In this document: positions 1 through 64,000 of the stretch, piece by piece
Layout of the letters: each line of letters begins with the position of its first letter
Numbering within the stretch: the first letter of the stretch is position 1
Assembly: GCF_032118995.1 (NCBI RefSeq)
Contig: NC_092656.1
Span: forward strand, 13,258,261-13,322,260
Length of the DNA: 64,000 nucleotides
Direction of reading: 5' to 3'
Source of the DNA: Asterias amurensis
Taxonomy: Eukaryota > Echinodermata > Asteroidea > Forcipulatida > Asteriidae
Program-made: the position numbers and the translations under genes
The notes under the pieces: generated by a model
The model's input: the letters and a program-made list of their open reading frames with translations, nothing else
Databases searched by the model: none
What the model was told of the DNA's origin: nothing

Positions 1-996
1 CTGGGCCTCGTTGGAAACAGTCTCGTCATCTGGTCCGTCATCCTGTCCAAGAAACTCCGCACCGTGACCAACGTCTTCGTGGTCAATCTCAGCGTGGCTG
101 ATTTCTGGACTAGTCTCTCCTATCCGTGGATTTGTGTCGCCGCACTGAGCCACGATGGCTGGCCGTTGGAGTCCGAAGTTCCTTGCCAGATCGCTGCAGT
201 GCAGTTTTACACCGGTCTTGGTGCGAGTCTTTACACTTTGGCCTCCATAGCTTTGAACCGTATGGTCCTCATCACCCAGCCAGTAAGTACCTACCGCTGG
301 TGGTATTCCCCGCGTAAAGTAGCCGTCATGATCGCATTGACTTGGGTTATCCCGTGTGTTGTGACTTTCCTCCCGCCGATTCTGGGCATAGGTGCGTTTG
401 GTTACGATCCACAAGACAATACATGTTCAGATAAAGATGGTCACGAACGAGGTCCCGAATACAACCTGGCACAATCTGTGGGTCTTTACCCAGTCCCAAT
501 GCTCATCATCATCTGTTGCTACACGGCACTCTACATTCATCTCAAACGACACTTCAGGAAACAGAAAAAGAGCAGATCTGTCAACAATAATCAGTCAATC
601 TCCCCAGCGGCCGGTTTAGATGGTGAAACGTCCACCGGTTTCATTGTTGCCACTGGGGAATCGTCAGTGACTAATGCTGAGCACGTCGCCAAGAAAGCCA
701 GGCAGGCCATCAGCCGTCACCAACTAGCTATCACCAAGAACCTCTTCCTTGTGTTTTGCATCTTCACATTGTTACTGTCTCCTTATTTTATCTCTCTCGC
801 TATACCATCCAGTCGCAAGTTTGCCGTATACGCAGGTACCATTGCTATTTTTAATAGCTGTGTCAACCCCATCATCTACGCAGTCAATCACCCACAGTTC
901 AAAGTGGTAATGCGGCAGATAGTAACGTGTCGTTACACTGAGATACAGGAGCCCTCAGATTTACTGAAATTCTTGCTGTCATTGCGAAAGAAATAA
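1..996 (+). CDS. Rhodopsin-class GPCR, 5' end cut by window (GPCR-1)
   Basis: The frame is open from base 1 (Leu-Gly-Leu-Val-Gly-Asn-Ser of TM1) to TAA at 994-996, so the N-terminus lies outside the window; an internal ATG at 64 is not the real start. The class A landmarks are visible: GN in TM1, NLSVAD in TM2, a Cys before TM3, LNRM where DRY is usual, TW in TM4, an ECL2 Cys, TM6 ending LLSPYF, NPIIY in TM7 and a basic helix 8. No intron is seen. It shares long identical stretches with GPCR-3 (TM2 to TM3) and with GPCR-4 (C-terminal tail). Ligand unknown. The motif set resembles the Tre1/moody/GPR84 and melatonin-receptor-like orphan groups; that placement is inference. Confidence 0.93.
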   Translation: MGLVGNSLVIWSVILSKKLRTVTNVFVVNLSVADFWTSLSYPWICVAALSHDGWPLESEVPCQIAAVQFYTGLGASLYTLASIALNRMVLITQPVSTYRWWYSPRKVAVMIALTWVIPCVVTFLPPILGIGAFGYDPQDNTCSDKDGHERGPEYNLAQSVGLYPVPMLIIICCYTALYIHLKRHFRKQKKSRSVNNNQSISPAAGLDGETSTGFIVATGESSVTNAEHVAKKARQAISRHQLAITKNLFLVFCIFTLLLSPYFISLAIPSSRKFAVYAGTIAIFNSCVNPIIYAVNHPQFKVVMRQIVTCRYTEIQEPSDLLKFLLSLRKK

Positions 997-1009
997 CAAT
1001 GTTAAATAA

Positions 1010-1690
1010 TACAATCGACACTACTATCACTACCAACTTCATTTATTGACAGATGGCACCACACATTATGACCACACGCGTAAAGCCATGGACGTATAGC
1101 AACACCACCACAAACTTTGTGAAGATCGACACCACTGTAACGCAGTGCTTATTACCAACATAACATTACTATATTCAGTACAAGCACTTACATCATCGAC
1201 ACTATCTCCACCACCGACGTCGTTCATTGATACCACAGATGACCACATGTGTACCCATGGACATAGAAACACCATTACAAACTTTTATGATCGACACCAC
1301 ATACCACCACATGTTTAACCATCGACAGCAACATAAACCATCTTCAATACAAGGACTAAGCTTCCATCATCGACACTACCACCACCAACAATTCATTGAC
1401 ACCACGACCACCTGTATAACCATGTACATAGAAACACCACCATCATCTTTTTTATGCGACACCAAATACCACCAAGTGTTTAACCATCGACAGCAACAAT
1501 ATTAGCATATTCAATACAAGCACATCATCGACACACCACCGACAACTTCATTCATTTGCACCACAGATGACCACATGGACATAGCAAAACCACCACCATC
1601 TTTGCCGAGATCTATACCACTAACCACCATAGTTTATAACCATCAAGAGCAACAACATCTTCAATACAAGCGTTTTTAACATCGACATCT
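1010..1690. repeat. Degenerate tandem repeat directly 3' of GPCR-1
   Basis: About four imperfect copies of a roughly 162-bp unit can be followed by the recurring block ACCATCGACAGCAACA, near 1318, 1481 and 1639, with a weaker one near 1156. The sequence is rich in ATCGACACCACCA-type words. It starts within about 20 bases of the GPCR-1 stop codon, so it probably forms the 3' untranslated region. Confidence 0.8.
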
Positions 1691-1889
1691 TCGCCGGCAC
1701 CAATTAAATTGTTTCATAAGAAACACCAACACCATCTTCATCATTGACAATAGATGGAGAGGACACACGTGGGGAAAACGTTATGAGAACACACAAAGGA
1801 AATCTTGACAAAAGTTTTAAATAATGTGAAATGAGGAGACACGAAGGAAAATGGAGTTAGATCCTGCATAAAATAAACTCGAACAATAT

Positions 1890-2005
1890 ATGAATAAAAT
1901 CCCATTCATAAAAACCTCAGATAGTTTCGCTTGTCCTATTGGTGGAGAGCGCGTCACGTGGGGGTTTTAAACCTTTGTTTATAACCGGTTGTGAGCGGAG
2001 ACTCC
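1890..2005 (+). repeat. Interspersed repeat J, copy 1
   Basis: It shares CTATTGGTGGAGAGCGCGTC, and flanking sequence ending TTTATAACCGGTTGT, with 9415-9545 (+) and 18225-18345 (-). This copy contains an ATTGG box and CACGTG. It may be a mobile element or part of the duplicated GPCR unit. Confidence 0.75.
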
Positions 2006-2279
2006 ACGCTAGCCTTGATGCAAGACGTTTCTCGTTACGGGCGATGCAGGCGCTGTCGGTGAGTTGGCCGCGCTGTGTGTGAAAGGAAAACCAGCGAATA
2101 TGCACCAAGACTATACGCGCATGCGGACAAATGGAACCGGAAAACACACGCGTATGGACATCGTACATATACATGTAACATGTATACTTAACATGCCATG
2201 GAGGTGATACAGAGCTCAAGCACTCCGAAACGGATAAGTTTTACAAAGTTTCTTACTTTATTACGCCTTTGTACGAAAG

Positions 2280-2980
2280 CCCATTAGTGCCATCGCAAGT
2301 ACATATTCAGCGAATCTTGTTTATAGAAGTACATCTTTAGCAAATCTTGTTTTTTGGAAGTACATATTTAGCAAATCTTGTTTTTTGGAAGTACATATTC
2401 AGCAAATCTCGTTTTTGAAAGTACATAAAATTATTTAGCAAGTCTTGTGTTTTGGAAGTACATTTTTAGCAAATCTTGTTTTTTTTGGAAGTACATATTT
2501 AGCAAATTTTGTTTGTTAGAAGTACATATTTAGCGAATCTTGTTTTTCGGAAGTACATATTTAGCAAATCTTAGTTTTTGAAAGTACATAATTTAGCAAG
2601 TCTTGGTTTATGGAAATACATATTAACTAGCAAATCTTGTTTTTTGGAAGTACATAATTGGCAAATCCTTTTTTTTTTTGAAGTATACATATTCAGCAAA
2701 TCTTGTTTTTAGGAAGTATATATTCAGCCAATCTTGTTTTTTTGAAAGTACACAATTAAGCAAGTCTTGGTTATTGGAAGTAAATATTTAGCAAATCTTG
2801 TTTTTTGGAAGTACATATTCAGCAAATCTTGTTTTTTGGAAGTACATATTTAGCAATTTTTTGGGGAAGTACATTGCAGCCAATCTTGTCTTTTGCAAGT
2901 ACATATTTAGCAAGTCTTGTTTTTTGGAAGTACATATTCAGCCAATCTTGTTTTTTGAAAGTACATATTTAGCTAACAAA
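2280..2980. repeat. Tandem repeat, about 28-32 bp unit
   Basis: Roughly 24 head-to-tail copies of a unit like AGCAAATCTTGTTTTTTGGA plus AGTACATATTT. Unit length and sequence vary by small indels. Open frames across it are by-products of the repeat. Confidence 0.95.
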
Positions 2981-2995
2981 AAGGTATTTATGAAT

Positions 2996-3116
2996 GGGAA
3001 TAATAGGGTAGCTACTAGTTCTTTCACGGTCGTTTATGCCTTGATATCACACGGCAATTCGACCATGCAAGGTTTTAAACGACCGTGAAAGAACTAGTAG
3101 CTACCCTATTATTCCC
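2996..3116. repeat. Perfect 41-bp inverted repeat (foldback)
   Basis: The arms 2996-3036 and 3076-3116 are exact reverse complements, starting GGGAATAATAGGGTAGC and separated by a 39-bp loop. It sits directly after the 30-bp tandem array. It is probably a foldback MITE; no second copy is in the window. Confidence 0.93.
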
Positions 3117-3284
3117 TATGTATAGGGCACCCTCCTAGAATAATGTGTTTTATAATATTCGGCTTTTACTTTTATCAAGTGTAATCTTTACCATGTTAGA
3201 AAGAATGGTACATTTATTTTCCAGTTTGTTAAGATAAAAGCGACCGGCCGATGTACCTCCAAATATTGCACAATAAATGGCCTT

Positions 3285-3482
3285 GGTGCATACATTCAAT
3301 TGAATTGGGGGTTTTCCCACCAAAAAGCTGGATTAGGAAACATAAAGAAAACGAACGAAAGGACTTCTGGGAAAATAGTTCTATACAATTGAGTTTGGAT
3401 TTCTTTTTGGGGGATCCATACATTCAATTGAATTTGGGGTTTTCCCCAAAAAAAGTTGGAATGGAAAACATAAAGAAATGAA
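3285..3482. repeat. Two-copy direct duplication with palindromic words
   Basis: Two diverged copies, about 125 bp apart, of a block with ATTCAATTGAAT, then GGGGTTTTCCC, then CATAAAGAAA. A partial third trace lies between them. Confidence 0.7.
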
Positions 3483-3571
3483 ACCGTTATGTTATACTTC
3501 AACGAGCATTATACCCCAGGAAATAGTTGTCATACATTGGCTGCTTTCCGTGTTTAATTGTTTGACCTTGT

Positions 3572-3956
3572 TTAAAGCCATTGGACACTTTCGGAGCAGA
3601 ACAAAAAATAAAAGTTCACAGATTTACAAATAACTTACAGGGTTTACAGAAGGTAATGGTGAAAGACCTCCCTTGAAATATTATTCCATGAAATCATGAA
3701 ATGCTTTACTTTTTGAGAAAACATTAAAACAATATCAATTCTCGATAGCGAGAATTACGGATTTATTTTAAACACATGTCATGACACGGCGAAACGTGGG
3801 GAAACAAGGGTGGGTTTTCCCCGTTATTTACTCCCGACACCGATGACCGATCGAGCCTATTAATTTTCACAGGTTTATTATTTTATATATAAGTTGTGGT
3901 ACACGAAGTGTGGGCCTTGGACAATACTGTTTACCGAAAGTGTCCAATGGCTTTAA
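3572..3956 (+). mobile_element. MITE family B, copy 1 (TTAA-bounded)
   Basis: The ends are TTAAAGCCATTGGACACTTT and its inverted complement AAGTGTCCAATGGCTTTAA. No coding potential. Other copies are at 4781, 19386, 23010, 53531 and 62680. Confidence 0.9.
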
Positions 3957-4319
3957 TTTTGTATTTTGTATTAATTATAATGGTTTTTTTTATGAGTAAC
4001 CCGGCAATGTCTTGATGTTTATGTGTATCCTTGGGGAGGGTTTGTTTGGGTCCTTTTGTGGTTTATAAATGGTCATCCACCTTGAAAGTGAAGTTCTGTC
4101 ACTATTGGCTTTCCCTGCCGGGGTATTTGGCTTGTTTTACTTCTAATCGTATGCTGTGTACCACCCCATGTTCTAGAGGAGGTTGCTTCCCACAAGTGTC
4201 TGCCCGCCACTAAGCCGGGTTCCTCTCTTCTTTTGCTATAGGTGTTTTAAAAATGTGGTATTCTTCTGTTTGTTATTGTTTGTTTGTGTAGATTGCAATT
4301 TTGTGTAAAGAATTTGTTG

Positions 4320-4742
4320 AAAGGCAGTGGTCACTTTTGGTAATTACTCAAAATAATTATTTGCATAAGACCTTACTTGGTAACGAGTAGTGGGGGAGAG
4401 GTTAAAATATAAAACATTATGAGAAACGGCTGCCTCTGAATTGACGTAGTTTTCGATAAAAAAGTAATTTTCCGCGAATTTGATTTCGAGACCTCAGATT
4501 TCGAATTTTGAGGTCTCGAAATCAAGCATCCGAAAGCACACAACTTTACGTGACATGGTGTTTTTTTCTTTCATTAATATATCGCACATTGATTCGACGA
4601 CCAATTGAGCTCTTTCATTATTCTTTTACAGCTTTGATTACCAATTGAGTTAAAACTTTCGCAGATATATTTTATGCATAGGACACACCAAGTGATACCA
4701 TTGGTCTTTGACAATGTTACCAAAGGTGACCAGTGCCTTTAA
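4320..4742 (+). mobile_element. MITE family A, copy 1
   Basis: It begins AAAGGCAGTGG and ends CCAGTGCCTTTAA. The interior has the family blocks TTTGATTTCGAGACCTCAGA and GATTCGACGACCAATTGAGC. The left TTAA has decayed to TTGA. Confidence 0.88.
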
Positions 4743-4780
4743 GGAAAGTTTTCCAACCTAAGCATCTTTAAACCATGTAC

Positions 4781-5131
4781 TTAAAGCCATTATACAATTT
4801 CGGTAAACAGAATTGTCCAAGTCCCACACATAAAATAACAAGCCTGTGAAAATTTAGGCTAAATCGGTCATCGGAGTCGGGAGAAAATAACGGGAAAACC
4901 CACTCTTGTTTCCGCGCGTTTCGCCGTGTCATGACATGATTGTGTTAAAAAAAAAATCCGTAATTCTCGCTGTCGAGAATTGATATTGTTTTAATGTTTT
5001 CTCAAAAAGTAAAGCATTTAATGGAACAATATTTCAAGAGAAGTCTTTCACCATTACCTTCTGTAAACCCTGTAAATTATTTGTGAACTGTGAACTTTTT
5101 TTTCTGTACCGAAAGTGTATAATGGCTTTAA
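4781..5131 (-). mobile_element. MITE family B, copy 2
   Basis: TTAAAGCCATTATAC at the left and GTATAATGGCTTTAA at the right. The interior is the reverse complement of copy 1 and includes the TCATGACAC and CTGTAAACCC blocks. Confidence 0.9.
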
Positions 5132-5239
5132 ATGTAAATGTATGAACATTTTATACTTTCTATAATACAAAATGTTGTGCACTACCTTTAGATTATAGGA
5201 GATCGCCTCATGAACGCATTTGATACTGTACTAAAATAA

Positions 5240-5360
5240 ATGTACCAGACATAACTGGCATCTATTGTGCACTGCTTTTATACGATTGTCAAGGAGATGA
5301 AATGGCTATTTTTAACGGGTTCAAAGGATTGACAGGAGCGAAACTAGTGAGTCTACAAGC
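5240..5360 (+). repeat. Ancient duplicated block, partner of 9795-10310
   Basis: ACTGGCATCTATTG, then TTTTTAACGGGTTCAAAG, GAGCGAAACTAG and CACTTCATA follow in the same order as in 9795-10310, where MITE A copy 3 splits the block. It suggests tandem duplication of a unit containing a GPCR gene. Confidence 0.6.
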
Positions 5361-5529
5361 ACTTCATATTCTTTTACATTTTTCCATACAAAATATTATC
5401 TGTTAATACTTCAGAGCACTTTTGAGTGATAGGTTTGGTTATCAAAAGATTGATATTAACTTTGTTTGCTGAAGTGGGTATGAAAATTTAATGTACCATC
5501 AACATTTGATGCTTTCATTTTCAATGCAG

Positions 5530-5703
5530 ATTTCGTACCTAGACAATCCTTTGGGTCAAAGGGGACTCGACTCAAAGGCCGCCGAGTACATAGACTTGAT
5601 TCAAGCATGGAGGGTTAGAAGGAGTTGGAACGAAGCAGGGATCAAAGGTTCAATGTCTAGTGCCGCGGTCGTAAAATCAGCAGGTGTAAACATCAGCCAC
5701 TAA
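5530..5703 (+). CDS. Candidate 3'-terminal exon of an unidentified gene
   Basis: A pyrimidine-rich tract and TGCAG end at 5529, and the following 58 codons are open to TAA at 5701-5703. The peptide begins ISYLDNPLGQRGLD, includes YIDLIQAWRVRRSWNEAG and ends SAGVNISH. Its composition and GC content are more gene-like than the surrounding AT-rich DNA. I do not recognise the family. No upstream exon was found between 1 and 5500, so the rest may lie before the window, or this may be an orphaned exon carried with the duplications. Repeat family I starts just after the stop codon. Confidence 0.4.
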   Translation: MSYLDNPLGQRGLDSKAAEYIDLIQAWRVRRSWNEAGIKGSMSSAAVVKSAGVNISH

Positions 5704-5711
5704 TCCCATGC

Positions 5712-5935
5712 CCCGTAATCCTGTAGTCCCTAATAATTTCCGCCGTCAAAATGTAGTTGTTGAGGTGGAACCCTACGGCGCAGCACACGTTGGGGAGTTT
5801 TCTGATGTTAGGCGATGGGACTGAAAATAAAAGGACTCTCACGGGATTGGGACTTGAACCAAGTCTAATAAGTCAAACTCCCCCAACCTGTGCTGCGTAG
5901 CGGGATGACACCATAACAACAACATTTCGGGGGTT
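5712..5935 (+). repeat. Repeat family I, copy 1, with imperfect foldback
   Basis: It shares GTTAGGCGATGGGACTGAAA and CCGCCGTCAAAA, in the same order, with the reverse complement of 24012-24190. The blocks around GCAGCACACGTTGGGGAGT and its near-complement at about 5877-5905 form a foldback. Confidence 0.7.
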
Positions 5936-6178
5936 TGACGATTTTTACTATTGTGCACCGTGTCTTTGCATTAATGTGCGCTATGTCTATTTAATATTGT
6001 GTAGCCTTTATGTGTTTTTTTTTATATTCGCAAACCTATTGTGAATTTCACTGTATGTGGGACAATGAAATAGAGTGAATAAACGAATACTGAGTACAAT
6101 GATGAAGGTTTCACTTTTTATCATGATCGTTTTTTGTTTTCATATTATGCAGGGAAAACAATAACTATAGCACTGAAC

Positions 6179-6427
6179 ACCAATGGTAATTGTCAAAGAC
6201 CAGTCTTCTCACTTGGTGTATCTCAACATATAATATGCACAAAATAACAAACCCGTGAAGAGTTGCGAGATCAACTAATTGAAGAAAAAACACCCTTTTC
6301 ACACGAAGTGGTGTGCGTTCTTAAAAAATACCGTTTCTTCAAAGGGTTTCTCACAATGGTTTATACTGCCAAGTAAGTTTTTATGCTAACAACTATTTCG
6401 AGTAATAACCAATGCCACTGCTTTTAA
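6179..6427 (-). mobile_element. MITE family A, copy 2 (shortened)
   Basis: It begins AATGGTAATTGTCAAAGACC and ends CCACTGCTTTTAA, in reverse orientation relative to copy 1. The central part is shortened. Confidence 0.85.
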
Positions 6428-6539
6428 TGCAGCACGAGATCGAGAACGAAACTTGAAAATGTCAAACAATTTAAGCTAAAGTGATGCTTCCATGATAAAT
6501 GTGTTGAATCAAACGACGATCAACTGTGCATCATTAAAT

Positions 6540-6741
6540 GTTGATATGAATTGGAAGTGCGCAAAACAACGTTCTGGTGACCTATGCAACTTTCTTATGT
6601 GTTTTCCTTCATGCCTTAAAGTCGAATGAAACCTTTAAGTCGCACTTTTCCTTTCATTCCCAACAAAGTTATTAGTAATTAGCCAGTGAAATAATTCACA
6701 CAGCCCGATATTGGTGTTAGACGCACTGTGCTGTCGGTATA
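6540..6741 (+). promoter_or_regulatory. Conserved 5' flank of GPCR-2
   Basis: Blocks ATATGAATTGGAAGTGCGC, CTTTTCCTTTCATTCCC and ATTGGTGTTAGA recur in the same order upstream of GPCR-3 (reverse complement of 17799-18000), while sequence between them differs. This looks like a shared promoter or 5' UTR. No convincing TATA box is seen. Confidence 0.55.
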
Positions 6742-7863
6742 ATGAACACCATGGACGAAGACTCTCTGACCCAATTCAATGATACCACGGGGGCACCTGT
6801 CAACACGTCACCTATTTCCTACAAGAGTCGCATCTTTATAGCCTGCATTGAAATCTTGGTCACCATCCTGGGCCTCGTAGGTAACAGTCTCGTCATCTGG
6901 TCCGTCATCCTGTCCAAGAAACTCCGCACCGTGACCAACGCCTTCGTGGTCAACCTCAGCGTGGCTGATTTCTGGACCAGTCTCTCCTACCCGTGGACTT
7001 GCGTAGCTTTGCTGAGCCACGAAAGCTGGCCCTTGGCGTCAGAGGTTCCGTGTGTCATCGCTGCCGTTCAGGTTTACACAGGTATCGGTGCGAGTATGTA
7101 CTCGTTGGCCTCCATAGCTTTGAACCGCATGGTCCTCATCACTCAAACCACGAATACCTACAGTTGGTGGTACACCCCTCGTAAAGTAGCCGTCATGATC
7201 GCAATGACTTGGGTTATCCCGTGTGTTGTGTTTTTCCTCCCGCTGCTTCTTGGCATAGGTGCGATTGGGTATGATCCACATAGCCATACGTGTACTGACA
7301 AAGATGATCATCTTAGAGGCTCTGAATACAACCTGGCACAATCTTTGGGGTTTTTGCCAATCCCAATGCTCATCATCATCTGTTGCTACACGGCTATCTA
7401 CATCCATCTCAAACGACACTTCAGGAAACAGAAAAAGAGCAGATCTGTCAAGAACATTCAGTCAATCTCCACAGCGGTGGGTTTGGATGGTAAAACGTCC
7501 ACCAAGTTCACTGTTGCCACTGGGGAATCGTCAGTGACTAATGCTGAGCACGTCTCCAAGAAAGCCAGGCAGGCCATCAGCCGTCAGCAACTAGCTATCA
7601 CCAAGAACCTCTTCCTTGTGTTCTGCATCTTCACATTGTTGTTGTCTCCTTACTTCATCTCTCACTCTATACCATCTAGTCGTTGGTTTGTTCTCTACGC
7701 AGGTACCATTGCTACTTTTAACAGCTGCGTAAACCCGATCATCTACGCCGTCAACCACCCACAGTTCCAAGTCGTACTGTGGAAGATAATTACGTGTCGT
7801 TACTCTGAAATACAAGAACCTTCAGATTTACTGAAATTCTTGCTGTCGTTGAGAAACAATTAA
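6742..7863 (+). CDS. Rhodopsin-class GPCR, complete, intronless (GPCR-2)
   Basis: 373 codons. The ATG at 6742 opens MNTMDEDSL, matching the start of GPCR-3; the second ATG at 6751 is possible. The N-terminus is short, with an NDT glycosylation site. TM1 (about 30-55) has GNSLVIW, TM2 NLSVADFW, a Cys just before TM3, and TM3 ends LNRMVLI instead of DRY. TM4 has MTWVIP, ECL2 has a Cys, and TM5 is PIPMLIIICCY. A basic ICL3 of about 80 residues follows. TM6 is LFLVFCIFTLLLSPYF, without the CWxP Trp, and TM7 has NPIIY. It is predicted to be a plasma-membrane receptor coupling to G proteins. Its ligand is unknown. Confidence 0.95.
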   Translation: MNTMDEDSLTQFNDTTGAPVNTSPISYKSRIFIACIEILVTILGLVGNSLVIWSVILSKKLRTVTNAFVVNLSVADFWTSLSYPWTCVALLSHESWPLASEVPCVIAAVQVYTGIGASMYSLASIALNRMVLITQTTNTYSWWYTPRKVAVMIAMTWVIPCVVFFLPLLLGIGAIGYDPHSHTCTDKDDHLRGSEYNLAQSLGFLPIPMLIIICCYTAIYIHLKRHFRKQKKSRSVKNIQSISTAVGLDGKTSTKFTVATGESSVTNAEHVSKKARQAISRQQLAITKNLFLVFCIFTLLLSPYFISHSIPSSRWFVLYAGTIATFNSCVNPIIYAVNHPQFQVVLWKIITCRYSEIQEPSDLLKFLLSLRNN

Positions 7864-8084
7864 CAAATCTGCCCTGGGATTGTGATAAGTAGCAACCTCA
7901 ACACTACCATAACCACGCCGACTTCATTCATCGACACCACGAGAGTACCACGTTGCATTACCAATAGATCACCGTTTATAACCATCGTCGGCACCAACAC
8001 TACCATTTTCAATAACAGCATCTCAATCATTGACATAATCACCAGTGTCAGTGTATTTGTTTTTATCAGAAATATCACATGCAT

Positions 8085-8580
8085 CTTAATCGTCGACAGC
8101 ATCACGAACATCTAATCGTTGACAGTATCACACACATCTTAAAGTCGACAGCATCACAGGGATCTTAAGTCTGACAGTTTTACAAGCACCTTAAAGTCTG
8201 ACAGTTTCACATGCGTCTCAAGTCGACAGCATCACAAGCATCTTAAGACGACAGCATCACGAGAATCTTACGTCGACATCATCACAAGCATCTTAAGACG
8301 ACAGCATCACGAGAATCTTACGTCGACAGCATTACAAGCATCTAAGGTCGACAGCATCACAAGCATCTTATGTCGACAGTATCACAAACATATCATGTTG
8401 AGAGCAAGCACAAGCATTTTAAGTCGACAGCATCACAAGCATCTTAGGTCGACAGCATCACAAGCATTTTATGTAGACAGCATCACAAGTATCTGTAGGT
8501 CGACATCATCACAAGCATTTTATGTCGACAGCATCACAAGCATCTATAGGTCGACATCATCACAAGCATCTAAATCGTCG
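8085..8580. repeat. Tandem repeat 3' of GPCR-2, about 24-26 bp unit
   Basis: About 20 copies of a unit like GTCGACAGCATCACAAGCAT plus CTTA. It begins about 220 bp after the stop codon, and looser ATCGACACCA-type sequence fills the gap. Confidence 0.93.
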
Positions 8581-8705
8581 AGACTCCTCTGTTACCCAAC
8601 ATTACCGTTTCATTACCGGTGTCTTCATCATCGATATCGATCGCCAGAACCATTGTAAAGCACTGTGTGATACAGTTGTTTGTAAGAGCGCTTTGTAAAT
8701 GCCTT

Positions 8706-8752
8706 TGTAGTATAGTATAGTACAGTATAGTACAGTATAGTATAGTATACTT
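8706..8752. repeat. Microsatellite (AGTAT/AGTAC)n
   Basis: Short pentamer run of AGTATAGTAT with AGTAC variants. Confidence 0.9.
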
Positions 8753-9414
8753 TTTCAACAGAAAAAATCATGAGCATCTTTATCAACGAGATCATCGTCT
8801 TAATAACGGTTGTGCCAGGAGATTTTGTGCCAGGAGATTCGCTCACCCATTTATGGTAAACTAATAGATACAGAATATAATTCTATATCTATGGGTAAAC
8901 TATGCACAAACTTAATCTGATTGCCCTCTTTTGAATCATCCTCTTTCAGTCCACGTTTTTTTTTCTATACGACGGGGGACAGAATTTGCGGCGGACAGAG
9001 TTCCTTGCGACACCGGCACTGGAATCTCAAACAAAACAGCTAAATCTTCAAGAACAGAATAGTATCAAAGTTTTGAACAAGAGTTTTATGCAAAAAGACG
9101 TCCTGAAAGTAAACAATGTTTAAATAATAAATTGTTCAGGCCTTTATGGTTTTTTTTAGAAAGACTGTACTTCCACCATGTTTTATTATTTATGAATATT
9201 ATGATACGCAGACAAATTTTTATTATAACAATTGATTTTCTGCTGTAATTTAAAAAAGCTTTAAAACGTTTCACTTATTAATTAATTGTTTTTCTTTTTC
9301 ACTGATACACTCGTTTCATTGTTTCAAAAACTGTTAAACAATAATGCAAAAAGAGGCAAATGAAAGTGGGTTTAATTGAACGTTGGACACAACATGTTTA
9401 TAACATAAACAGCC

Positions 9415-9545
9415 ATTATATATTATTCATAAATACCTCAGACAGTTTCGCTATTCCTATTGGTGGAGAGCGCGTCACATGGGGTTTTTTAACGGTTGAT
9501 AAAGACCAGCTTGAGCCGTTTATAACCGGTTGTTTTCGGATACGT
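9415..9545 (+). repeat. Interspersed repeat J, copy 2
   Basis: CTATTGGTGGAGAGCGCGTC and TTTATAACCGGTTGTTTTCG match copy 1. Here the E-box reads CACATG instead of CACGTG. Confidence 0.78.
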
Positions 9546-9838
9546 TTAGATGCATTACGCGCAAGTATTGGTGCAAGACGTTTTACGTTTCACACCTTTT
9601 TAAATTGGGAGGTCGCATCACGAAAACACCTAATAATTGTTGATGTTGGACATAAGTTTGGAATCGAAACAAAAAGTTAAAGTAGTTTAGATATATATAA
9701 AAGGCCTATAAACAAACCATTTCTGTTTGATAAACTATTCTTGCACACTTACTAAACATAACGATTTTGTGTGTAATATTTTAAATCTTTCACTATGGAC
9801 AAAACATATAATTGTTGGCATCTATACAGTTCATTGCT

Positions 9839-10228
9839 TTAAAGGCACCTGCAACTTTTGGTATAATACATGTCAAAGACCAGTTTTTTTCACTCGGTTT
9901 ATCTCAACATATGCATAAAATAACAAACCTCTGAAAATTTTTACTCAAATGGTCGTCGAAGTTGCGAGAGAATAATTGCAGAAAAAACACCCTTGTCACA
10001 CAACTTGTGTGCTTTCACATGCCTTTCGAGACCTTAGCTGAGGTCTCTAACTTAATTCAAATATTTCAGTGAGAACTTACTTCTTTAAAACAAAAACTAC
10101 GTTACTTCAGAGGGAGCCGTTTCTCGCAATGTTTTATACTTCCAACATCTCTCTTTTACTCGTTACAAAGAAATTTTGTATGCTAACAATTATTTTGAGT
10201 AATTATTAATAGTATCCAGTGTCTTTAA
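9839..10228 (-). mobile_element. MITE family A, copy 3
   Basis: TTAAAGGCACC at the left and CCAGTGTCTTTAA at the right. The interior is reversed relative to copy 1 (GTCAAAGACCAGT near the left end). It interrupts the duplicated block shared with 5240-5360. Confidence 0.88.
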
Positions 10229-10500
10229 ACAGTAGTGCTGGTTTTAACAGGTTTCAAAGATCAGCCAAAGAGAAACTAGCACCGGATCTAAAATCACTTC
10301 ATAAAATACACGAAGGAATGTGCACCCTCTACCTTGTGAACGTTTCCATAGCATCTGATTCTTATTCAGACTTATGTTTGTTTTTTTGACGTTTATGATT
10401 TTAAGAAGATGTGGTGTGTTTAAAAAAGATTAATGCAATTTAAAAGTATTTGCGGTAGTGAAACAAGTATCGTCCTAGGTATTGACGCTTGTCTCACTAA

Positions 10501-10648
10501 AGGCCGGTTTATAGTCGGTCGCCTATGGTCGCGCGAGGGAAATCTTGCGCGCAATCCTGAGATGGTGGCCTAAAAACTGTGTTTTTTTATGATCGCGCGT
10601 CAAGATTTTCATCGCCAGACCATCGCGCGACCGACTATAACTCGGCCT
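10501..10648. mobile_element. Short TIR element (MITE K)
   Basis: AGGCCGGTTTATAGTCGGTC at the left pairs with GACCGACTATAACTCGGCCT at the right. Inner GGTCGCGCGA and TCGCGCGACC also pair. No coding potential. Confidence 0.8.
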
Positions 10649-10649
10649 A

Positions 10650-10766
10650 TTGCTAGGAGTCCACTGGGCCAGCGCCAGTTGGTGCAAGTTCGCGCCAAAT
10701 ATTATGTGATTGGCGCGTAGTGGCTCGCTGTGGCGCCGAATTAATGTCCGCTCGGCATGTGTCGCC
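10650..10766 (+). repeat. GCGCCA-rich repeat, left part
   Basis: Contains repeated GCGCCA/TGGCGC words. It is split from 12586-13362 by the P-like element; GTGTCGCC at 10759-10766 is the left copy of its target duplication. Confidence 0.6.
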
Positions 10767-10767
10767 A

Positions 10768-10919
10768 TAGACCTTATCGCAAATACCAATGCGCAAGCGC
10801 AGACTGTTGAATGAGGTGCATTGTGGGATATATATGAATCAAATTTTGCTACCAGCTAGACCACAATGCATCTAATTCCAAGCTTTACGCGCGCGCCCCA
10901 GTATTTGCGAAAAGGTCTA
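10768..10919 (+). mobile_element. MITE family D, copy 1 (TA-flanked)
   Basis: 148 bp between TA dinucleotides: GACCTTATCGCAAATACC at the left and GTATTTGCGAAAAGGTC at the right. Related copies are at 10998-11147 and 46883-47034. A TA target suggests a Tc1/mariner-type source. Confidence 0.88.
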
Positions 10920-10997
10920 TGCACGGCAAAAACTGTACACGCTTGTAATGAACGAACGCTAGCGGGCGCTCTGTTTCTCTGATTTAGATCAGACATA

Positions 10998-11147
10998 TAC
11001 CTTATCGCAAATACCAATGCACAAGCGCAGACTGTTGAATGAGGTGCATTGTGGGATAGATATGGATCAAATTTGGATACCAGCTAGACCACAATGCACC
11101 TAATTCCAAGCTTTACGCGCGCGCCCCAGTATTTGCGAAAAGGTCTA
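10998..11147 (+). mobile_element. MITE family D, copy 2
   Basis: Nearly the same sequence as copy 1, in the same orientation, 78 bp downstream. The first bases have changed (TACCTTATCGC). The pair with its spacer behaves as one block inside the P-like TIR. Confidence 0.87.
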
Positions 11148-11352
11148 TTGATCTCCATTATACTGACTGGATAGGACATCGCGTCCAAACGCAGGCCGCG
11201 CGCGTATTTTTTAAAACGGGTGAAGACCGTTCGTCACACGAAGAGCGTTGTAAACTTTTAAACGGAGTTGCTGCAAACAGGGAGAAGTTTTCGTCCTTTT
11301 AATTGTCATTTTGGGGATTTAAAATTTTGGAATCGGATCAAACAAACTAAAA

Positions 11353-11435
11353 ATGCTTATGGTGAAGGTGTGCGCGGCTGTTAATCGCCGGAGGAGGGAA
11401 AACTGGGTCGGCAAATGGATTGTCTTTCCATAAAA
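11353..11435 (+). pseudogene. Decayed THAP-domain-like first exon in the P-like element
   Basis: The ATG at 11359 gives MVKVCAAVN, and the +1 frame at 11414-11434 gives NGLSFHK followed by a GTAAGT donor. THAP zinc fingers start M-x-x-C-x-A-x-x-C and reach SFHxFP after a short loop, so the two pieces fit that pattern with one frame change between them. A possible next exon after TTCCGTTACAG (11595) reads GFLESTRTG. The element context (P-type ends) supports a THAP transposase origin. Confidence 0.5.
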
Positions 11436-12585
11436 GTAAGTAGGCCTTTGCATTTTGTGTAATGATTCATATTATTATAATATCTAACGTTACAAATATT
11501 AGGCAGGAAATTTAAACTATCATTCATAGAAATAATTATTAAAGGCCAAGTATTTGTTATTTTATCGAGCAATTTTTGTTTTCATTCCGTTACAGATGGT
11601 TTTCTGGAATCGACGAGGACGGGAAGCTCGGATTCCGACAATGTGTTCGGCTGACATAATGTGTTCGGCTGACATAATGATATAGCATCAATAATTCAAA
11701 GGTTCGGAAAGCGACAAGTATACGAATTCGATAGCATTTAAGACGGTACAGTAATAGTTCGTTGAGAGAATCAGTCGTCCCAGAAATGGCCAGCTTCGTT
11801 ATTTGTGACCGAAATAAAAGTATTTATTTCTGGCTGAACAGTAAAAAGGTTATGGAAGTTTTGCCGTTGGGATTGTTTTTCACTAAAAGGGTTAAATTCG
11901 TTAATTGAGGCAACTCTCAATTATCACATTGTTGTTATCTTTCTTGTCCTTTTCCCTAAATATTAGCGAGTATGTAGTACTCTAGTCTTAGTTTGCATAG
12001 GCCTAACCCCTCGAATTTTAAATTATAGGAGCGACTCTTGTTTTGTCTTTAAGTTTACATGGTTTATTGTCAGTTTCTCAATGAACTGAAAGAATTAAAA
12101 AAAACATGTACCTGAATCCCAATACAGTTTCTCGTCCGAGTTTTTGTTTAGAAATGTGTCATTGTCATAATATTAAAAGGGCATTTGATTGACAAAAATG
12201 TACAGTATCATTAGTTTGCATTTCAATCAGAAACTTTTTCATACTTATCAATGGGCGTGGTCCATTTGATTGGGAAACTTCAGCAAAAATACGATAGCAA
12301 TATATCAATTAATAATCTCCTTATTATTATTTCTATTCTCAATTTACAAAAATTAGCAAATTAGACGACGCTCTCCTGACCTCTTTGTTAAGTTCCCCAG
12401 CAGAAGCTTTAGGAGGAAAATCTACCACAAGTACAACTTTAACTGATAGACTCAAACTCGACCAAGTGCACATTAATTTACCCGTTTGAAGGAATTGCGC
12501 CGCCATTGTTCGGCCGCGTGTTTATGCACGCAGCATAGCGCAATGTCCTATCCAGTCAGTATAATGGAGATCAATGTGTGTCGCC

Positions 12586-13362
12586 AAGTGGAATAAACTG
12601 GGTGCCATATGGCGTGCGCCAAATGCCACCCGGCTTGCTCCAAAAGGTTGCGCCAGTTCGCGCCAGTTCGCGCAAGTTCGCGCCATTAAACGGCCATTTG
12701 ATGCAAAAATTCACCCTGTTGGCGCCGTTCGCGCAAATAGAGGGCTATTTTGCGCCACTTGGTGATTAGTTTGTGCCAAAGGTCGCCAAATTGGTTTGAA
12801 CTTGCCGCCGCTCGGCGCTACTTGCCGACTAAATAAATACCGACCATCGGCTACCTGGTTCAGACCCTCCTCAGCTGCATCTTCGTTGAAAATTGTGTGA
12901 AATCTTGAAGAAATTGTGAAGGAAAAAGTGTGTGGAGGTATTGTCGAGTCGAATCTTGAAAGCTGTGTAAAAAAGTCCTGCGATGCCGCCCTGCTATTAT
13001 AGGCGGCAAGTTGCGCCGAATGGCGGGCAACCAGGTGGCATTTGGCGCGAAGTAGTCACCAATCGGGTGCCATTTGGCGCGCGCTTTGGCGGGCTATCCG
13101 CCTCTGTTGGAATTATTTGGCGCGTAGTGGCGCAAACAAGGTGCCACTTGGTGCCAAGTGGCGCCATGTGGCGCGAAATCTCATTGGCGCAACATTCCAG
13201 TGGATTCTGATAGGCGGATTGTTTGCGCCAAGGGCGATATGTTCGCGCCATTTGGTGCCACTTGGCGGACACTTGGCGTTGATTTCTCGATGCAAGTGGC
13301 GCGACGAAAATTTCAAACATTTTGAAATTTTCTTGCCGCCACATTCAAATTTGGTGCCGTTA
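12586..13362 (+). repeat. GCGCCA/TTTGGCGC-rich repeat
   Basis: Dozens of GCGCCA or TGGCGC words, many extended to TTTGGCGC (an E2F-type consensus) and GCGCCATTTGGC. Open frames here are short and of skewed composition (Ala/Arg/Gly/Pro), and I do not accept them as genes. Between about 12820 and 12980 the pattern breaks for a promoter-like AT-rich stretch with AAATAAATACC. The TTA at 13360-13362 is the left target copy of the following Harbinger-like element. Confidence 0.65.
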
Positions 13363-14684
13363 GGGAGCGTCTCAAAAGTCGGTAACGTTCCTAGCGCAAA
13401 AGAACGGTCCTGCGGGCATATGCCCGCAGGATCGCAACATCATGACAAAGTATCCGCGGAACGTTCCAAAAGACCGGTCCTGTGGAACGGACACCAGTCG
13501 GTCATTCGTGATTGGTCCAAGCTATGTAGTTGTGTTGGAAACGTCGATAAAAGAGACTGCTAGTGCTACCTCGTCTTCAGTATCAAGACAGTTGCGAAAA
13601 AAAGGTACGTCTTCTTCTTTTTTCTTTTATTGGAGTTGAATCAAAAGGGGGATCGGGGTCATAGCACATTTTAATAGTAGTTTAATTATAATTAATTTTC
13701 AAAGAAAGGAGGCTGGTCGGTGGTTTAGCAGATATTTCTCCGGCCGCTCGTCGATCTTATCACGATCAACGCATTAGTTTCTTTTCGTGTTCGTTTTCAG
13801 TCCATTTGTTTATTTGTGTGAGGTGCAAATATCTTAGGCCTACATGAAGGAATTATGGTTCTTTAAATATTCGTTTTTAAATATTAAACGTCGATTTAAA
13901 AAGAGGGAGTAAATCCACACGTATTGCACAAATATTGGATATCTATAAAGTTATGGAAATAGTTTTAATGTTGACGTTGGGCACAAACACAAATCCTCGC
14001 GCAAACTTCAGCCTCCGCTGAGTGCGCAAATTTGATGGCCCGATTTAAATTTGTGAACGCAGAAAGCCTGCGCAACAGAAATTCTGCACGCGCAAAAATT
14101 TGCCACACGTAACTTTCACTCCAAATAGCTTGAAGTTTGCGCGGCCCATCTTGAAGATTGCCCGCGCAAGCTTGAAACATCAATTTTTTAAAACCTAAAG
14201 AAACAAACCTACGTTGATAGTGAGCTTTGCAAATGGATTTTCTATGAAACACATTCAATACTTAAGTAAACTTTGTCGTAAAATTTGTCGTTGTTAATGT
14301 TAGTGAAGTAAACTAAACAGTCATACACAACAGCGTAACTAATTTATCATAATCAATACTCACCACCACCAGCACGGTCAGCCATTTTGTTCAGCTCCAA
14401 CGTACGTACGTACGTATGACTCCGAGCTTGAGCGCTTTCTTCGCTTCGCGTGCACTCAAGTGTCAGCACAACATGGGCTCATTTTTCGCCATTGGGTCAC
14501 GACGCCCGGTCCTGCGGAACGTTCTTTTAGGAACGTTCTAACATGAGATTGGACGCGGTCACGCATTTGGAACGATCCAAAAGATCGCTCTGGCGGTCCA
14601 AAGGACCGGTCCAAGTAAAGCGGCGGGGATACTCTTGCGATTCAAAAAGAACGTTCCTACCGTTCCGACTTTTGAGACGCTCCC
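13363..14684. mobile_element. PIF/Harbinger-like non-autonomous transposon
   Basis: 1322 bp. The left end GGGAGCGTCTCAAAAGTCGG is matched exactly by the reverse complement of the right end. It is flanked by the trinucleotide TTA on both sides (13360-13362 and 14685-14687), the target expected for PIF/Harbinger. Subterminal palindromes are built of AACGTTC and CGGTCCTGCGG. No transposase frame. On the minus strand at 14385-14362, ATGGCTGACCGTGCTGG runs into a GTGAGT donor; it could be a relic first exon. An (ACGT)n run lies at 14399-14417. Confidence 0.75.
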
Positions 14685-14687
14685 TTA

Positions 14688-14770
14688 CGGGCCACCACGA
14701 GCCAGTTGGGAGGTAGTTTGAGCCAGTACACGCCACTAGGCACCTTATTGGCGACACTAGGCGCCATAGT
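14688..14770 (+). repeat. GCGCCA-rich repeat, right part
   Basis: It continues the repeat interrupted at 13362 and ends near TAGGCGCCATAG. The outer boundaries of the host repeat could not be fixed. Confidence 0.5.
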
Positions 14771-15510
14771 AAATTTGTGTTTGTTTTTTAACGTGGGTTT
14801 TGGACTACCGGTGGACATCGCTGTATCCTGACTGGACTAGGCACGATCCGGTCTCGCTTTTAACATTTCCGGGAAGAATATTAAATAAACGATTCATGTA
14901 TACTATTTTTTGAATGTTGCTGACATTCATAACGGGACAATTTGCCGTGCTTTAGTGACTTGTTTTCTTTCTTTTTGAAGCCATTTTTACGTAAAATTTT
15001 CTCTTTTTAAAAATTGAGTTGCACCGATTGTTTCGTACATAACGACAGAAACTGATATGCTCTTCGTTTCAATTTACTGGTACATTATTTTGGTTGAAAC
15101 CTTTCAGAAAAGGCCGAAAATGACCAAATTCCAGAAGCCCTTTTGACTTCTAAAATTAAATATTCACACAGATGTCACGCACGAAAAACGATGAATAATA
15201 TGAGGATAAAAGGAAATGAAATCTAGTGACCTGCGGATAGACTGTGTTTAAGATGCCGTGATAATTCTGGTAGCACAAAGCTACTGGTACTGGTCCCAAT
15301 GACGGGGATACAGGTACTGGTGGTCTTGGTGCTAAGAAGGCTATAATCGATTGTCATGAAGTTGGTTGTCAATACGCCTCTCTTAATACTTATGCATGAC
15401 GTCATAATTCTACCCAAAATGAGGCTATGGGCGCACGTTCCCCATCACTTGCAGTGGCTGCGCCCATCGTCTCGTTTTGAACTACAACGTGACGTACCTC
15501 ATGCATAATA

Positions 15511-16087
15511 TTAAAGTCACCTGGAAGTGGTATTTTTTCCCAAAAAAGCTGTTGTCACTAATATGTGTTTTGATGAGTGGAATGTGAATAAACAGTTAAC
15601 TAAGGCTATACAAAATTAGTTCTTATCTTATTTACAATTTAAAGAGTAGGCCCTGACCCGAGAGGGCGCTGTTCGTGACGTCAGTCGAGGCGCGATATTT
15701 GAAGAGAAAATGCTGCATAGTGCTGAAAAAGGCGTCGGTCCGGACCACTAGGCACTATTGCTCTTGTGAGTCTGTTTTGCTGCATCCAGCAGCAATACAC
15801 TTGGTCGGCATTGCCGGAAAAATGCAAGAAAACAACTTTTTCGAAACGTACAAACTCAATGACTTGGACTTGCATGTACTTTGCACGTGTGTTTACTCTA
15901 CTCATTAAGGCAAAGTCTGCCTCGATTGACGTCACAAAAGGGGTAGGCGGAGTCAACCCCCAAACAACCTAACTGTTTTTTAAACATGTAAATCGTGACA
16001 AACAATTACAAAAAAAAATGTTTTATTGTTACTAAACATACTCTTATGTTTGAACAAAATTAAAATTCTTTTTCCAGGTGACTTTAA
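15511..16087 (+). mobile_element. MITE family E, copy 1 (TTAA-bounded)
   Basis: TTAAAGTCACCTGGAAGTGG at the left and TTCCAGGTGACTTTAA at the right. The second copy, 28406-28965, is in the opposite orientation. Shared interior features are TTGACGTCAC, GAGGGCGCTGTTC and CAGCAGCAATACAC. Noncoding. Confidence 0.9.
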
Positions 16088-16094
16088 GAGAGGC

Positions 16095-16665
16095 GTAGTG
16101 TCAATGAAACTGTTGGTTGTTATGTCGATGAAAGTCTGTGGTGTCGATGGTAATGAAGTAAGCGGTTGTGTCGATGGTTATGAAGGTGGTAGTCTAGTGG
16201 TGTTGAAGACGGTAAGGTTGGTGATGATGTTGTTACTGATGTGTCGATGGTTATAAAGGTTGTAGTCTAGTGGTGTCGAAGATGATAAAGTTGGTGGTGA
16301 TGATGCTACCGATGTGTCGTTGGTTATAAAAGTTGTAGTCTAGTGGTGTCGAAGACGGTAAAGTTGGTGGTGATGATGCTACCGATGTGTCGATGGTTAT
16401 AAAGGTTGTAGTCTAGTGGTGTCGAAGATGGTAAAGTTGGTGGTGATGGTGCTACTGATGTGTCGCTGACTATAAAGGTGGTTGTCTAGTGGTGTCGATG
16501 ATAATGAAGTGGCTGGTGGTGGTGCTACTGCTGTGTCGATAGTCATTAAGGGGTAGTCTAGTGGTGTCGAAGACATTAAGGTTGGTGGTGGTGGTGCTAC
16601 TGATATGTCGATGGTTTTTAAGGTGGTCTATTGGTGTCGATCGAAGATGGTAATGGTGTCATTGC
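16095..16665. repeat. Tandem repeat 3' of GPCR-3, about 73 bp unit
   Basis: About seven imperfect copies of a unit with GTCGATGGTTATAAAGGTTG, TAGTCTAGTGGTGTCGAAG and GTTGGTGGTGATG. It ends about 15 bp from the stop codon of the minus-strand gene and, read on that strand, is rich in ATCGACACCA words like the repeat after GPCR-1. Confidence 0.92.
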
Positions 16666-16679
16666 TGTTGATTGAGACT

Positions 16680-17798
16680 TTATTCATTCTTTCGCAATGA
16701 CAGCAAGAATTTCAGTAAATGTGAAGGTTCGCGTATCTCAGAGTAACGGCACGTAATTATCTTCCTCATTACCACTTTGAACTGTGGGTGATTGACTGCG
16801 TAGATGATGGGGTTTACGCAACTGTTCAAAATAGCGATGGCACCTCCATAGACCGCAAACTTACGGCTGGATGGTATAGCGAGAGAGATGAAGTAAGGAG
16901 ACAGTAATATTGTGAAGACGCAAAACACAAGGAACAAATTCTTGGTGATGGCTAGTTGCTGATGCCTGATGGCCCGTTTTGCTTTCTTGGAGACGTGTTC
17001 TGCATTAGTCACTGAAGACTCCCCAACAGTGAACTTGGTGGACGTTTCACAATCCAAACCAACCGCTGTGGAGATTGACTGACTATTCTTGACAGATCTA
17101 GTCGTCTTTAGCTTCCTGAAGTGTCGTTTGAGATGGATGTAGAGTGCCGTGTAGCAACAGATGATGATGAGCATTGGGACTGGGTAAAGACCTACAGATT
17201 GGGCCAGGTTGTATTCGGCACCTCTTGGGTGACCATCTTTATCTGAACATGTATTGTCTTGTGGATCGTACCCAAAAGCGCCAATGCCCAAAATCGGCGG
17301 GAGGAAAGTCACAACACACGGGATAACCCAAGTCAATGCGATCATGACGGCTACTTTACGAGGGGTGTACCACCAACTGTAGGTGTTCATTGTTTGAGTG
17401 ATGAGGACCATGCGGTTCAAAGCTATGGAGGCCAAAGTGTAAAGACTCGCACCAAGACCGGTGTAAAACTGCACTGCAGCGATCTGGCAAGGAACTTCGG
17501 ACTCTAACGGCCAGCCATCGTGGCTCAGTCCGGCGACACAAATCCACGGGTAGGAGAGGCTGGTCCAGAAATCAGCCACGCTGAGGTTGACCACGAAGGC
17601 GTTGGTCACGGTGCGGAGTTTCTTGGACAGGATGACGGACCAGATGACGAGACTGTTTCCAACGAGGCCGAGGGTGGTGACCAAGATAGCCAAACAGGCT
17701 AAAGCAATGCGAATATTGTAGGGATAGGGCGACGAGTAGGCGGGTGTTCCCATTGTATCATTGATTTGGTGCAGAGAATCTTCGTCCATATTGTTCAT
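16680..17798 (-). CDS. Rhodopsin-class GPCR, complete, intronless (GPCR-3)
   Basis: Read on the minus strand, the start at 17798 gives MNNMDEDSL, aligned with GPCR-2; an in-frame ATG at 17819 would add seven residues (MYLAVDK) and is less likely. About 372 residues. The same landmarks are present: GNSLVIW, NLSVADFW, LNRMVLI in place of DRY, LTWVIP, PVPMLIIICCY, a long basic ICL3, TM6 ending LLSPYF, and NPIIY. TM2 to TM3 is identical to GPCR-1 over more than 40 residues, while the WWYTPRK loop follows GPCR-2. It is the only copy in inverted orientation. Ligand unknown. Confidence 0.95.
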   Translation of the reverse strand: MNNMDEDSLHQINDTMGTPAYSSPYPYNIRIALACLAILVTTLGLVGNSLVIWSVILSKKLRTVTNAFVVNLSVADFWTSLSYPWICVAGLSHDGWPLESEVPCQIAAVQFYTGLGASLYTLASIALNRMVLITQTMNTYSWWYTPRKVAVMIALTWVIPCVVTFLPPILGIGAFGYDPQDNTCSDKDGHPRGAEYNLAQSVGLYPVPMLIIICCYTALYIHLKRHFRKLKTTRSVKNSQSISTAVGLDCETSTKFTVGESSVTNAEHVSKKAKRAIRHQQLAITKNLFLVFCVFTILLSPYFISLAIPSSRKFAVYGGAIAILNSCVNPIIYAVNHPQFKVVMRKIITCRYSEIREPSHLLKFLLSLRKNE

Positions 17799-18000
17799 TT
17801 TATCGACAGCTAAATACATCTAACACCAATGCCAGGTTGTGTGAGTTAATCAAGAATGGTATATTTGGATAAACATTGATATTAATATCCTTGGCGGGAA
17901 TGAAAGGAAAAGCTTATTTTGAGGTTTTTTAAAGAAAATATGTATAACTGAAAAGGTTGTGTTTCACAAGAACACTGATTGGCGCACTTTCAATTCATAT
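17799..18000 (-). promoter_or_regulatory. Conserved 5' flank of GPCR-3
   Basis: On the minus strand it carries ATATGAATTGAAAGTGCGC, CTTTTCCTTTCATTCCC and GGCATTGGTGTTAGA in the same order as the flank of GPCR-2. Confidence 0.55.
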
Positions 18001-18224
18001 GCAGGGTTATTGATGCAGTGTGGTTGGTTCAAAGTAGTATACACGTATAGTTTGAACACTTTCGGGTTTCGTTATATCGATTCAGTGCTGTATCAATAGT
18101 CATTATTTTTACTGTATCATATTTTAGAACAAAATTGGTTAGAAACGATAGTGAGACTTATTGTCCATTTGTACTCAACGGCATTTATGTATTTCCCGTT
18201 TGGCCGCACAATCACTTTCAAAAA

Positions 18225-18345
18225 ACAACTGGTTATAAACAGCTTCAGCTGCTCATTATCAAACGTTTAAACACACTAACGTGACACGCTCTCCACCAAA
18301 AGGAACAGCGAAACTGTCCGGGTTTTTTTTACGAATGAGTGTTTA
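18225..18345 (-). repeat. Interspersed repeat J, copy 3
   Basis: The reverse complement reads TTTTGGTGGAGAGCGTGTCA and TTTATAACCAGTTGTTTTTT, related to copies 1 and 2. It lies 5' of GPCR-3 in the same orientation as that gene. Confidence 0.72.
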
Positions 18346-19385
18346 ATCATTGAACATGTTGTTGTTAACAATCTTCGCCCACACGGTTGCCTAACGTTGG
18401 TTCAAATGTCAACTGTCAAAATTACTGGGTTAACATTTTAACCAAGATGTACTTATACGCAGTTTACCTAACTCTATTTTGTGAAATCCAACAACTATTG
18501 TAGTTTGTGGCCTTGTAGTAGCCTAATGAAACCAGTGCTGTATTGCGGTTGATTGAAACAACCTTTAATTCTGAGTTTCTTTCTTTATTGCTCAATTTCT
18601 CCAACATACAATTGTCTTATGCCACCATTCAACTGCCTTGCACTTCAACGCTGGTTTGGGATCCAGGGTCCTATAAATTTGAACAGAAATTATAATTTTC
18701 TACTCCAAAACTGACTCGTTGCAAACATCTAGATATCTTGTATCCCGAGTGACGTTGCTACGCATAGCGCCCTCAGTAGTCCAACTTATTAAACTTATCC
18801 AACTCGCAACAAGTGCTCTACCGTCTTGTTTGGTTCAAAAGATATTTTGCTTTATCCATAAAGCAATAGAATCGTACCTACAATGTGCCACTTCATCATG
18901 CAAGCTTATTAGCCCATATCCATACACAGAGCAAGGGCACATCACACACCGGTCATGGATGAGACCGGTTGGGCCGAGCGAATAGAATGGGTCACCAACC
19001 GTAAATAGCGCCCTCTTTCGATTAATAAATGCTCAATGCACAGTTATACTAGTCTCCTGCCTTTATCCATACACTTGCAGAGATGTACAAATGTACGCAT
19101 TTATTTTCTGCATTATAATTGGTCTCCTCCCAAGTGACGTAGTTTGTCAGCTACACCCAGCATTTAACCCCCCCCCCCCCCATGTATTTCGTAATTTTAC
19201 TGTCCTGTTCTGGAGTTTTAATCAATCTGCAAATGTAATCATTTTTAATTATGGAGAGTGACAATACACTTTTAAAATAACTAGTTATCAAGTGTGTCTA
19301 TACAAATAGATATATACTTTCATGCAAGTAAAATTTGAAATAAAAACCTAGTTTTTCAGATGTATATTAATATTTTAGACAACTC

Positions 19386-19748
19386 TTAATACCATATTAT
19401 ACACTTTCGGCACATAAAAAAGTTCACAGATTTACAAATAAATTACAGGGTTTACAGAAGGTAATGGTGAAAGACCTCTCTTGAAATATGATTCCATGAA
19501 ATGCTTTACTTTTCGAGAAAACATTAAAACAATTATCAATTCTCGTTGTCGAGAGTTAAGGATTTATTTTAAACACATGTCATGACACGGCGAAACGTGC
19601 GGAAACAATGGTGGGTTATTTTCTTTCCCGACTCCGAAGACCGATGGAGCCTAAATTTTCACAGGTTTGTTATTTTATATATAAGTTGTGATACACGAAG
19701 TGTGGGCCTTGGACAATACTGTTTACCGAAATTGTCCAATGGCTTTAA
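19386..19748 (+). mobile_element. MITE family B, copy 3
   Basis: Left TTAATACCATATTATACACT, right GAAATTGTCCAATGGCTTTAA with one end mutated. The interior matches copy 1 closely. Confidence 0.88.
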
Positions 19749-19997
19749 CCTACAATTTTTTTCGAAGCCTTTATTGTTCAGAATTCCCTGTTTAAATATA
19801 AAGTCTATATCAATTTATATTAATATAATACATCATTTGCTTACGAAAGAGTGCACGGACTTACGTCTTCCCCCCCCCCTTGCCCCTTGTACGGGTATTA
19901 TACAAGCAAGTGTTTTCACGAAAAGGCTTTGAACTTTTTTCTTTTTCTTTTTTTGTCAAGCTTCATCACCGGTTAAAAAGCTTGCTCATGGCTGAAC

Positions 19998-20090
19998 ACC
20001 TCTAATTTCTCGAAACAATAACATAACAACATGTAACACACCTGTAATTTCTCGAAACAATAACATAACAACATGTAACACTATAGTTCG
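19998..20090. repeat. 43-bp tandem duplication
   Basis: Two copies of a block with AATTTCTCGAAACAATAACA followed by TAACAACATGTAACAC, 300 bp upstream of GPCR-4. Confidence 0.9.
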
Positions 20091-20386
20091 TCAAAACATT
20101 CACTACACCAATGATAAGTTATACCAGTTATACCAGTTATGCGGACATAAAGAAAACCAATATGCCTATCACTGGCACAGGGAAGTAACTTTCATTTTCC
20201 CCAACATTAACATAAGTCACCAACTTGCCAAAAGTCTCAGCATCCCGAGTACAACAAGGAAGTTCTTCATGATTAAGTACCAACAGTCACGAAAACCACA
20301 CAGTGTTAAACTCAGATATAACGGTTCAAAGCTCGACCAAAATTTGCATTTGTGTTTAGAAATATCAACGAGGCGATACGAGCAAT

Positions 20387-21493
20387 ATGGAGAACTCCAC
20401 GCTAAGGCAAGTCAATGATACTATGACGACAACCGCCTACTATTCACTGTACCCCTATAAGGCTCGTGCAGGCTTGGTTATCGTATGGGTCGTAGCCTCT
20501 ATCCTCGGCCTCGTTGGAAACAGTCTCGTCATGTGGTCCGTCATCCTGTCCAAGAAACTCCGCACCGTGACCAACGCCTTCGTGGTCAACCTCAGCGTGG
20601 CTGATTTCTGGACCAGTCTTTCCTACCCGTGGATTTGCATAGCTTTGGTGAGCCATGAAAGCTGGCCCATGGAGTCGGAGTTCCCGTGCATTCTGGCTGC
20701 CATTCAGCTCTACACCGGTCTGGGAACCAGCTTTTACACATTGGCTTCAATCGCTTTGAATCGCACAGTCCTCATCACTCAACCACTGCATACCTACCGC
20801 TGGTGGTATTCCCCGCGTAAAGTAGCCGTCATGATCGCAATGACTTGGGTTATCCCGTGTATTGTGTTTTTCCTCCCGCCGCTTATGGGCATAGGCTCCA
20901 TTGGTTACGATCCACAAGACAATACATGTTCAGATAAAGATGGCCACGAACGAGGTCCCGAATACAACCTGGCACAATCTGTGGGTCTATACCCAATCCC
21001 AATGCTCATCATCATCTGTTGCTACACGTCACTCTATATCCATCTCAAACAACACTTTAGGAAGCAACAAAAGATGAGATCTATGAAAAGCAGCCAATCC
21101 TTCTCTACAGCGGCAAGCATGGACGGTGAAGCATCCACCAGTTTCACAGTTACCGCAGGGGAGTCAGCCTCTTCTCAACGCGTCGCTAAGAAAACCAAGC
21201 GGGCCATCAGTCGTCAGCAGCTCGCTATCACCAAGAACTTGTTTCTGGTGTTTTGCATCTTCACGCTGTTGATTTCACCCTATTTCATCTCTCTGGCTAT
21301 ACCTGGTAGCCGCGTGTTTGCTCTACCCGGAGTAACCATCACCGCTTTCAATAGCTGTGTAAACCCCATCATCTACGCAGTCAATCACCCACAGTTCAAA
21401 GTGGTAATGCGGCAGATAGTAACGTGTCGTTACACTGAGATACAGGAGCCCTCAGATTTACTGAAACTCTTGCTGTCATTGCGAAAGAAGTAA
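20387..21493 (+). CDS. Rhodopsin-class GPCR, complete, intronless (GPCR-4)
   Basis: 368 codons from MENSTLRQVNDTM (with N-glycosylation motifs) to TAA. It is the most divergent of the four at the N-terminus and in TM1 to TM3 (GNSLVMW, LNRTVLI at the DRY position). It shares WWYSPRK and the GHERGPEYN ECL2 segment with GPCR-1, and a C-terminal tail (VMRQIVTCRYTEIQEP) nearly identical to GPCR-1 at both protein and DNA level. NPIIY is present, and TM6 ends LISPYF. No intron. The upstream region has TTTCATTTTCCCCAACA, faintly like the other GPCR flanks. Confidence 0.95.
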   Translation: MENSTLRQVNDTMTTTAYYSLYPYKARAGLVIVWVVASILGLVGNSLVMWSVILSKKLRTVTNAFVVNLSVADFWTSLSYPWICIALVSHESWPMESEFPCILAAIQLYTGLGTSFYTLASIALNRTVLITQPLHTYRWWYSPRKVAVMIAMTWVIPCIVFFLPPLMGIGSIGYDPQDNTCSDKDGHERGPEYNLAQSVGLYPIPMLIIICCYTSLYIHLKQHFRKQQKMRSMKSSQSFSTAASMDGEASTSFTVTAGESASSQRVAKKTKRAISRQQLAITKNLFLVFCIFTLLISPYFISLAIPGSRVFALPGVTITAFNSCVNPIIYAVNHPQFKVVMRQIVTCRYTEIQEPSDLLKLLLSLRKK

Positions 21494-21499
21494 CCAAAA

Positions 21500-22430
21500 A
21501 TACTTCGATGAGAGAGTGGTAGAATGCTGCTGCTGAAATCATGTAACAGTGGGCACCATGACAACCACCTTTTGTGGAAGTAGCGGCATTGCAGCATTGT
21601 GAGCAGCAGCAGTTTTGCAGCATCTTCATCGATATCAGCAGTGTTGCAGCTTCACGGTGTCATCGTCCGCAGCAACAGGACAAGTGGCATCAGCTTGCTT
21701 CACATCATCAGTAGCACCATTATATTATGGGCAGCAGCAGCATCACCTATCTATACTAGCATGAGCAACTATCAGCTTCACAATGAAGCATCATCAAACA
21801 TTAGACGCAGCATGATCAGCAGTCAGTTTCACACAATCTGCACCAGTTTGAGCAGCAGCTTTGCAGGACATTAAATGCAGCAGCAACATGAGCAACTAAC
21901 AGTTTCACGCCATCTGCATCAGCTATGAGCAGCAGCAGCTTCATATGGTATCCAGCAGCGGTTGTAGCATAACGAGCAGCAGCAGCATGCCTAAGCAAAG
22001 TCTGAACAAGTAGCAACTTCAAACTATCTGCATCAGCTTTGGGCAGCAGCTTCGCAGGACATAAACATGCAGCAGCATGAGCAACTAACAGTTTCACGCC
22101 ATCCGCATATGAGCAGCAGCAGCTTCATATGGTATCCAGCAGCGGTTGTAGCATAACGAGCAGCAGCAGCATGCCAAAGCAAAGTCTGAACAAGTAGCAA
22201 CTTCAAACTATCTGCATCAGCTTTGGGCAGCAGCTTCGCAGGACATACACATGCAGCAGCATGAGCAACCAACAGCTAACCCTCTGTAGCAGCTATTTAT
22301 GAGAAGCAGCATTGTCGCTTTTGCCAGCAGAAGTGTGTCGAGCAACTACAGCAGTTTCACAGCTTCAACAGCAATACCATCATGCGCTAAAGTACAGCTT
22401 TATCTCGCATCAGCAGTTTTAGTGACAGTC
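21500..22430. repeat. CAG/AGC-rich tandem repeat 3' of GPCR-4, about 187 bp unit
   Basis: A long unit with GCAGGACAT, ATGCAGCAGCATGAGCAAC, GTATCCAGCAGCGGTTGTAG and CAAGTAGCAACTTCAAAC is repeated at about 21866, 22055 and 22240. Looser AGCAGCAGC sequence surrounds it. It starts within about 10-40 bp of the GPCR-4 stop codon. Confidence 0.9.
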
Positions 22431-22571
22431 ACAGCACTTCATCATGGACATATTATTATTATTATAATCAACACAAATCGAAACACTGAGTCGTGTTTTA
22501 TAAGGAAACAATTAAGCAGTTGGAAACCTTTCAGTATATATACTCGAATGTCCCCATTTCGATTCAGGTGC

Positions 22572-22828
22572 TTAAAGGCGCTGGACACTATTGCTCAAAA
22601 TAATTGTTAGTTTTTTTTTCGAAAAAGAGGTAAATTATCACTCAAATATTAAAATACTTCATGCATTGAGCCTTCTATTAGACATCTGACAGCCCGTACA
22701 AAGGGTGTTATTCTTGTATGAGTACCTTGCAGTTTCACAGATTTGTTATAGTATGCATTTCCTAGGATACACAAAGTGAGAATACTGGTCTTTGACAACT
22801 ACCAAATGTGTACATCCAGAGCCTTTAA
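22572..22828 (+). mobile_element. MITE family A, copy 4 (shortened)
   Basis: TTAAAGGCGCTGGACACTAT at the left; the right end is CCAGAGCCTTTAA. The centre is reduced. Confidence 0.82.
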
Positions 22829-23009
22829 CTTATTATAACTTATCATTATATTGGACATAATTATTGCTCGCGTTAGAAAGTATGTGTTTGGCCTTTTTGA
22901 ATTATCTTATGCTTTTCACTGCTACTGCTCACTGACGATTTTAAAGTATACCCGTCCTGCGGTTTGAACCATTCGATTTTTAAACCATGTAAATTACAAT
23001 AAAACCATT

Positions 23010-23242
23010 TTAAAGCCATTATACACTTTCGGTACAGAAAAGGAAATTTTTAATTTTAAACACATGTCATGACACGGCGAAACGTGCGGAAACAAGGGTG
23101 GGCTTTCCCCGTTATTTTCTCCCGACTCTGATGACCGATTGAGCCTAAACTTTCAAAGGTTTGTTATTTTATACATAAGTTGTGATACACGAAGTGTGGG
23201 ACTTGGACAATACTGTTTACCGAAAGTGTGTAATGGCTTTAA
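23010..23242 (+). mobile_element. MITE family B, copy 4 (internally deleted)
   Basis: TTAAAGCCATTATACACTTT and AAGTGTGTAATGGCTTTAA ends. The left-centre of the family sequence is missing. Confidence 0.88.
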
Positions 23243-24011
23243 AATGTGGTGGCGTTTTTGAAATTGAATTTGGCCGAAATTCCGGAGCAGTTTTGTTCAC
23301 GCAGAAAGACACAATTTGAAAAATATAGGGGCCTATCTGATAGAACCTTTTCTTAGATTACAATTTTGGGTGATAACAACTGATATTTCTGCCCACTTGA
23401 CTTGAATGTAAAACACTTCTCATAATTCTGCTAGAAGAAAGTTTCCTGTTGTCATTAATGTTAGGCGCGAATACCAAACGTATATTCTCCCTCAAAAAAA
23501 AAAAAAACAATTGCTGAAAACAATTGATTGAAACCAAAACAGCCACGTCCTGAAATAGTTTAATCTAATGTTAAATATATAAAAGACTATTTTGCGAGTT
23601 CCTACCGTTACTTTAGCCTTGCTGAAGGCAGTTGAATTATTCACTCCGAAAAAAGACCGCCGCTGTAAAAAAAACCCACCCGTATTCACTGTGCGTAACA
23701 TCGCACGACACGATGCCCGCGTACACTATCCGGATGCGTCGGCCTGTCGGTCTGACGGCCTCCGCATGCGGTTAGTGGTACGAGTGCGGATGACTTGTGT
23801 GCACAGTAGTCGTACGATGTGACAGTGTGCATACAGGTGGGTCATGCGGTGTGATTACACGCACCACGCACAGGGTATACGGTAGGGTTTACAACGGCTT
23901 TTTTTCGGAGCGAATAATGCGACTGCCTTGAGCAAGGCTACCGTTTCTTTTGATCTATATTTAAAATGGTAATGACGCATTGTTTTTTAAGTTATGAACA
24001 CATACACTGAA

Positions 24012-24190
24012 TTATTACTAGACTTGACTCAAGTCCATATCCCGTGAGAGTCCTGTTATTTTCAGTCCCATCGCCTAACGTCAGAAATCTTCCAAAACCG
24101 CTCGGGACCACGTTTTGACGGCGGATACATTAGGGACCTCTCGCACGAGAACGGGACTTAAATCAGGTCTACATTATCGCTTCCAGATTG
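24012..24190 (-). mobile_element. Repeat family I, copy 2
   Basis: AGACTTGACTCAAGTCC at the left and GGACTTAAATCAGGTCT at the right form terminal inverted repeats. The interior matches the reverse complement of 5715-5880 (CAGTCCCATCGCCTAAC, TTTTGACGGCGG). Confidence 0.7.
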
Positions 24191-24589
24191 TTCGGCTTTT
24201 TAAACGTTATCATTAACTATTCCCAAGTATAACAAAGACCAACAGTATTAACTCATTAAAAGAAGAAAAAATAAATGTGTATTACCAATCAGACGTGCCT
24301 CAATCAAATTATTAGGTGCAGGTATCCAAATAAACTGTGTTTAAAGAATTGCGCTAATTTGAACACGGGTGCCCGTTAAAGTGCGCGAGTTCGTTTCATT
24401 GTTAAATGTTCCGACTCCATTCTGAATCTCCCCGCGATTCCCGCGGTATTCATGCAAGACTGATGGCCCCGTGCGTGAAAATTTTCGAACTGTTTTGTGC
24501 ATGCGTTGGCATACGTTCAGGCGATACGCCATGGTGTGACAGGGCCTTAACAATAGCCAACCGGACCAGTGTCCAAGAGGATTTGGATC

Positions 24590-26790
24590 GAGGGGCCTGG
24601 GTCCAATGGGATTGGGTCCCAGGGGGCAGGGTCCAATGGGATGGGGTCCCAGGGGGCTGGGTCCAATGGGAATGGGTCCCAGGGGGCTGGGTCCAATGGG
24701 ATGGGGTCCCAGGGGGCTGGGTCCAATGGGATGGGGTCCCAGGGGGCAGGATCCAATGGGATGGGGTCCCAGGGGGCAGGGTCCAATGGGATTGGGTCTC
24801 GGGGGGGGGGGACTGGGTCCAATGGGATTGGGTCCCAGGGGGCTGGGTCCAATAGGATTAGGTCCCAGGGGGCTGGGTCCAATGGGATTGGGTCCCAGGG
24901 GGCTGGGTCCAATGGGATGGGGTCCCAGGGGGCAGGATCCAATGGGATGGGGTCCCAGGGGGCAGGGTCCAATGGGATGGGGTCCCAGGGGGTTGACTCC
25001 AATGGGATTGGGTCCCAGGGGGTTGGGTCCAATGGGATTGGGTCCCAGGGGGCTGGGTCCAATGGGATGGGGTCCCAGGGGGCAGGATCCAATGGGATGG
25101 GGTCCCAGGGGGCAGGGTCCAATGGGATGGGGTCCCAGGGGGCAGGGTCCAATGGGATGGGGTCCCAGGGGGTTGGGTCCAATGGGATGGGGTCCCAGGG
25201 GGCAGGGTCCAATGGGATGGGGTCCCAGGGGGCTGGGTCCAATGGGATGGGGTCCCAGGGGGCAGGATCCAATGGGATGGGGTCCCAGGGGGCAGGGTCC
25301 AATGGGATGGGGTCCCAGGGGGTTGAGTCCAATGGGATTGGGTCCCAGGGGGCAGGGTCCAATGGGATGGGGTCCCAGGGGGCTGGGTCCAATGGGATTG
25401 GGTCCCAGGGGGCAGGGTCCAATGGGAATGGGTCTCAGGGGGCAGGGTCCAATGGGAATGGGTCTCAGGGGGCTGGGTCCAATGGGATAGGGTCCCAGGG
25501 GGCTGGGTCCAATGGGATTGGGTCCCAGGGGGCAGGGTCCAATGGGATGGGGTCCCAGGGGGCTGGGTCCAATGGGATTGGGTCCCAGGGGGCAGGGTCC
25601 AATGGGAATGGGTCTCAGGGGGCAGGGTCCAATGGGAATGGGTCTCAGGGGGCTGGGTCCAATGGGATAGGGTCCCAGGGGGCTGGGTCCAATGGGATTG
25701 GGTCCCAGGGGGTTGGGTCCAATGGGATTGGGTCCCAGGGGGCAGGATCCAATGGGATTGGGTCCCAGGGGCTGGGTCCAATGGGATGGGGTCCCAGGGG
25801 GCTAGGTCTAATGGGATTGGGTCCCAGGGGGTTGGGTCCAATGGGATGGGGTCCCAGGGGGCTGGGTCCAATGGGATGGGGTCCCAGGGGGCTGGGTCCA
25901 ATGGGATTGGGTCCCAGGGGGCTGGGCCCAATGGGATTGGGTCTCGGGGGGGGGGGGGCTGGGTCCAATTGGATGGTGTCCCGTGGATCTGGGGCCAATG
26001 GGATGGGGTCCCAGGGGGCTGGTCCAATGGGATTGGGTTCCATGGGGCTGGGTCCAAAGGGAATGGGTCCCAGGGGGCTGGGTCCAATGGGATTGGGTCC
26101 CAGGGGGTTGGGTCCAATTGGATTGGGTCCCAGGGGGCAGGGTCCAATGGGATTGGGTCCCAGGGGGCTGGGTCCAATGGGATTAGGTTCCAGGGGGCTG
26201 GGTCCAATAGGATAGGGTTCCAGGGGGCAGGGTCCAATGGGATTGGGTCTCAGGGGGCTGGGTCCAATGGGATTGGGTCCATGGGGGCTGGGTCCAAATG
26301 GATTGGGTCCCAGGGGGCTAGGTCTTATGGGATTGGGTCCCAGGGGGCTGGGTCCAATGGGATTGGGTCCCAGGGGGCAGGATCCAATGGGATGGGGTCC
26401 CAGGGGGCTGGGTCCAATGGTATTGGGTCCCAGGGGGCAGGGTCCAATGGGATTGGGTCCCAGGGGGCTGGGTCCAATGGGATTAGGTCCCAGGGGGCTG
26501 GGTCCAATAGGATAGGGTTCCAGGGGAAAGGGTCCAATGGGATGGGGTTCCAGGGGGCAGGGTCCAATGGGATTGGGTTCCAGGGGGCAGGGTCCAATGG
26601 GATTGGGTTTCAGGGGGCTGGGTCCAATGGGGTAGGGTCCCAGGGGGCTGGGTTCATTGGGAATGGGTCTCAGGGGGCAGGGTCCAATGGGAATGGGTCT
26701 CAGGGGGCTGGGTCCAATGGGGTAGGGTCCCAGGGGGCTGGCTCCAATGGGAATGGGTCCTACAGGATGGGTCCAATGGAATTGGTTCCC
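24590..26790. repeat. 30-bp G-rich minisatellite, about 73 units
   Basis: The unit is GGGTCCAATGGGATTGGGTC followed by CCAGGGGGCT, and most copies are exactly 30 bp. Variants (GGATGG/GGATTGG/GGAATGG; GGCT/GGCA/GGTT) form blocks: about 180 bp at 25381-25560 recurs at 25561-25740, and a three-unit block recurs near 24900, 25050 and 25230. Two G-runs (24801-24812, 25943-25957) break the pattern. The unit length is divisible by three and free of stops in several frames, so long open frames appear on both strands; they are not evidence of a gene. Confidence 0.97.
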
Positions 26791-26847
26791 AGCACACAGC
26801 AAAAAGTACCAAAAGGTTCGTCGTGATTCAGAGTGTCTCTCCAATTA

Positions 26848-26866
26848 GCCCCCCCCCCCCCCCCTT
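26848..26866. repeat. Poly-C run
   Basis: A C homopolymer of about 17 bases just beyond the minisatellite. Similar runs occur near 19168, 50450 and (as G) 50988. Confidence 0.9.
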
Positions 26867-28405
26867 GGAAAACGGAAAACATTGGTATAAAGTGGCAAGC
26901 AAAGAATAATGCCAACGCACGTGATCGCGGTGACGAAGGCTCACATACAGAGGCTCGGGTTAGATATGGGACGGGAGAGGGAAGGGGCTCAAGGTGGGAC
27001 AGGGGACGGGGAATGGCAAACATAATTAGCGGGGCCGGGGATATAATAGGCCTACGGGAAAGGAAGGGGAAAAAACGTATAAACGATATGGGATAGGAAA
27101 GTAATAAACTGAACGTGGAAATAATTATAAGCGAAACGGGAAACAAACGGGTCTGTGAAGGACCCCCTAGCGGGACACGCGCGGCGAAACTGGAAAGAAT
27201 GGATGGGGAGATCGACAAACAATGATAAAAGGGAGACAAAAAACGGGCAAGTGTATACGATCTCACTAAAGCACGGTGATTTGTGTAGTGACCCTGCCTT
27301 CCATCCCCCACCCCTCCCCCGCTAGTGTAATATTAATCGAACAATAACCAACGCGGAAGTTATAATGTAAAATTTGTTGGCAAAACAATGTGGAAACATA
27401 AACTTAGGCGGTACAGCCTTGACAGGTTCATTTCCTGAGTTAACCACACAAAGATGTAATGATTGGTTCCTGATTAAAAAAAAAGGTCGTGGCAGCCTTT
27501 CCACTTCGATCCCAACGCTGGGTACAAACAACTTGTATACGAAATGATTTCGAAATGATTATTATTACCGATTGCTTTCATTTTTGGCTTGAATTTCATG
27601 AGGGAAACAATACCGTTATGACTGTTTTCTTTTATAAATCGTATCTGTGTTATATTAAAAAAAAACAGAGCAGAGCTGAAATCGAAAGAATAATAAAGAC
27701 CCTATAATTGAGTCGTTCGAAATAAAAATATGTTTACCCTTGAAATTCGTCAATCTTCACATTTATTATTTCAACAAATATTTAAATAGTTACTATTTTT
27801 GTACGACACAAACACAAATGTAGATTTGACATTAAACTTTACACGGTACTTTTTGAGTAATGAGTAAAACAATTTCACGAAAAAAAATCATCTCAGCGAG
27901 AAGGTGACATTATTGCTTAGCATGTACAACAGATGTACGCGACTCTCTTGAAAAACTTTGCGCTTATTTTCTCAAAAAAAAAACCGTGACAACTAATAAG
28001 GCTGAAACCTCTACAGGTAAACTATGTTCACATTCATCTTCATACAAAGTGAGTAGGAAAGAAAAAAAAACCTGGATGAACCAAAGGTACTAAAATCCTT
28101 TTAAAGGCGTGTGGTCGGGGGGGGAGGGGCATAGAAATGGGCAACTGCCCTAAAATCGGGCTTAACAGAAAGGGAAGTTCTGGCAAAACTTTGGGAAATT
28201 CGGGCACAGCATGCAGTTAAAAGGGAAAGAAAACATTCATTTTCACATAGTTTTATAAACTTGTGCTTATCTGTTCTAAGTTTTGGGAACCAAAGAGAAT
28301 GCGTCCATGATTGCAAAGACCCATCTGTTAACCTTAATCTATAAATCGTATTCCCTGTACAATTTCCCAAGCATGGACTTACCGAGATAACTTCCATGTA
28401 TATCT

Positions 28406-28965
28406 TTAAATTCACCTGGAAATAGATTTTTTTTCTTTCAAACATAAGAGTATATGCTTACGAACAATAAAACAATTTTTTTTAGTAATTGTTTGTCACG
28501 ATTTATATGTTTAAAACATATATAAAGTTGTTTGGGGGCTGACTCCGCCTACCCCTTTTGTGACGTCAATCGAGGCAGACTTTGCCTGCAATGCGTATAG
28601 TAAACACACGTGCAAAGTACATGTACGTCCAAGTCGTGAGTTGGTATACGTTTTTCTGCATTCAGCAGCAATACACCTGGTCGGCATTGCCGGGAATTTC
28701 TTTTTTTAAACGTACAAACTCACGACTTGGTCCGTATATGTACTTTGCAATTGTGTTTACTCTACGCATTATAGGCAAAGTCTGCCTCGATTGACGTCAC
28801 GAACAGCGCCCTCTCGGGTCGGGGTCTACTCTTAAATTTGTAAACAACATAAGAACTGATTTTTTAAAACCTTAGTTAACTGTTTATTCACATTCCACTA
28901 ATCAAAACACATATATTAGTGACAAAAGCTTTATTTTGAAAAATACCACTTCCAGGTGACTTTAA
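28406..28965 (-). mobile_element. MITE family E, copy 2
   Basis: Left TTAAATTCACCTGGAA, right ACTTCCAGGTGACTTTAA. The interior is the reverse complement of copy 1. Confidence 0.9.
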
Positions 28966-29319
28966 TCAATAGTTAACTTCCTTATAGCTTTCCGTCCGTT
29001 ACAAAAAATTTACACAACATAATTACTCGTGAACAGATAAAGAGATGAACTCTTAGCGACCTATCATACGTCCGCTTCTCATCATCAATGATGTGTGGTC
29101 TCACTTTCGATACATCGGCAGACAAAGGACAAAACAAAAGGGGGGGGGCAGGGCTCAATAATTGGGGAATTTTAAAGACCGAAGTGCTCAGCAAGAAATA
29201 TTGCAAAGTTTATGGGAAACTGTTGTTATTAAGTGCACGTACAACAAAGGAAAGGAAAAAAATAATACTCTACAGGGATGCATTTTTGAGAGTGTGTGTA
29301 CTTTTATGGCCCATTATAC

Positions 29320-29869
29320 TTAAAGGCCCTGGACACAATTGGTAATATTTCTAAAAACTAACTATAAGCATAAAACCTTACTTGGTAACATGCTGTTGAT
29401 AGTATAAAACGTTAGGAGAAACAGCTCCCTTTAAAATAACGTAGTTTTTGAGAACGAAATAGTTTCTTACTAAACATTTTAAATTTGATTTCGAGAAGAC
29501 TTCAGAATTTGTTTTTTAGGTCTCGAAATCAAGAATCTGAAAGCACACAACTACGTATGGCAAGGGTGTTTTTTCTTTCAATTGGTGCGTTCGCTTAGCT
29601 TCCCTGGGTCGTCCCCGGTGTATGGCGGTTTTTTTTCCCAGGACGAACGTGTGCAGATAATTACCCACGTTCGTCCTGAAAAAAAAAACCGCCACACACC
29701 GGGGACGACCCAGGGAAGCTAAACGAACGCACCCATTAATGTCTTCCAACTTCGATGACCGATTGAGCTCAAATTCACAGGTTTGTTATTTGTTGAATGC
29801 ACATGTTGAGATCAACGAACTGTGAAGACTATTCTTTGATAACTACCAAATTGTGTCCAGTGTCTTTAA
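29320..29869 (+). mobile_element. MITE family A, copy 5, carrying a nested foldback
   Basis: TTAAAGGCCCTGGACACAAT to TTGTGTCCAGTGTCTTTAA. The family interior is recognisable on both sides of a foreign 156-bp palindrome at 29581-29736. Confidence 0.88.
29581..29736. mobile_element. Long-hairpin foldback inserted in MITE A
   Basis: Arms of about 68 bp (29584-29651 and 29666-29733), starting GGTGCGTTCG and containing CCTGGGTCGTCCCCGGTG, are near-perfect reverse complements around a loop of about 14 bp. Confidence 0.9.
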
Positions 29870-29871
29870 GG

Positions 29872-29982
29872 ACCAACTGAGCTCAAACTTTTCACAGGTT
29901 GTTATTTTATGCATATTATGCTGAGATACACCAAGTTAGAAGACTGGTCTTTGGTAATTATTACCAATATTTTCCAATGTCC
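29872..29982 (+). mobile_element. MITE family A, right-end fragment
   Basis: GACCAACTGAGCTCAAAC through TTACCAATATTTTCCAATG matches the right third of the family only. Confidence 0.75.
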
Positions 29983-30260
29983 AATCCGACTGTGTACGCG
30001 TAAGAACGCCCGGGGTCACGGGGAACTGTGTCAAAGGAGCTAAGGTCCAGAGAAACGAGAACATTTCCTTGTCAGCACGATCCATGCAGACGCTTCAAGT
30101 CCATATACAGAATAAAGTAGGTTTCATTTGCAACAATAAACTCTATCTCGTGATAAAGGTGAACAGGAAACTTGTATGCAGACGTGCACAGATACTGGTC
30201 CCACTCTTGGGAGGGGACAGGGGCCCAGGTGAATTATTACAGAGGAATGGGTCACACCAA

Positions 30261-30534
30261 GGCCCAATTTCATAAAGCTGCTTAGCAGATTAATGTTGCC
30301 AGCTAACACCAATTTACATACAAAATGTAACTAGTATGCTGCTTAGTTGTGCTTAGCAGAATGAAGAGCTGCTTATGCACAACAAGTATACCCCTAGAAT
30401 CACTACAAAATTATGCTTACCCAGAAATACCATGTCACGTATATGATTTGTGACTGGTATCCTGCTCATTTCTGACAAGTAGGGAATGTTTAAAGCAAAT
30501 TGTCTGCTTTAAGCAGGTCTGTGAAATTGGGCCC
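30261..30534. mobile_element. MITE family F, copy 1
   Basis: GGCCCAATTTCATAAAGCTG at the left and GTGAAATTGGGCCC at the right, with TGCTTAGCAG words inside. Related copies are at 54827-55074 and a fragment near 63505. Confidence 0.78.
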
Positions 30535-30703
30535 AGGTTGTAGAAACACTATTTGTTTCTGGTCAGGATCGTTTCCCTGGTTTGTCACATTGAATTGTGT
30601 CAAATCGAGTACATGTTCAATGCCACAGGGAAAACAGATCACTTAAAACCGGAAAATGTGTACCACCGTCAGGCCCTTTACAAGGAGTGCATTTCAGTTT
30701 ACT

Positions 30704-31089
30704 TTAAAGGCAGTGGACACTATTGGTAATTACTCAAAATAATTATCATCATAAAACCTTTCTTGAGTACGAGTAATGGGGGGAGGTAGATAGTATAAAA
30801 CACTGTGAGAATCGGCTCCCTCTGAAGTGACGTAGGTTTCGCGAAAGAAGTAATTTTCCACGAATTTGATTTCGAGACCTCAAGTTTAGAACTTGAGGTC
30901 TCGAAATCAAGCATCAGAAAGCACACAACTTCGTGTGACAAGGGTGTTTTTTCTTTCATCATTATCTCGCAACTTCTAGGACCGATTGAGCTCAAATTTT
31001 CCCAGGTTTGTTATTTAATGCATATGTTGAGATACACCAAGTGAGAAGACTGGTCTTTGACATTTACCAATAGTGTCCACTGTATTTAA
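30704..31089 (+). mobile_element. MITE family A, copy 6 (near full length)
   Basis: TTAAAGGCAGTGGACACTAT to ATAGTGTCCACTGTATTTAA. Good reference copy for the family, with an inner palindrome GATTTCGAGACCTCAA/TTGAGGTCTCGAAATC. Confidence 0.92.
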
Positions 31090-31215
31090 TTTAATATCAA
31101 TGAAACAAAAGGGGAAGTTTGGTGCAATTTTCATGCAATGCTATGCGGGAAGTAGACCTGGGCGGCTCTTGGTAAGGTTTCCTTTAATAAGTTATCCACG
31201 AAAATGTTCCTCATT

Positions 31216-31543
31216 TTAAAGGTAGTGGACACTTTTGGTAATAACTCAAAATAATTATAAGCATAAAACCTTACTTGGTAACGAGTAACGGGGAGAGGTT
31301 GATAGTTTAAAATATTGTGAGAAACGGCTCCCTCTGAAGTGACGTAGTTTTCGAGAAAGAACTAATTTTCCGCAAATTTGATTTCGAGACCTCAGATTTA
31401 GAGTTTGAGGTCTCATTATTATCTCGCAACCTCGACGACCATTGAGCTCAAATTTTCACAGGTTTGTTATTTTATGCATAAAGTTGAGATACACCAAGTG
31501 AGAAGACAGTTTGACAGTTACCAATGGTGTCTAGGGTCTTTAA
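31216..31543 (+). mobile_element. MITE family A, copy 7
   Basis: TTAAAGGTAGTGGACACTTT; ends GGTGTCTAGGGTCTTTAA. A central segment after GAGGTCTC is missing. Confidence 0.9.
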
Positions 31544-31624
31544 AGAAAGGTCGGTATAGATGATGAATGAGGTGTGTTTATCCAACGTGTTTAATTCTAC
31601 GCAACATGTTGAATCTATGATCAG

Positions 31625-31815
31625 GCCGTATATCTGAATTGGCGACTCTGGTTACGGCTACTGTTGAAAGGAATACGGATGTCCTTCACTTGAACTTGAA
31701 AGTGGAGAAACGGTCCTCTCGCAAATTATATCATCGCGAGGCGGCTGATTTCGCGAGACAGTTGTCGAGCCGTTTTGCTATCACCGCGACAGAAATTGCC
31801 CAGCACACGTCGTGA
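31625..31815 (+). other. Possible exon-like open segment
   Basis: After ATGATCAG an open stretch reads RISELATLVTATVERNTDVL, continues with FARQLSSRFAITATEIAQ and stops at TGA 31813-31815. The composition is more protein-like than its surroundings, but there is no start codon, recognised family or neighbouring exon. Confidence 0.2.
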
Positions 31816-33739
31816 ATATCTAGCTGTAGCCGTAGCCACATCTAGCCGCCAAAACATTGCTTTCAAGCAAATTTGAAAGCCGAAGGAGAAGATCCAGAAA
31901 TCGTGGGAAAATCCAGAAAAATCACATGCCTGAAAGTACCGAAGAGAGTAGTCGTGTAGTCACCGGGGAAAGACCACGAATCGACAGGTTAGCCGCGGTA
32001 TTAATTTAGAGAGGACACGTAATCTTTAATGACCCTGGAGAAAAGAACAGTTTCCCTACCCAGGACGGACATACAATGTTACACAAAACAGGAAGAATTC
32101 TTAATAAAGCTTATCACATGGGGAGAAAGAGGAATTCGGAAACTGATATCATTAAACTTGTGGTCAGAATCTACCGAGATAATGTATCTTTGTGTGAAAA
32201 TCAATGTCCCATAAACAAGTGAAGCTGCTGTACTTCTCATCTTCACTGAACTGGTTATCCCTCCCGTCAAGCTTTCATTGCCATGAAAGGGCGCCCCTTA
32301 TTGGCAATATATTGAAATGCCCCAGGGAAATTTTTGAGTACATTTCAATGATGTACTCTGTATTCGTTTTTGTGAAATATTTTTAAGCGAAAGTGTATGG
32401 CAAGTTTTCAGTCACAAGGATTTAGTACAGGCCACTTGGGGGTGGTAAGGGGTAACAAGGGGAACTTCGGACGAGGAAATCGATCAAGAAAATCGATCAT
32501 TGACTGGTTCGGTTGAGACAGGTTTAGTGAGGTATTCAGGGAGAATGTTGATGAGTACCATAGACTACCTAATTAGCAGCTCTTGGGACAGCTACAGCAT
32601 AATGTTGTGAATGAGCAGAGAAATGTGTGGTGCGGCCAAAAGGTGCGGCCAGGTGGAACAACCAGCATGAGTCCATTAGAGCACCTGCCCATTACACTAC
32701 CTGTACAAGACTTTCGGCTCAAGAAAGCCTGGCCTCAAAGAGGCGAAGCAGCAACGAAGAGATGAGGCCAAGTCCCGCCGTATTAAATTTGCAATGAGCA
32801 GATGAAGACAGCATATCATGCCTGATATGGAGACAGAGGATACTTCCATCCCTCAATGGGTCAATGTTCCCACCCTTTAACACTATTTTCCTTTCTAACA
32901 CATCTCTTGCTTGTTCTGTATTCTGGTTGGCTGAAACACGGTCACGTTGGATGAACTATTATACATGGTGCTATGTAAAAAGAGTGGGTCTCATACTTCA
33001 AACGTTGTCATATTTCAAAAGCACCAGTTAAGAAAAAGCAAAAGCTTTTTTTCTTGCAAGCAAACGCCACCTTTGTTATTAGCAATTGTCTATCTAATAT
33101 ATACACAACCCTTTGCTTGTGTTTTGCCGACAGTGTTACAAGATCCCCACAGGGTAGCTTGACCTCTTGCTTGTTTGTGATTTTACAATTTACAGAGAAA
33201 ATTTCAGAAAAGATTTCATCGGCCTAAGTTGTACAAACCAAGAATCGATTGAGAAGAAAAATAATATCCAATCCACCCTATCGTTAATTAATTCGTTTCT
33301 AAAAGTGAAATGTTCGATCTCTTTTTCTTATCAATACACATACCTGTTGCCACATTCAGCCTATGCAGCCATAAAGTTTTCTTTTTTTTTTTGCTCTACA
33401 CAGCTGTGACGGAAACGGTTTTGCAAAACAACTTCATGCATGTATTTATGCTAAAATAATCATCACACGTTTGAGACTTGTTTTTATCGTTAAATTATGA
33501 AGTGATAAGTTAGGAAGAGTTTGGTGAAATCGACGGTTGGATTCCACAAACCGGTTGTGTGGTTGCGTGTGTAAGTCATTGTACTTTTTGCGTCTGACTG
33601 TGACGTCAGAACCTCAATCAGCGCCCTCATTGAGGTTATGTAAAAGCCCTCTCATTGGTTGATAGTTATTCGTGACGCGTAACAGACGCACCTCTCTACT
33701 CTCAGCGCGACGGCAGCGTTAAGCGCAGGTTCTGTCAAA

Positions 33740-33800
33740 TAAGAACAAGTTGTTTGTGACGTCACATTGGCGGGAATGTTGAATTATGTTTCCCTGGGTG
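33740..33800 (+). promoter_or_regulatory. Candidate promoter of the repeat-kinase gene
   Basis: TGACGTCA (CRE, 33757-33764) is followed at once by an inverted CCAAT box (ATTGG, 33766-33770) that overlaps TTGGCGGGAA (E2F-type, 33767-33776). The upstream sequence is GC-richer than average. The matches are by consensus only. Confidence 0.45.
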
Positions 33801-33997
33801 CACGCGGTCTTGATGTTTACGACCATCTTAAAACAGAGAAATACAAACACACCACTCACAGGTTTACGTGAAAACACTAGTCCTTTTTGGAGCTTTTCCA
33901 GCAATTTGAACTGAGACAAACGATTTGCGAATCAGTCATTATCAAAATCAAGAGACGATTTAGAAGAAGAACCAGAAGTCTTTGGAATATTTTCCAA
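33800..33997 (+). other. Probable non-coding first exon of the repeat-kinase gene
   Basis: The sequence between the candidate promoter and a GTGAGT donor at 33998 has no suitable coding frame leading into the next exon. Its 5' limit is a guess. Confidence 0.4.
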
Positions 33998-34274
33998 GTG
34001 AGTATTATTTTTATCCGATGTCTCTTTATTATGCTTGTTTGTTCGGATACTATGCTTAAAAGGCTACTGTACATTGTGTAATACCTAAACATTATCCTAC
34101 AATGATGATAACAAAGTACAGTTAAAAAGTCCCAAACCCGAGGCCCAAACAAATAAAAACAATACAAAACAAATAAAAAACAAAATAGTTAAAACATTCT
34201 GTCAGATTCAAGGAATAGCATATCTTCTATTTTGTTTCTAGATCTTAGTTGTTGTAATTTCCACATTTTCATTT

Positions 34275-37200
34275 ATGCCGTATAATAAACTAAAGGTATG
34301 TTTTTTGTATTGTACTTATGCAGTATTCATCAATATGAATGTTATACATAGCAACTTGGACTTTCCAAGGAAGATGGAAAGTTGTGCGGACTGCGGTGGC
34401 CAGGTTAGTTTAGATGAGATCAAACAGCTTGATACAAAATTTGATGACATTACATAAAAATACTTATTAAACACTTTGTTGATCATAGAGCTCTATGGTT
34501 GAGATACACCAAGTGAAAAGACTGGTCTTTGACAATGAGCCAAGGTGTTTTGTGTCTATCGGTGTCAAGCATTTCATCAAGTGTTTGTTGTTGTTTCTCT
34601 TAAAGGCAGTGGACACTAATGGTAATTACTCAAAATAATTATTTGCATAAAACCTTTCTTGGTGAAGAGTAATGGGGAGAGGTTGATGGTATAAATCATT
34701 GTTAGAAATGGCTCCCTCTGAGGTGCCATAGTTTTTAAGAAAGAAGTAATTTTCTACGAATTTGATTTCGAGACCTCAGATTTAGAACTTGAGGTCTCGA
34801 AATCAACCATCTAAGTGGACACAACTTCGTGTGACCATGGTGTTTTTTCTTTCATTATTATCTCGCAAGTTCAAAAACCGATTGAGCTCAGATTTTCACA
34901 GGTTTGTTATTTTATGCATATGTTGAGATACACCAACTGTGAAGGCTTGTCTTTGACAATTAGCAAAAGTGTCCACTGCCTTCAGGCTTAAACTGACAGC
35001 CTCATACTCTCTTTAATGGGATTTACAAAGATGACTTATTTTGCCTACGAGTCATCATCTGTGCTTCCTGTAATATTTTTGAGATATTTTAAAGCTTGAG
35101 AAGAGTAGTATGGAATGAATGTTGACTTGAATTGAAAGGTACTGGACACAATTGGTGTTCAAGCATATGAAAGCACACAACTTTATGCTACAAGGGAGAT
35201 TTGTCTTCGCAACTTCAACGACCAATTGAGACCGAATGTTCACAAGTTTGATACAATTGTATGCATATATGTAGAGATACACCAAGTGAGAAGACTGGTC
35301 TTTGACATAGTGTCCAGGGTGACCTATTTGCCCTTCATCATCTGCGCTTAGTATTTCGCTTATCTGTAATATTTTGTATACATCTTGAGCAGATCAGAGT
35401 GTATGCAAAAAATGTTGACTTGAATTAAATTGAAATTAATATTTTTATTTAGACGCGGGAGGATTTTGAAACAGGGACAAACATTGATTTTATTTATAAC
35501 TTTCTGAACAAAAACAGGTTTGGAATTTGAGAAGAGAGTTGAGTTTCTTCGGTGTAGAAACGTGTGTTGACTGTGGCGAGATTGCAGGGATATGTCAGGT
35601 AAGCTAATCTATTGTAGTATTCCAAGGCAAAATGCATTAATAAATAAATTTCAGTCAACTGACACAGTTTAACAGGTTAACTATTTGAGCTATTTGTAAA
35701 GCGCTAAAAGAGATAGTTTAGGTGGTTATTAAATCGAATATATTAATACTATTATTCTTATTTTATTAAGGTATAACTGGGTCTCAATCTAACAAAAGTT
35801 TTAATCTCTACTCGAAATTCCAAACGAAACAAAGATAATGGTTCCTGTCGCTTTGAGTTAAAAAAAAGGACGCTTAAAACATCTCAGTAAATGGAATGAT
35901 TGTAGTTTTTAAGTGAATTTTGCACCGAAAGTAAATTTCGCCCAGAAAGTTTGAAAAATATTGTCTTTTTAGTTATTTTATTCCCAACGACTTGTAGTTT
36001 ATTTTGAATCATCATTCTGACGTCAGAAAAACTGTTTCCGTCTTGTTTTGATCTATAGCACTGGCTTCATCTGTACACGTACCTGGAACCTCATACTCTG
36101 ATGCCCTTATCCCATGGGATACAGTAAGTGCACTTATTACCACTAGAAAATGAACAAGTAAACAATTATAGACTTTCTTCACATTTAATTACTTAAATAT
36201 TAAAGGTTGGGAAATTATGGGTGTTTTTTGAAACCATTTCAGTTGAAAAATCCATCATGGAATAATTTGTTTCTTAATTTCTTTTATCAGGAGAGCATCC
36301 CTCCGTTTCCACCTTGAGCAAAATGCTTCGTTGGAAATACATTCCGACCAGCTACCTCAGACGTCATGGCTTGAAACACCTCTATCACCATCAGCGGCTT
36401 TGAGAAACAAGTTCGGATACAGATGCCAATTTGCTCCCGTGTGGAGTTCAACAAGAGCATCACAACCTTCGATGTACTCAAGACTAGAAGGCAAGGTCAC
36501 CCCGTCCCAAATGGTAACTCAAATACATCAGTTACAGACAACGCCTTCAGTATCCAACATACAGCTGGAAAGTTGTCAGCAGCAGCGATATCCACACCAA
36601 CTTCAGCAGTCAAAACAAAAACACAAACAGCAGAAACCTCAATCTCTGCAAAGGAAGCTGCAACAAGTTCCCGCCGTTAAACCGACAACAGCTTCACCAG
36701 AAACACCACAAGTAGCAAACAAACCAGATGTATCTAAACCACAAGCAAAATCTGCACCTTCAAAAATAGCCTCCAAAGTGCCGGTATCGACACCACCCCC
36801 AGCAGCAATAGAGGTCATATCAACTGGTAAAGAAGCTGCAACAGCAGTACCAACAGCAACTGCTGTGCAAGAAGCAGTTGCACCAGCAGCAGCAATAGAG
36901 ACAGGATCAACTGGTAAAGCAGCCACAACGGTAGCAACAACAGCAACTGCTGTGCAAGAAGCAGTTGCGCCAGCAGCAGCAATAGAGACAGGATCAACTG
37001 GTAAAGCGGCCACAACAGTAGCAACAACAGCAACTGCTGTGCAAGAAGCAGTTGCGCCAGCAGCAGCAATAGAGACAGGATCAACTGGTAAACCATCACA
37101 AACAGCAGTACCAACAGCAACTGCTGTGCAAGAAGCAGTTGCACCAGCAGCAGCAATAGAGACAGGATCAACTGGTAAAGCAGCCACAACAGTAGCAACA

Positions 37201-39033
37201 ACAGCAACTGCTGTGCAAGAAGCGGTTGCGCCAGCAGCAGCAATAGAGACAGGATCAACTGGTAAACCATCACAAACAGCAGTACCAATAGCAACTGCTG
37301 TGCAAGAAGCAGTTGCACCAGCAGCACCAATAGTGACAGTATCAACTGATATTAAAGCAGCTGAAATAGCAGCAGCAACAGCAACTGCTCTGCTAGAAGC
37401 AGTTGCACCAGCAGCAGTAATAGAGACCACATCAACTGGTCAAGCAGCTGCAACAGCAGCACCAGCAGCAACTGCTGTGCCAGAAGCAGTTGCACCAGCA
37501 GCAGCAATAGCGACAGTATCAACCGATATTAAAGCAGCTGAAATAGCAGCAGCAACAGCAACTGCTCTGCTAGAAGCAGTTGCACCAGCAACAGTAGTAG
37601 AGACCACATCAACTGGTCAAGCGGCTGCAACAGCAGTACCAACGGCAACTGCTGTGCAAGAAGCAGTTGCACAAGCAGCATCAATAGTGACAGGATCAAC
37701 CGATAAAGCAGCTGAAATAGCAGCACCAGCAGCATCTGATGTGCCAGAAGCAGTTGCATCGGCAGCACCAATAGTGACAGGATCAACCGATATTGCAGCT
37801 GAAATAGCCGCACCAACAACAGCTGCTTTTCAAGAAGAAGTTGCAACAGCAGCAGCAACGGCAACTGCTGTGCTGAGGGTAGTAGCATCACCTAGCCAAC
37901 AACAATCGACAACCAAAGACAAGTCATCCATAGCACAAAGGTCAGCTTTAACATTGGCACCAAAAAGGTCTGCGTTTGCAACAACGTCATTATTTTCAAG
38001 ACCACCATCTGATGTGACAAAAACTGCAGCCCCAGAGTCGAAATCTGCAATTCCAGTACAACACCCAAGGGTAGAGACACCAAAACCACAATCATCTGCA
38101 GCAGCTTTGCCAGCAGGAGCCCAAGCAGCCTCAACCACATCCTCTCAGGGAAGTTCTCCAGGTCAACAGCAATCAGAGCACACCTCACCAAAGCAGCCCA
38201 AACAACGGTTCAGTCCTGTGACTCAAGTTTTGGATGATTACCTGCAAGGAATCAATATTCCTTCGATTGAGCAGTCCGATCTTCAGCATCCTCCTCAGGG
38301 TCAGGTTGTACTTGGGCAAGGTGCTCATGGAGGTGTCTTGTTGATGCTTTATAACAATGAACACGTAGCTGTCAAATGTGTACCAACTGGGGATAAAGAC
38401 ACTGTGGATAGAGAAGTTCGGATCCTATCTGTTCTCTCTGAACACGATAGTTTCCCAAACGTACATGGAACTATAGAGGCTGGTCAGTTTAGGGCAGTTG
38501 CTATGCAGTTCATTGGCGATGAAGCATCAGCTAGGTGTCTCACATTAGGTGAAGCTCTTACTGGGTCTAGAAGTTTGACCTTAGACCCGGCCGATTGGCG
38601 ATCCATTGCCATGAACGTGGTTGATGGAATCAAACACATGCACTCTGAAGGGCTGCTACACAATGACATCAAGATGGACAATATACTGATGTCATATGAC
38701 ACCCCGACACATCGCTGGCGTGCATATGTGATTGATGTAGGTGTGGCTACAACAACGAATGCCCCAAGAAACTATGTTCTAACAAGTGAGGAAAAGAAAA
38801 AGTATCGCCGGTTTCACGGCCATATCGCTCCTGAAATGGTCGATAATGCAGAGCACCAGTCCATCCAAAGTGATATTTTTCAACTTGGCTACGTTCTCCA
38901 TAGCATCGGCCAGTTTGGAGCAGTTCCATTTCTAGAGCAACTTGGTGATAAATGCAAATCACGAGATCCTTCAGAGCGACCTGAGATGACTCATGTGCGA
39001 TATTGCATTAAAAATAACATCTTCATTCAGTAA
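34275..39033 (+). CDS. Multi-exon protein kinase with long Ala/Thr/Val-rich tandem repeat
   Basis: My model joins 34275-34295, 34352-34403, 35519-35598, 36059-36123 and 36291-39033. Every junction has AG and GT, and the phases agree, giving about 986 residues starting MPYNKLK. A start further in (34374) would not keep frame with the later exons. Residues about 70-250 are Gln/Ser/Thr/Pro-rich; about 255-600 are some 13 units of about 29 residues (AVQEAVAPAAAIETGSTGK plus a variable tail). From about 735 there is a kinase domain: LGQGAHGGV loop, VAVKCV lysine near 767, HND instead of HRD near 862 (LLHNDIKMDNIL), DVG instead of DFG near 887, APE near 918, SDIFQLGYVL. Catalytic Lys and both Asp are kept, so activity is plausible. 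Ser/Thr specificity and role are unknown. Confidence 0.82.
34490..34546 (+). mobile_element. MITE family A, small right-end fragment
   Basis: GTTGAGATACACCAAGTG and GACTGGTCTTTGACAAT only, inside intron 3 of the kinase gene. Confidence 0.7.
34600..34984 (+). mobile_element. MITE family A, copy 8, intronic
   Basis: TTAAAGGCAGTGGACACTAA to AAGTGTCCACTGCCTT; near full length, in the kinase-gene intron before 35519. Confidence 0.9.
35132..35323 (+). mobile_element. MITE family A, copy 9 (internally deleted), intronic
   Basis: GAAAGGTACTGGACACAATT to CATAGTGTCCAGGGT; the inner half is absent. Confidence 0.82.
36835..37885 (+). repeat. Coding tandem repeat, about 87-90 bp unit, in the kinase gene
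   Basis: About 13 units with GCAACTGCTGTGCAAGAAGC followed by AGTTGCACCAGCAGCA. The copies keep frame. Long open frames on the opposite strand are a by-product of this in-frame, CAG-rich repeat. Confidence 0.93.
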
Positions 39034-39144
39034 AAATTAACAATTCAAATAAGTATACGGGTTTGTTCATAACACCACTCCGACTATTATTATCTCAAAT
39101 ACTTTTCTAGAAAGAACTAATATTTTGAGTCAACTAAGATAATA

Positions 39145-40160
39145 GAATAAACAACACTTTAAATAAAATATGAAATGTGCCATGGGGCAGAGAATACCCC
39201 ATTGTAATACTTTAAATAAAATACATAAAATATGTGCCGTGGGGCAGAGAATACCCCATTGTAACATTTTAAATAAAAGATAAAAAATATGTGCCATGGG
39301 GCAGAGAATACCCCATTGTAACATTTTAAATAAAATATAAAAAAGTGTGCCGTGGGGCAGAGAATACCCCATTGTAATACTTTAAATAAAATATAAAAAA
39401 TATGTGCCGTGGGGCAGAGAATACCCCATCGTAGTACTTTAAATAAAATTTAAAAAAATGTGCCGTGGGGCAGAGAGTACCCCATTGTTGTACTTTGAAT
39501 AAAATATTTAAAATATGTGCCATGGGGCAGAGAATACCCCATTGTAACATTTTAAATAAAATATAAAAAAGTGTGCCGTGGGGCAGAGAATACCCCATTG
39601 TAATACTTTAAATAAAATATGAAAAATATGTGCCGTGGGGCAGAGAATACCCCATCGTAGTACTTTAAATAAAATTTAAAAAAATGTGCTGTGGGGCAGA
39701 GAGTACCCCATTGTTGTACTTTGAATAAAATATTTAAAATATGTGCCGTGGGGCAGAGAATACCCCATCGTAGTACTTTAAATAAAATTTTAAAAAATGT
39801 GCCGTGGGGCAGAGAGTACCCCATTGTTGTACTTTGAATAAAATATTTAAAATATGTGCCATGGGGCAGAGAATACCCCATTGTAACATTTCAAATAAAA
39901 TATAACAATAATGTGCCGTGGGGCAGAGAATACCCCATTGTTGTACTTTAAATAAAATTTAAAAAAATGTGCCGTGGGGCAGAGAATACCCCATTGTAAT
40001 ACTTGCAATAAAATATAAAAAAATATGTGCCGTGGGGCAGAGAATACCCCATTGTAACACTGTAAAAGACAGGTAAAATGTACCATGGGGCAGAGAATGC
40101 TCCATTGTTACACTTAAGTTGCCGATGCAGAAGGGCAGAAAATACCCCAGAATGTATTTT
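39145..40160. repeat. 56-57 bp satellite with a hairpin and AATAAA in each unit
   Basis: Eighteen units, each with GTGGGGCAGAGAATACCCC (GGGG/CCCC hairpin) followed by TTTAAATAAAATAT. It starts about 110 bp after the kinase stop codon, so the gene's 3' end runs into an array of polyadenylation-type hexamers. Confidence 0.95.
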
Positions 40161-40939
40161 AACATTTAAGCACTTTTGTATTTTGGATGTTTAATAGGAC
40201 AGTTTCGAATAGTAACAATATTGTTATGTTCTATTAAAAGCAAACTTTAGACAGTTTTACCCGAAATCAATGTTTTAATTTTCGTAGTTTGGATATAGGC
40301 CGTCATATTTCATACAAAGTAATTTCAGATCTTTCATTGCCTGCTTAATAAATAAAGATGAAATTTTTCAGAAATTTGAAATCTCAGACGAGTTTATTCA
40401 TTTATTTCGTACTATTAAAGTATAGTTTATAAAAATAATGATACATATCTTTTGAAGCGGTGGACCTCAAAATAAGGTCGGTAACAAACAATGTAAATTC
40501 TTGTAGCCAATTGACACCTTATACTCTTTGTGTCAGTAGTTAACGACAAAAAAGGAAAAGGGGGTCATAGTTTAATTACTCGGCAGTGTCGAATTTAAAA
40601 CTGAGATCAAAGACCATTGAGCCAGTAGACTTGATTACCATAACATTAGACCGTTTGTAAGGGAGGTTTTACAACCAGTTACTATAAGTGACATATTTTC
40701 ATCGACCTAATTTATATTTGGAGGATGCCAGTTTATTCGCAGCTGCATAATTATTATACGCTACAGCACACTACAAAAATGGCTGTGTGTGATTAGTACA
40801 AAACTGTAGAAAGTGACAGCACTCGATCACTGAATAGACTATCAATAACCATCCCTCCTGATAATGGTTGCAGTAATTTGACAGGGATGATTAAAAACTA
40901 AAGAGCCCATCTACCAGAGACTGAGCACCGACAGTGCGT

Positions 40940-41355
40940 ATTAATATAATATCAAAGTCTTATAAAGCGCTCGTCTTATAACGGTACTCAAGGCGCTGAG
41001 TATTTACAAACTTTCAGAAAGATAGATTAGTGCAGTGATGAATTTTGAGACCCAGCTAGTTAGTACAAGGGTTTACAAGGTGCTACGGTCTAAATTAAGC
41101 AGTCACAGCCAGGAACACAAGGGGCGAACCCCTTCTCTTTTCGATAAGGGCACTTGGTTCTTTTACATGCGTTACACAACACATGGGACCAACAGCTTTA
41201 CTTCCCATCAGAACGACGAAGCAATGGTTAAGTGTCTCGCTTAAGGACACAAGTGTCACGGCTGGGGATTCAAACCCACACTCTGCTGATCAGAAACACC
41301 AGAGTTTGAATTTGGTGATCTTCTCCAAGCGTTTAAAACCGCTCAGCCAGGACAC
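40940..41355 (-). mobile_element. tRNA-derived SINE
   Basis: The reverse complement has an A box TGGCTGAGCGG near 41345 and a B box-like GGTTTGAATCC near 41270, in the spacing of a Leu/Ser-type tRNA head. A body (CGTTCTGATGGGAAGTAAAG) and a tail with GCGCTTTATAAGACTTTGAT follow. Transcription would be by RNA polymerase III. Only one copy is in the window. Confidence 0.72.
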
Positions 41356-41744
41356 ATCCACTTCGTAATGAAGAAGTAATTACGCTGAGCCTCATAATTT
41401 GATCCCTCGGAAGTGTGTTTAAAGATCATAATTGTTGAGCTGTGTTTTTGGAACAAATCAACTAAGACATGTAAGAGTGTTCCCATGTACTCGGGACAAA
41501 ATGTTGCCAAAAAAACAAAGTGGCAACCGGCTACCACAGGGGAAAATGTCTCTTCCAATCTGGTTTCTCTCGACAAGTTATGATGAGTTATCACTTTCCT
41601 TTTAATCACGACAGATCAACTTTGTCTGTTTCCTGGATTTACAAAGTTCAATGTCACTGGTCGTTCTCATAAATACATAAAAGAGCCATACTAGTTTCTT
41701 CTTAAAGTCTTCTTAAAGTTTGGTCATGTGAATGGTCCAGGCAT

Positions 41745-41880
41745 GGAATCACACTCAGGAGGCCATGGCCTCCGTTGCCCCTGGTCTTTGCCTTGGTGCC
41801 CTTCAAAAGTGTCCCATTGACTTTAAGTTGTTCTAATGCAAGTGCCCTTTGCAAAGTGAAAATGGCCTTGCCTTTTCAAT
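41745..41880 (+). repeat. Repeat M, copy 1 (empty site)
   Basis: It matches the reverse complement of 43155-43630 (GAGGCCATGGCCTC, CCTTGGTGCCC, CCCATTGACTTTAA, AAAATGGCCTTGCC). It has a single TTAA at 41823-41826 where copy 2 holds MITE C. Confidence 0.8.
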
Positions 41881-41915
41881 ATGTCCAAAGATGAAATGTC
41901 AGGCCTGATGTTCTT

Positions 41916-43765
41916 TCACTCCTTGAACTTCCACTCTTGTCTGCACATGGGGCACTGCTGCTGTACCTGCTGGGAGTTGAGCCACTTTAAGATGCAGTGC
42001 ATATGGAACACATGGGAACACTGCCCCCATACTGAAAGTGAAAAGAAAAGAAAGATATCTCAAGCTTCAAATGAGAGTGTAATAAAGTAGGTTGACAATC
42101 TTGTAATAACAAATAATCTCATTGTACAGGAAGTATCGGTTCTGGGAATACTCAGGTGAAGAAGAAAGATACTTTGTAAGTTAGTTTCAATGAAGCTCAT
42201 TTTCAAGTAGCTACTATTTTCAAGCATTTAATGTGCAATGAAGTAAGAATATAATCTGGTGAGTGACAATCTTGTATTGACACATGGTTTAAGTTTAGAC
42301 TTTTTGAGGTATGGTGGAGATTCTCAGCTGTAGGATATTTAACCTCCCAATGTAAGTGGCTGGATACATACTTGCATACATACATACATACATACATACA
42401 TGCATTACATACAAACAATGTTTATATACCGCCATTTCATCAAGACAACAGCGGTTTATGATGAAACAGAGAAACAAATAAACGAAGAAACAAAATACAA
42501 GTGAAATCAAACAGCAAAACAATCTTTGTGGGAACAGGTGTGATTTCAGATGCTTCTTGATAATATGAAGTGAATCAGCAGAGCGCAGAGAAGGGGGGCG
42601 GGGGGACTATTCCAAAGTTTATGGGCGGCAAAAGAGAAGGATTTTTCAATCTGTGATTTATTTTGTGTTGGACAAGACGGGCAGTGTCGTTTAATGACCG
42701 CAAGCCGACTCTTCCCTACATGTATGTGTACAAAACCAAGCACGATTTTAAATATTCTGGGCCCAGATCATTAAGGCATTTGTAGACGAAGCACAGGGTT
42801 GCAATTGGATACGTTGCTTGACAGGCAGCCAGTGGAGTTGCTTCAGAAATGGCGTTGCATTGCATGGTCGTATTTGTTAGCGCAGTGAATAAGTTTAGAA
42901 GCCCAGTTTTGAAGACGCTGAAGTTTAAGTTTGTCAAAATGTGATTGCACATGGTGGATGGTCACTGGGCCATTTGGAGATACGGTGGACACAATACCAT
43001 GACACTATTATAGGTTGAGTTCAGTTTTACTAGATTTAGAAGTATTGAAAATTTATGCTGGGAAAGAATACCTTTAAATACATTCCTAGTTTTCTAGTTT
43101 GAAAACATGAACACTACTTGTTTTATATGGAACATCATCAACAAAAAATGAGAAACAAAATTCAGGCCTGGAATTTCAATGTCGAAAGGGCAAGGCCATT
43201 TTCATTTTGGAAAGGGCACTGTCAATGTAAAATCTTAAAGGAACACGTTGCCTTGGATCGGTCGAGTTGGTCTTTGAAAAGCGTTTTTAACCGTTTGTTA
43301 TAAAATGCGTAAATGAACCACACCTGGGTATTACTCAAAACTGCATGGTTTTCCTTTTACGTCGCACCACGAAATTTCATATGATACTTGTGTGGATCAT
43401 TGTATTCTATAAAGAAAACATCTTTCTAACCATTTATGCATTTTACAACAAACGGTTAAAAACGCTTTTCAAAGACCAACTCCTCCGGTCAAATGCAGCG
43501 AGTTCCTTTAAAGTCAATGGGAAACTTTTGTTGAAGGGGCACCAAGGCCAGGGCGCCCGGCCAGGAACAGGGGCAGTCAGAGGTCATGGCCTCTGTGACC
43601 TGCATGTAATTCCAAGCCTGTTTATTTTTGAGGAGTGTGGTCTCACCTAATGGGCAGTCATCACCTGGCATCTTACAGTCTGGACAGCAACTATCAAAAG
43701 CCATCCGACATATACCACAATTATCATCATTGGCTATCCACCTCCACGTCGACACAGCTGTCCAA
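41916..43765 (-). CDS. ANAPC11: Anaphase-promoting complex subunit 11 (RING-H2), two exons seen
   Basis: Exons on the minus strand are 43765-43647 and 42031-41916, with TTTAG and TTTCAG acceptors, a GTGAGA donor and matching phase (a split Val codon). The product reads [20 protein letters not shown], then [19 protein letters not shown], then HMHCILKWL and [12 protein letters not shown]-stop, which is the near-complete RING-H2 finger and exact C-terminal form of APC11. APC11 is the catalytic RING subunit of the APC/C ubiquitin ligase; it recruits the E2 and drives degradation of cyclins and securin. About seven N-terminal residues (MKVKIKC in vertebrates) belong to an upstream exon that I could not place. 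The intron 42032-43646 holds a LINE tail, repeat M and MITE C. Confidence 0.96.
42375..42960 (-). mobile_element. LINE 3' fragment (CR1/L2-like reverse transcriptase tail)
   Basis: On the minus strand, fragments read [53 protein letters not shown] and [19 protein letters not shown], the usual end of CR1/L2-type reverse transcriptases. An untranslated tail with GGCGGTATATAAACATTG and a (TGTA)n run end the element near 42375. It is 5'-truncated, with several frame changes. Confidence 0.85.
43155..43630 (-). repeat. Repeat M, copy 2, split by MITE C
   Basis: Two parts, 43155-43234 and 43512-43630, match repeat M copy 1 on either side of the inserted MITE. Confidence 0.78.
43235..43511. mobile_element. 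MITE family C, copy 1
   Basis: TTAAAGGAACACGTTGCCTT at the left, with an inverted match ending GAGTTCCTTTAA at the right. Long inverted ends include GTTGGTCTTTGAAAAGCG. The central palindrome of the family is missing. Confidence 0.9.
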
Positions 43766-43920
43766 CTAAAGAACATCATTAACAAACAAAAATGTTTTAT
43801 CAGACAAATCATAAGACAGGAAGTGCAATTTATTAGTTCTAACAATAAAAATAATGAACACTTACAGCGCGCCGGTATCCACCACAAGTGATGCTCCTGG
43901 CGCAAGGAAGAAACACAAAA

Positions 43921-44190
43921 TTAATGAAAAGCAGCTGTGAAAAAGTGGGCTTTGAGGGCCTCTTTGAATTTATGAATAGAGGACATGTTACGGATTTTAA
44001 GAGGCAGATTATTCCAAAGTAAAGGACCAGCATGAGAAAAAGACCTGTCACCCCAATTGTTGTGGGTTTGGGGAACAACCAATAATGACGACGCAGTGGA
44101 TGACATCTGGAAGGATTGTAAAGGGTAATTAATTAACAAGCACATGATAAAGGCCATGCTAATTAAAGGGCTTGACATTTACACTGTGTC
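43921..44190 (-). mobile_element. LINE 3' fragment (reverse transcriptase tail), second
   Basis: The minus strand reads LVVPQTHNNWGDRSFSHAGP, LLWNNLPLKIRNMSSIHKFK and EALKAHFF, the conserved C-terminal segment of CR1/L2/Jockey-type reverse transcriptases. It is 5'-truncated and distinct from the element at 42375. Confidence 0.78.
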
Positions 44191-44533
44191 AAATGGCAGA
44201 GGCCAGAAGTCTTGGTGTCTGGCCACTAAACATTTATGACCGGACAAATCATAATTATTAGAAGATTTGAACTAGCCTCCATAAACAGCCGTGAATCCTG
44301 GGCGTGATTGATGGTCAAGAAGTTCAAAGAAATAAAAAGTGCAGGGGTGATGGGTTCAAATACTGTCAATGGATTTGTATTCTACTGGAGTCAGAAAGAT
44401 ACATACTTGAATATAAAATATGTACATGATAGGTCATCACACATTGACCAGTGTAACAAGGCTACAATGGACCACAGGCCTGAGGCAAGTACATGTGGTG
44501 TCGGGCCACTAAAGTTTTGACCAGACAAGTCTG

Positions 44534-45067
44534 TTAAGGCCTTTTCACACGAGGAAAATAAGCAGGGGGTCCTTGGTCTTTAGAACACAACGTTGTTTAA
44601 TCCACATCGTGTGAAAGGTACCTCTGCTTAAATAGGCACGGGTCCCTGGTCTTTTTAAGACCAAGGTTCAGACCTCCGTCGTAAAAACACAACGTTGTGA
44701 AAATTATACCACGATCCTCCGTGTGTGCTGTGTGCATGGAAATTGCTTGCGTAACGAAGGACCCTGGTGTGGCTGGAGCTACCACACATGCGCGCAAGAA
44801 GAAACACATGGTGCAAGAAAATCAAGATGTTCGACCCTGTTATATTATAACGTTAAACCTTTGAGCGTGTGCACGACTCCTTCAAGAGAGCAAGTTTTCA
44901 ATGTTGACCTTGAGCACCACAAAAGACGAATGTTCTGAGACATGGGATGTTGGTTTCTGCGACGTGTGAAAGGTCCTGTTTGAGTTTGACCAACGTCCTT
45001 GGTCAAGACAACTGCCACCGGAGACCAAGGACCCTAGTTTGACTTTGTCGTGTGAAAAGGGCTTTAA
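44534..45067. mobile_element. MITE family G (TTAA-bounded)
   Basis: TTAAGGCCTTTTCACACG at the left and CGTGTGAAAAGGGCTTTAA at the right. Inside are repeated GGTCCTTGGTCTT words and AACACAACGTTGT. Noncoding, 534 bp. Confidence 0.82.
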
Positions 45068-45349
45068 CCTTGTTTTTATTTTTTATTTTTTTTTATGCAA
45101 GTCGCAAGACACACAAGGCCAGAAGGCCACTTCAAGGTGTGGGCTACAATTATTTTATTTTAGAGGCCGTTGCCACCTACTCCAAGGGCTGACACTGGGT
45201 TACCACTTTTACAGTTCATACGGATGTAGGATTGGGTATCATCAGTCCGAAGCCTAGCCATTAAAGCACAATACCTCACTGTGTAACATCTTGAGCAAAA
45301 AAATTTTTGTTTGAATATTGAGTAGGATTTGAAACTTTGCATGGTGGAG

Positions 45350-46045
45350 ATAAGATATAGAAGAGTTTGCGGTAACACCATGTAATAACAATCTCTAAAT
45401 GAGTTGGGGTGGTTCTGAAAAGAACCGTTGGGTTAACTCGACGTTTCGATCAGTATGCTCTGATCGTCTTCTGGAGAATGCTGGACTCTGATGCTGCATG
45501 CTGCTTAAGTACTAGGCGGTGGATCAGCGGTGATGCACGAAGGCGGGAAATGTAGGCGGGAAGTGAACTCGATGATGCGTGGTGAAACCTGTTGTGGGGC
45601 CTTGGGGGTTGTGTGGGGGGTGTGTGCTCACTGAACCGTGTCAGTAGGAACAAGCACAGGGGACAGTGAGGGTGTGGGGCCTAGGTGACTGAGGGTATAG
45701 ATGACCCAAAGCAGTCTAATAGTTGGGGCCTAGGGGGTGACCGTGGATATAGAAGATCCATTGGTCGGGAGAAGAGGGAGCCAGATGTCACTGATGTGGA
45801 AGCCGATGTCTTGGGGTACGGTGTCATGCTTGTGGATCTCGATGGCCTCTCTAATGCGTCTAGGGTGCCACGCCTGGATGGGAGCGATGATCTCAGCAGC
45901 ATGCAGCATCAGAGTCCAGCATTCTCCAGAAGACGATCAGAGCATACTGATCGAAACGTCGAGTTAACCCAACGGTTCTTTTCAGAACCACCCCAACTCA
46001 TTTAGAGATTGTTATTACATGGTGTTACCGCAAACTCTTCTATAT
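45350..46045 (-). mobile_element. Penelope-like retroelement remnant with inverted flanking repeats
   Basis: About 150-bp flanking repeats (near 45355-45507 and 45893-46043) lie in inverted orientation, as the terminal repeats of Penelope-like elements often do. Between them the minus strand keeps a short piece of the C-terminal endonuclease-side region. The element is a broken, heavily shortened fossil; the family call rests on this piece and the flanking repeats. Confidence 0.6.
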
Positions 46046-46659
46046 TTGAATATTGACTTTGAGTCTGATAAAATACATTTCATTCATTTCAACTGAGTAA
46101 TGACATAATGCAGACTAACAATGTACACATGTCTACTTGGACCTCTTACATTGTATCTGTGGTCATTTCTTTAGCACTTGCTTAAATTTAAAAAGGATTA
46201 TCTTGCATCCTGGGTCAGGAAGGTTTTCCTTATTTGGATTCTGGTGTAAAAGAATCCCGGTTTGTAACCAATTTGAGCCCCAAAACTGGCCACAAGCTCT
46301 GTGGTACTATTATGGGTTTTCCCCCAATTCAAGCCCTGAAAAGACCGATCCATTAAGCTCCGCCCCATTGCGTATTGACCAATCACAACGCAACGAAGGT
46401 CCGACAAATAAGGTCCAACATGCCTGCGCGTATGCTTGGCGCACGCGGCAGATTGTGCAGAATAGCATTGGAGAGGCTCACGTGTTCTTGCACACATGTG
46501 TCGTGGGAGCTACAATGTAGGAAGAGACACCGATGCCTGCGGCACACCACCATATCATTTCAGTTTCGTTTCGGCCTATTATTTATTCTGGTTGTGAAGC
46601 CAAGGATTCAAGATATTAGCCCTGAACCCCATGGAGAGATGGCAAGAAAGGAAGTTTTA

Positions 46660-46850
46660 GTTTCAGATGTGGGTGGGAGGCAAACCCCTTTGAATTTTTT
46701 TTTGGGAAAACCCACTCCGTCAGTAATGGACTGAAACCCAAATCATCACCTAGTGTCACAGTTACTTTGTTTGGACTCGAACCAGGGTCCTAGGTACAGT
46801 GGAAGGTGAGGCACCACAGCACAGTGCCAACCCAACCATCAATCAACATC
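46660..46850 (-). mobile_element. tRNA-derived SINE fragment
   Basis: The reverse complement has a B box GGTTCGAGTCC near 46780. Upstream is GGCACTGTGCTGTGGTGCC, and downstream GACACTAGGTGATGATTTGG and GGGTTTTCCC. No complete tRNA fold. The limits are approximate. Confidence 0.55.
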
Positions 46851-46882
46851 AGCCCCATCCATAAAGAAGGTGCATGATGTTA

Positions 46883-47034
46883 TAGACCTTTTCGCAAATA
46901 CAGGGGCACGCGCGTAAAGCTTGGAATTAGGTGCATTGTGGTCTTGCTGGTATCCAAATTTGATCCATATATATCACAGAATGCACCTCATTCAACAGTC
47001 TGCGCTTGCGCATTGGTATTTGCGATAAGGTCTA
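46883..47034 (-). mobile_element. MITE family D, copy 3 (TA-flanked)
   Basis: Between TA dinucleotides: GACCTTTTCGCAAATAC at the left and GTATTTGCGATAAGGTC at the right; reverse of copies 1 and 2. Confidence 0.9.
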
Positions 47035-47621
47035 TGTTATTGTTCCCTTATTCTGCATCAAAATATGCACTCTCCAGGTTGATGCCAAAGTTACTACACT
47101 GTAGCCCCATACGCCAATGCGCGGTCATACTCCAATGGCGAATTCTATGAGGTTCGCTCCGCTAGTATTGCTCCACAGGAGACGACAGTGGAACGACCTT
47201 TATACCCTGGACTCCGTCGCGTTGCCTGCAACAGAGGAGTCCAACCTGGGCTAGCCATTATAATCAATCATGCATCAATCGATTGTACAACTCGACTCCC
47301 AACTCTGATTGAGTTATCATATTACTTACTTAAAATTTTTACATGAATAGGTACGCCTAACTGTACAGTAGTGTTAATATTATATATTATTATTTATATC
47401 AGGCTTCCAAAGGCAAAAATATATCAGCGTATCTTGATTGCTTTCGAAAAAAATACGGATGACAGCATTATTGTTTCAGTAAAAGTTCCCGGATGGAGCA
47501 TGCTTCAATATTGCTCCTTCCGGGCATGTTAACAAGTTTCGCTGGTTCCCATATAGTCAAGAGCGCACGCTCACTGTTATTTTAAACCAGTGAACGGAGC
47601 TGCACATGATAATCAACAACA

Positions 47622-47790
47622 ATGGCTGCTTCTACTCGCAGCCCAACATTCGCTTCCGTTTCCGGTGAGAATTTTGAAGAACTTTTGAAGAACAAAGACG
47701 CAGAAAACACCTTGAAGGCTACAAAACAAGCAATACATGTTCTGAGAGCTTACCTGCGGAAACAAAATCTTCCAACGAATTTTGAAACTT
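47622..47790 (+). pseudogene. Crypton-type tyrosine recombinase, N-terminal fragment
   Basis: An ATG opens MAASTRSPTFASVSGENFEE, then NKDAENTLKATKQAIHVLRA and YLRKQNLPTNFET. This resembles the N-terminal SAM-like domain of Crypton/DUF3504 proteins (KCTD1-, QRICH1- and ZMYM-related), which has an E-N-T-x-x-A-T-K motif before a Tyr-rich helix. The reading frame is broken off right after NFET by the foldback at 47788-47923, and no catalytic domain follows. Upstream TATA or introns were not identified. Confidence 0.55.
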
Positions 47791-47923
47791 GGATGTGGTT
47801 TTTTTCGGGGGATACAAGAATATATTGAACTCGCTATGACAATATTGCACTCGGTCATCCAACCAGGCAATATTGTCATAGCTCGTGCAATATATTCTTG
47901 TATTCCCCTCAAAAGCCATCCAA
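47788..47923. mobile_element. Foldback MITE interrupting the Crypton fragment
   Basis: Arms with ATACAAGAATATATTG and GCTATGACAATATTGC at the left are matched in reverse at the right. The outer ends read TTGGATG and CCATCCAA. Confidence 0.85.
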
Positions 47924-49442
47924 TATTGGAGTAATTGCAGAATACCCCGCAGCCCGAATGTACCTTTTTTTTACCAAGTGGAGGCGCGGAGTCGTGGTGC
48001 GGGTAATGACCGGTAGAGGGCGTTTTTAGAAAGACAGGCACCACTACATGTGGTCAAGATAATTTTGGAGAGTTGGGGAAGGTGGAGTCGCGGAGTCGTG
48101 GTTCGGGCAATGGCCGGTAGAGGGCATTTTAGAAAGACGGGCATACCACTACAATCAATCAATCAATCAATCAACTACATGAGGTCAAGATAATTTTGGA
48201 GAGTCGGGGAAGGTGGAGGCGCGGAGTCGCGGAGACGTGGTGCGGCAATGGCCGATAGAGAGCGTATTTAGAAAGACGGGCATATCATTGCACGTGGTGA
48301 AGATAATTTTGGAGAGTCGGGGAAGGTGGAGGCATGGAGTCGCAGAGACGTGGTGCGTGCAATGGCCGATAGAGGGCGTTTTCAGAAAGACAGGCATACC
48401 ACTACAAGTGGTCAAGATTGTGGAGAGTCGGGGAAGTGGAGGCGCAGAGTCGCGGAGTCGTGGTGTGGGCAATGACCGGTAGAGGGCGTTTTTAGAAAGA
48501 CGGGCATACCACTACATGGAGAGTACATAATTTTGGAGAGTTGGGGAAGGTGGAGGCACGGAGTCGCGGAGACGTTGTGCGGGCAATGGCCGATAGAGGG
48601 CGTTTTTAGAAAGACGGGCATAGCAGCATTACACGTGGTCAAGATAATTTTTGGAGAGTCGGGGAAGGTGGAGGCGCCGAGTCGCGGAGACGTGGTGCGG
48701 GCAATGGCCGATAGAGGGCGTTTTTAGAAAGACAAGCTTTCTGGACTTTCTTCCCTTTTTAAAATAATCTTTGAATGGGGAACATTTGCATAGCGGCAAG
48801 AATATAAAATAAATGGAATTCAGGCTTTCTTTCCCTTTTAAAAATAATCCTTGAATTGGGAACATTTCCATGGCGGTAATAAATATTAAGTAAATGGAAT
48901 TCGGACTTTCTTTCCCTTTTTAAAATAATCTTTGAATGGGGAACATTTGCATAGCGGCAAGAATATACAATAAATGGAATTCGGGCTTTCTTTCCCTTTT
49001 AAAAATAATCCTTGAATGGGGAACATTTCCATAGCGGTAATAATATTAAGTAAATTGAATTTGGGCTTTCTTTCCCTTTTTAAAATAATCCTTGATTGAA
49101 TGGGGAACATTTGCATAGCGGCAAGAATATAATAACGGAATTCGGGCTTTCTTTCCCTTTTGAAAAATGGGGATGGCAGCATTCGGTCCCCCAGTGGGAA
49201 ATGAACACACACCGCCAAGCAAACACCCGGAAGTGATACAATTTAGTTTGATAGCACCCTCAAACGGTCAAAAATATCACAATGATATGATACTACGCAT
49301 TGTAACACACTGGGACGACTGCGACTCCGCGACTCCGTCCCTCCGCGCGGGGAAATACATTGTGACAGCGACTCCACGCCTCCGCAAGAAAAAAGGTACC
49401 TCGGGGGTGCGGGGTATTCTGCAATTGTGCCCCAATATTATA
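47922..49442. mobile_element. TIR element enclosing two satellites
   Basis: AATATTGGAGTAATTGCAGA at the left pairs with the reverse complement of the right end (AATTGCAGAATACCCCGCA is shared), over about 65 bp including GGTACCTTTTTT and a GGAGGCG..GGAGTCG block. Two arrays fill the interior: about seven units of 115 bp (47975-48735; GGTGGAGGCGCGGAGTCGCG, GGCCGATAGAGGGCG) and about five units of 80 bp (48736-49165; CTTTCTTTCCCTTTT, GGGGAACATTTGCATAGCGG). No open gene. Confidence 0.7.
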
Positions 49443-50274
49443 TAAATATTATGTAACCCTCCTCCTAGCCCCCGACGGCGAAGCCGAAGGTTACATTACA
49501 ACACAGGTTCGAAAACGAACAGGGCGAAATAACCAATTACATAACATTGAAAAAAAATTAAAATCTCAGATAAGAAAACACTTTAAGTTTAACATACCAT
49601 GGAGGCAGAAACAGACCCCTTACAAATAATTTTGTTTTTATTTAACTCACCCTAAATAATTTCAAACGATCAATCCAACAGAGAAGACAACAGCGCCATC
49701 CACGAAGAGATTCATCCAACCAATCCCAGGAAAGGCAACAAAAACATGAAAATAACAATATCAGAAAAGAAAAATCAGTCCCACTATTAGTATTACTATT
49801 ATTAGTATTTGTATTACCACAAAATAAGAAATACACAACTTCAGGCCATTCGGAAATGGTGACATTTGTATGATACTGTCTACTTACTTATTATTTTAAC
49901 CTTCATTTTGGATCAATCGTGAGTCCAGTTGCAAGCAGCATTTGTGGGTATTTTGTAAAACAAAAGTTCTTGATCCGCTATACTACTGTGTACATTCGAA
50001 TGCATGACAGAAAACCGCCAAGGGAGTCCGACTATAATAGCTTTGCGGTTTATCGAATGTTTGTGAAGAATGACAAAGTCGGGTAATAAAGAATCGAATT
50101 TATGTTAAGAGTCGATTAACTCACTCGGCAATCGGGTATCAAACAATGAATAATGAGTTTTAGTTGAACCAGAAACGTCCGAAAATGGAGTTTCATGGGC
50201 ATTATACAACAAGGGAGCTTTACACGACGCCCTGGTGTGTTTTTATTTTCACGACAATGAACCCCCTCCCTCAA

Positions 50275-50345
50275 AAAAATAAATAAAATAATATAAATAA
50301 TAATAATATTAATAATAATAATAATAAAAGTAAAACAAAAAACAA
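50275..50345. repeat. AT-rich (ATAATA)n low-complexity run
   Basis: AAT/ATA triplet run. A C homopolymer of about 22 bases follows at 50449-50470, and a G-rich run lies at 50984-51004. Nothing gene-like was seen between 49.5 and 51.9 kb. Confidence 0.85.
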
Positions 50346-52019
50346 AAAGTACAAAATTTACATGACGAAGACCGCTGAAAATGGGCTCGTAATTAATTGT
50401 TGTGTATTTTAAGGTAGGTGAGATGCGATTATTGTTTTAATTGACAACCCCCCCCCCCCCCCCCCCCCCTCAACGCACCCTATGTAGTGTCCTCTGATTA
50501 CCCCGTTTCATAGTTTCGGTCGTGGTATTTCTTTGTTAACTTGTTACTCTAGTGTTTTATATAAAACTAAGCATGTAAAACTTGTGTGGCGTCAATGAAA
50601 ATTTAAATTTTAACAAAACAGATGATAAAAGTAGGCCTATGCGAGGCGAGCAGCTCCGCCGTTCCTATGTTAACCAAAACATTGTGTTGTGTTGAATTTT
50701 TCTTGTATATTATTCTTGTGTTATTTGCATGAGGGAAATTTAGAAAATAAAATCATAATTTGTATAACGTGAGAATGGAGTAAGAAAGTGTTCATTCAGC
50801 AAGTTTTTGAGAAGTGCGCCCTCTAAGTTCAGGCTGTTACTGCCTCACTCAAAGACCAGTGTCCTACTATTTATTATCACAAATAGAAACCAATGTCAAT
50901 CTCCATGTGGGCTTAGGCCTACTGTGTAACATGAGTTTCCTTTAATTATTCAGTGTATGTAAAGTGCTTATTGTGGGAATGCGTGGGGGGGCGGGGGGGG
51001 GGGGGTTCTTTCCGATTACAGATTAAAGAGTGAAAAAACACTCGTTTTGTCCGCCATACCACTCTTGCAAAGAGCCATAAAATGGCGGACAACTCTGTTT
51101 TAGAGTGAAAGACGGGTACGCTATTTTCACTCCAACTCTGTTGTGAAGTTCGCCTAGCCCTTTATAATCATAGAGTGATTGTTTCACACCTGCATTCAGG
51201 CGAAGACAATATTCATCATAGAACCAACATGGCGCTCAGTATAATAATATACATTTTTTAAATTGAAGTTATTAATTCTGAGCCCCATTTTTTGCGAGTT
51301 CATAATTATTTATTTTTAGCAACAGAGGGCGCACATCCTCAACAGGCGAAAACGGCGAGATGATTCTAGTCTCGAAAAGAAACAATTGGGATCACGGAGA
51401 AAATAATTATCTCTATTTGTTCCTTCCATGATAGGATTGAATCATGGGTGGGATTTATAATTTATAATTTCAATAGTCTCAAGTCTTAAAAAGTGACACC
51501 ATTAAGTAGAATTCACTGAAAGTTGTCAAGACTAGCGCCTCGCAAACAAGAGCCCTAGTAGGGACATGTGAAAACTATTCCTCATCAAGTCCCTATATTG
51601 AAATACATTATTAGAGCAACAATAAGTGCCTTCCTCTCACGAGCTCAATGGTTAACCACTACTCACTCATCCCATGGATCAAAGAATTAGATTTTTTAAA
51701 TCTAATTTTTCCTCCATGCTCATCAATGTTTTCCTCTGTCGCCCGCCCCTAATGTGTTGCATGTAAAATAATGGGATAGAACACTCACTATGGGGTCAAA
51801 GAAGGTTGTTTTCTACCTTCAAAAGGATGTTACATTAATGACCCAAAGTTTACGTCCCCCTAGAAAAGTCATGTGGACCCCTTATTGCCCCTTGCGGTAC
51901 CACTAAAACATCATGGGTTTGCGGCGAGTGGGTTGTGGTATCGATACCCCAGCACTTTCCAATTTCCCGTCTCCAATCATCAATTAACCGGTTAACCGAA
52001 TAACGCCAAACAACTCAGT

Positions 52020-52393
52020 CTGGACCCCAGACGTCACACCTACAGCGTATGGATAGTACCTTGACGTGGATTTGGGGATGCCGACTTCAATTCCATTTAT
52101 AGCGATAGACGATGACATCATCGTAAACCCCTGTACAGAAAAAAATCATAACAGAGAAAAAACAAGAGTGCTCCTCCTTCGACCTCGCGCCTTAGCCGCC
52201 CTGCTGCTGCCTGCCGTTCTCTATTTGCTGCATGTATGAGGCACGCACATGGGTTTGGTACTGTCTGTCTGGATTTTGTCTGCTCGAAAACATCGTCTGA
52301 GTTAGATTGAATACAATCCGTACAGCCGGACTTCGTCTGATTTCGCCATTTTCTGAGGACCGAAGACAAACTCTAGTTGTTGCTTGCAGAAGG
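52020..52393 (+). promoter_or_regulatory. Presumed promoter and 5' UTR of the MAP1-type gene
   Basis: GC-richer than the neighbourhood. Contains TGACATCATCG and GACGTCAC elements. No clear TATA box; transcription start unknown. Confidence 0.35.
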
Positions 52394-52538
52394 ATGGATA
52401 ACGGGCAACAAGATGGGGTTGGTTCGGAGTCGATTGCTCGGTCATTTTCACCCGATATCTCGCATTATTTGCTGATTGTTGTGGGCGAACCACTGAGTGA
52501 GGAATATGTGAACCAGTCGCTAGCGGATGTAGAGAAAG
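52394..52538 (+). CDS. First coding exon of a MAP1/futsch-type microtubule-associated protein
   Basis: The ATG at 52394 opens MDNGQQDGVGSESIARSFSP and continues with HYLLIVVGEPLSEEYVNQSL and ADVEKG, with a GTAAAT donor at 52539 (phase 1, split Gly). MAP1A/B/S and Drosophila futsch start with a variable segment followed by a motif of the form YLLVVVGE-x-x-(S/T)EEH and a helix ending in a Gly, so the match is in both motif and position. MAP1 proteins bind and stabilise microtubules, and their N-terminal part has a metallo-beta-lactamase-like fold. No other exon was found in the remaining 11.4 kb, so that stretch is probably intron 1. The upstream frame is open without another ATG to about 52300. 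Confidence 0.68.
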
Positions 52539-53530
52539 GTAAATACGAATTTTGCAAAAAGGGTCCTCGTTTTCCCCCTGTGCTGTTAATAGTGGAAGTG
52601 AAATGTTTGTATTGGTTTTGTTTTTTGTCGGCAACATTTTCTGTAGACTTTATTGTGATCATTAAACAATAGTTGTTTGTTTTAATTAAATTAATTTCAT
52701 TTGTTTTGATAACAAAAATTAAAGGTTGTTTTTAAAACTAGGTTAAGTATTGATTGTAATTTCTACCATTTTTTTTTTTTTGTAACCCCCTTTTGATATT
52801 TCAAAATTCAATGTCAGATGTATTGATTGTGGAATTATCAAAAACAAATCGCTGTACAATTTGTTTTCTCATGGTACTGTTCTGATCATCAAATGTCATT
52901 ACTATTTTGAAAGTATTCTGATTTTTGAAGAGCAATCAAAGCAATGGGTGAATTACTAATTAATTTTTGACAGAAAATGGAGTTGTTTGGGACAATGTAC
53001 TTTTTAAGTTTTATTGTTTCAAAATATTGTGTGTGAGAATAATCATGATTATCATCACTGGAACTGTAGTAACGGTACCCCACTATTAATATTAATTTAA
53101 AGTGGAACCAATAACATTCTGTGGCCAAATTAGTTGCGATAACATTCCCCTTCTCCCGGATGGCGGAGTCGTCGGGAGGAGGGTTCATTTGCCCAACTAT
53201 GGCCAAATCAACGCATAGAAGAAATGAAACACATCTAGGGCCTATATAAATTAAAAGTACAAGCCTTTTTGAGGTATGACAGACGTAATACGCGCGCATA
53301 TTACGCCGCGACTGATGCCACGCTCACCATGTTGGTGGTCATTAGGTTTAAGTGTAAACGCTGCGTCGCCTATAATGCGCACTTCACTGAATAACATACA
53401 ATCTATTTCTATGGTCAATACGCACAAATTTACCACAACTTTACAGTGTTGTAGTAATTGTGTCCACCGTATCTCAAAAAGGCTAAATGAAAATTGCTTT
53501 AAAAAAAAAATAAACAATGGATGTAGGCAG

Positions 53531-53904
53531 TTAAAGCCATTATACACTTTCGGTAAACAGTATTGTCCAAGTCCCACACTTCGTGTATCACAACTTATAT
53601 ATAAAATAACAATCCTGTGGAAATTTAGGCTCAATCGGACATCGGAGTCGGGAGAAAATAACGGGAAAACCCACTCCTGTTTTCGCGCGTTTCACCGTGT
53701 CATGACATGTGTTTATAACAAATCCGTAATTCTCGTTAACGAGAATTTATATTGTTTTACCGTTTTCTCAAAAAGTAAAGCATTTCATGGACTAATATTT
53801 CAAGAGAAGTCTTTCACCATTACCTTCTGTAAACCCTGTAAATTATTTGTAAATCTGTGAACTTTTTTCTTTTTTTCTGTACTGAAAGGGTCCAATGGCT
53901 TTAA
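53531..53904 (-). mobile_element. MITE family B, copy 5
   Basis: TTAAAGCCATTATACACTTT to GGTCCAATGGCTTTAA. The interior is reversed. It shares its right TTAA (53901-53904) with the next element. Confidence 0.9.
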
Positions 53905-54290
53905 AGGAACACGTTGCCTTGGATCGGACGAGTTGGTCAAAACAAAAGCGTTTGTAACCGTTTTTTTATAAAATGCATATGGTTGGAAAGATGTTTTAAA
54001 AGTAGAATACAATGATCCACACAAGTTTGCCTCGAAATTGCGTGGTTTTCCTTCTACTGTGCGAACTAACATGGTCGGCCATTTATGGGAGTCAAAATTT
54101 TGACCCCCCATAAATGGCCGACGTGTTAGTCGACGAGGTAAAAGGAAAACCACGCAATTTCGAGGCATGTTGTGTGGATCATTGTATTCTACTTTACAAC
54201 ATCTTTCTACCCATATGCATTTTATAAAAAACGGTTACAAACGCTTTTCAAAGACCAACTCGACCGATCCAAGGCAACGTGTTCCTTTAA
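53901..54290. mobile_element. MITE family C, copy 2 (full length)
   Basis: TTAAAGGAACACGTTGCCTT to AAGGCAACGTGTTCCTTTAA. Long imperfect arms meet at a central palindrome, GGTCGGCCATTTATGGG with its complement. Confidence 0.93.
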
Positions 54291-54826
54291 CAATGTTGTG
54301 TTTTCAGTATGTTTGCCACGTTTTGGTCTACACTACAAAAAGTACAATGCCATGTACCTGTTGCAAGACAAGTCCATCTTCATTTATCTTGACATCAAAA
54401 AAGCAGTCCTACAAAAATACTAGGCCTACGTCATAGTAAAGCATCGATCACGTACAGTTGTTGTAGCCAGCATCAGACAGGAAAGTAGAATTTGGCTGAC
54501 TGCCTGTGGTTAGCTAGAAACTTCCCCCTTACTCAACCGCAAGGGTGTGTGATTGACCGTCTTCTCCAGTGGAGAGCTGTGACATCAGCGGAAAATCAGA
54601 TTTTCAAGAGTGATGTTGGCAAAATCCTACTGCCGCATGCAAAAGCTACAACGTACCAGTTTGTGCAAACATATCATAATTTTGCTAACTGTTTCATCCT
54701 TGTCGGTACTTCTTGTTTTTTTAGAAAACCTATTATAATTTTAAGTTCTAGAGGCAATAGCCTAACTCGGTATTGTCTAATTCGGTCATTTGTGTACTAA
54801 ATACTTATCCTAAATACCCAACTCCA

Positions 54827-55074
54827 GGGCTCATTTTCATAGAGCTGCTTAGTATAAAAATTTGCTTAGCACGAAATTTCTTCCTTGATAAAACAGGAAT
54901 ACCAACCAAATTTCCACGTGATTTTCAGGATAAGCAAACAACAGCTGAGTACCAGTAACAAGCATAAATGCAACAAATGGAAATTTGGTTGGTATTTGGT
55001 AATCCTTTTTTTATCAAGGACGAAATTTCATGCTTAGCAAATTTTTGTGTTTAGCAGCTCTTTGACTTGGACCC
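54827..55074. mobile_element. MITE family F, copy 2
   Basis: GGGCTCATTTTCATAGAGCT at the left and AGCTCTTTGACTTGGACCC at the right. Inner arms share AAATTTGCTTAGC and CCAACCAAATTTCC. Confidence 0.75.
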
Positions 55075-55589
55075 GATTGGTATGAGCCTAAATGTTTGGC
55101 TCGAAAATTTATATTTGAAATTCAGAACATCTGGGGATTGCTCATTGTAGAAACAGTGTTGACGATAACTTTCACTGTGTCAGTTGTTTACCATCCATTC
55201 CTTTGGTGGCCACTGGCCAGACAAAATAGCTGTGACAAAGACTTCATCTACAACATTAATGTCAACTACCGTACTTTTTGTTGCTTGACATTTTCTGTGT
55301 GTGCACGTGGTCTTTTGTTATATCCTACATGTAGGGCTTACATGTACCTACATATATGTAGAAGCTTACAATGTATGTAAGCCTACTGTACTGAGGCTGT
55401 ATTTTTTAAGTGAAACAACACATGCCAAAGTGAATGTCAAAACCAGTCAACCGAGCATTAGCTGTGTTGTGCATTGACAAGGCCCACTGTGGAAGAAATA
55501 CGTACAAGTTAAAATATATGCTGTAGAATCATTCTAGACTTATTACAAGTAGTTTGAACTGGGATCGGAAATGTAACACTTTTAGATAA

Positions 55590-55590
55590 A

Positions 55591-55642
<52 letters not shown>
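55590..55642. repeat. (CAA)n microsatellite
   Basis: About 17 CAA triplets in a row. Confidence 0.97.
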
Positions 55643-55643
<1 letters not shown>

Positions 55644-56428
55644 TGATTTTGGTATCTGTAGTGCTCAGGAACCTGTTCCAAAAAAAGTTCCTTTAAAAAA
55701 CCACAGGGGTTAGCATTTCACTTGCCATCAATTTAACATTTGCCTCTTGAAATGTGGATCCCTCAATTTCAGACGCTTTTTTATAAGCCAGCACAATTTC
55801 CCTTCATCCCTGTAATTATCTGTCTACATTCATTTTAATTTCCAAAATAAACGTTCTGTGAGGCAAACGATTTTGCATGGGGGTGTTCATTGTACCATAG
55901 AGCAGGGGCGAGAAATTGTACTGTGTACATGTACAACAGTTTTTTCATTTGAAACACACAAATTGGGAATCATAAATTTGAAACGTCACAATTTGGGAAG
56001 TGTGTTTCTTTTTTAATTTGCCAGTCAATTTTAATTAATGATGAAATAAAGTACAATACGTACAATTGTATGATTACTCTTGAAAAGGCAGCTAAAAATG
56101 TCTGAACACTCACAAAAAATAATATCCACATAAAAAAATATTGCATTAGAATGACAATGGAACGAACAGTCGATGATGTGTTTTAAATTCATAGAAATAG
56201 TGAATCATGCACTTTACAATGTACAATGTATGTGATCTGGGTACAATGCCTGTCAGTTATGTGTTGTTGTGTCTATGGAGTCCAGGGACATTTGATCCAG
56301 CAAAGAATAACATGCCACCCTGCCCTACAAATAATTGATTTGTACACTGTGGTGGCTGTATCCACTGTAAAGATTCATATTTATATGGGACCCTAGACTA
56401 CTTCCCGTCTGAATCATGGAATGTGTGG

Positions 56429-56794
56429 TTTAAAGACACTGGACACCTTTGGTTGTCAAAGACCAGTCTTCTCACTTGGTGTGCATACAAACTAACAAAC
56501 CTGTGAAAATTTGAACTCAATTGGTCGTCGAAGTTGCGAGAGATTGGAAGGAAAAAAAACCTTGTCGCAAGAAGTTGTGTGCTTTGAGATGCTGCATTTC
56601 GAGACTTTAGCTAAGGTCTTGAAATCAACTCAATTTTTTAGTGAGAAATTACTTCTTTCTCAAAATCTACGTTACTTCAGAGGGAGCTGTTTCTCACTAT
56701 GTTTTTTACTATCGACAGCTCTCAATTGCTCGTTAATACCAAGTTTTTATGCTCACAATTATTGGTAATTACCAATAGTGTCCAGTGCCTTTAA
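56429..56794 (-). mobile_element. MITE family A, copy 10
   Basis: TTAAAGACACTGGACACCTT to ATAGTGTCCAGTGCCTTTAA, reversed interior. Confidence 0.9.
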
Positions 56795-57677
56795 ACATGA
56801 ATGAAGCTTGGGTGATATGAACAGTGAATTTTGTTTGCCTTCTCAGTCATGAAGCAATTTTTGTGGGAACCGCCATAATGGTTAGCTCCCAAAGTGTGAA
56901 GGCCCTGGATCAGTATGATTGTAATAGCGAGACTTACATACTCTAGATTGGTACAGATTGAGAAATATTTCTAGACTGGCACAAATAATGAACAAACTCT
57001 GTCATCATGTCAGGTCTGGATGGTTAGCGGCAACTAGAATGAGGGTAGGGATGTTCTAGACTTAAATGTCAGTCGTTATGTCTTGAGAGAAATTGTTTAA
57101 GTGGCAGTTGTGCCTTGGACAATATGTGTAAAGGGATTGAACAACATTGGTTAATGTTCACAGATTTGCACATCTTATATGGTATAAGAATGGTCAATAT
57201 GATAGAAATATTTTTGCTTGAAGTGATACATGTACCGGTACATGTAGGCTTAGTCTTTGAGAAATTATAATAATTTCAGAAATTATGTATTTGTTTTTCA
57301 CCTGAAAAACGATTAGAAATGACGATTGCCCAACTCACAGATTTATATAATGCACTGATTGGTCTGACAGATTGAAGCGAACGTGGGTACTTTGAAAACA
57401 CAATTTGTCAGTTCATTAAATATTTGTCAGTTCATTTGAATGTTAGCGTGAAGCACATTTAAAAAGCGGTAGCATAAAGGTTTGCGCAACCAGAATGCAC
57501 CGAAAAAATAAATAAAAAAATAATTTTTAGGGCTACATGTATGTTTTCACAATCTTCGTGTGACTGTGATGAGGGATATGTTGGTCGCATAAATTGCAAA
57601 TGTGGATACTGGACTTTGACAATTATTACCAATGTTGTCTGTGTGCTTAAAAAAAATAAATTGATTTGACTGACACT

Positions 57678-57720
57678 GTACATGTACATGCTGTACATGT
57701 ACATGCTGTACAATGTACAC
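57678..57720. repeat. TGTACATG-type microsatellite
   Basis: Short tandem copies of CTGTACATGTACATG. Confidence 0.85.
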
Positions 57721-58365
57721 TTGTAAGGCCTAATTACATGTAGGTAATAGACCCATTCTACAGAAGAAACACTTGTAATGCAATTCCTACAAAACATAAT
57801 CTACTTCAAGTGAATGGTGTCACATGAACATATTATTGCATCGGGTCTCTGGTCAATTTTCTTTGAAAAACGAAGGTAATACACCATGAACAAGATTATC
57901 TTACTCAACTTCTGATTACAATGTAGCTCTGAGACAGTCTGGTGCTCTGTCATGTCTGTAGCGTGTGCAGTAAACCAGTGGGTTCTTTTGTGCCTGCACA
58001 CAATTAACCAATCAAGCGTGGTATCTAGAGCGTGTCCGCTTCAGTGATGTCATCGTTGGCATGGATTTAAGTCCAAGAAGATATCTCCAGTGCATTATTT
58101 ATACATAATATTGTGTCTGGTGGGTAATTGAGGGAAATATGAGCAACATGATGGTGTAGAATTACAAGTAATTGCAATGTTAAATTAAGAGATCTCAGGC
58201 TAGGGAAATATTTTTTTTTGCTTTCTGAATTAATAGAGACAACAGAATATGAAAGAAAATGTTATTGTTGTAGAATTGCAAACATAGAATAATACAACCA
58301 CAATGGGGAAACTGACTGGGTGAATTTTGAATGATTTGAGATCGAACAAAGAAAGATTGAGTTGA

Positions 58366-58440
58366 GCAGGGAGTTGAACCAACGACCTTCGGATTAATGT
58401 TTTGGCACTGTACATGTACCAAGTGAGCTACATGTACCAT
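58366..58440 (-). other. tRNA-like segment (probable SINE head)
   Basis: The reverse complement carries TGTAGCTCACTTGGTAC (A-box-like) and TTGGTTCAACTCC (B box GGTTCAACTCC). The D and anticodon arms do not fold like a functional tRNA, so a tRNA-derived repeat is more likely. Confidence 0.45.
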
Positions 58441-58514
58441 GTATCTATAGTGCTACATGAATGTTGGTGCTCTCCCTAATTGGTCAATACCATTTTACTC
58501 CGCCATCTAGCCAA

Positions 58515-60935
58515 GAAACTCAAATGGTAACAACATTGTCTCTCATTGCACAGTCTGCCCTCCTGGTAACAACATTGGCTCTTGGTCGTCCTGGTAACAA
58601 TAATGGCTCAGTAACAACATTGGCTCTCATTGCGCAGTTTGTCGTCCTTGGTAACACCATTGGTTCTCATTGCTCAGTTTGCCCTCCTCGTAACAACATT
58701 GGCTCTCATTGCGCAGCCTGCTGTCCTGGTAACAACATTGACTCTGTTTGCGCAGTCTGCGTCCTGTTCACAACATTGACTCTCATTGCACAGTCTGCAA
58801 CCTGGTAACAACATTGGCAATCGTTGCGCCGTCTGTCGTCTTGGTACAACATTGGCTCTCATTGCGCAGTCTGCCGTCCTGGTAACAACATTGGCTCTCA
58901 TTGCGCAGTCTGCCGTCCTGGTAACAACATTGGCTCTCGTTGCGCAGTCTGCCGTCCTCGTAACAACATTGGCTCTCATTGCGCAGTCTGTCGTCCTGGT
59001 AACAACATTGGTTCTCATTGCGCAGTTTGTCGTCCTTGGTAACACAATGGCTGTCGTTGCGCAGTCTGCCGTCCTGGTAACAACATTGGCTCTTATTGCG
59101 CAGTCTGCGTCCTGCATTGTGTTGTCCTGTTTACAACATTGGCTCTCATTGCGCAGTCTGCTTTCCTGGTAACAACATTGGCAATTGTTGCGCAGTCTGC
59201 TGTCTTGGTAACAACATTGGCTCTCATTGTGCAGTCTGCCGTCCTGGTAACAACAATGGCTCTCGTTGCGCAGTCTGCCGTCCTGGTAACAAATTGGCTC
59301 TCATTGCTCAGTCTGCCGTCCGTCCTGGTAACAACACTTGCTTTCTTTGCACAGTCTGCCATCCTTGTAACAACATTAGCTCTAAGTTGCGCAGTCTGCT
59401 GTCCTCGTAACAACATTGGCTCTTAATGCGCAGTCTGCCGTCATGGTAACAACATTGGCTTCCGTTGCGCAGTCTGCAGTCCTGGTAACAACATTGGCTC
59501 TCATTGCGCAGTCTGCCCTCCTCGTAACATCATTGGCTCTCATTGCGCAGTCTGCCGTCGTGGTAGCAATATTGGCTCTTGTAGCCCAGTCTGCCGTCCT
59601 TGTAACAACATTGGCTCTCGTTGCGCAGTCTGCCATCCTCGTAACAACATTGGCTCTCATTGCGCAGTCTGCCGTCCTCGTAACAACATTGGCTCTCATT
59701 GCACAGTCTACTGTCCTTGTAACAACATTGGCTCCCGTCGCGCAGTCTGCCGTCCTCTTAACAACATTGGCTCTCATTGCACAGTCTGCGTCCTGGTGAC
59801 AAGATTGGCTGTCGTTGCGCAGTCTGCCGTCCTGGTAACAAGATTGGCTGTCGTTGCGCAGTCTGCCGTCCTGGTAACAACATTGGCTGTCGATGGGCAG
59901 TCTGCCGTCCTGGTAACAACATTGGCTGTCGTTGCGCAGTCTGCCGTCCTGGTAACAACATTGGCTCTGGTAGCCCAGTCTGCCGTCCTTGTAACAACAT
60001 TGGCTCTCGTTGCGCAGTCTGCCGTCCTGGTAATAACATTGGCTCTCATTGCGCAGTCTACCGTCCTGGTAACAACATTGGCTCTCATTGCGCAGTCTAC
60101 CATCCTCGTAACAACATTGGCTCTGCTTGCGCAGTCTACCATCCTGGTAACAACATTGACTCTCATTGCTCAGTCTGCCCTCCTGGTAACAACATTGGCT
60201 CTCATTGCTCAGTCTGCCCTCCTGGTAACAACATTGACTCTCAATGCGCAGTCTGCCGTCCTGGCAACCAGTCCTCGTAACAACATTGGCTCAAATTGCA
60301 CAGTCTGTCGTCTTGGTAACAAGACAGGCTCCCTTTGCACAGTCTGCCCTCCTGGTAACAATATTGGCTCTCATTGCGTAGTCTGCACTCCTGGTAACAA
60401 CACTTGCTTTCTTTGCGCAGTCTGCCGTCGTGGTAGCAATATTGGCTCTGGTAGCCCAGTCTGCCGTCCTGGTAACAACATTGGCTCTCATTGCACAGTC
60501 TGCCGTCCTGGTAACAGCATTTGCTCTCATTGCTCAGTCTGCCCTCCTGGTAACAACATTGGCTCTCATTGCTCAGTCTGCCCTCCTGGTAACAACATTG
60601 ACTCTCATTGCACAGTCTGCCGTCCTGGCAACCCATCCTCGTAACAACATTGGCTCTAATTGCACAGTCTGTCGTCTTGGTAACAAGACAGGCTCCCTTT
60701 GCACAGTCTGCCCTCCTGGTAACAATATTGGCTCTCATTGCGTAGTCTGCACTCCTAGTAACAACACTTGCTTTCTTTGGGCAGTCTGCCGTCGTGGTAG
60801 CAATATTGGCTCTGGTAGCCCAGTCTGCCGTCCTGGTAACAACATTGGCTCTCATTGCGCAGTCTGCCGTCCTGGTAACAACATTGGCTCTCATTGCTCA
60901 GTCTGCCCTCCTGGTAACAAATTGACTCTCATTTG
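58515..60935. repeat. 39-bp minisatellite, about 60 units
   Basis: The unit is ATTGGCTCTCATTGCGCAGT followed by CTGCCGTCCTGGTAACAAC. A block of about 364 bp recurs (near 60260-60480 and 60625-60840). The unit length is divisible by three with few stops, so both strands show long open frames (plus strand NNIGSHCAVCRPG or TLALIAQSAVLVT; minus strand RANVVTRTADCAM). It lies in the presumed MAP1 intron, and I do not call it a gene. Confidence 0.96.
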
Positions 60936-61283
60936 ATGAATTTATTATTGGTAGCCAACTGTCTACACTAATGTATGTATTTGCAAAGCACCCTCACACA
61001 GCAGCACATACTGATGGTTTCATACTACGTTCCATTCCGTTCCGTGCATTTTGTTTATTCAGTACTACTAAACAAACATGTTCTGGTAATGTGGGGGGTT
61101 ACAAGTCCTAGTGGATCATACTGGATGCTACAAAAACATTAGACCATAAAAGGACCATATCATTAATTTCAATTTTTTTTTATTCGTTGATGATCTTCTC
61201 AGCACTTTGAAACTATTGTAAAGGTAGCTTTCATTCATTAAATTGTACCAATCACACATGGGTAGCATGACTATGAATCAATG

Positions 61284-61388
61284 TTAAAGGAACACGTTGC
61301 TTTGGATCGGTCGAGTTGGTCTTTGAAAAGTGTTTGTTACCATTTGTTATAAAATGCATCTGGGTAAAAAGGCAACGTGTTCCTTTAA
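61284..61388. mobile_element. MITE family C, copy 3 (short)
   Basis: TTAAAGGAACACGTTGCTTT and AGGCAACGTGTTCCTTTAA; 105 bp, most of the interior lost. Confidence 0.9.
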
Positions 61389-61446
61389 GCTTGTAGGAGT
61401 CTGTCCTGTGATGAGCAAGACAATTACTGCACTATGCAAACAATGG

Positions 61447-61837
61447 TTAAAGGAACACGTTGCCTTGGATCGGTCGAGTTGGTCTTTGAAAAGCGCTATG
61501 TAACCGTTTGTTATAAAATTGGTATGGGTAGAAAGATGTTGTAAAAGTAGAATACAATGATCTACACAAACATGCCTCGAAATTGCACGGTTTTCGTTTT
61601 ACCCTGTCGACAAACACGGTCGGCCATGGTCAAAAATTTGACTCCCATAAATGGCCAACCGTGTTACATGTAGTTTGCGACGTAAAGTGAAAACCGTGCA
61701 ATTTTGAGTGATACTTGTGCGGATCATTATATTCTACTTTTACAACATCTTTCTAACAATATACATTTCATAACAAAATGGTTTCAAACGCTTTTCATAG
61801 ACCAACTCGTCCGATCCAAGGCAACGTGTTCCTTTAA
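61447..61837. mobile_element. MITE family C, copy 4 (full length)
   Basis: TTAAAGGAACACGTTGCCTT to AAGGCAACGTGTTCCTTTAA, with a central GGTCGGCCATGG/ATGGCCAACC palindrome. Confidence 0.92.
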
Positions 61838-61929
61838 AGAGAAACCATCCTTATCTATGTGCGTTTGCATTCATCACATACAATACATAATATTAGGCCT
61901 AAAGGTTGGCTAACAACTTAAAGGCAAAG

Positions 61930-62310
61930 AATAATAATAATAATGAACCATTTTTGTAGAGCGCATATCACAATCACAGAGAAGTCCCTATGCGCTTTGA
62001 GATGAAAACAAAAGAGAAGTGAAAGTTAATAGAGATGTGAAGTAAATACAAAAGGAAAATTTAGTTGATACAGAAAGAAGTACTGAAGGCTATTGCAAAA
62101 ATAAATGTGTTTTTAACTTTGTCTTAAATAAATTCACTGTTTGAGCTTGTTTTATGGTGTCCGGAAGACCTACGATGTATTGTTTTGGAGCATAAAACGT
62201 ATATTTTTTTACTACACTAATATACTTTGAAGTAAGCTTTTTCTCAAAATACCTACTTGAAAGTTGCGGTAGGCTTCTAAAGCTTTTATTTGCCATTAAT
62301 TTTAAGAGTC
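61930..62310 (-). mobile_element. LINE 3' fragment, third
   Basis: The minus strand reads GLPDTIKQAQTVNLFKTKLK and THLFLQ. An untranslated tail with AAGCGCATAGGGACTTCTCT and an (ATT)n run end it near 61930. It is typical of the 3' end of a CR1/L2-like element; 5'-truncated. Confidence 0.75.
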
Positions 62311-62679
62311 ATTGCCATTTGACGTATCCATCCCCTTTAAAGATACACTGTGAAGATCAAACAGATAAGCCAAGAACATGTTACTGGTACATGTATACCA
62401 TCTTCATTGATGACCCTTGGCCTTAGGCAAGTCAGGTCATCCCTTGAGGAAGTTGTGCATTCTCAAAATAGCTCTCCTCTGACCAATCTAATAGATCTGT
62501 GGTGTAAATGAGGACTTGCACCCCTGTCTTTAATATATACATGTAGTGTAGAGTGCACTGAAAAGGAAAGTGACTAACATTTTGTTGCAATTCACTTTTT
62601 TTTGTAACTTCAAGGTGATGTTTGCATAGTACACAACAAATGGCCAGCTCCAAGAAAAAGGCCTCTTGTGGTCCCATCC

Positions 62680-62983
62680 TTAAAGCCATTGGACATTTTC
62701 GGAACAGAAAAAAATTTCACATACATATAACTTACAGGGTTTACAGAAGGTAATGGTGAAAGACTTCTCTTGAAATATTATTCCATGAATTGTTCGATAT
62801 CAAGAATTATGGCGAAACGTGCGGAAACAAGGGTGGTATTTCCTGTTATTTTCTCCCGACTCTGATGACCGATTGAGCCTAAACTTTCACAGGTTTGTTA
62901 TTTTATACATGTATATGAGTTGTGATACACGAAGTGTGGGCCTTTGGACAATACTGTTTATCGAAAGTGTCCAATGGCTTTAA
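62680..62983 (+). mobile_element. MITE family B, copy 6
   Basis: TTAAAGCCATTGGACATTTT to AAAGTGTCCAATGGCTTTAA; part of the left-centre is missing. Confidence 0.9.
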
Positions 62984-63003
62984 TGTAATTGATAGTTTTA
63001 AGT

Positions 63004-63396
63004 AAGCTTGGGCGATATCACGATATTATCGAATGTCGCGATATTAATTTGGAAACGATTTCGATATCGGATGGATTTGGTTTTAATCGAAATATCGATA
63101 TATCGCGATATATCGCAATAATCGCGATAATCGCGATATATCGCAATATCGATTAAATATCGCGATGAATTTGCTAGCTGAGACATCTTGCACCTCATAG
63201 GTTTGGAGTAAAAGCTGAAGAATAGGTCATTAGAACACCTCTCTTAAGCTATGACTGTCTCTTCTACAACTTTCACTTGGAGTTTTAAGACTAATGATGT
63301 CAAATTTCATTAATCGCGATTATATCGAATATCGTGATACATTGTCGGCGATATACATGTATCGTGAATAAAATAAATCGATATCGCCCAAGCTTA
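63004..63396. mobile_element. TIR element H with ATCGATA-rich interior
   Basis: AAGCTTGGGCGATATC at the left and GATATCGCCCAAGCTT at the right, flanked by TA. Inside, short palindromes of ATATCGCGATAT and AATCGCGATA recur. Confidence 0.82.
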
Positions 63397-63489
63397 GTTT
63401 TAAGCTTTACTAAGTTTAGCAAGAAAAAAAGGCGACCAGCTTGCAAGTTCACCATTGATTGCATTAATGTGTCATTTTCATTCAGGTTA

Positions 63490-63582
63490 GCATGCCTTTT
63501 AGTGAGCTTACAGTTAGCAGCACCATGAAATGGAACCTCGTTTAGTAACCACAAATTAAGCGGCGCCATGAAATTGGGCTCT
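63490..63582. mobile_element. MITE family F, fragment
   Basis: TTAGCAGCACCATGAAAT and CGCCATGAAATTGGGCTC resemble family F ends. Boundaries uncertain. Confidence 0.45.
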
Positions 63583-64000
63583 GGAACACAAAACTAGGTA
63601 CAATAGGGGCCTAAGTCCATGTTCCAAAACAGCTATATTTAATGTGTCACAAACTCAAAAAGCCTTCCTGTTCAAGTCCGTATCTAGAGCACCATTAAGG
63701 AAGGAAAGAACTATTTATTACATGTTGTTCCTTAATGACCTTTCACAACCTTTTATACACATCTCTGTGGGGAGACCGAGAGGAGTTTTAAAAAAAACCT
63801 CGCCAAATGTCATTCGAGGAATAATTTACCCCAAAATAAACAAGCATCTCAACATCTGTACATCCGGCTTTGAGAACTAGCTGCATTTGGAATAAATGTC
63901 TGCTTTCGGTTTCACAGTTAATTTGGAATTTCCCATGTCAGTGTCATAAACACCCATTCTGCCGGAAATTAACCCTGTGTAGGCTACATGTACATGTATA

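Follow-up and report, generated by a model that had tools for sequence, protein, structure and literature searches.

The window, by which we mean the whole stretch of 64,000 nucleotides analysed here, lies at C9:13258261-13322260 of the genome that we searched, that of the starfish Asterias amurensis (491.5 Mb, 23 contigs). It contains three related rhodopsin-type receptor genes, at 6721-7860 (+), 16683-17819 (-) and 20360-21490 (+), each made of one open frame matching 7tm_1 with E of about 1e-39 to 1e-42. A long open frame at 36247-39030 (+) encodes an Ala/Thr-rich stretch from an 87-bp tandem repeat and then a protein kinase domain, and at 24591-26792 a 30-bp unit is repeated about 73 times in a 2.2-kb array, with several frames open on both strands. 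Between the first two receptor genes lies an inserted unit of 1,811 bp with CA...TG ends, which is about 1,430 bp long once a nested block is removed. Its features, in window coordinates, are the following.

10766-12576, plus strand: whole inserted unit, delimited by its sequence, by comparison with other copies and by the duplication analysis
10758-10765, no strand: left 8-bp target-site duplication, TGTGTCGC, with its register fixed by other copies
12577-12584, no strand: right 8-bp target-site duplication, TGTGTCGC, from other copies and the duplication analysis
10766-10767, plus strand: CA, the opening two bases of the left TIR, severed by the nested block, recognised from intact left ends elsewhere
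10770-10917, plus strand: first nested MITE, 148 bp, with TA on both sides (10768-10769, 10918-10919)
10922-10994, plus strand: 73-bp spacer, fragment of another dispersed repeat (95-98% over 65-66 nt, flanks of L020 and L071)
10998-11145, plus strand: second nested MITE, 148 bp, with TA on both sides (10996-10997, 11146-11147)
11148-11183, plus strand: remainder of the left TIR, TTGATCTCCATTATACTGACTGGATAGGACATCGCG, from inverted-repeat and repeat searches
11211-11221, plus strand: left subterminal inverted repeat, 11 bp with 1 mismatch, with an 8-bp core AAACGGGT at 11214-11221
11359-11435, plus strand: THAP-like first-exon remnant, frameshifted, with a GT donor at 11436; THAP identity without Pfam confirmation
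11596-11650 (end approximate), plus strand: possible remnant of a second exon, preceded by an AG acceptor (WFSGIDEDGKLGFRQ), from the sequence and from weak tblastn similarity of a sister-subfamily copy
12480-12490, minus strand: right subterminal inverted repeat, TTCAAACGGGT
12539-12576, minus strand: right TIR, 38 nt, reading inward CATTGATCTCCATTATACTGACTGGATAGGACATTGCG, from the inverted-repeat search and other copies

The TIR of the unit is near-perfect, its left end having about the same letters as its right one. The original prediction had given 35-bp ends with one difference: the near-perfect inversion holds, and the length becomes 38 bp. The inverted arms detected in the window measure 37 nt (11147-11183 and 12539-12575) and are 97% complementary, and a 32-nt part of the unit's end occurs twice in the window, where shuffling gives an expectation of 0 (100 shuffles). 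The same nine letters, TGTGTCGCC, flank the unit on both sides. Since the first base of the element equals the next flanking base, a reading shifted by one base, GTGTCGCC, is possible, and this was the register first proposed. Nearly all other copies begin with CATTG and finish with CAATG (the exceptions being CATTT in L007-type copies, CCTTG in L010 and the damaged right end of L024). Hence, the element includes the first C on the left, and the duplication, which is exact on both sides as had been predicted, is TGTGTCGC. The ends of the family can be given as CATTGATCTCC....

The left TIR is split two bases in by the nested block. The presence of nested MITEs had been correctly recognised; there are two, both flanked by TA and 95% identical to each other within a 155-nt direct repeat. 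The spacer between them is taken for a fragment of another repeat because similar sequence adjoins the copies L020 and L071. The interruption of its left TIR so close to the end probably leaves the window copy unable to move as it now stands. A third copy of the 148-bp MITE, also flanked by TA, is found in the window at 46885-47032; the MITE has ends near GACCTTATCGCAAATACC and GTATTTGCGAAAAGGTC.

The unit had been expected to have relatives in the genome, and they are numerous. The 26-nt TIR end, allowing up to 3 mismatches, matches 247 places (115+132), and the reversed pattern matches none (0+0), which excludes chance. Longer patterns that separate left-type from right-type ends gave 141 and 165 matches, mutually overlapping, and the 1,431-bp core of the window unit matches at least 137 pieces (40 of 194 candidates scored). 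We assembled 45 rows for the analysis of duplications, omitting junctions inside the arrays L054, L055 and L058, adding one array site manually, replacing L001 (flanked on the left by the nested MITE) by the true window site and counting rows with identical flanks once. This left 36 distinct sites with both ends read. A duplication is present at 32 of them, 31 being exact over 8/8 and one, L086, over 7/8. A different length of duplication was looked for, as it would speak against the prediction, and no duplication among the 32 reaches 9 bp. The four sites lacking a duplication are L011, L018, L024 and L064, L024 being the copy with the damaged right end. The targets follow the motif GTnnnnAC, with G at position 1 in 20 of the 32 sites (p=4e-6), T at position 2 in 19 (p=2e-4), A at position 7 in 18 (p=4e-4) and C at position 8 in 24 (p=1e-10), and they are palindromic (p=0.005, shuffling within sites). 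The window unit is thus a copy of a genuine cut-and-paste transposon family with relatives throughout the genome.

The family comprises two subfamilies. Subfamily A, to which the window copy belongs, has 7 rows; the window copy differs from the others by 0.9-1.05% (L002 and L003), 1.6% (L007 and L009), 2.7% (L004) and 6.0% (L012). For subfamily B, after removal of array rows, exact duplicates and L010, we aligned 27 copies and obtained a consensus of 1,276 bp. These copies are young: they lie at a median of 1.04% from the consensus (range 0.39-3.7) and at a pairwise median of 1.9%, a low divergence that implies recent movement. Between the two subfamilies (L002 against the B consensus), 11.4% of 1,221 aligned sites are substituted, and there are indels in addition. 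In the B consensus, the TIR is perfect over 34 bp and identical at 37/38 positions. This consensus also has an 11-bp subterminal inverted repeat, of the sequence TTCAAACGGGT, 66 and 87 from the two ends, a length reached by 3/300 shuffles; in subfamily A this repeat is exact over 8 bp only, which 70-71 of 300 shuffles reach.

The THAP-like first exon starts with MVKVCAAVN or MVKSCAAVN and ends with SFHK before a GT, and this text is kept in both subfamilies. The text and the donor had been correctly identified in the window copy; the two pieces do not form one reading frame, MVKVCAAVN standing in one and SFHK in another. The same 64-nt offset, and so one common frameshift, is found in 52 of 54 distinct exon contexts (array units and segmental duplicates each counted separately). 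Of the two others, L090 has one nucleotide more and is still out of frame, and L004 has a further 10-nt deletion that restores the frame and removes the cysteine stretch. None of the 54 contexts has an intact exon: 53 are out of frame and L004 is without its cysteines. The simplest reading is that two nucleotides were lost at the second zinc-binding cysteine position before the subfamilies A and B split, this position being assigned by analogy with THAP proteins. Read through the frameshift, the exon has no THAP match in Pfam, a test that has no power on so short a query, since exon 1 of human THAP1 itself scores only E=0.06 and gives nothing once one cysteine is masked. A search of the PDB with the first exon of the family returned two chance-level matches only, to fungal-type enzymes.

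In subfamily B, the piece that looks like a second exon has a weak match (tblastn, 27% over 45 residues, E=0.02, from one of many queries) to the second THAP exon of a P-type gene in this genome. Six of the THAP matches listed are no more than about 4 kb away from a P-type place; five start at profile position 27-29 and the C18 one at 17, and the C10 match, among those five, sits on the opposite strand. This suggests that these P-type genes may likewise split their THAP domain near there. The protein search with the first exon found 107 places in the genome. Two of them, C1:23587489 and C3:9053179, are open frames of 40 residues that match the query along its entire length and might contain an intact exon.

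Where is the transposase? P-type transposase domains are present in the genome (PF21787 at 23 places, PF12017 at 14 and PF21788 at 14, many of them sharing a gene). Some of these loci are about 98% identical to one another, and two places have long open frames, of 751 aa (C5) and 788 aa (C1). We compared 26 P-type places with 119 of the 247 TIR places, on 13 contigs and among the matches listed. None of the three domains lies less than 8 kb from any of these TIR places. The closest pair is separated by 8.6 kb (PF21787), or 8.2 kb via PF12017 of the same gene, and the TIR of this pair is part of L027, a complete copy that has a duplication of its own; the next closest P-type gene among the places compared is 28.9 kb from a TIR. 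In 33 P-type loci, taken with about 1.5 kb on each side and partly overlapping, no TIR was found even when 8 of its 26 positions were allowed to differ. An 18-nt TIR probe found one match with 4 mismatches in these loci (L044), which by our estimate is about chance level, and other types of TIR with 8-bp duplications gave only weak, chance-like pairs (L045 and L046). The P-type copies compared on C5, C4 and C17 show no TIR, only boundaries of introns or insertions.

The original prediction had expected a longer relative with the same ends, carrying a THAP domain and a P-type transposase. No such autonomous element was found among the matches listed for TIR ends with up to 3 mismatches, and the longer copies that we read are nested or tandem-array forms. 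The 11.8-kb candidate at C9:17.31-17.32 Mb is a copy filled with nested tandem DNA, in which no transposase-like reading frame stood out by eye. Those at C10:18.52, 18.61 and 18.70 Mb are 1.2-kb tandem arrays, and L012 (2,256 bp) and L007 (1,794 bp) contain extra inserts. The unpaired left ends on C12, C13 and C17 (L088-L090) look like ordinary copies, each breaking off within its 1.5 kb stretch. Shorter deletion forms also exist, namely L086 (791 bp) and L087 (568 bp).

We read the window unit, with a probability of about 0.78, as one member of a P-MITE-like family that is not autonomous and for which a P-type transposase acts in trans. The family consists of many short two-ended copies of high identity with no coding capacity, as MITEs do. 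Its 8-bp duplications at 32 of the 36 sites, its CA...TG ends, which combine a TIR with a subterminal inverted repeat (P-superfamily TIRs being expected at about 13-31 bp), and its palindromic targets are all as in the P superfamily, the target motif being common to hobo and hence not discriminating. The duplications, the end anatomy and the THAP-like exon text support part of the P-element-like reading first made. The P superfamily is also characterised by a transposase of RNase H fold with a GTP-binding insert, encoded between the ends, which was found at none of the 119 of 247 TIR places compared. Such an absence is expected for non-autonomous copies, so that membership in P is by the ends only. 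Most likely, the family would descend from an internally deleted P-superfamily element, the transposase of which started with a THAP exon. Its copies, having retained both ends (34-38-bp TIR and 11-bp subterminal repeat), would then be served in trans by an enzyme, probably of P type, cutting with an 8-bp stagger at GTnnnnAC-like targets.

A non-autonomous hAT element of the hobo/Ac kind, with the THAP-like exon a chance or captured sequence, is an unlikely alternative. The ends usually read C/T-A-A/G-n-G in hAT elements, and the hAT MITE Mar has CAG(G/A)GGTAGGC; in the starfish family they begin CAT, with T as the third base at all ends listed except the damaged right end of L024. The 34-38-bp TIRs and the subterminal repeat look P-like, and the end sequence of the starfish family is unlike that of hobo/hAT. 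The hobo/hAT elements are not known to carry a THAP exon, whereas here the exon text is present in both subfamilies, with its donor at what we take to be the THAP1-like place; that Pfam does not call THAP would fit a hAT element, if the test had power on a piece so short. The genome does contain 18 hAT-dimer matches; the 13 of them that lie on contigs with TIR places in the comparison are all at least 245 kb from such a place. The CAT ends, the long TIR with its subterminal repeat and the THAP-like exon thus favour P over hAT. The latter stays as a rival, since neither the length of the duplication nor the target motif tells P and hAT apart: 8-bp duplications and GTnnnnAC-like targets are typical of hobo too (GTNCGNAC; PMC3276498).

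Instead of an autonomous transposon, a stationary, host-owned gene for a domesticated P transposase of the THAP9 kind could also mobilise the P-type ends. Mobilisation in trans by such immobile genes is possible since the family is young, yet no partner transposon was found, and the P-type places with long frames (751 and 788 aa) adjoin, as far as compared, no TIR that matches. In zebrafish, THAP9 excises elements whose ends do not resemble those of Drosophila P, but it did not transpose elements (PMC10983969). Moreover, several P-type loci of the starfish are near-identical and multi-copy, as mobile genes are, a pattern that segmental duplication could also produce. We regard this explanation as improbable; if true, it would mean that a domesticated transposase is still driving insertions in a living animal genome.

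The starfish family can be set beside known systems. Unlike in Drosophila P, no transposase was found in the starfish copies read, and the TIR sequence differs as well. The closest published parallel is the P-MITEs of Anopheles gambiae, present in 5-310 copies of 205-2,450 bp (Quesneville et al. 2006, PMC1562414, in the excerpts available). These share the P-type ends, the 8-bp duplications and an interior without a full transposase. Unlike the starfish family, they are connected with autonomous masters sharing their ends, although for the subfamilies P1 and P6 PMC1562414 reports that an autonomous element with TIRs and coding capacity was not identified. The starfish family differs further in keeping a THAP-like exon remnant inside. 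Zebrafish Pdre2, according to parts of PMC10983969, likewise has CAT ends (5'-CATACCTGTCAAC, against CAT...ATG here) and 8-bp duplications, and Pdre elements, which have a THAP-type transposase, also form many internally deleted copies outside insects, with a subterminal inverted repeat of 12 bp against 11 bp here. Unlike the starfish family, Pdre2 has a 13-bp TIR of another sequence and a full-length element with transposase. Its description also qualifies the initial remark that P elements outside insects are less often described at sequence level. Drosophila P, as presented in sections of PMC7776569, shares the 8-bp duplications, the 11-bp subterminal repeat and the internally deleted non-autonomous copies, and has a 31-bp TIR against 34-38 bp here; its palindromic target GTCCGGAC (PMC3276498, Table 4) resembles GTnnnnAC. 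Among echinoderms, a preprint on a sea-cucumber genome mentions, in the portion available, THAP9-like genes with a Tnp_P_element domain (PMC13228809). In the open-access full-text literature, as represented by listings and the starts of abstracts, we recognised no publication describing the family. It adds a P-like, probably recently active and well-measured non-autonomous family to those outside insects, and its ends could be used as bait for the active transposase. Being of an ordinary type, it changes no general view on its own.

Some observations concern the genome at large. The THAP family is very large (417 candidates, of which 150 were scored, those listed all lying above the cut-off). 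Dozens of the listed matches are in a single frame and score almost alike, which suggests that a repeat bearing THAP is present in many copies. At C3:10734949-11963261, 11 TIR matches, every one on the minus strand, follow one another at spacings of about 68-296 kb, as would be seen if they travelled within a large block that is repeated. Finally, L054 (C10:18522492-18528734), L058 (C10:18609066-) and L055 (C10:18697331-) have common flanks and the target-site duplication CTCTCGAC, and consist of head-to-tail arrays of a truncated element unit, in most cases close to 1.2 kb long. L054 contains 5 left-hand ends, L058 has 4 and L055 has 3. The three arrays represent a transposon turning into a tandem repeat inside a segmental duplication.
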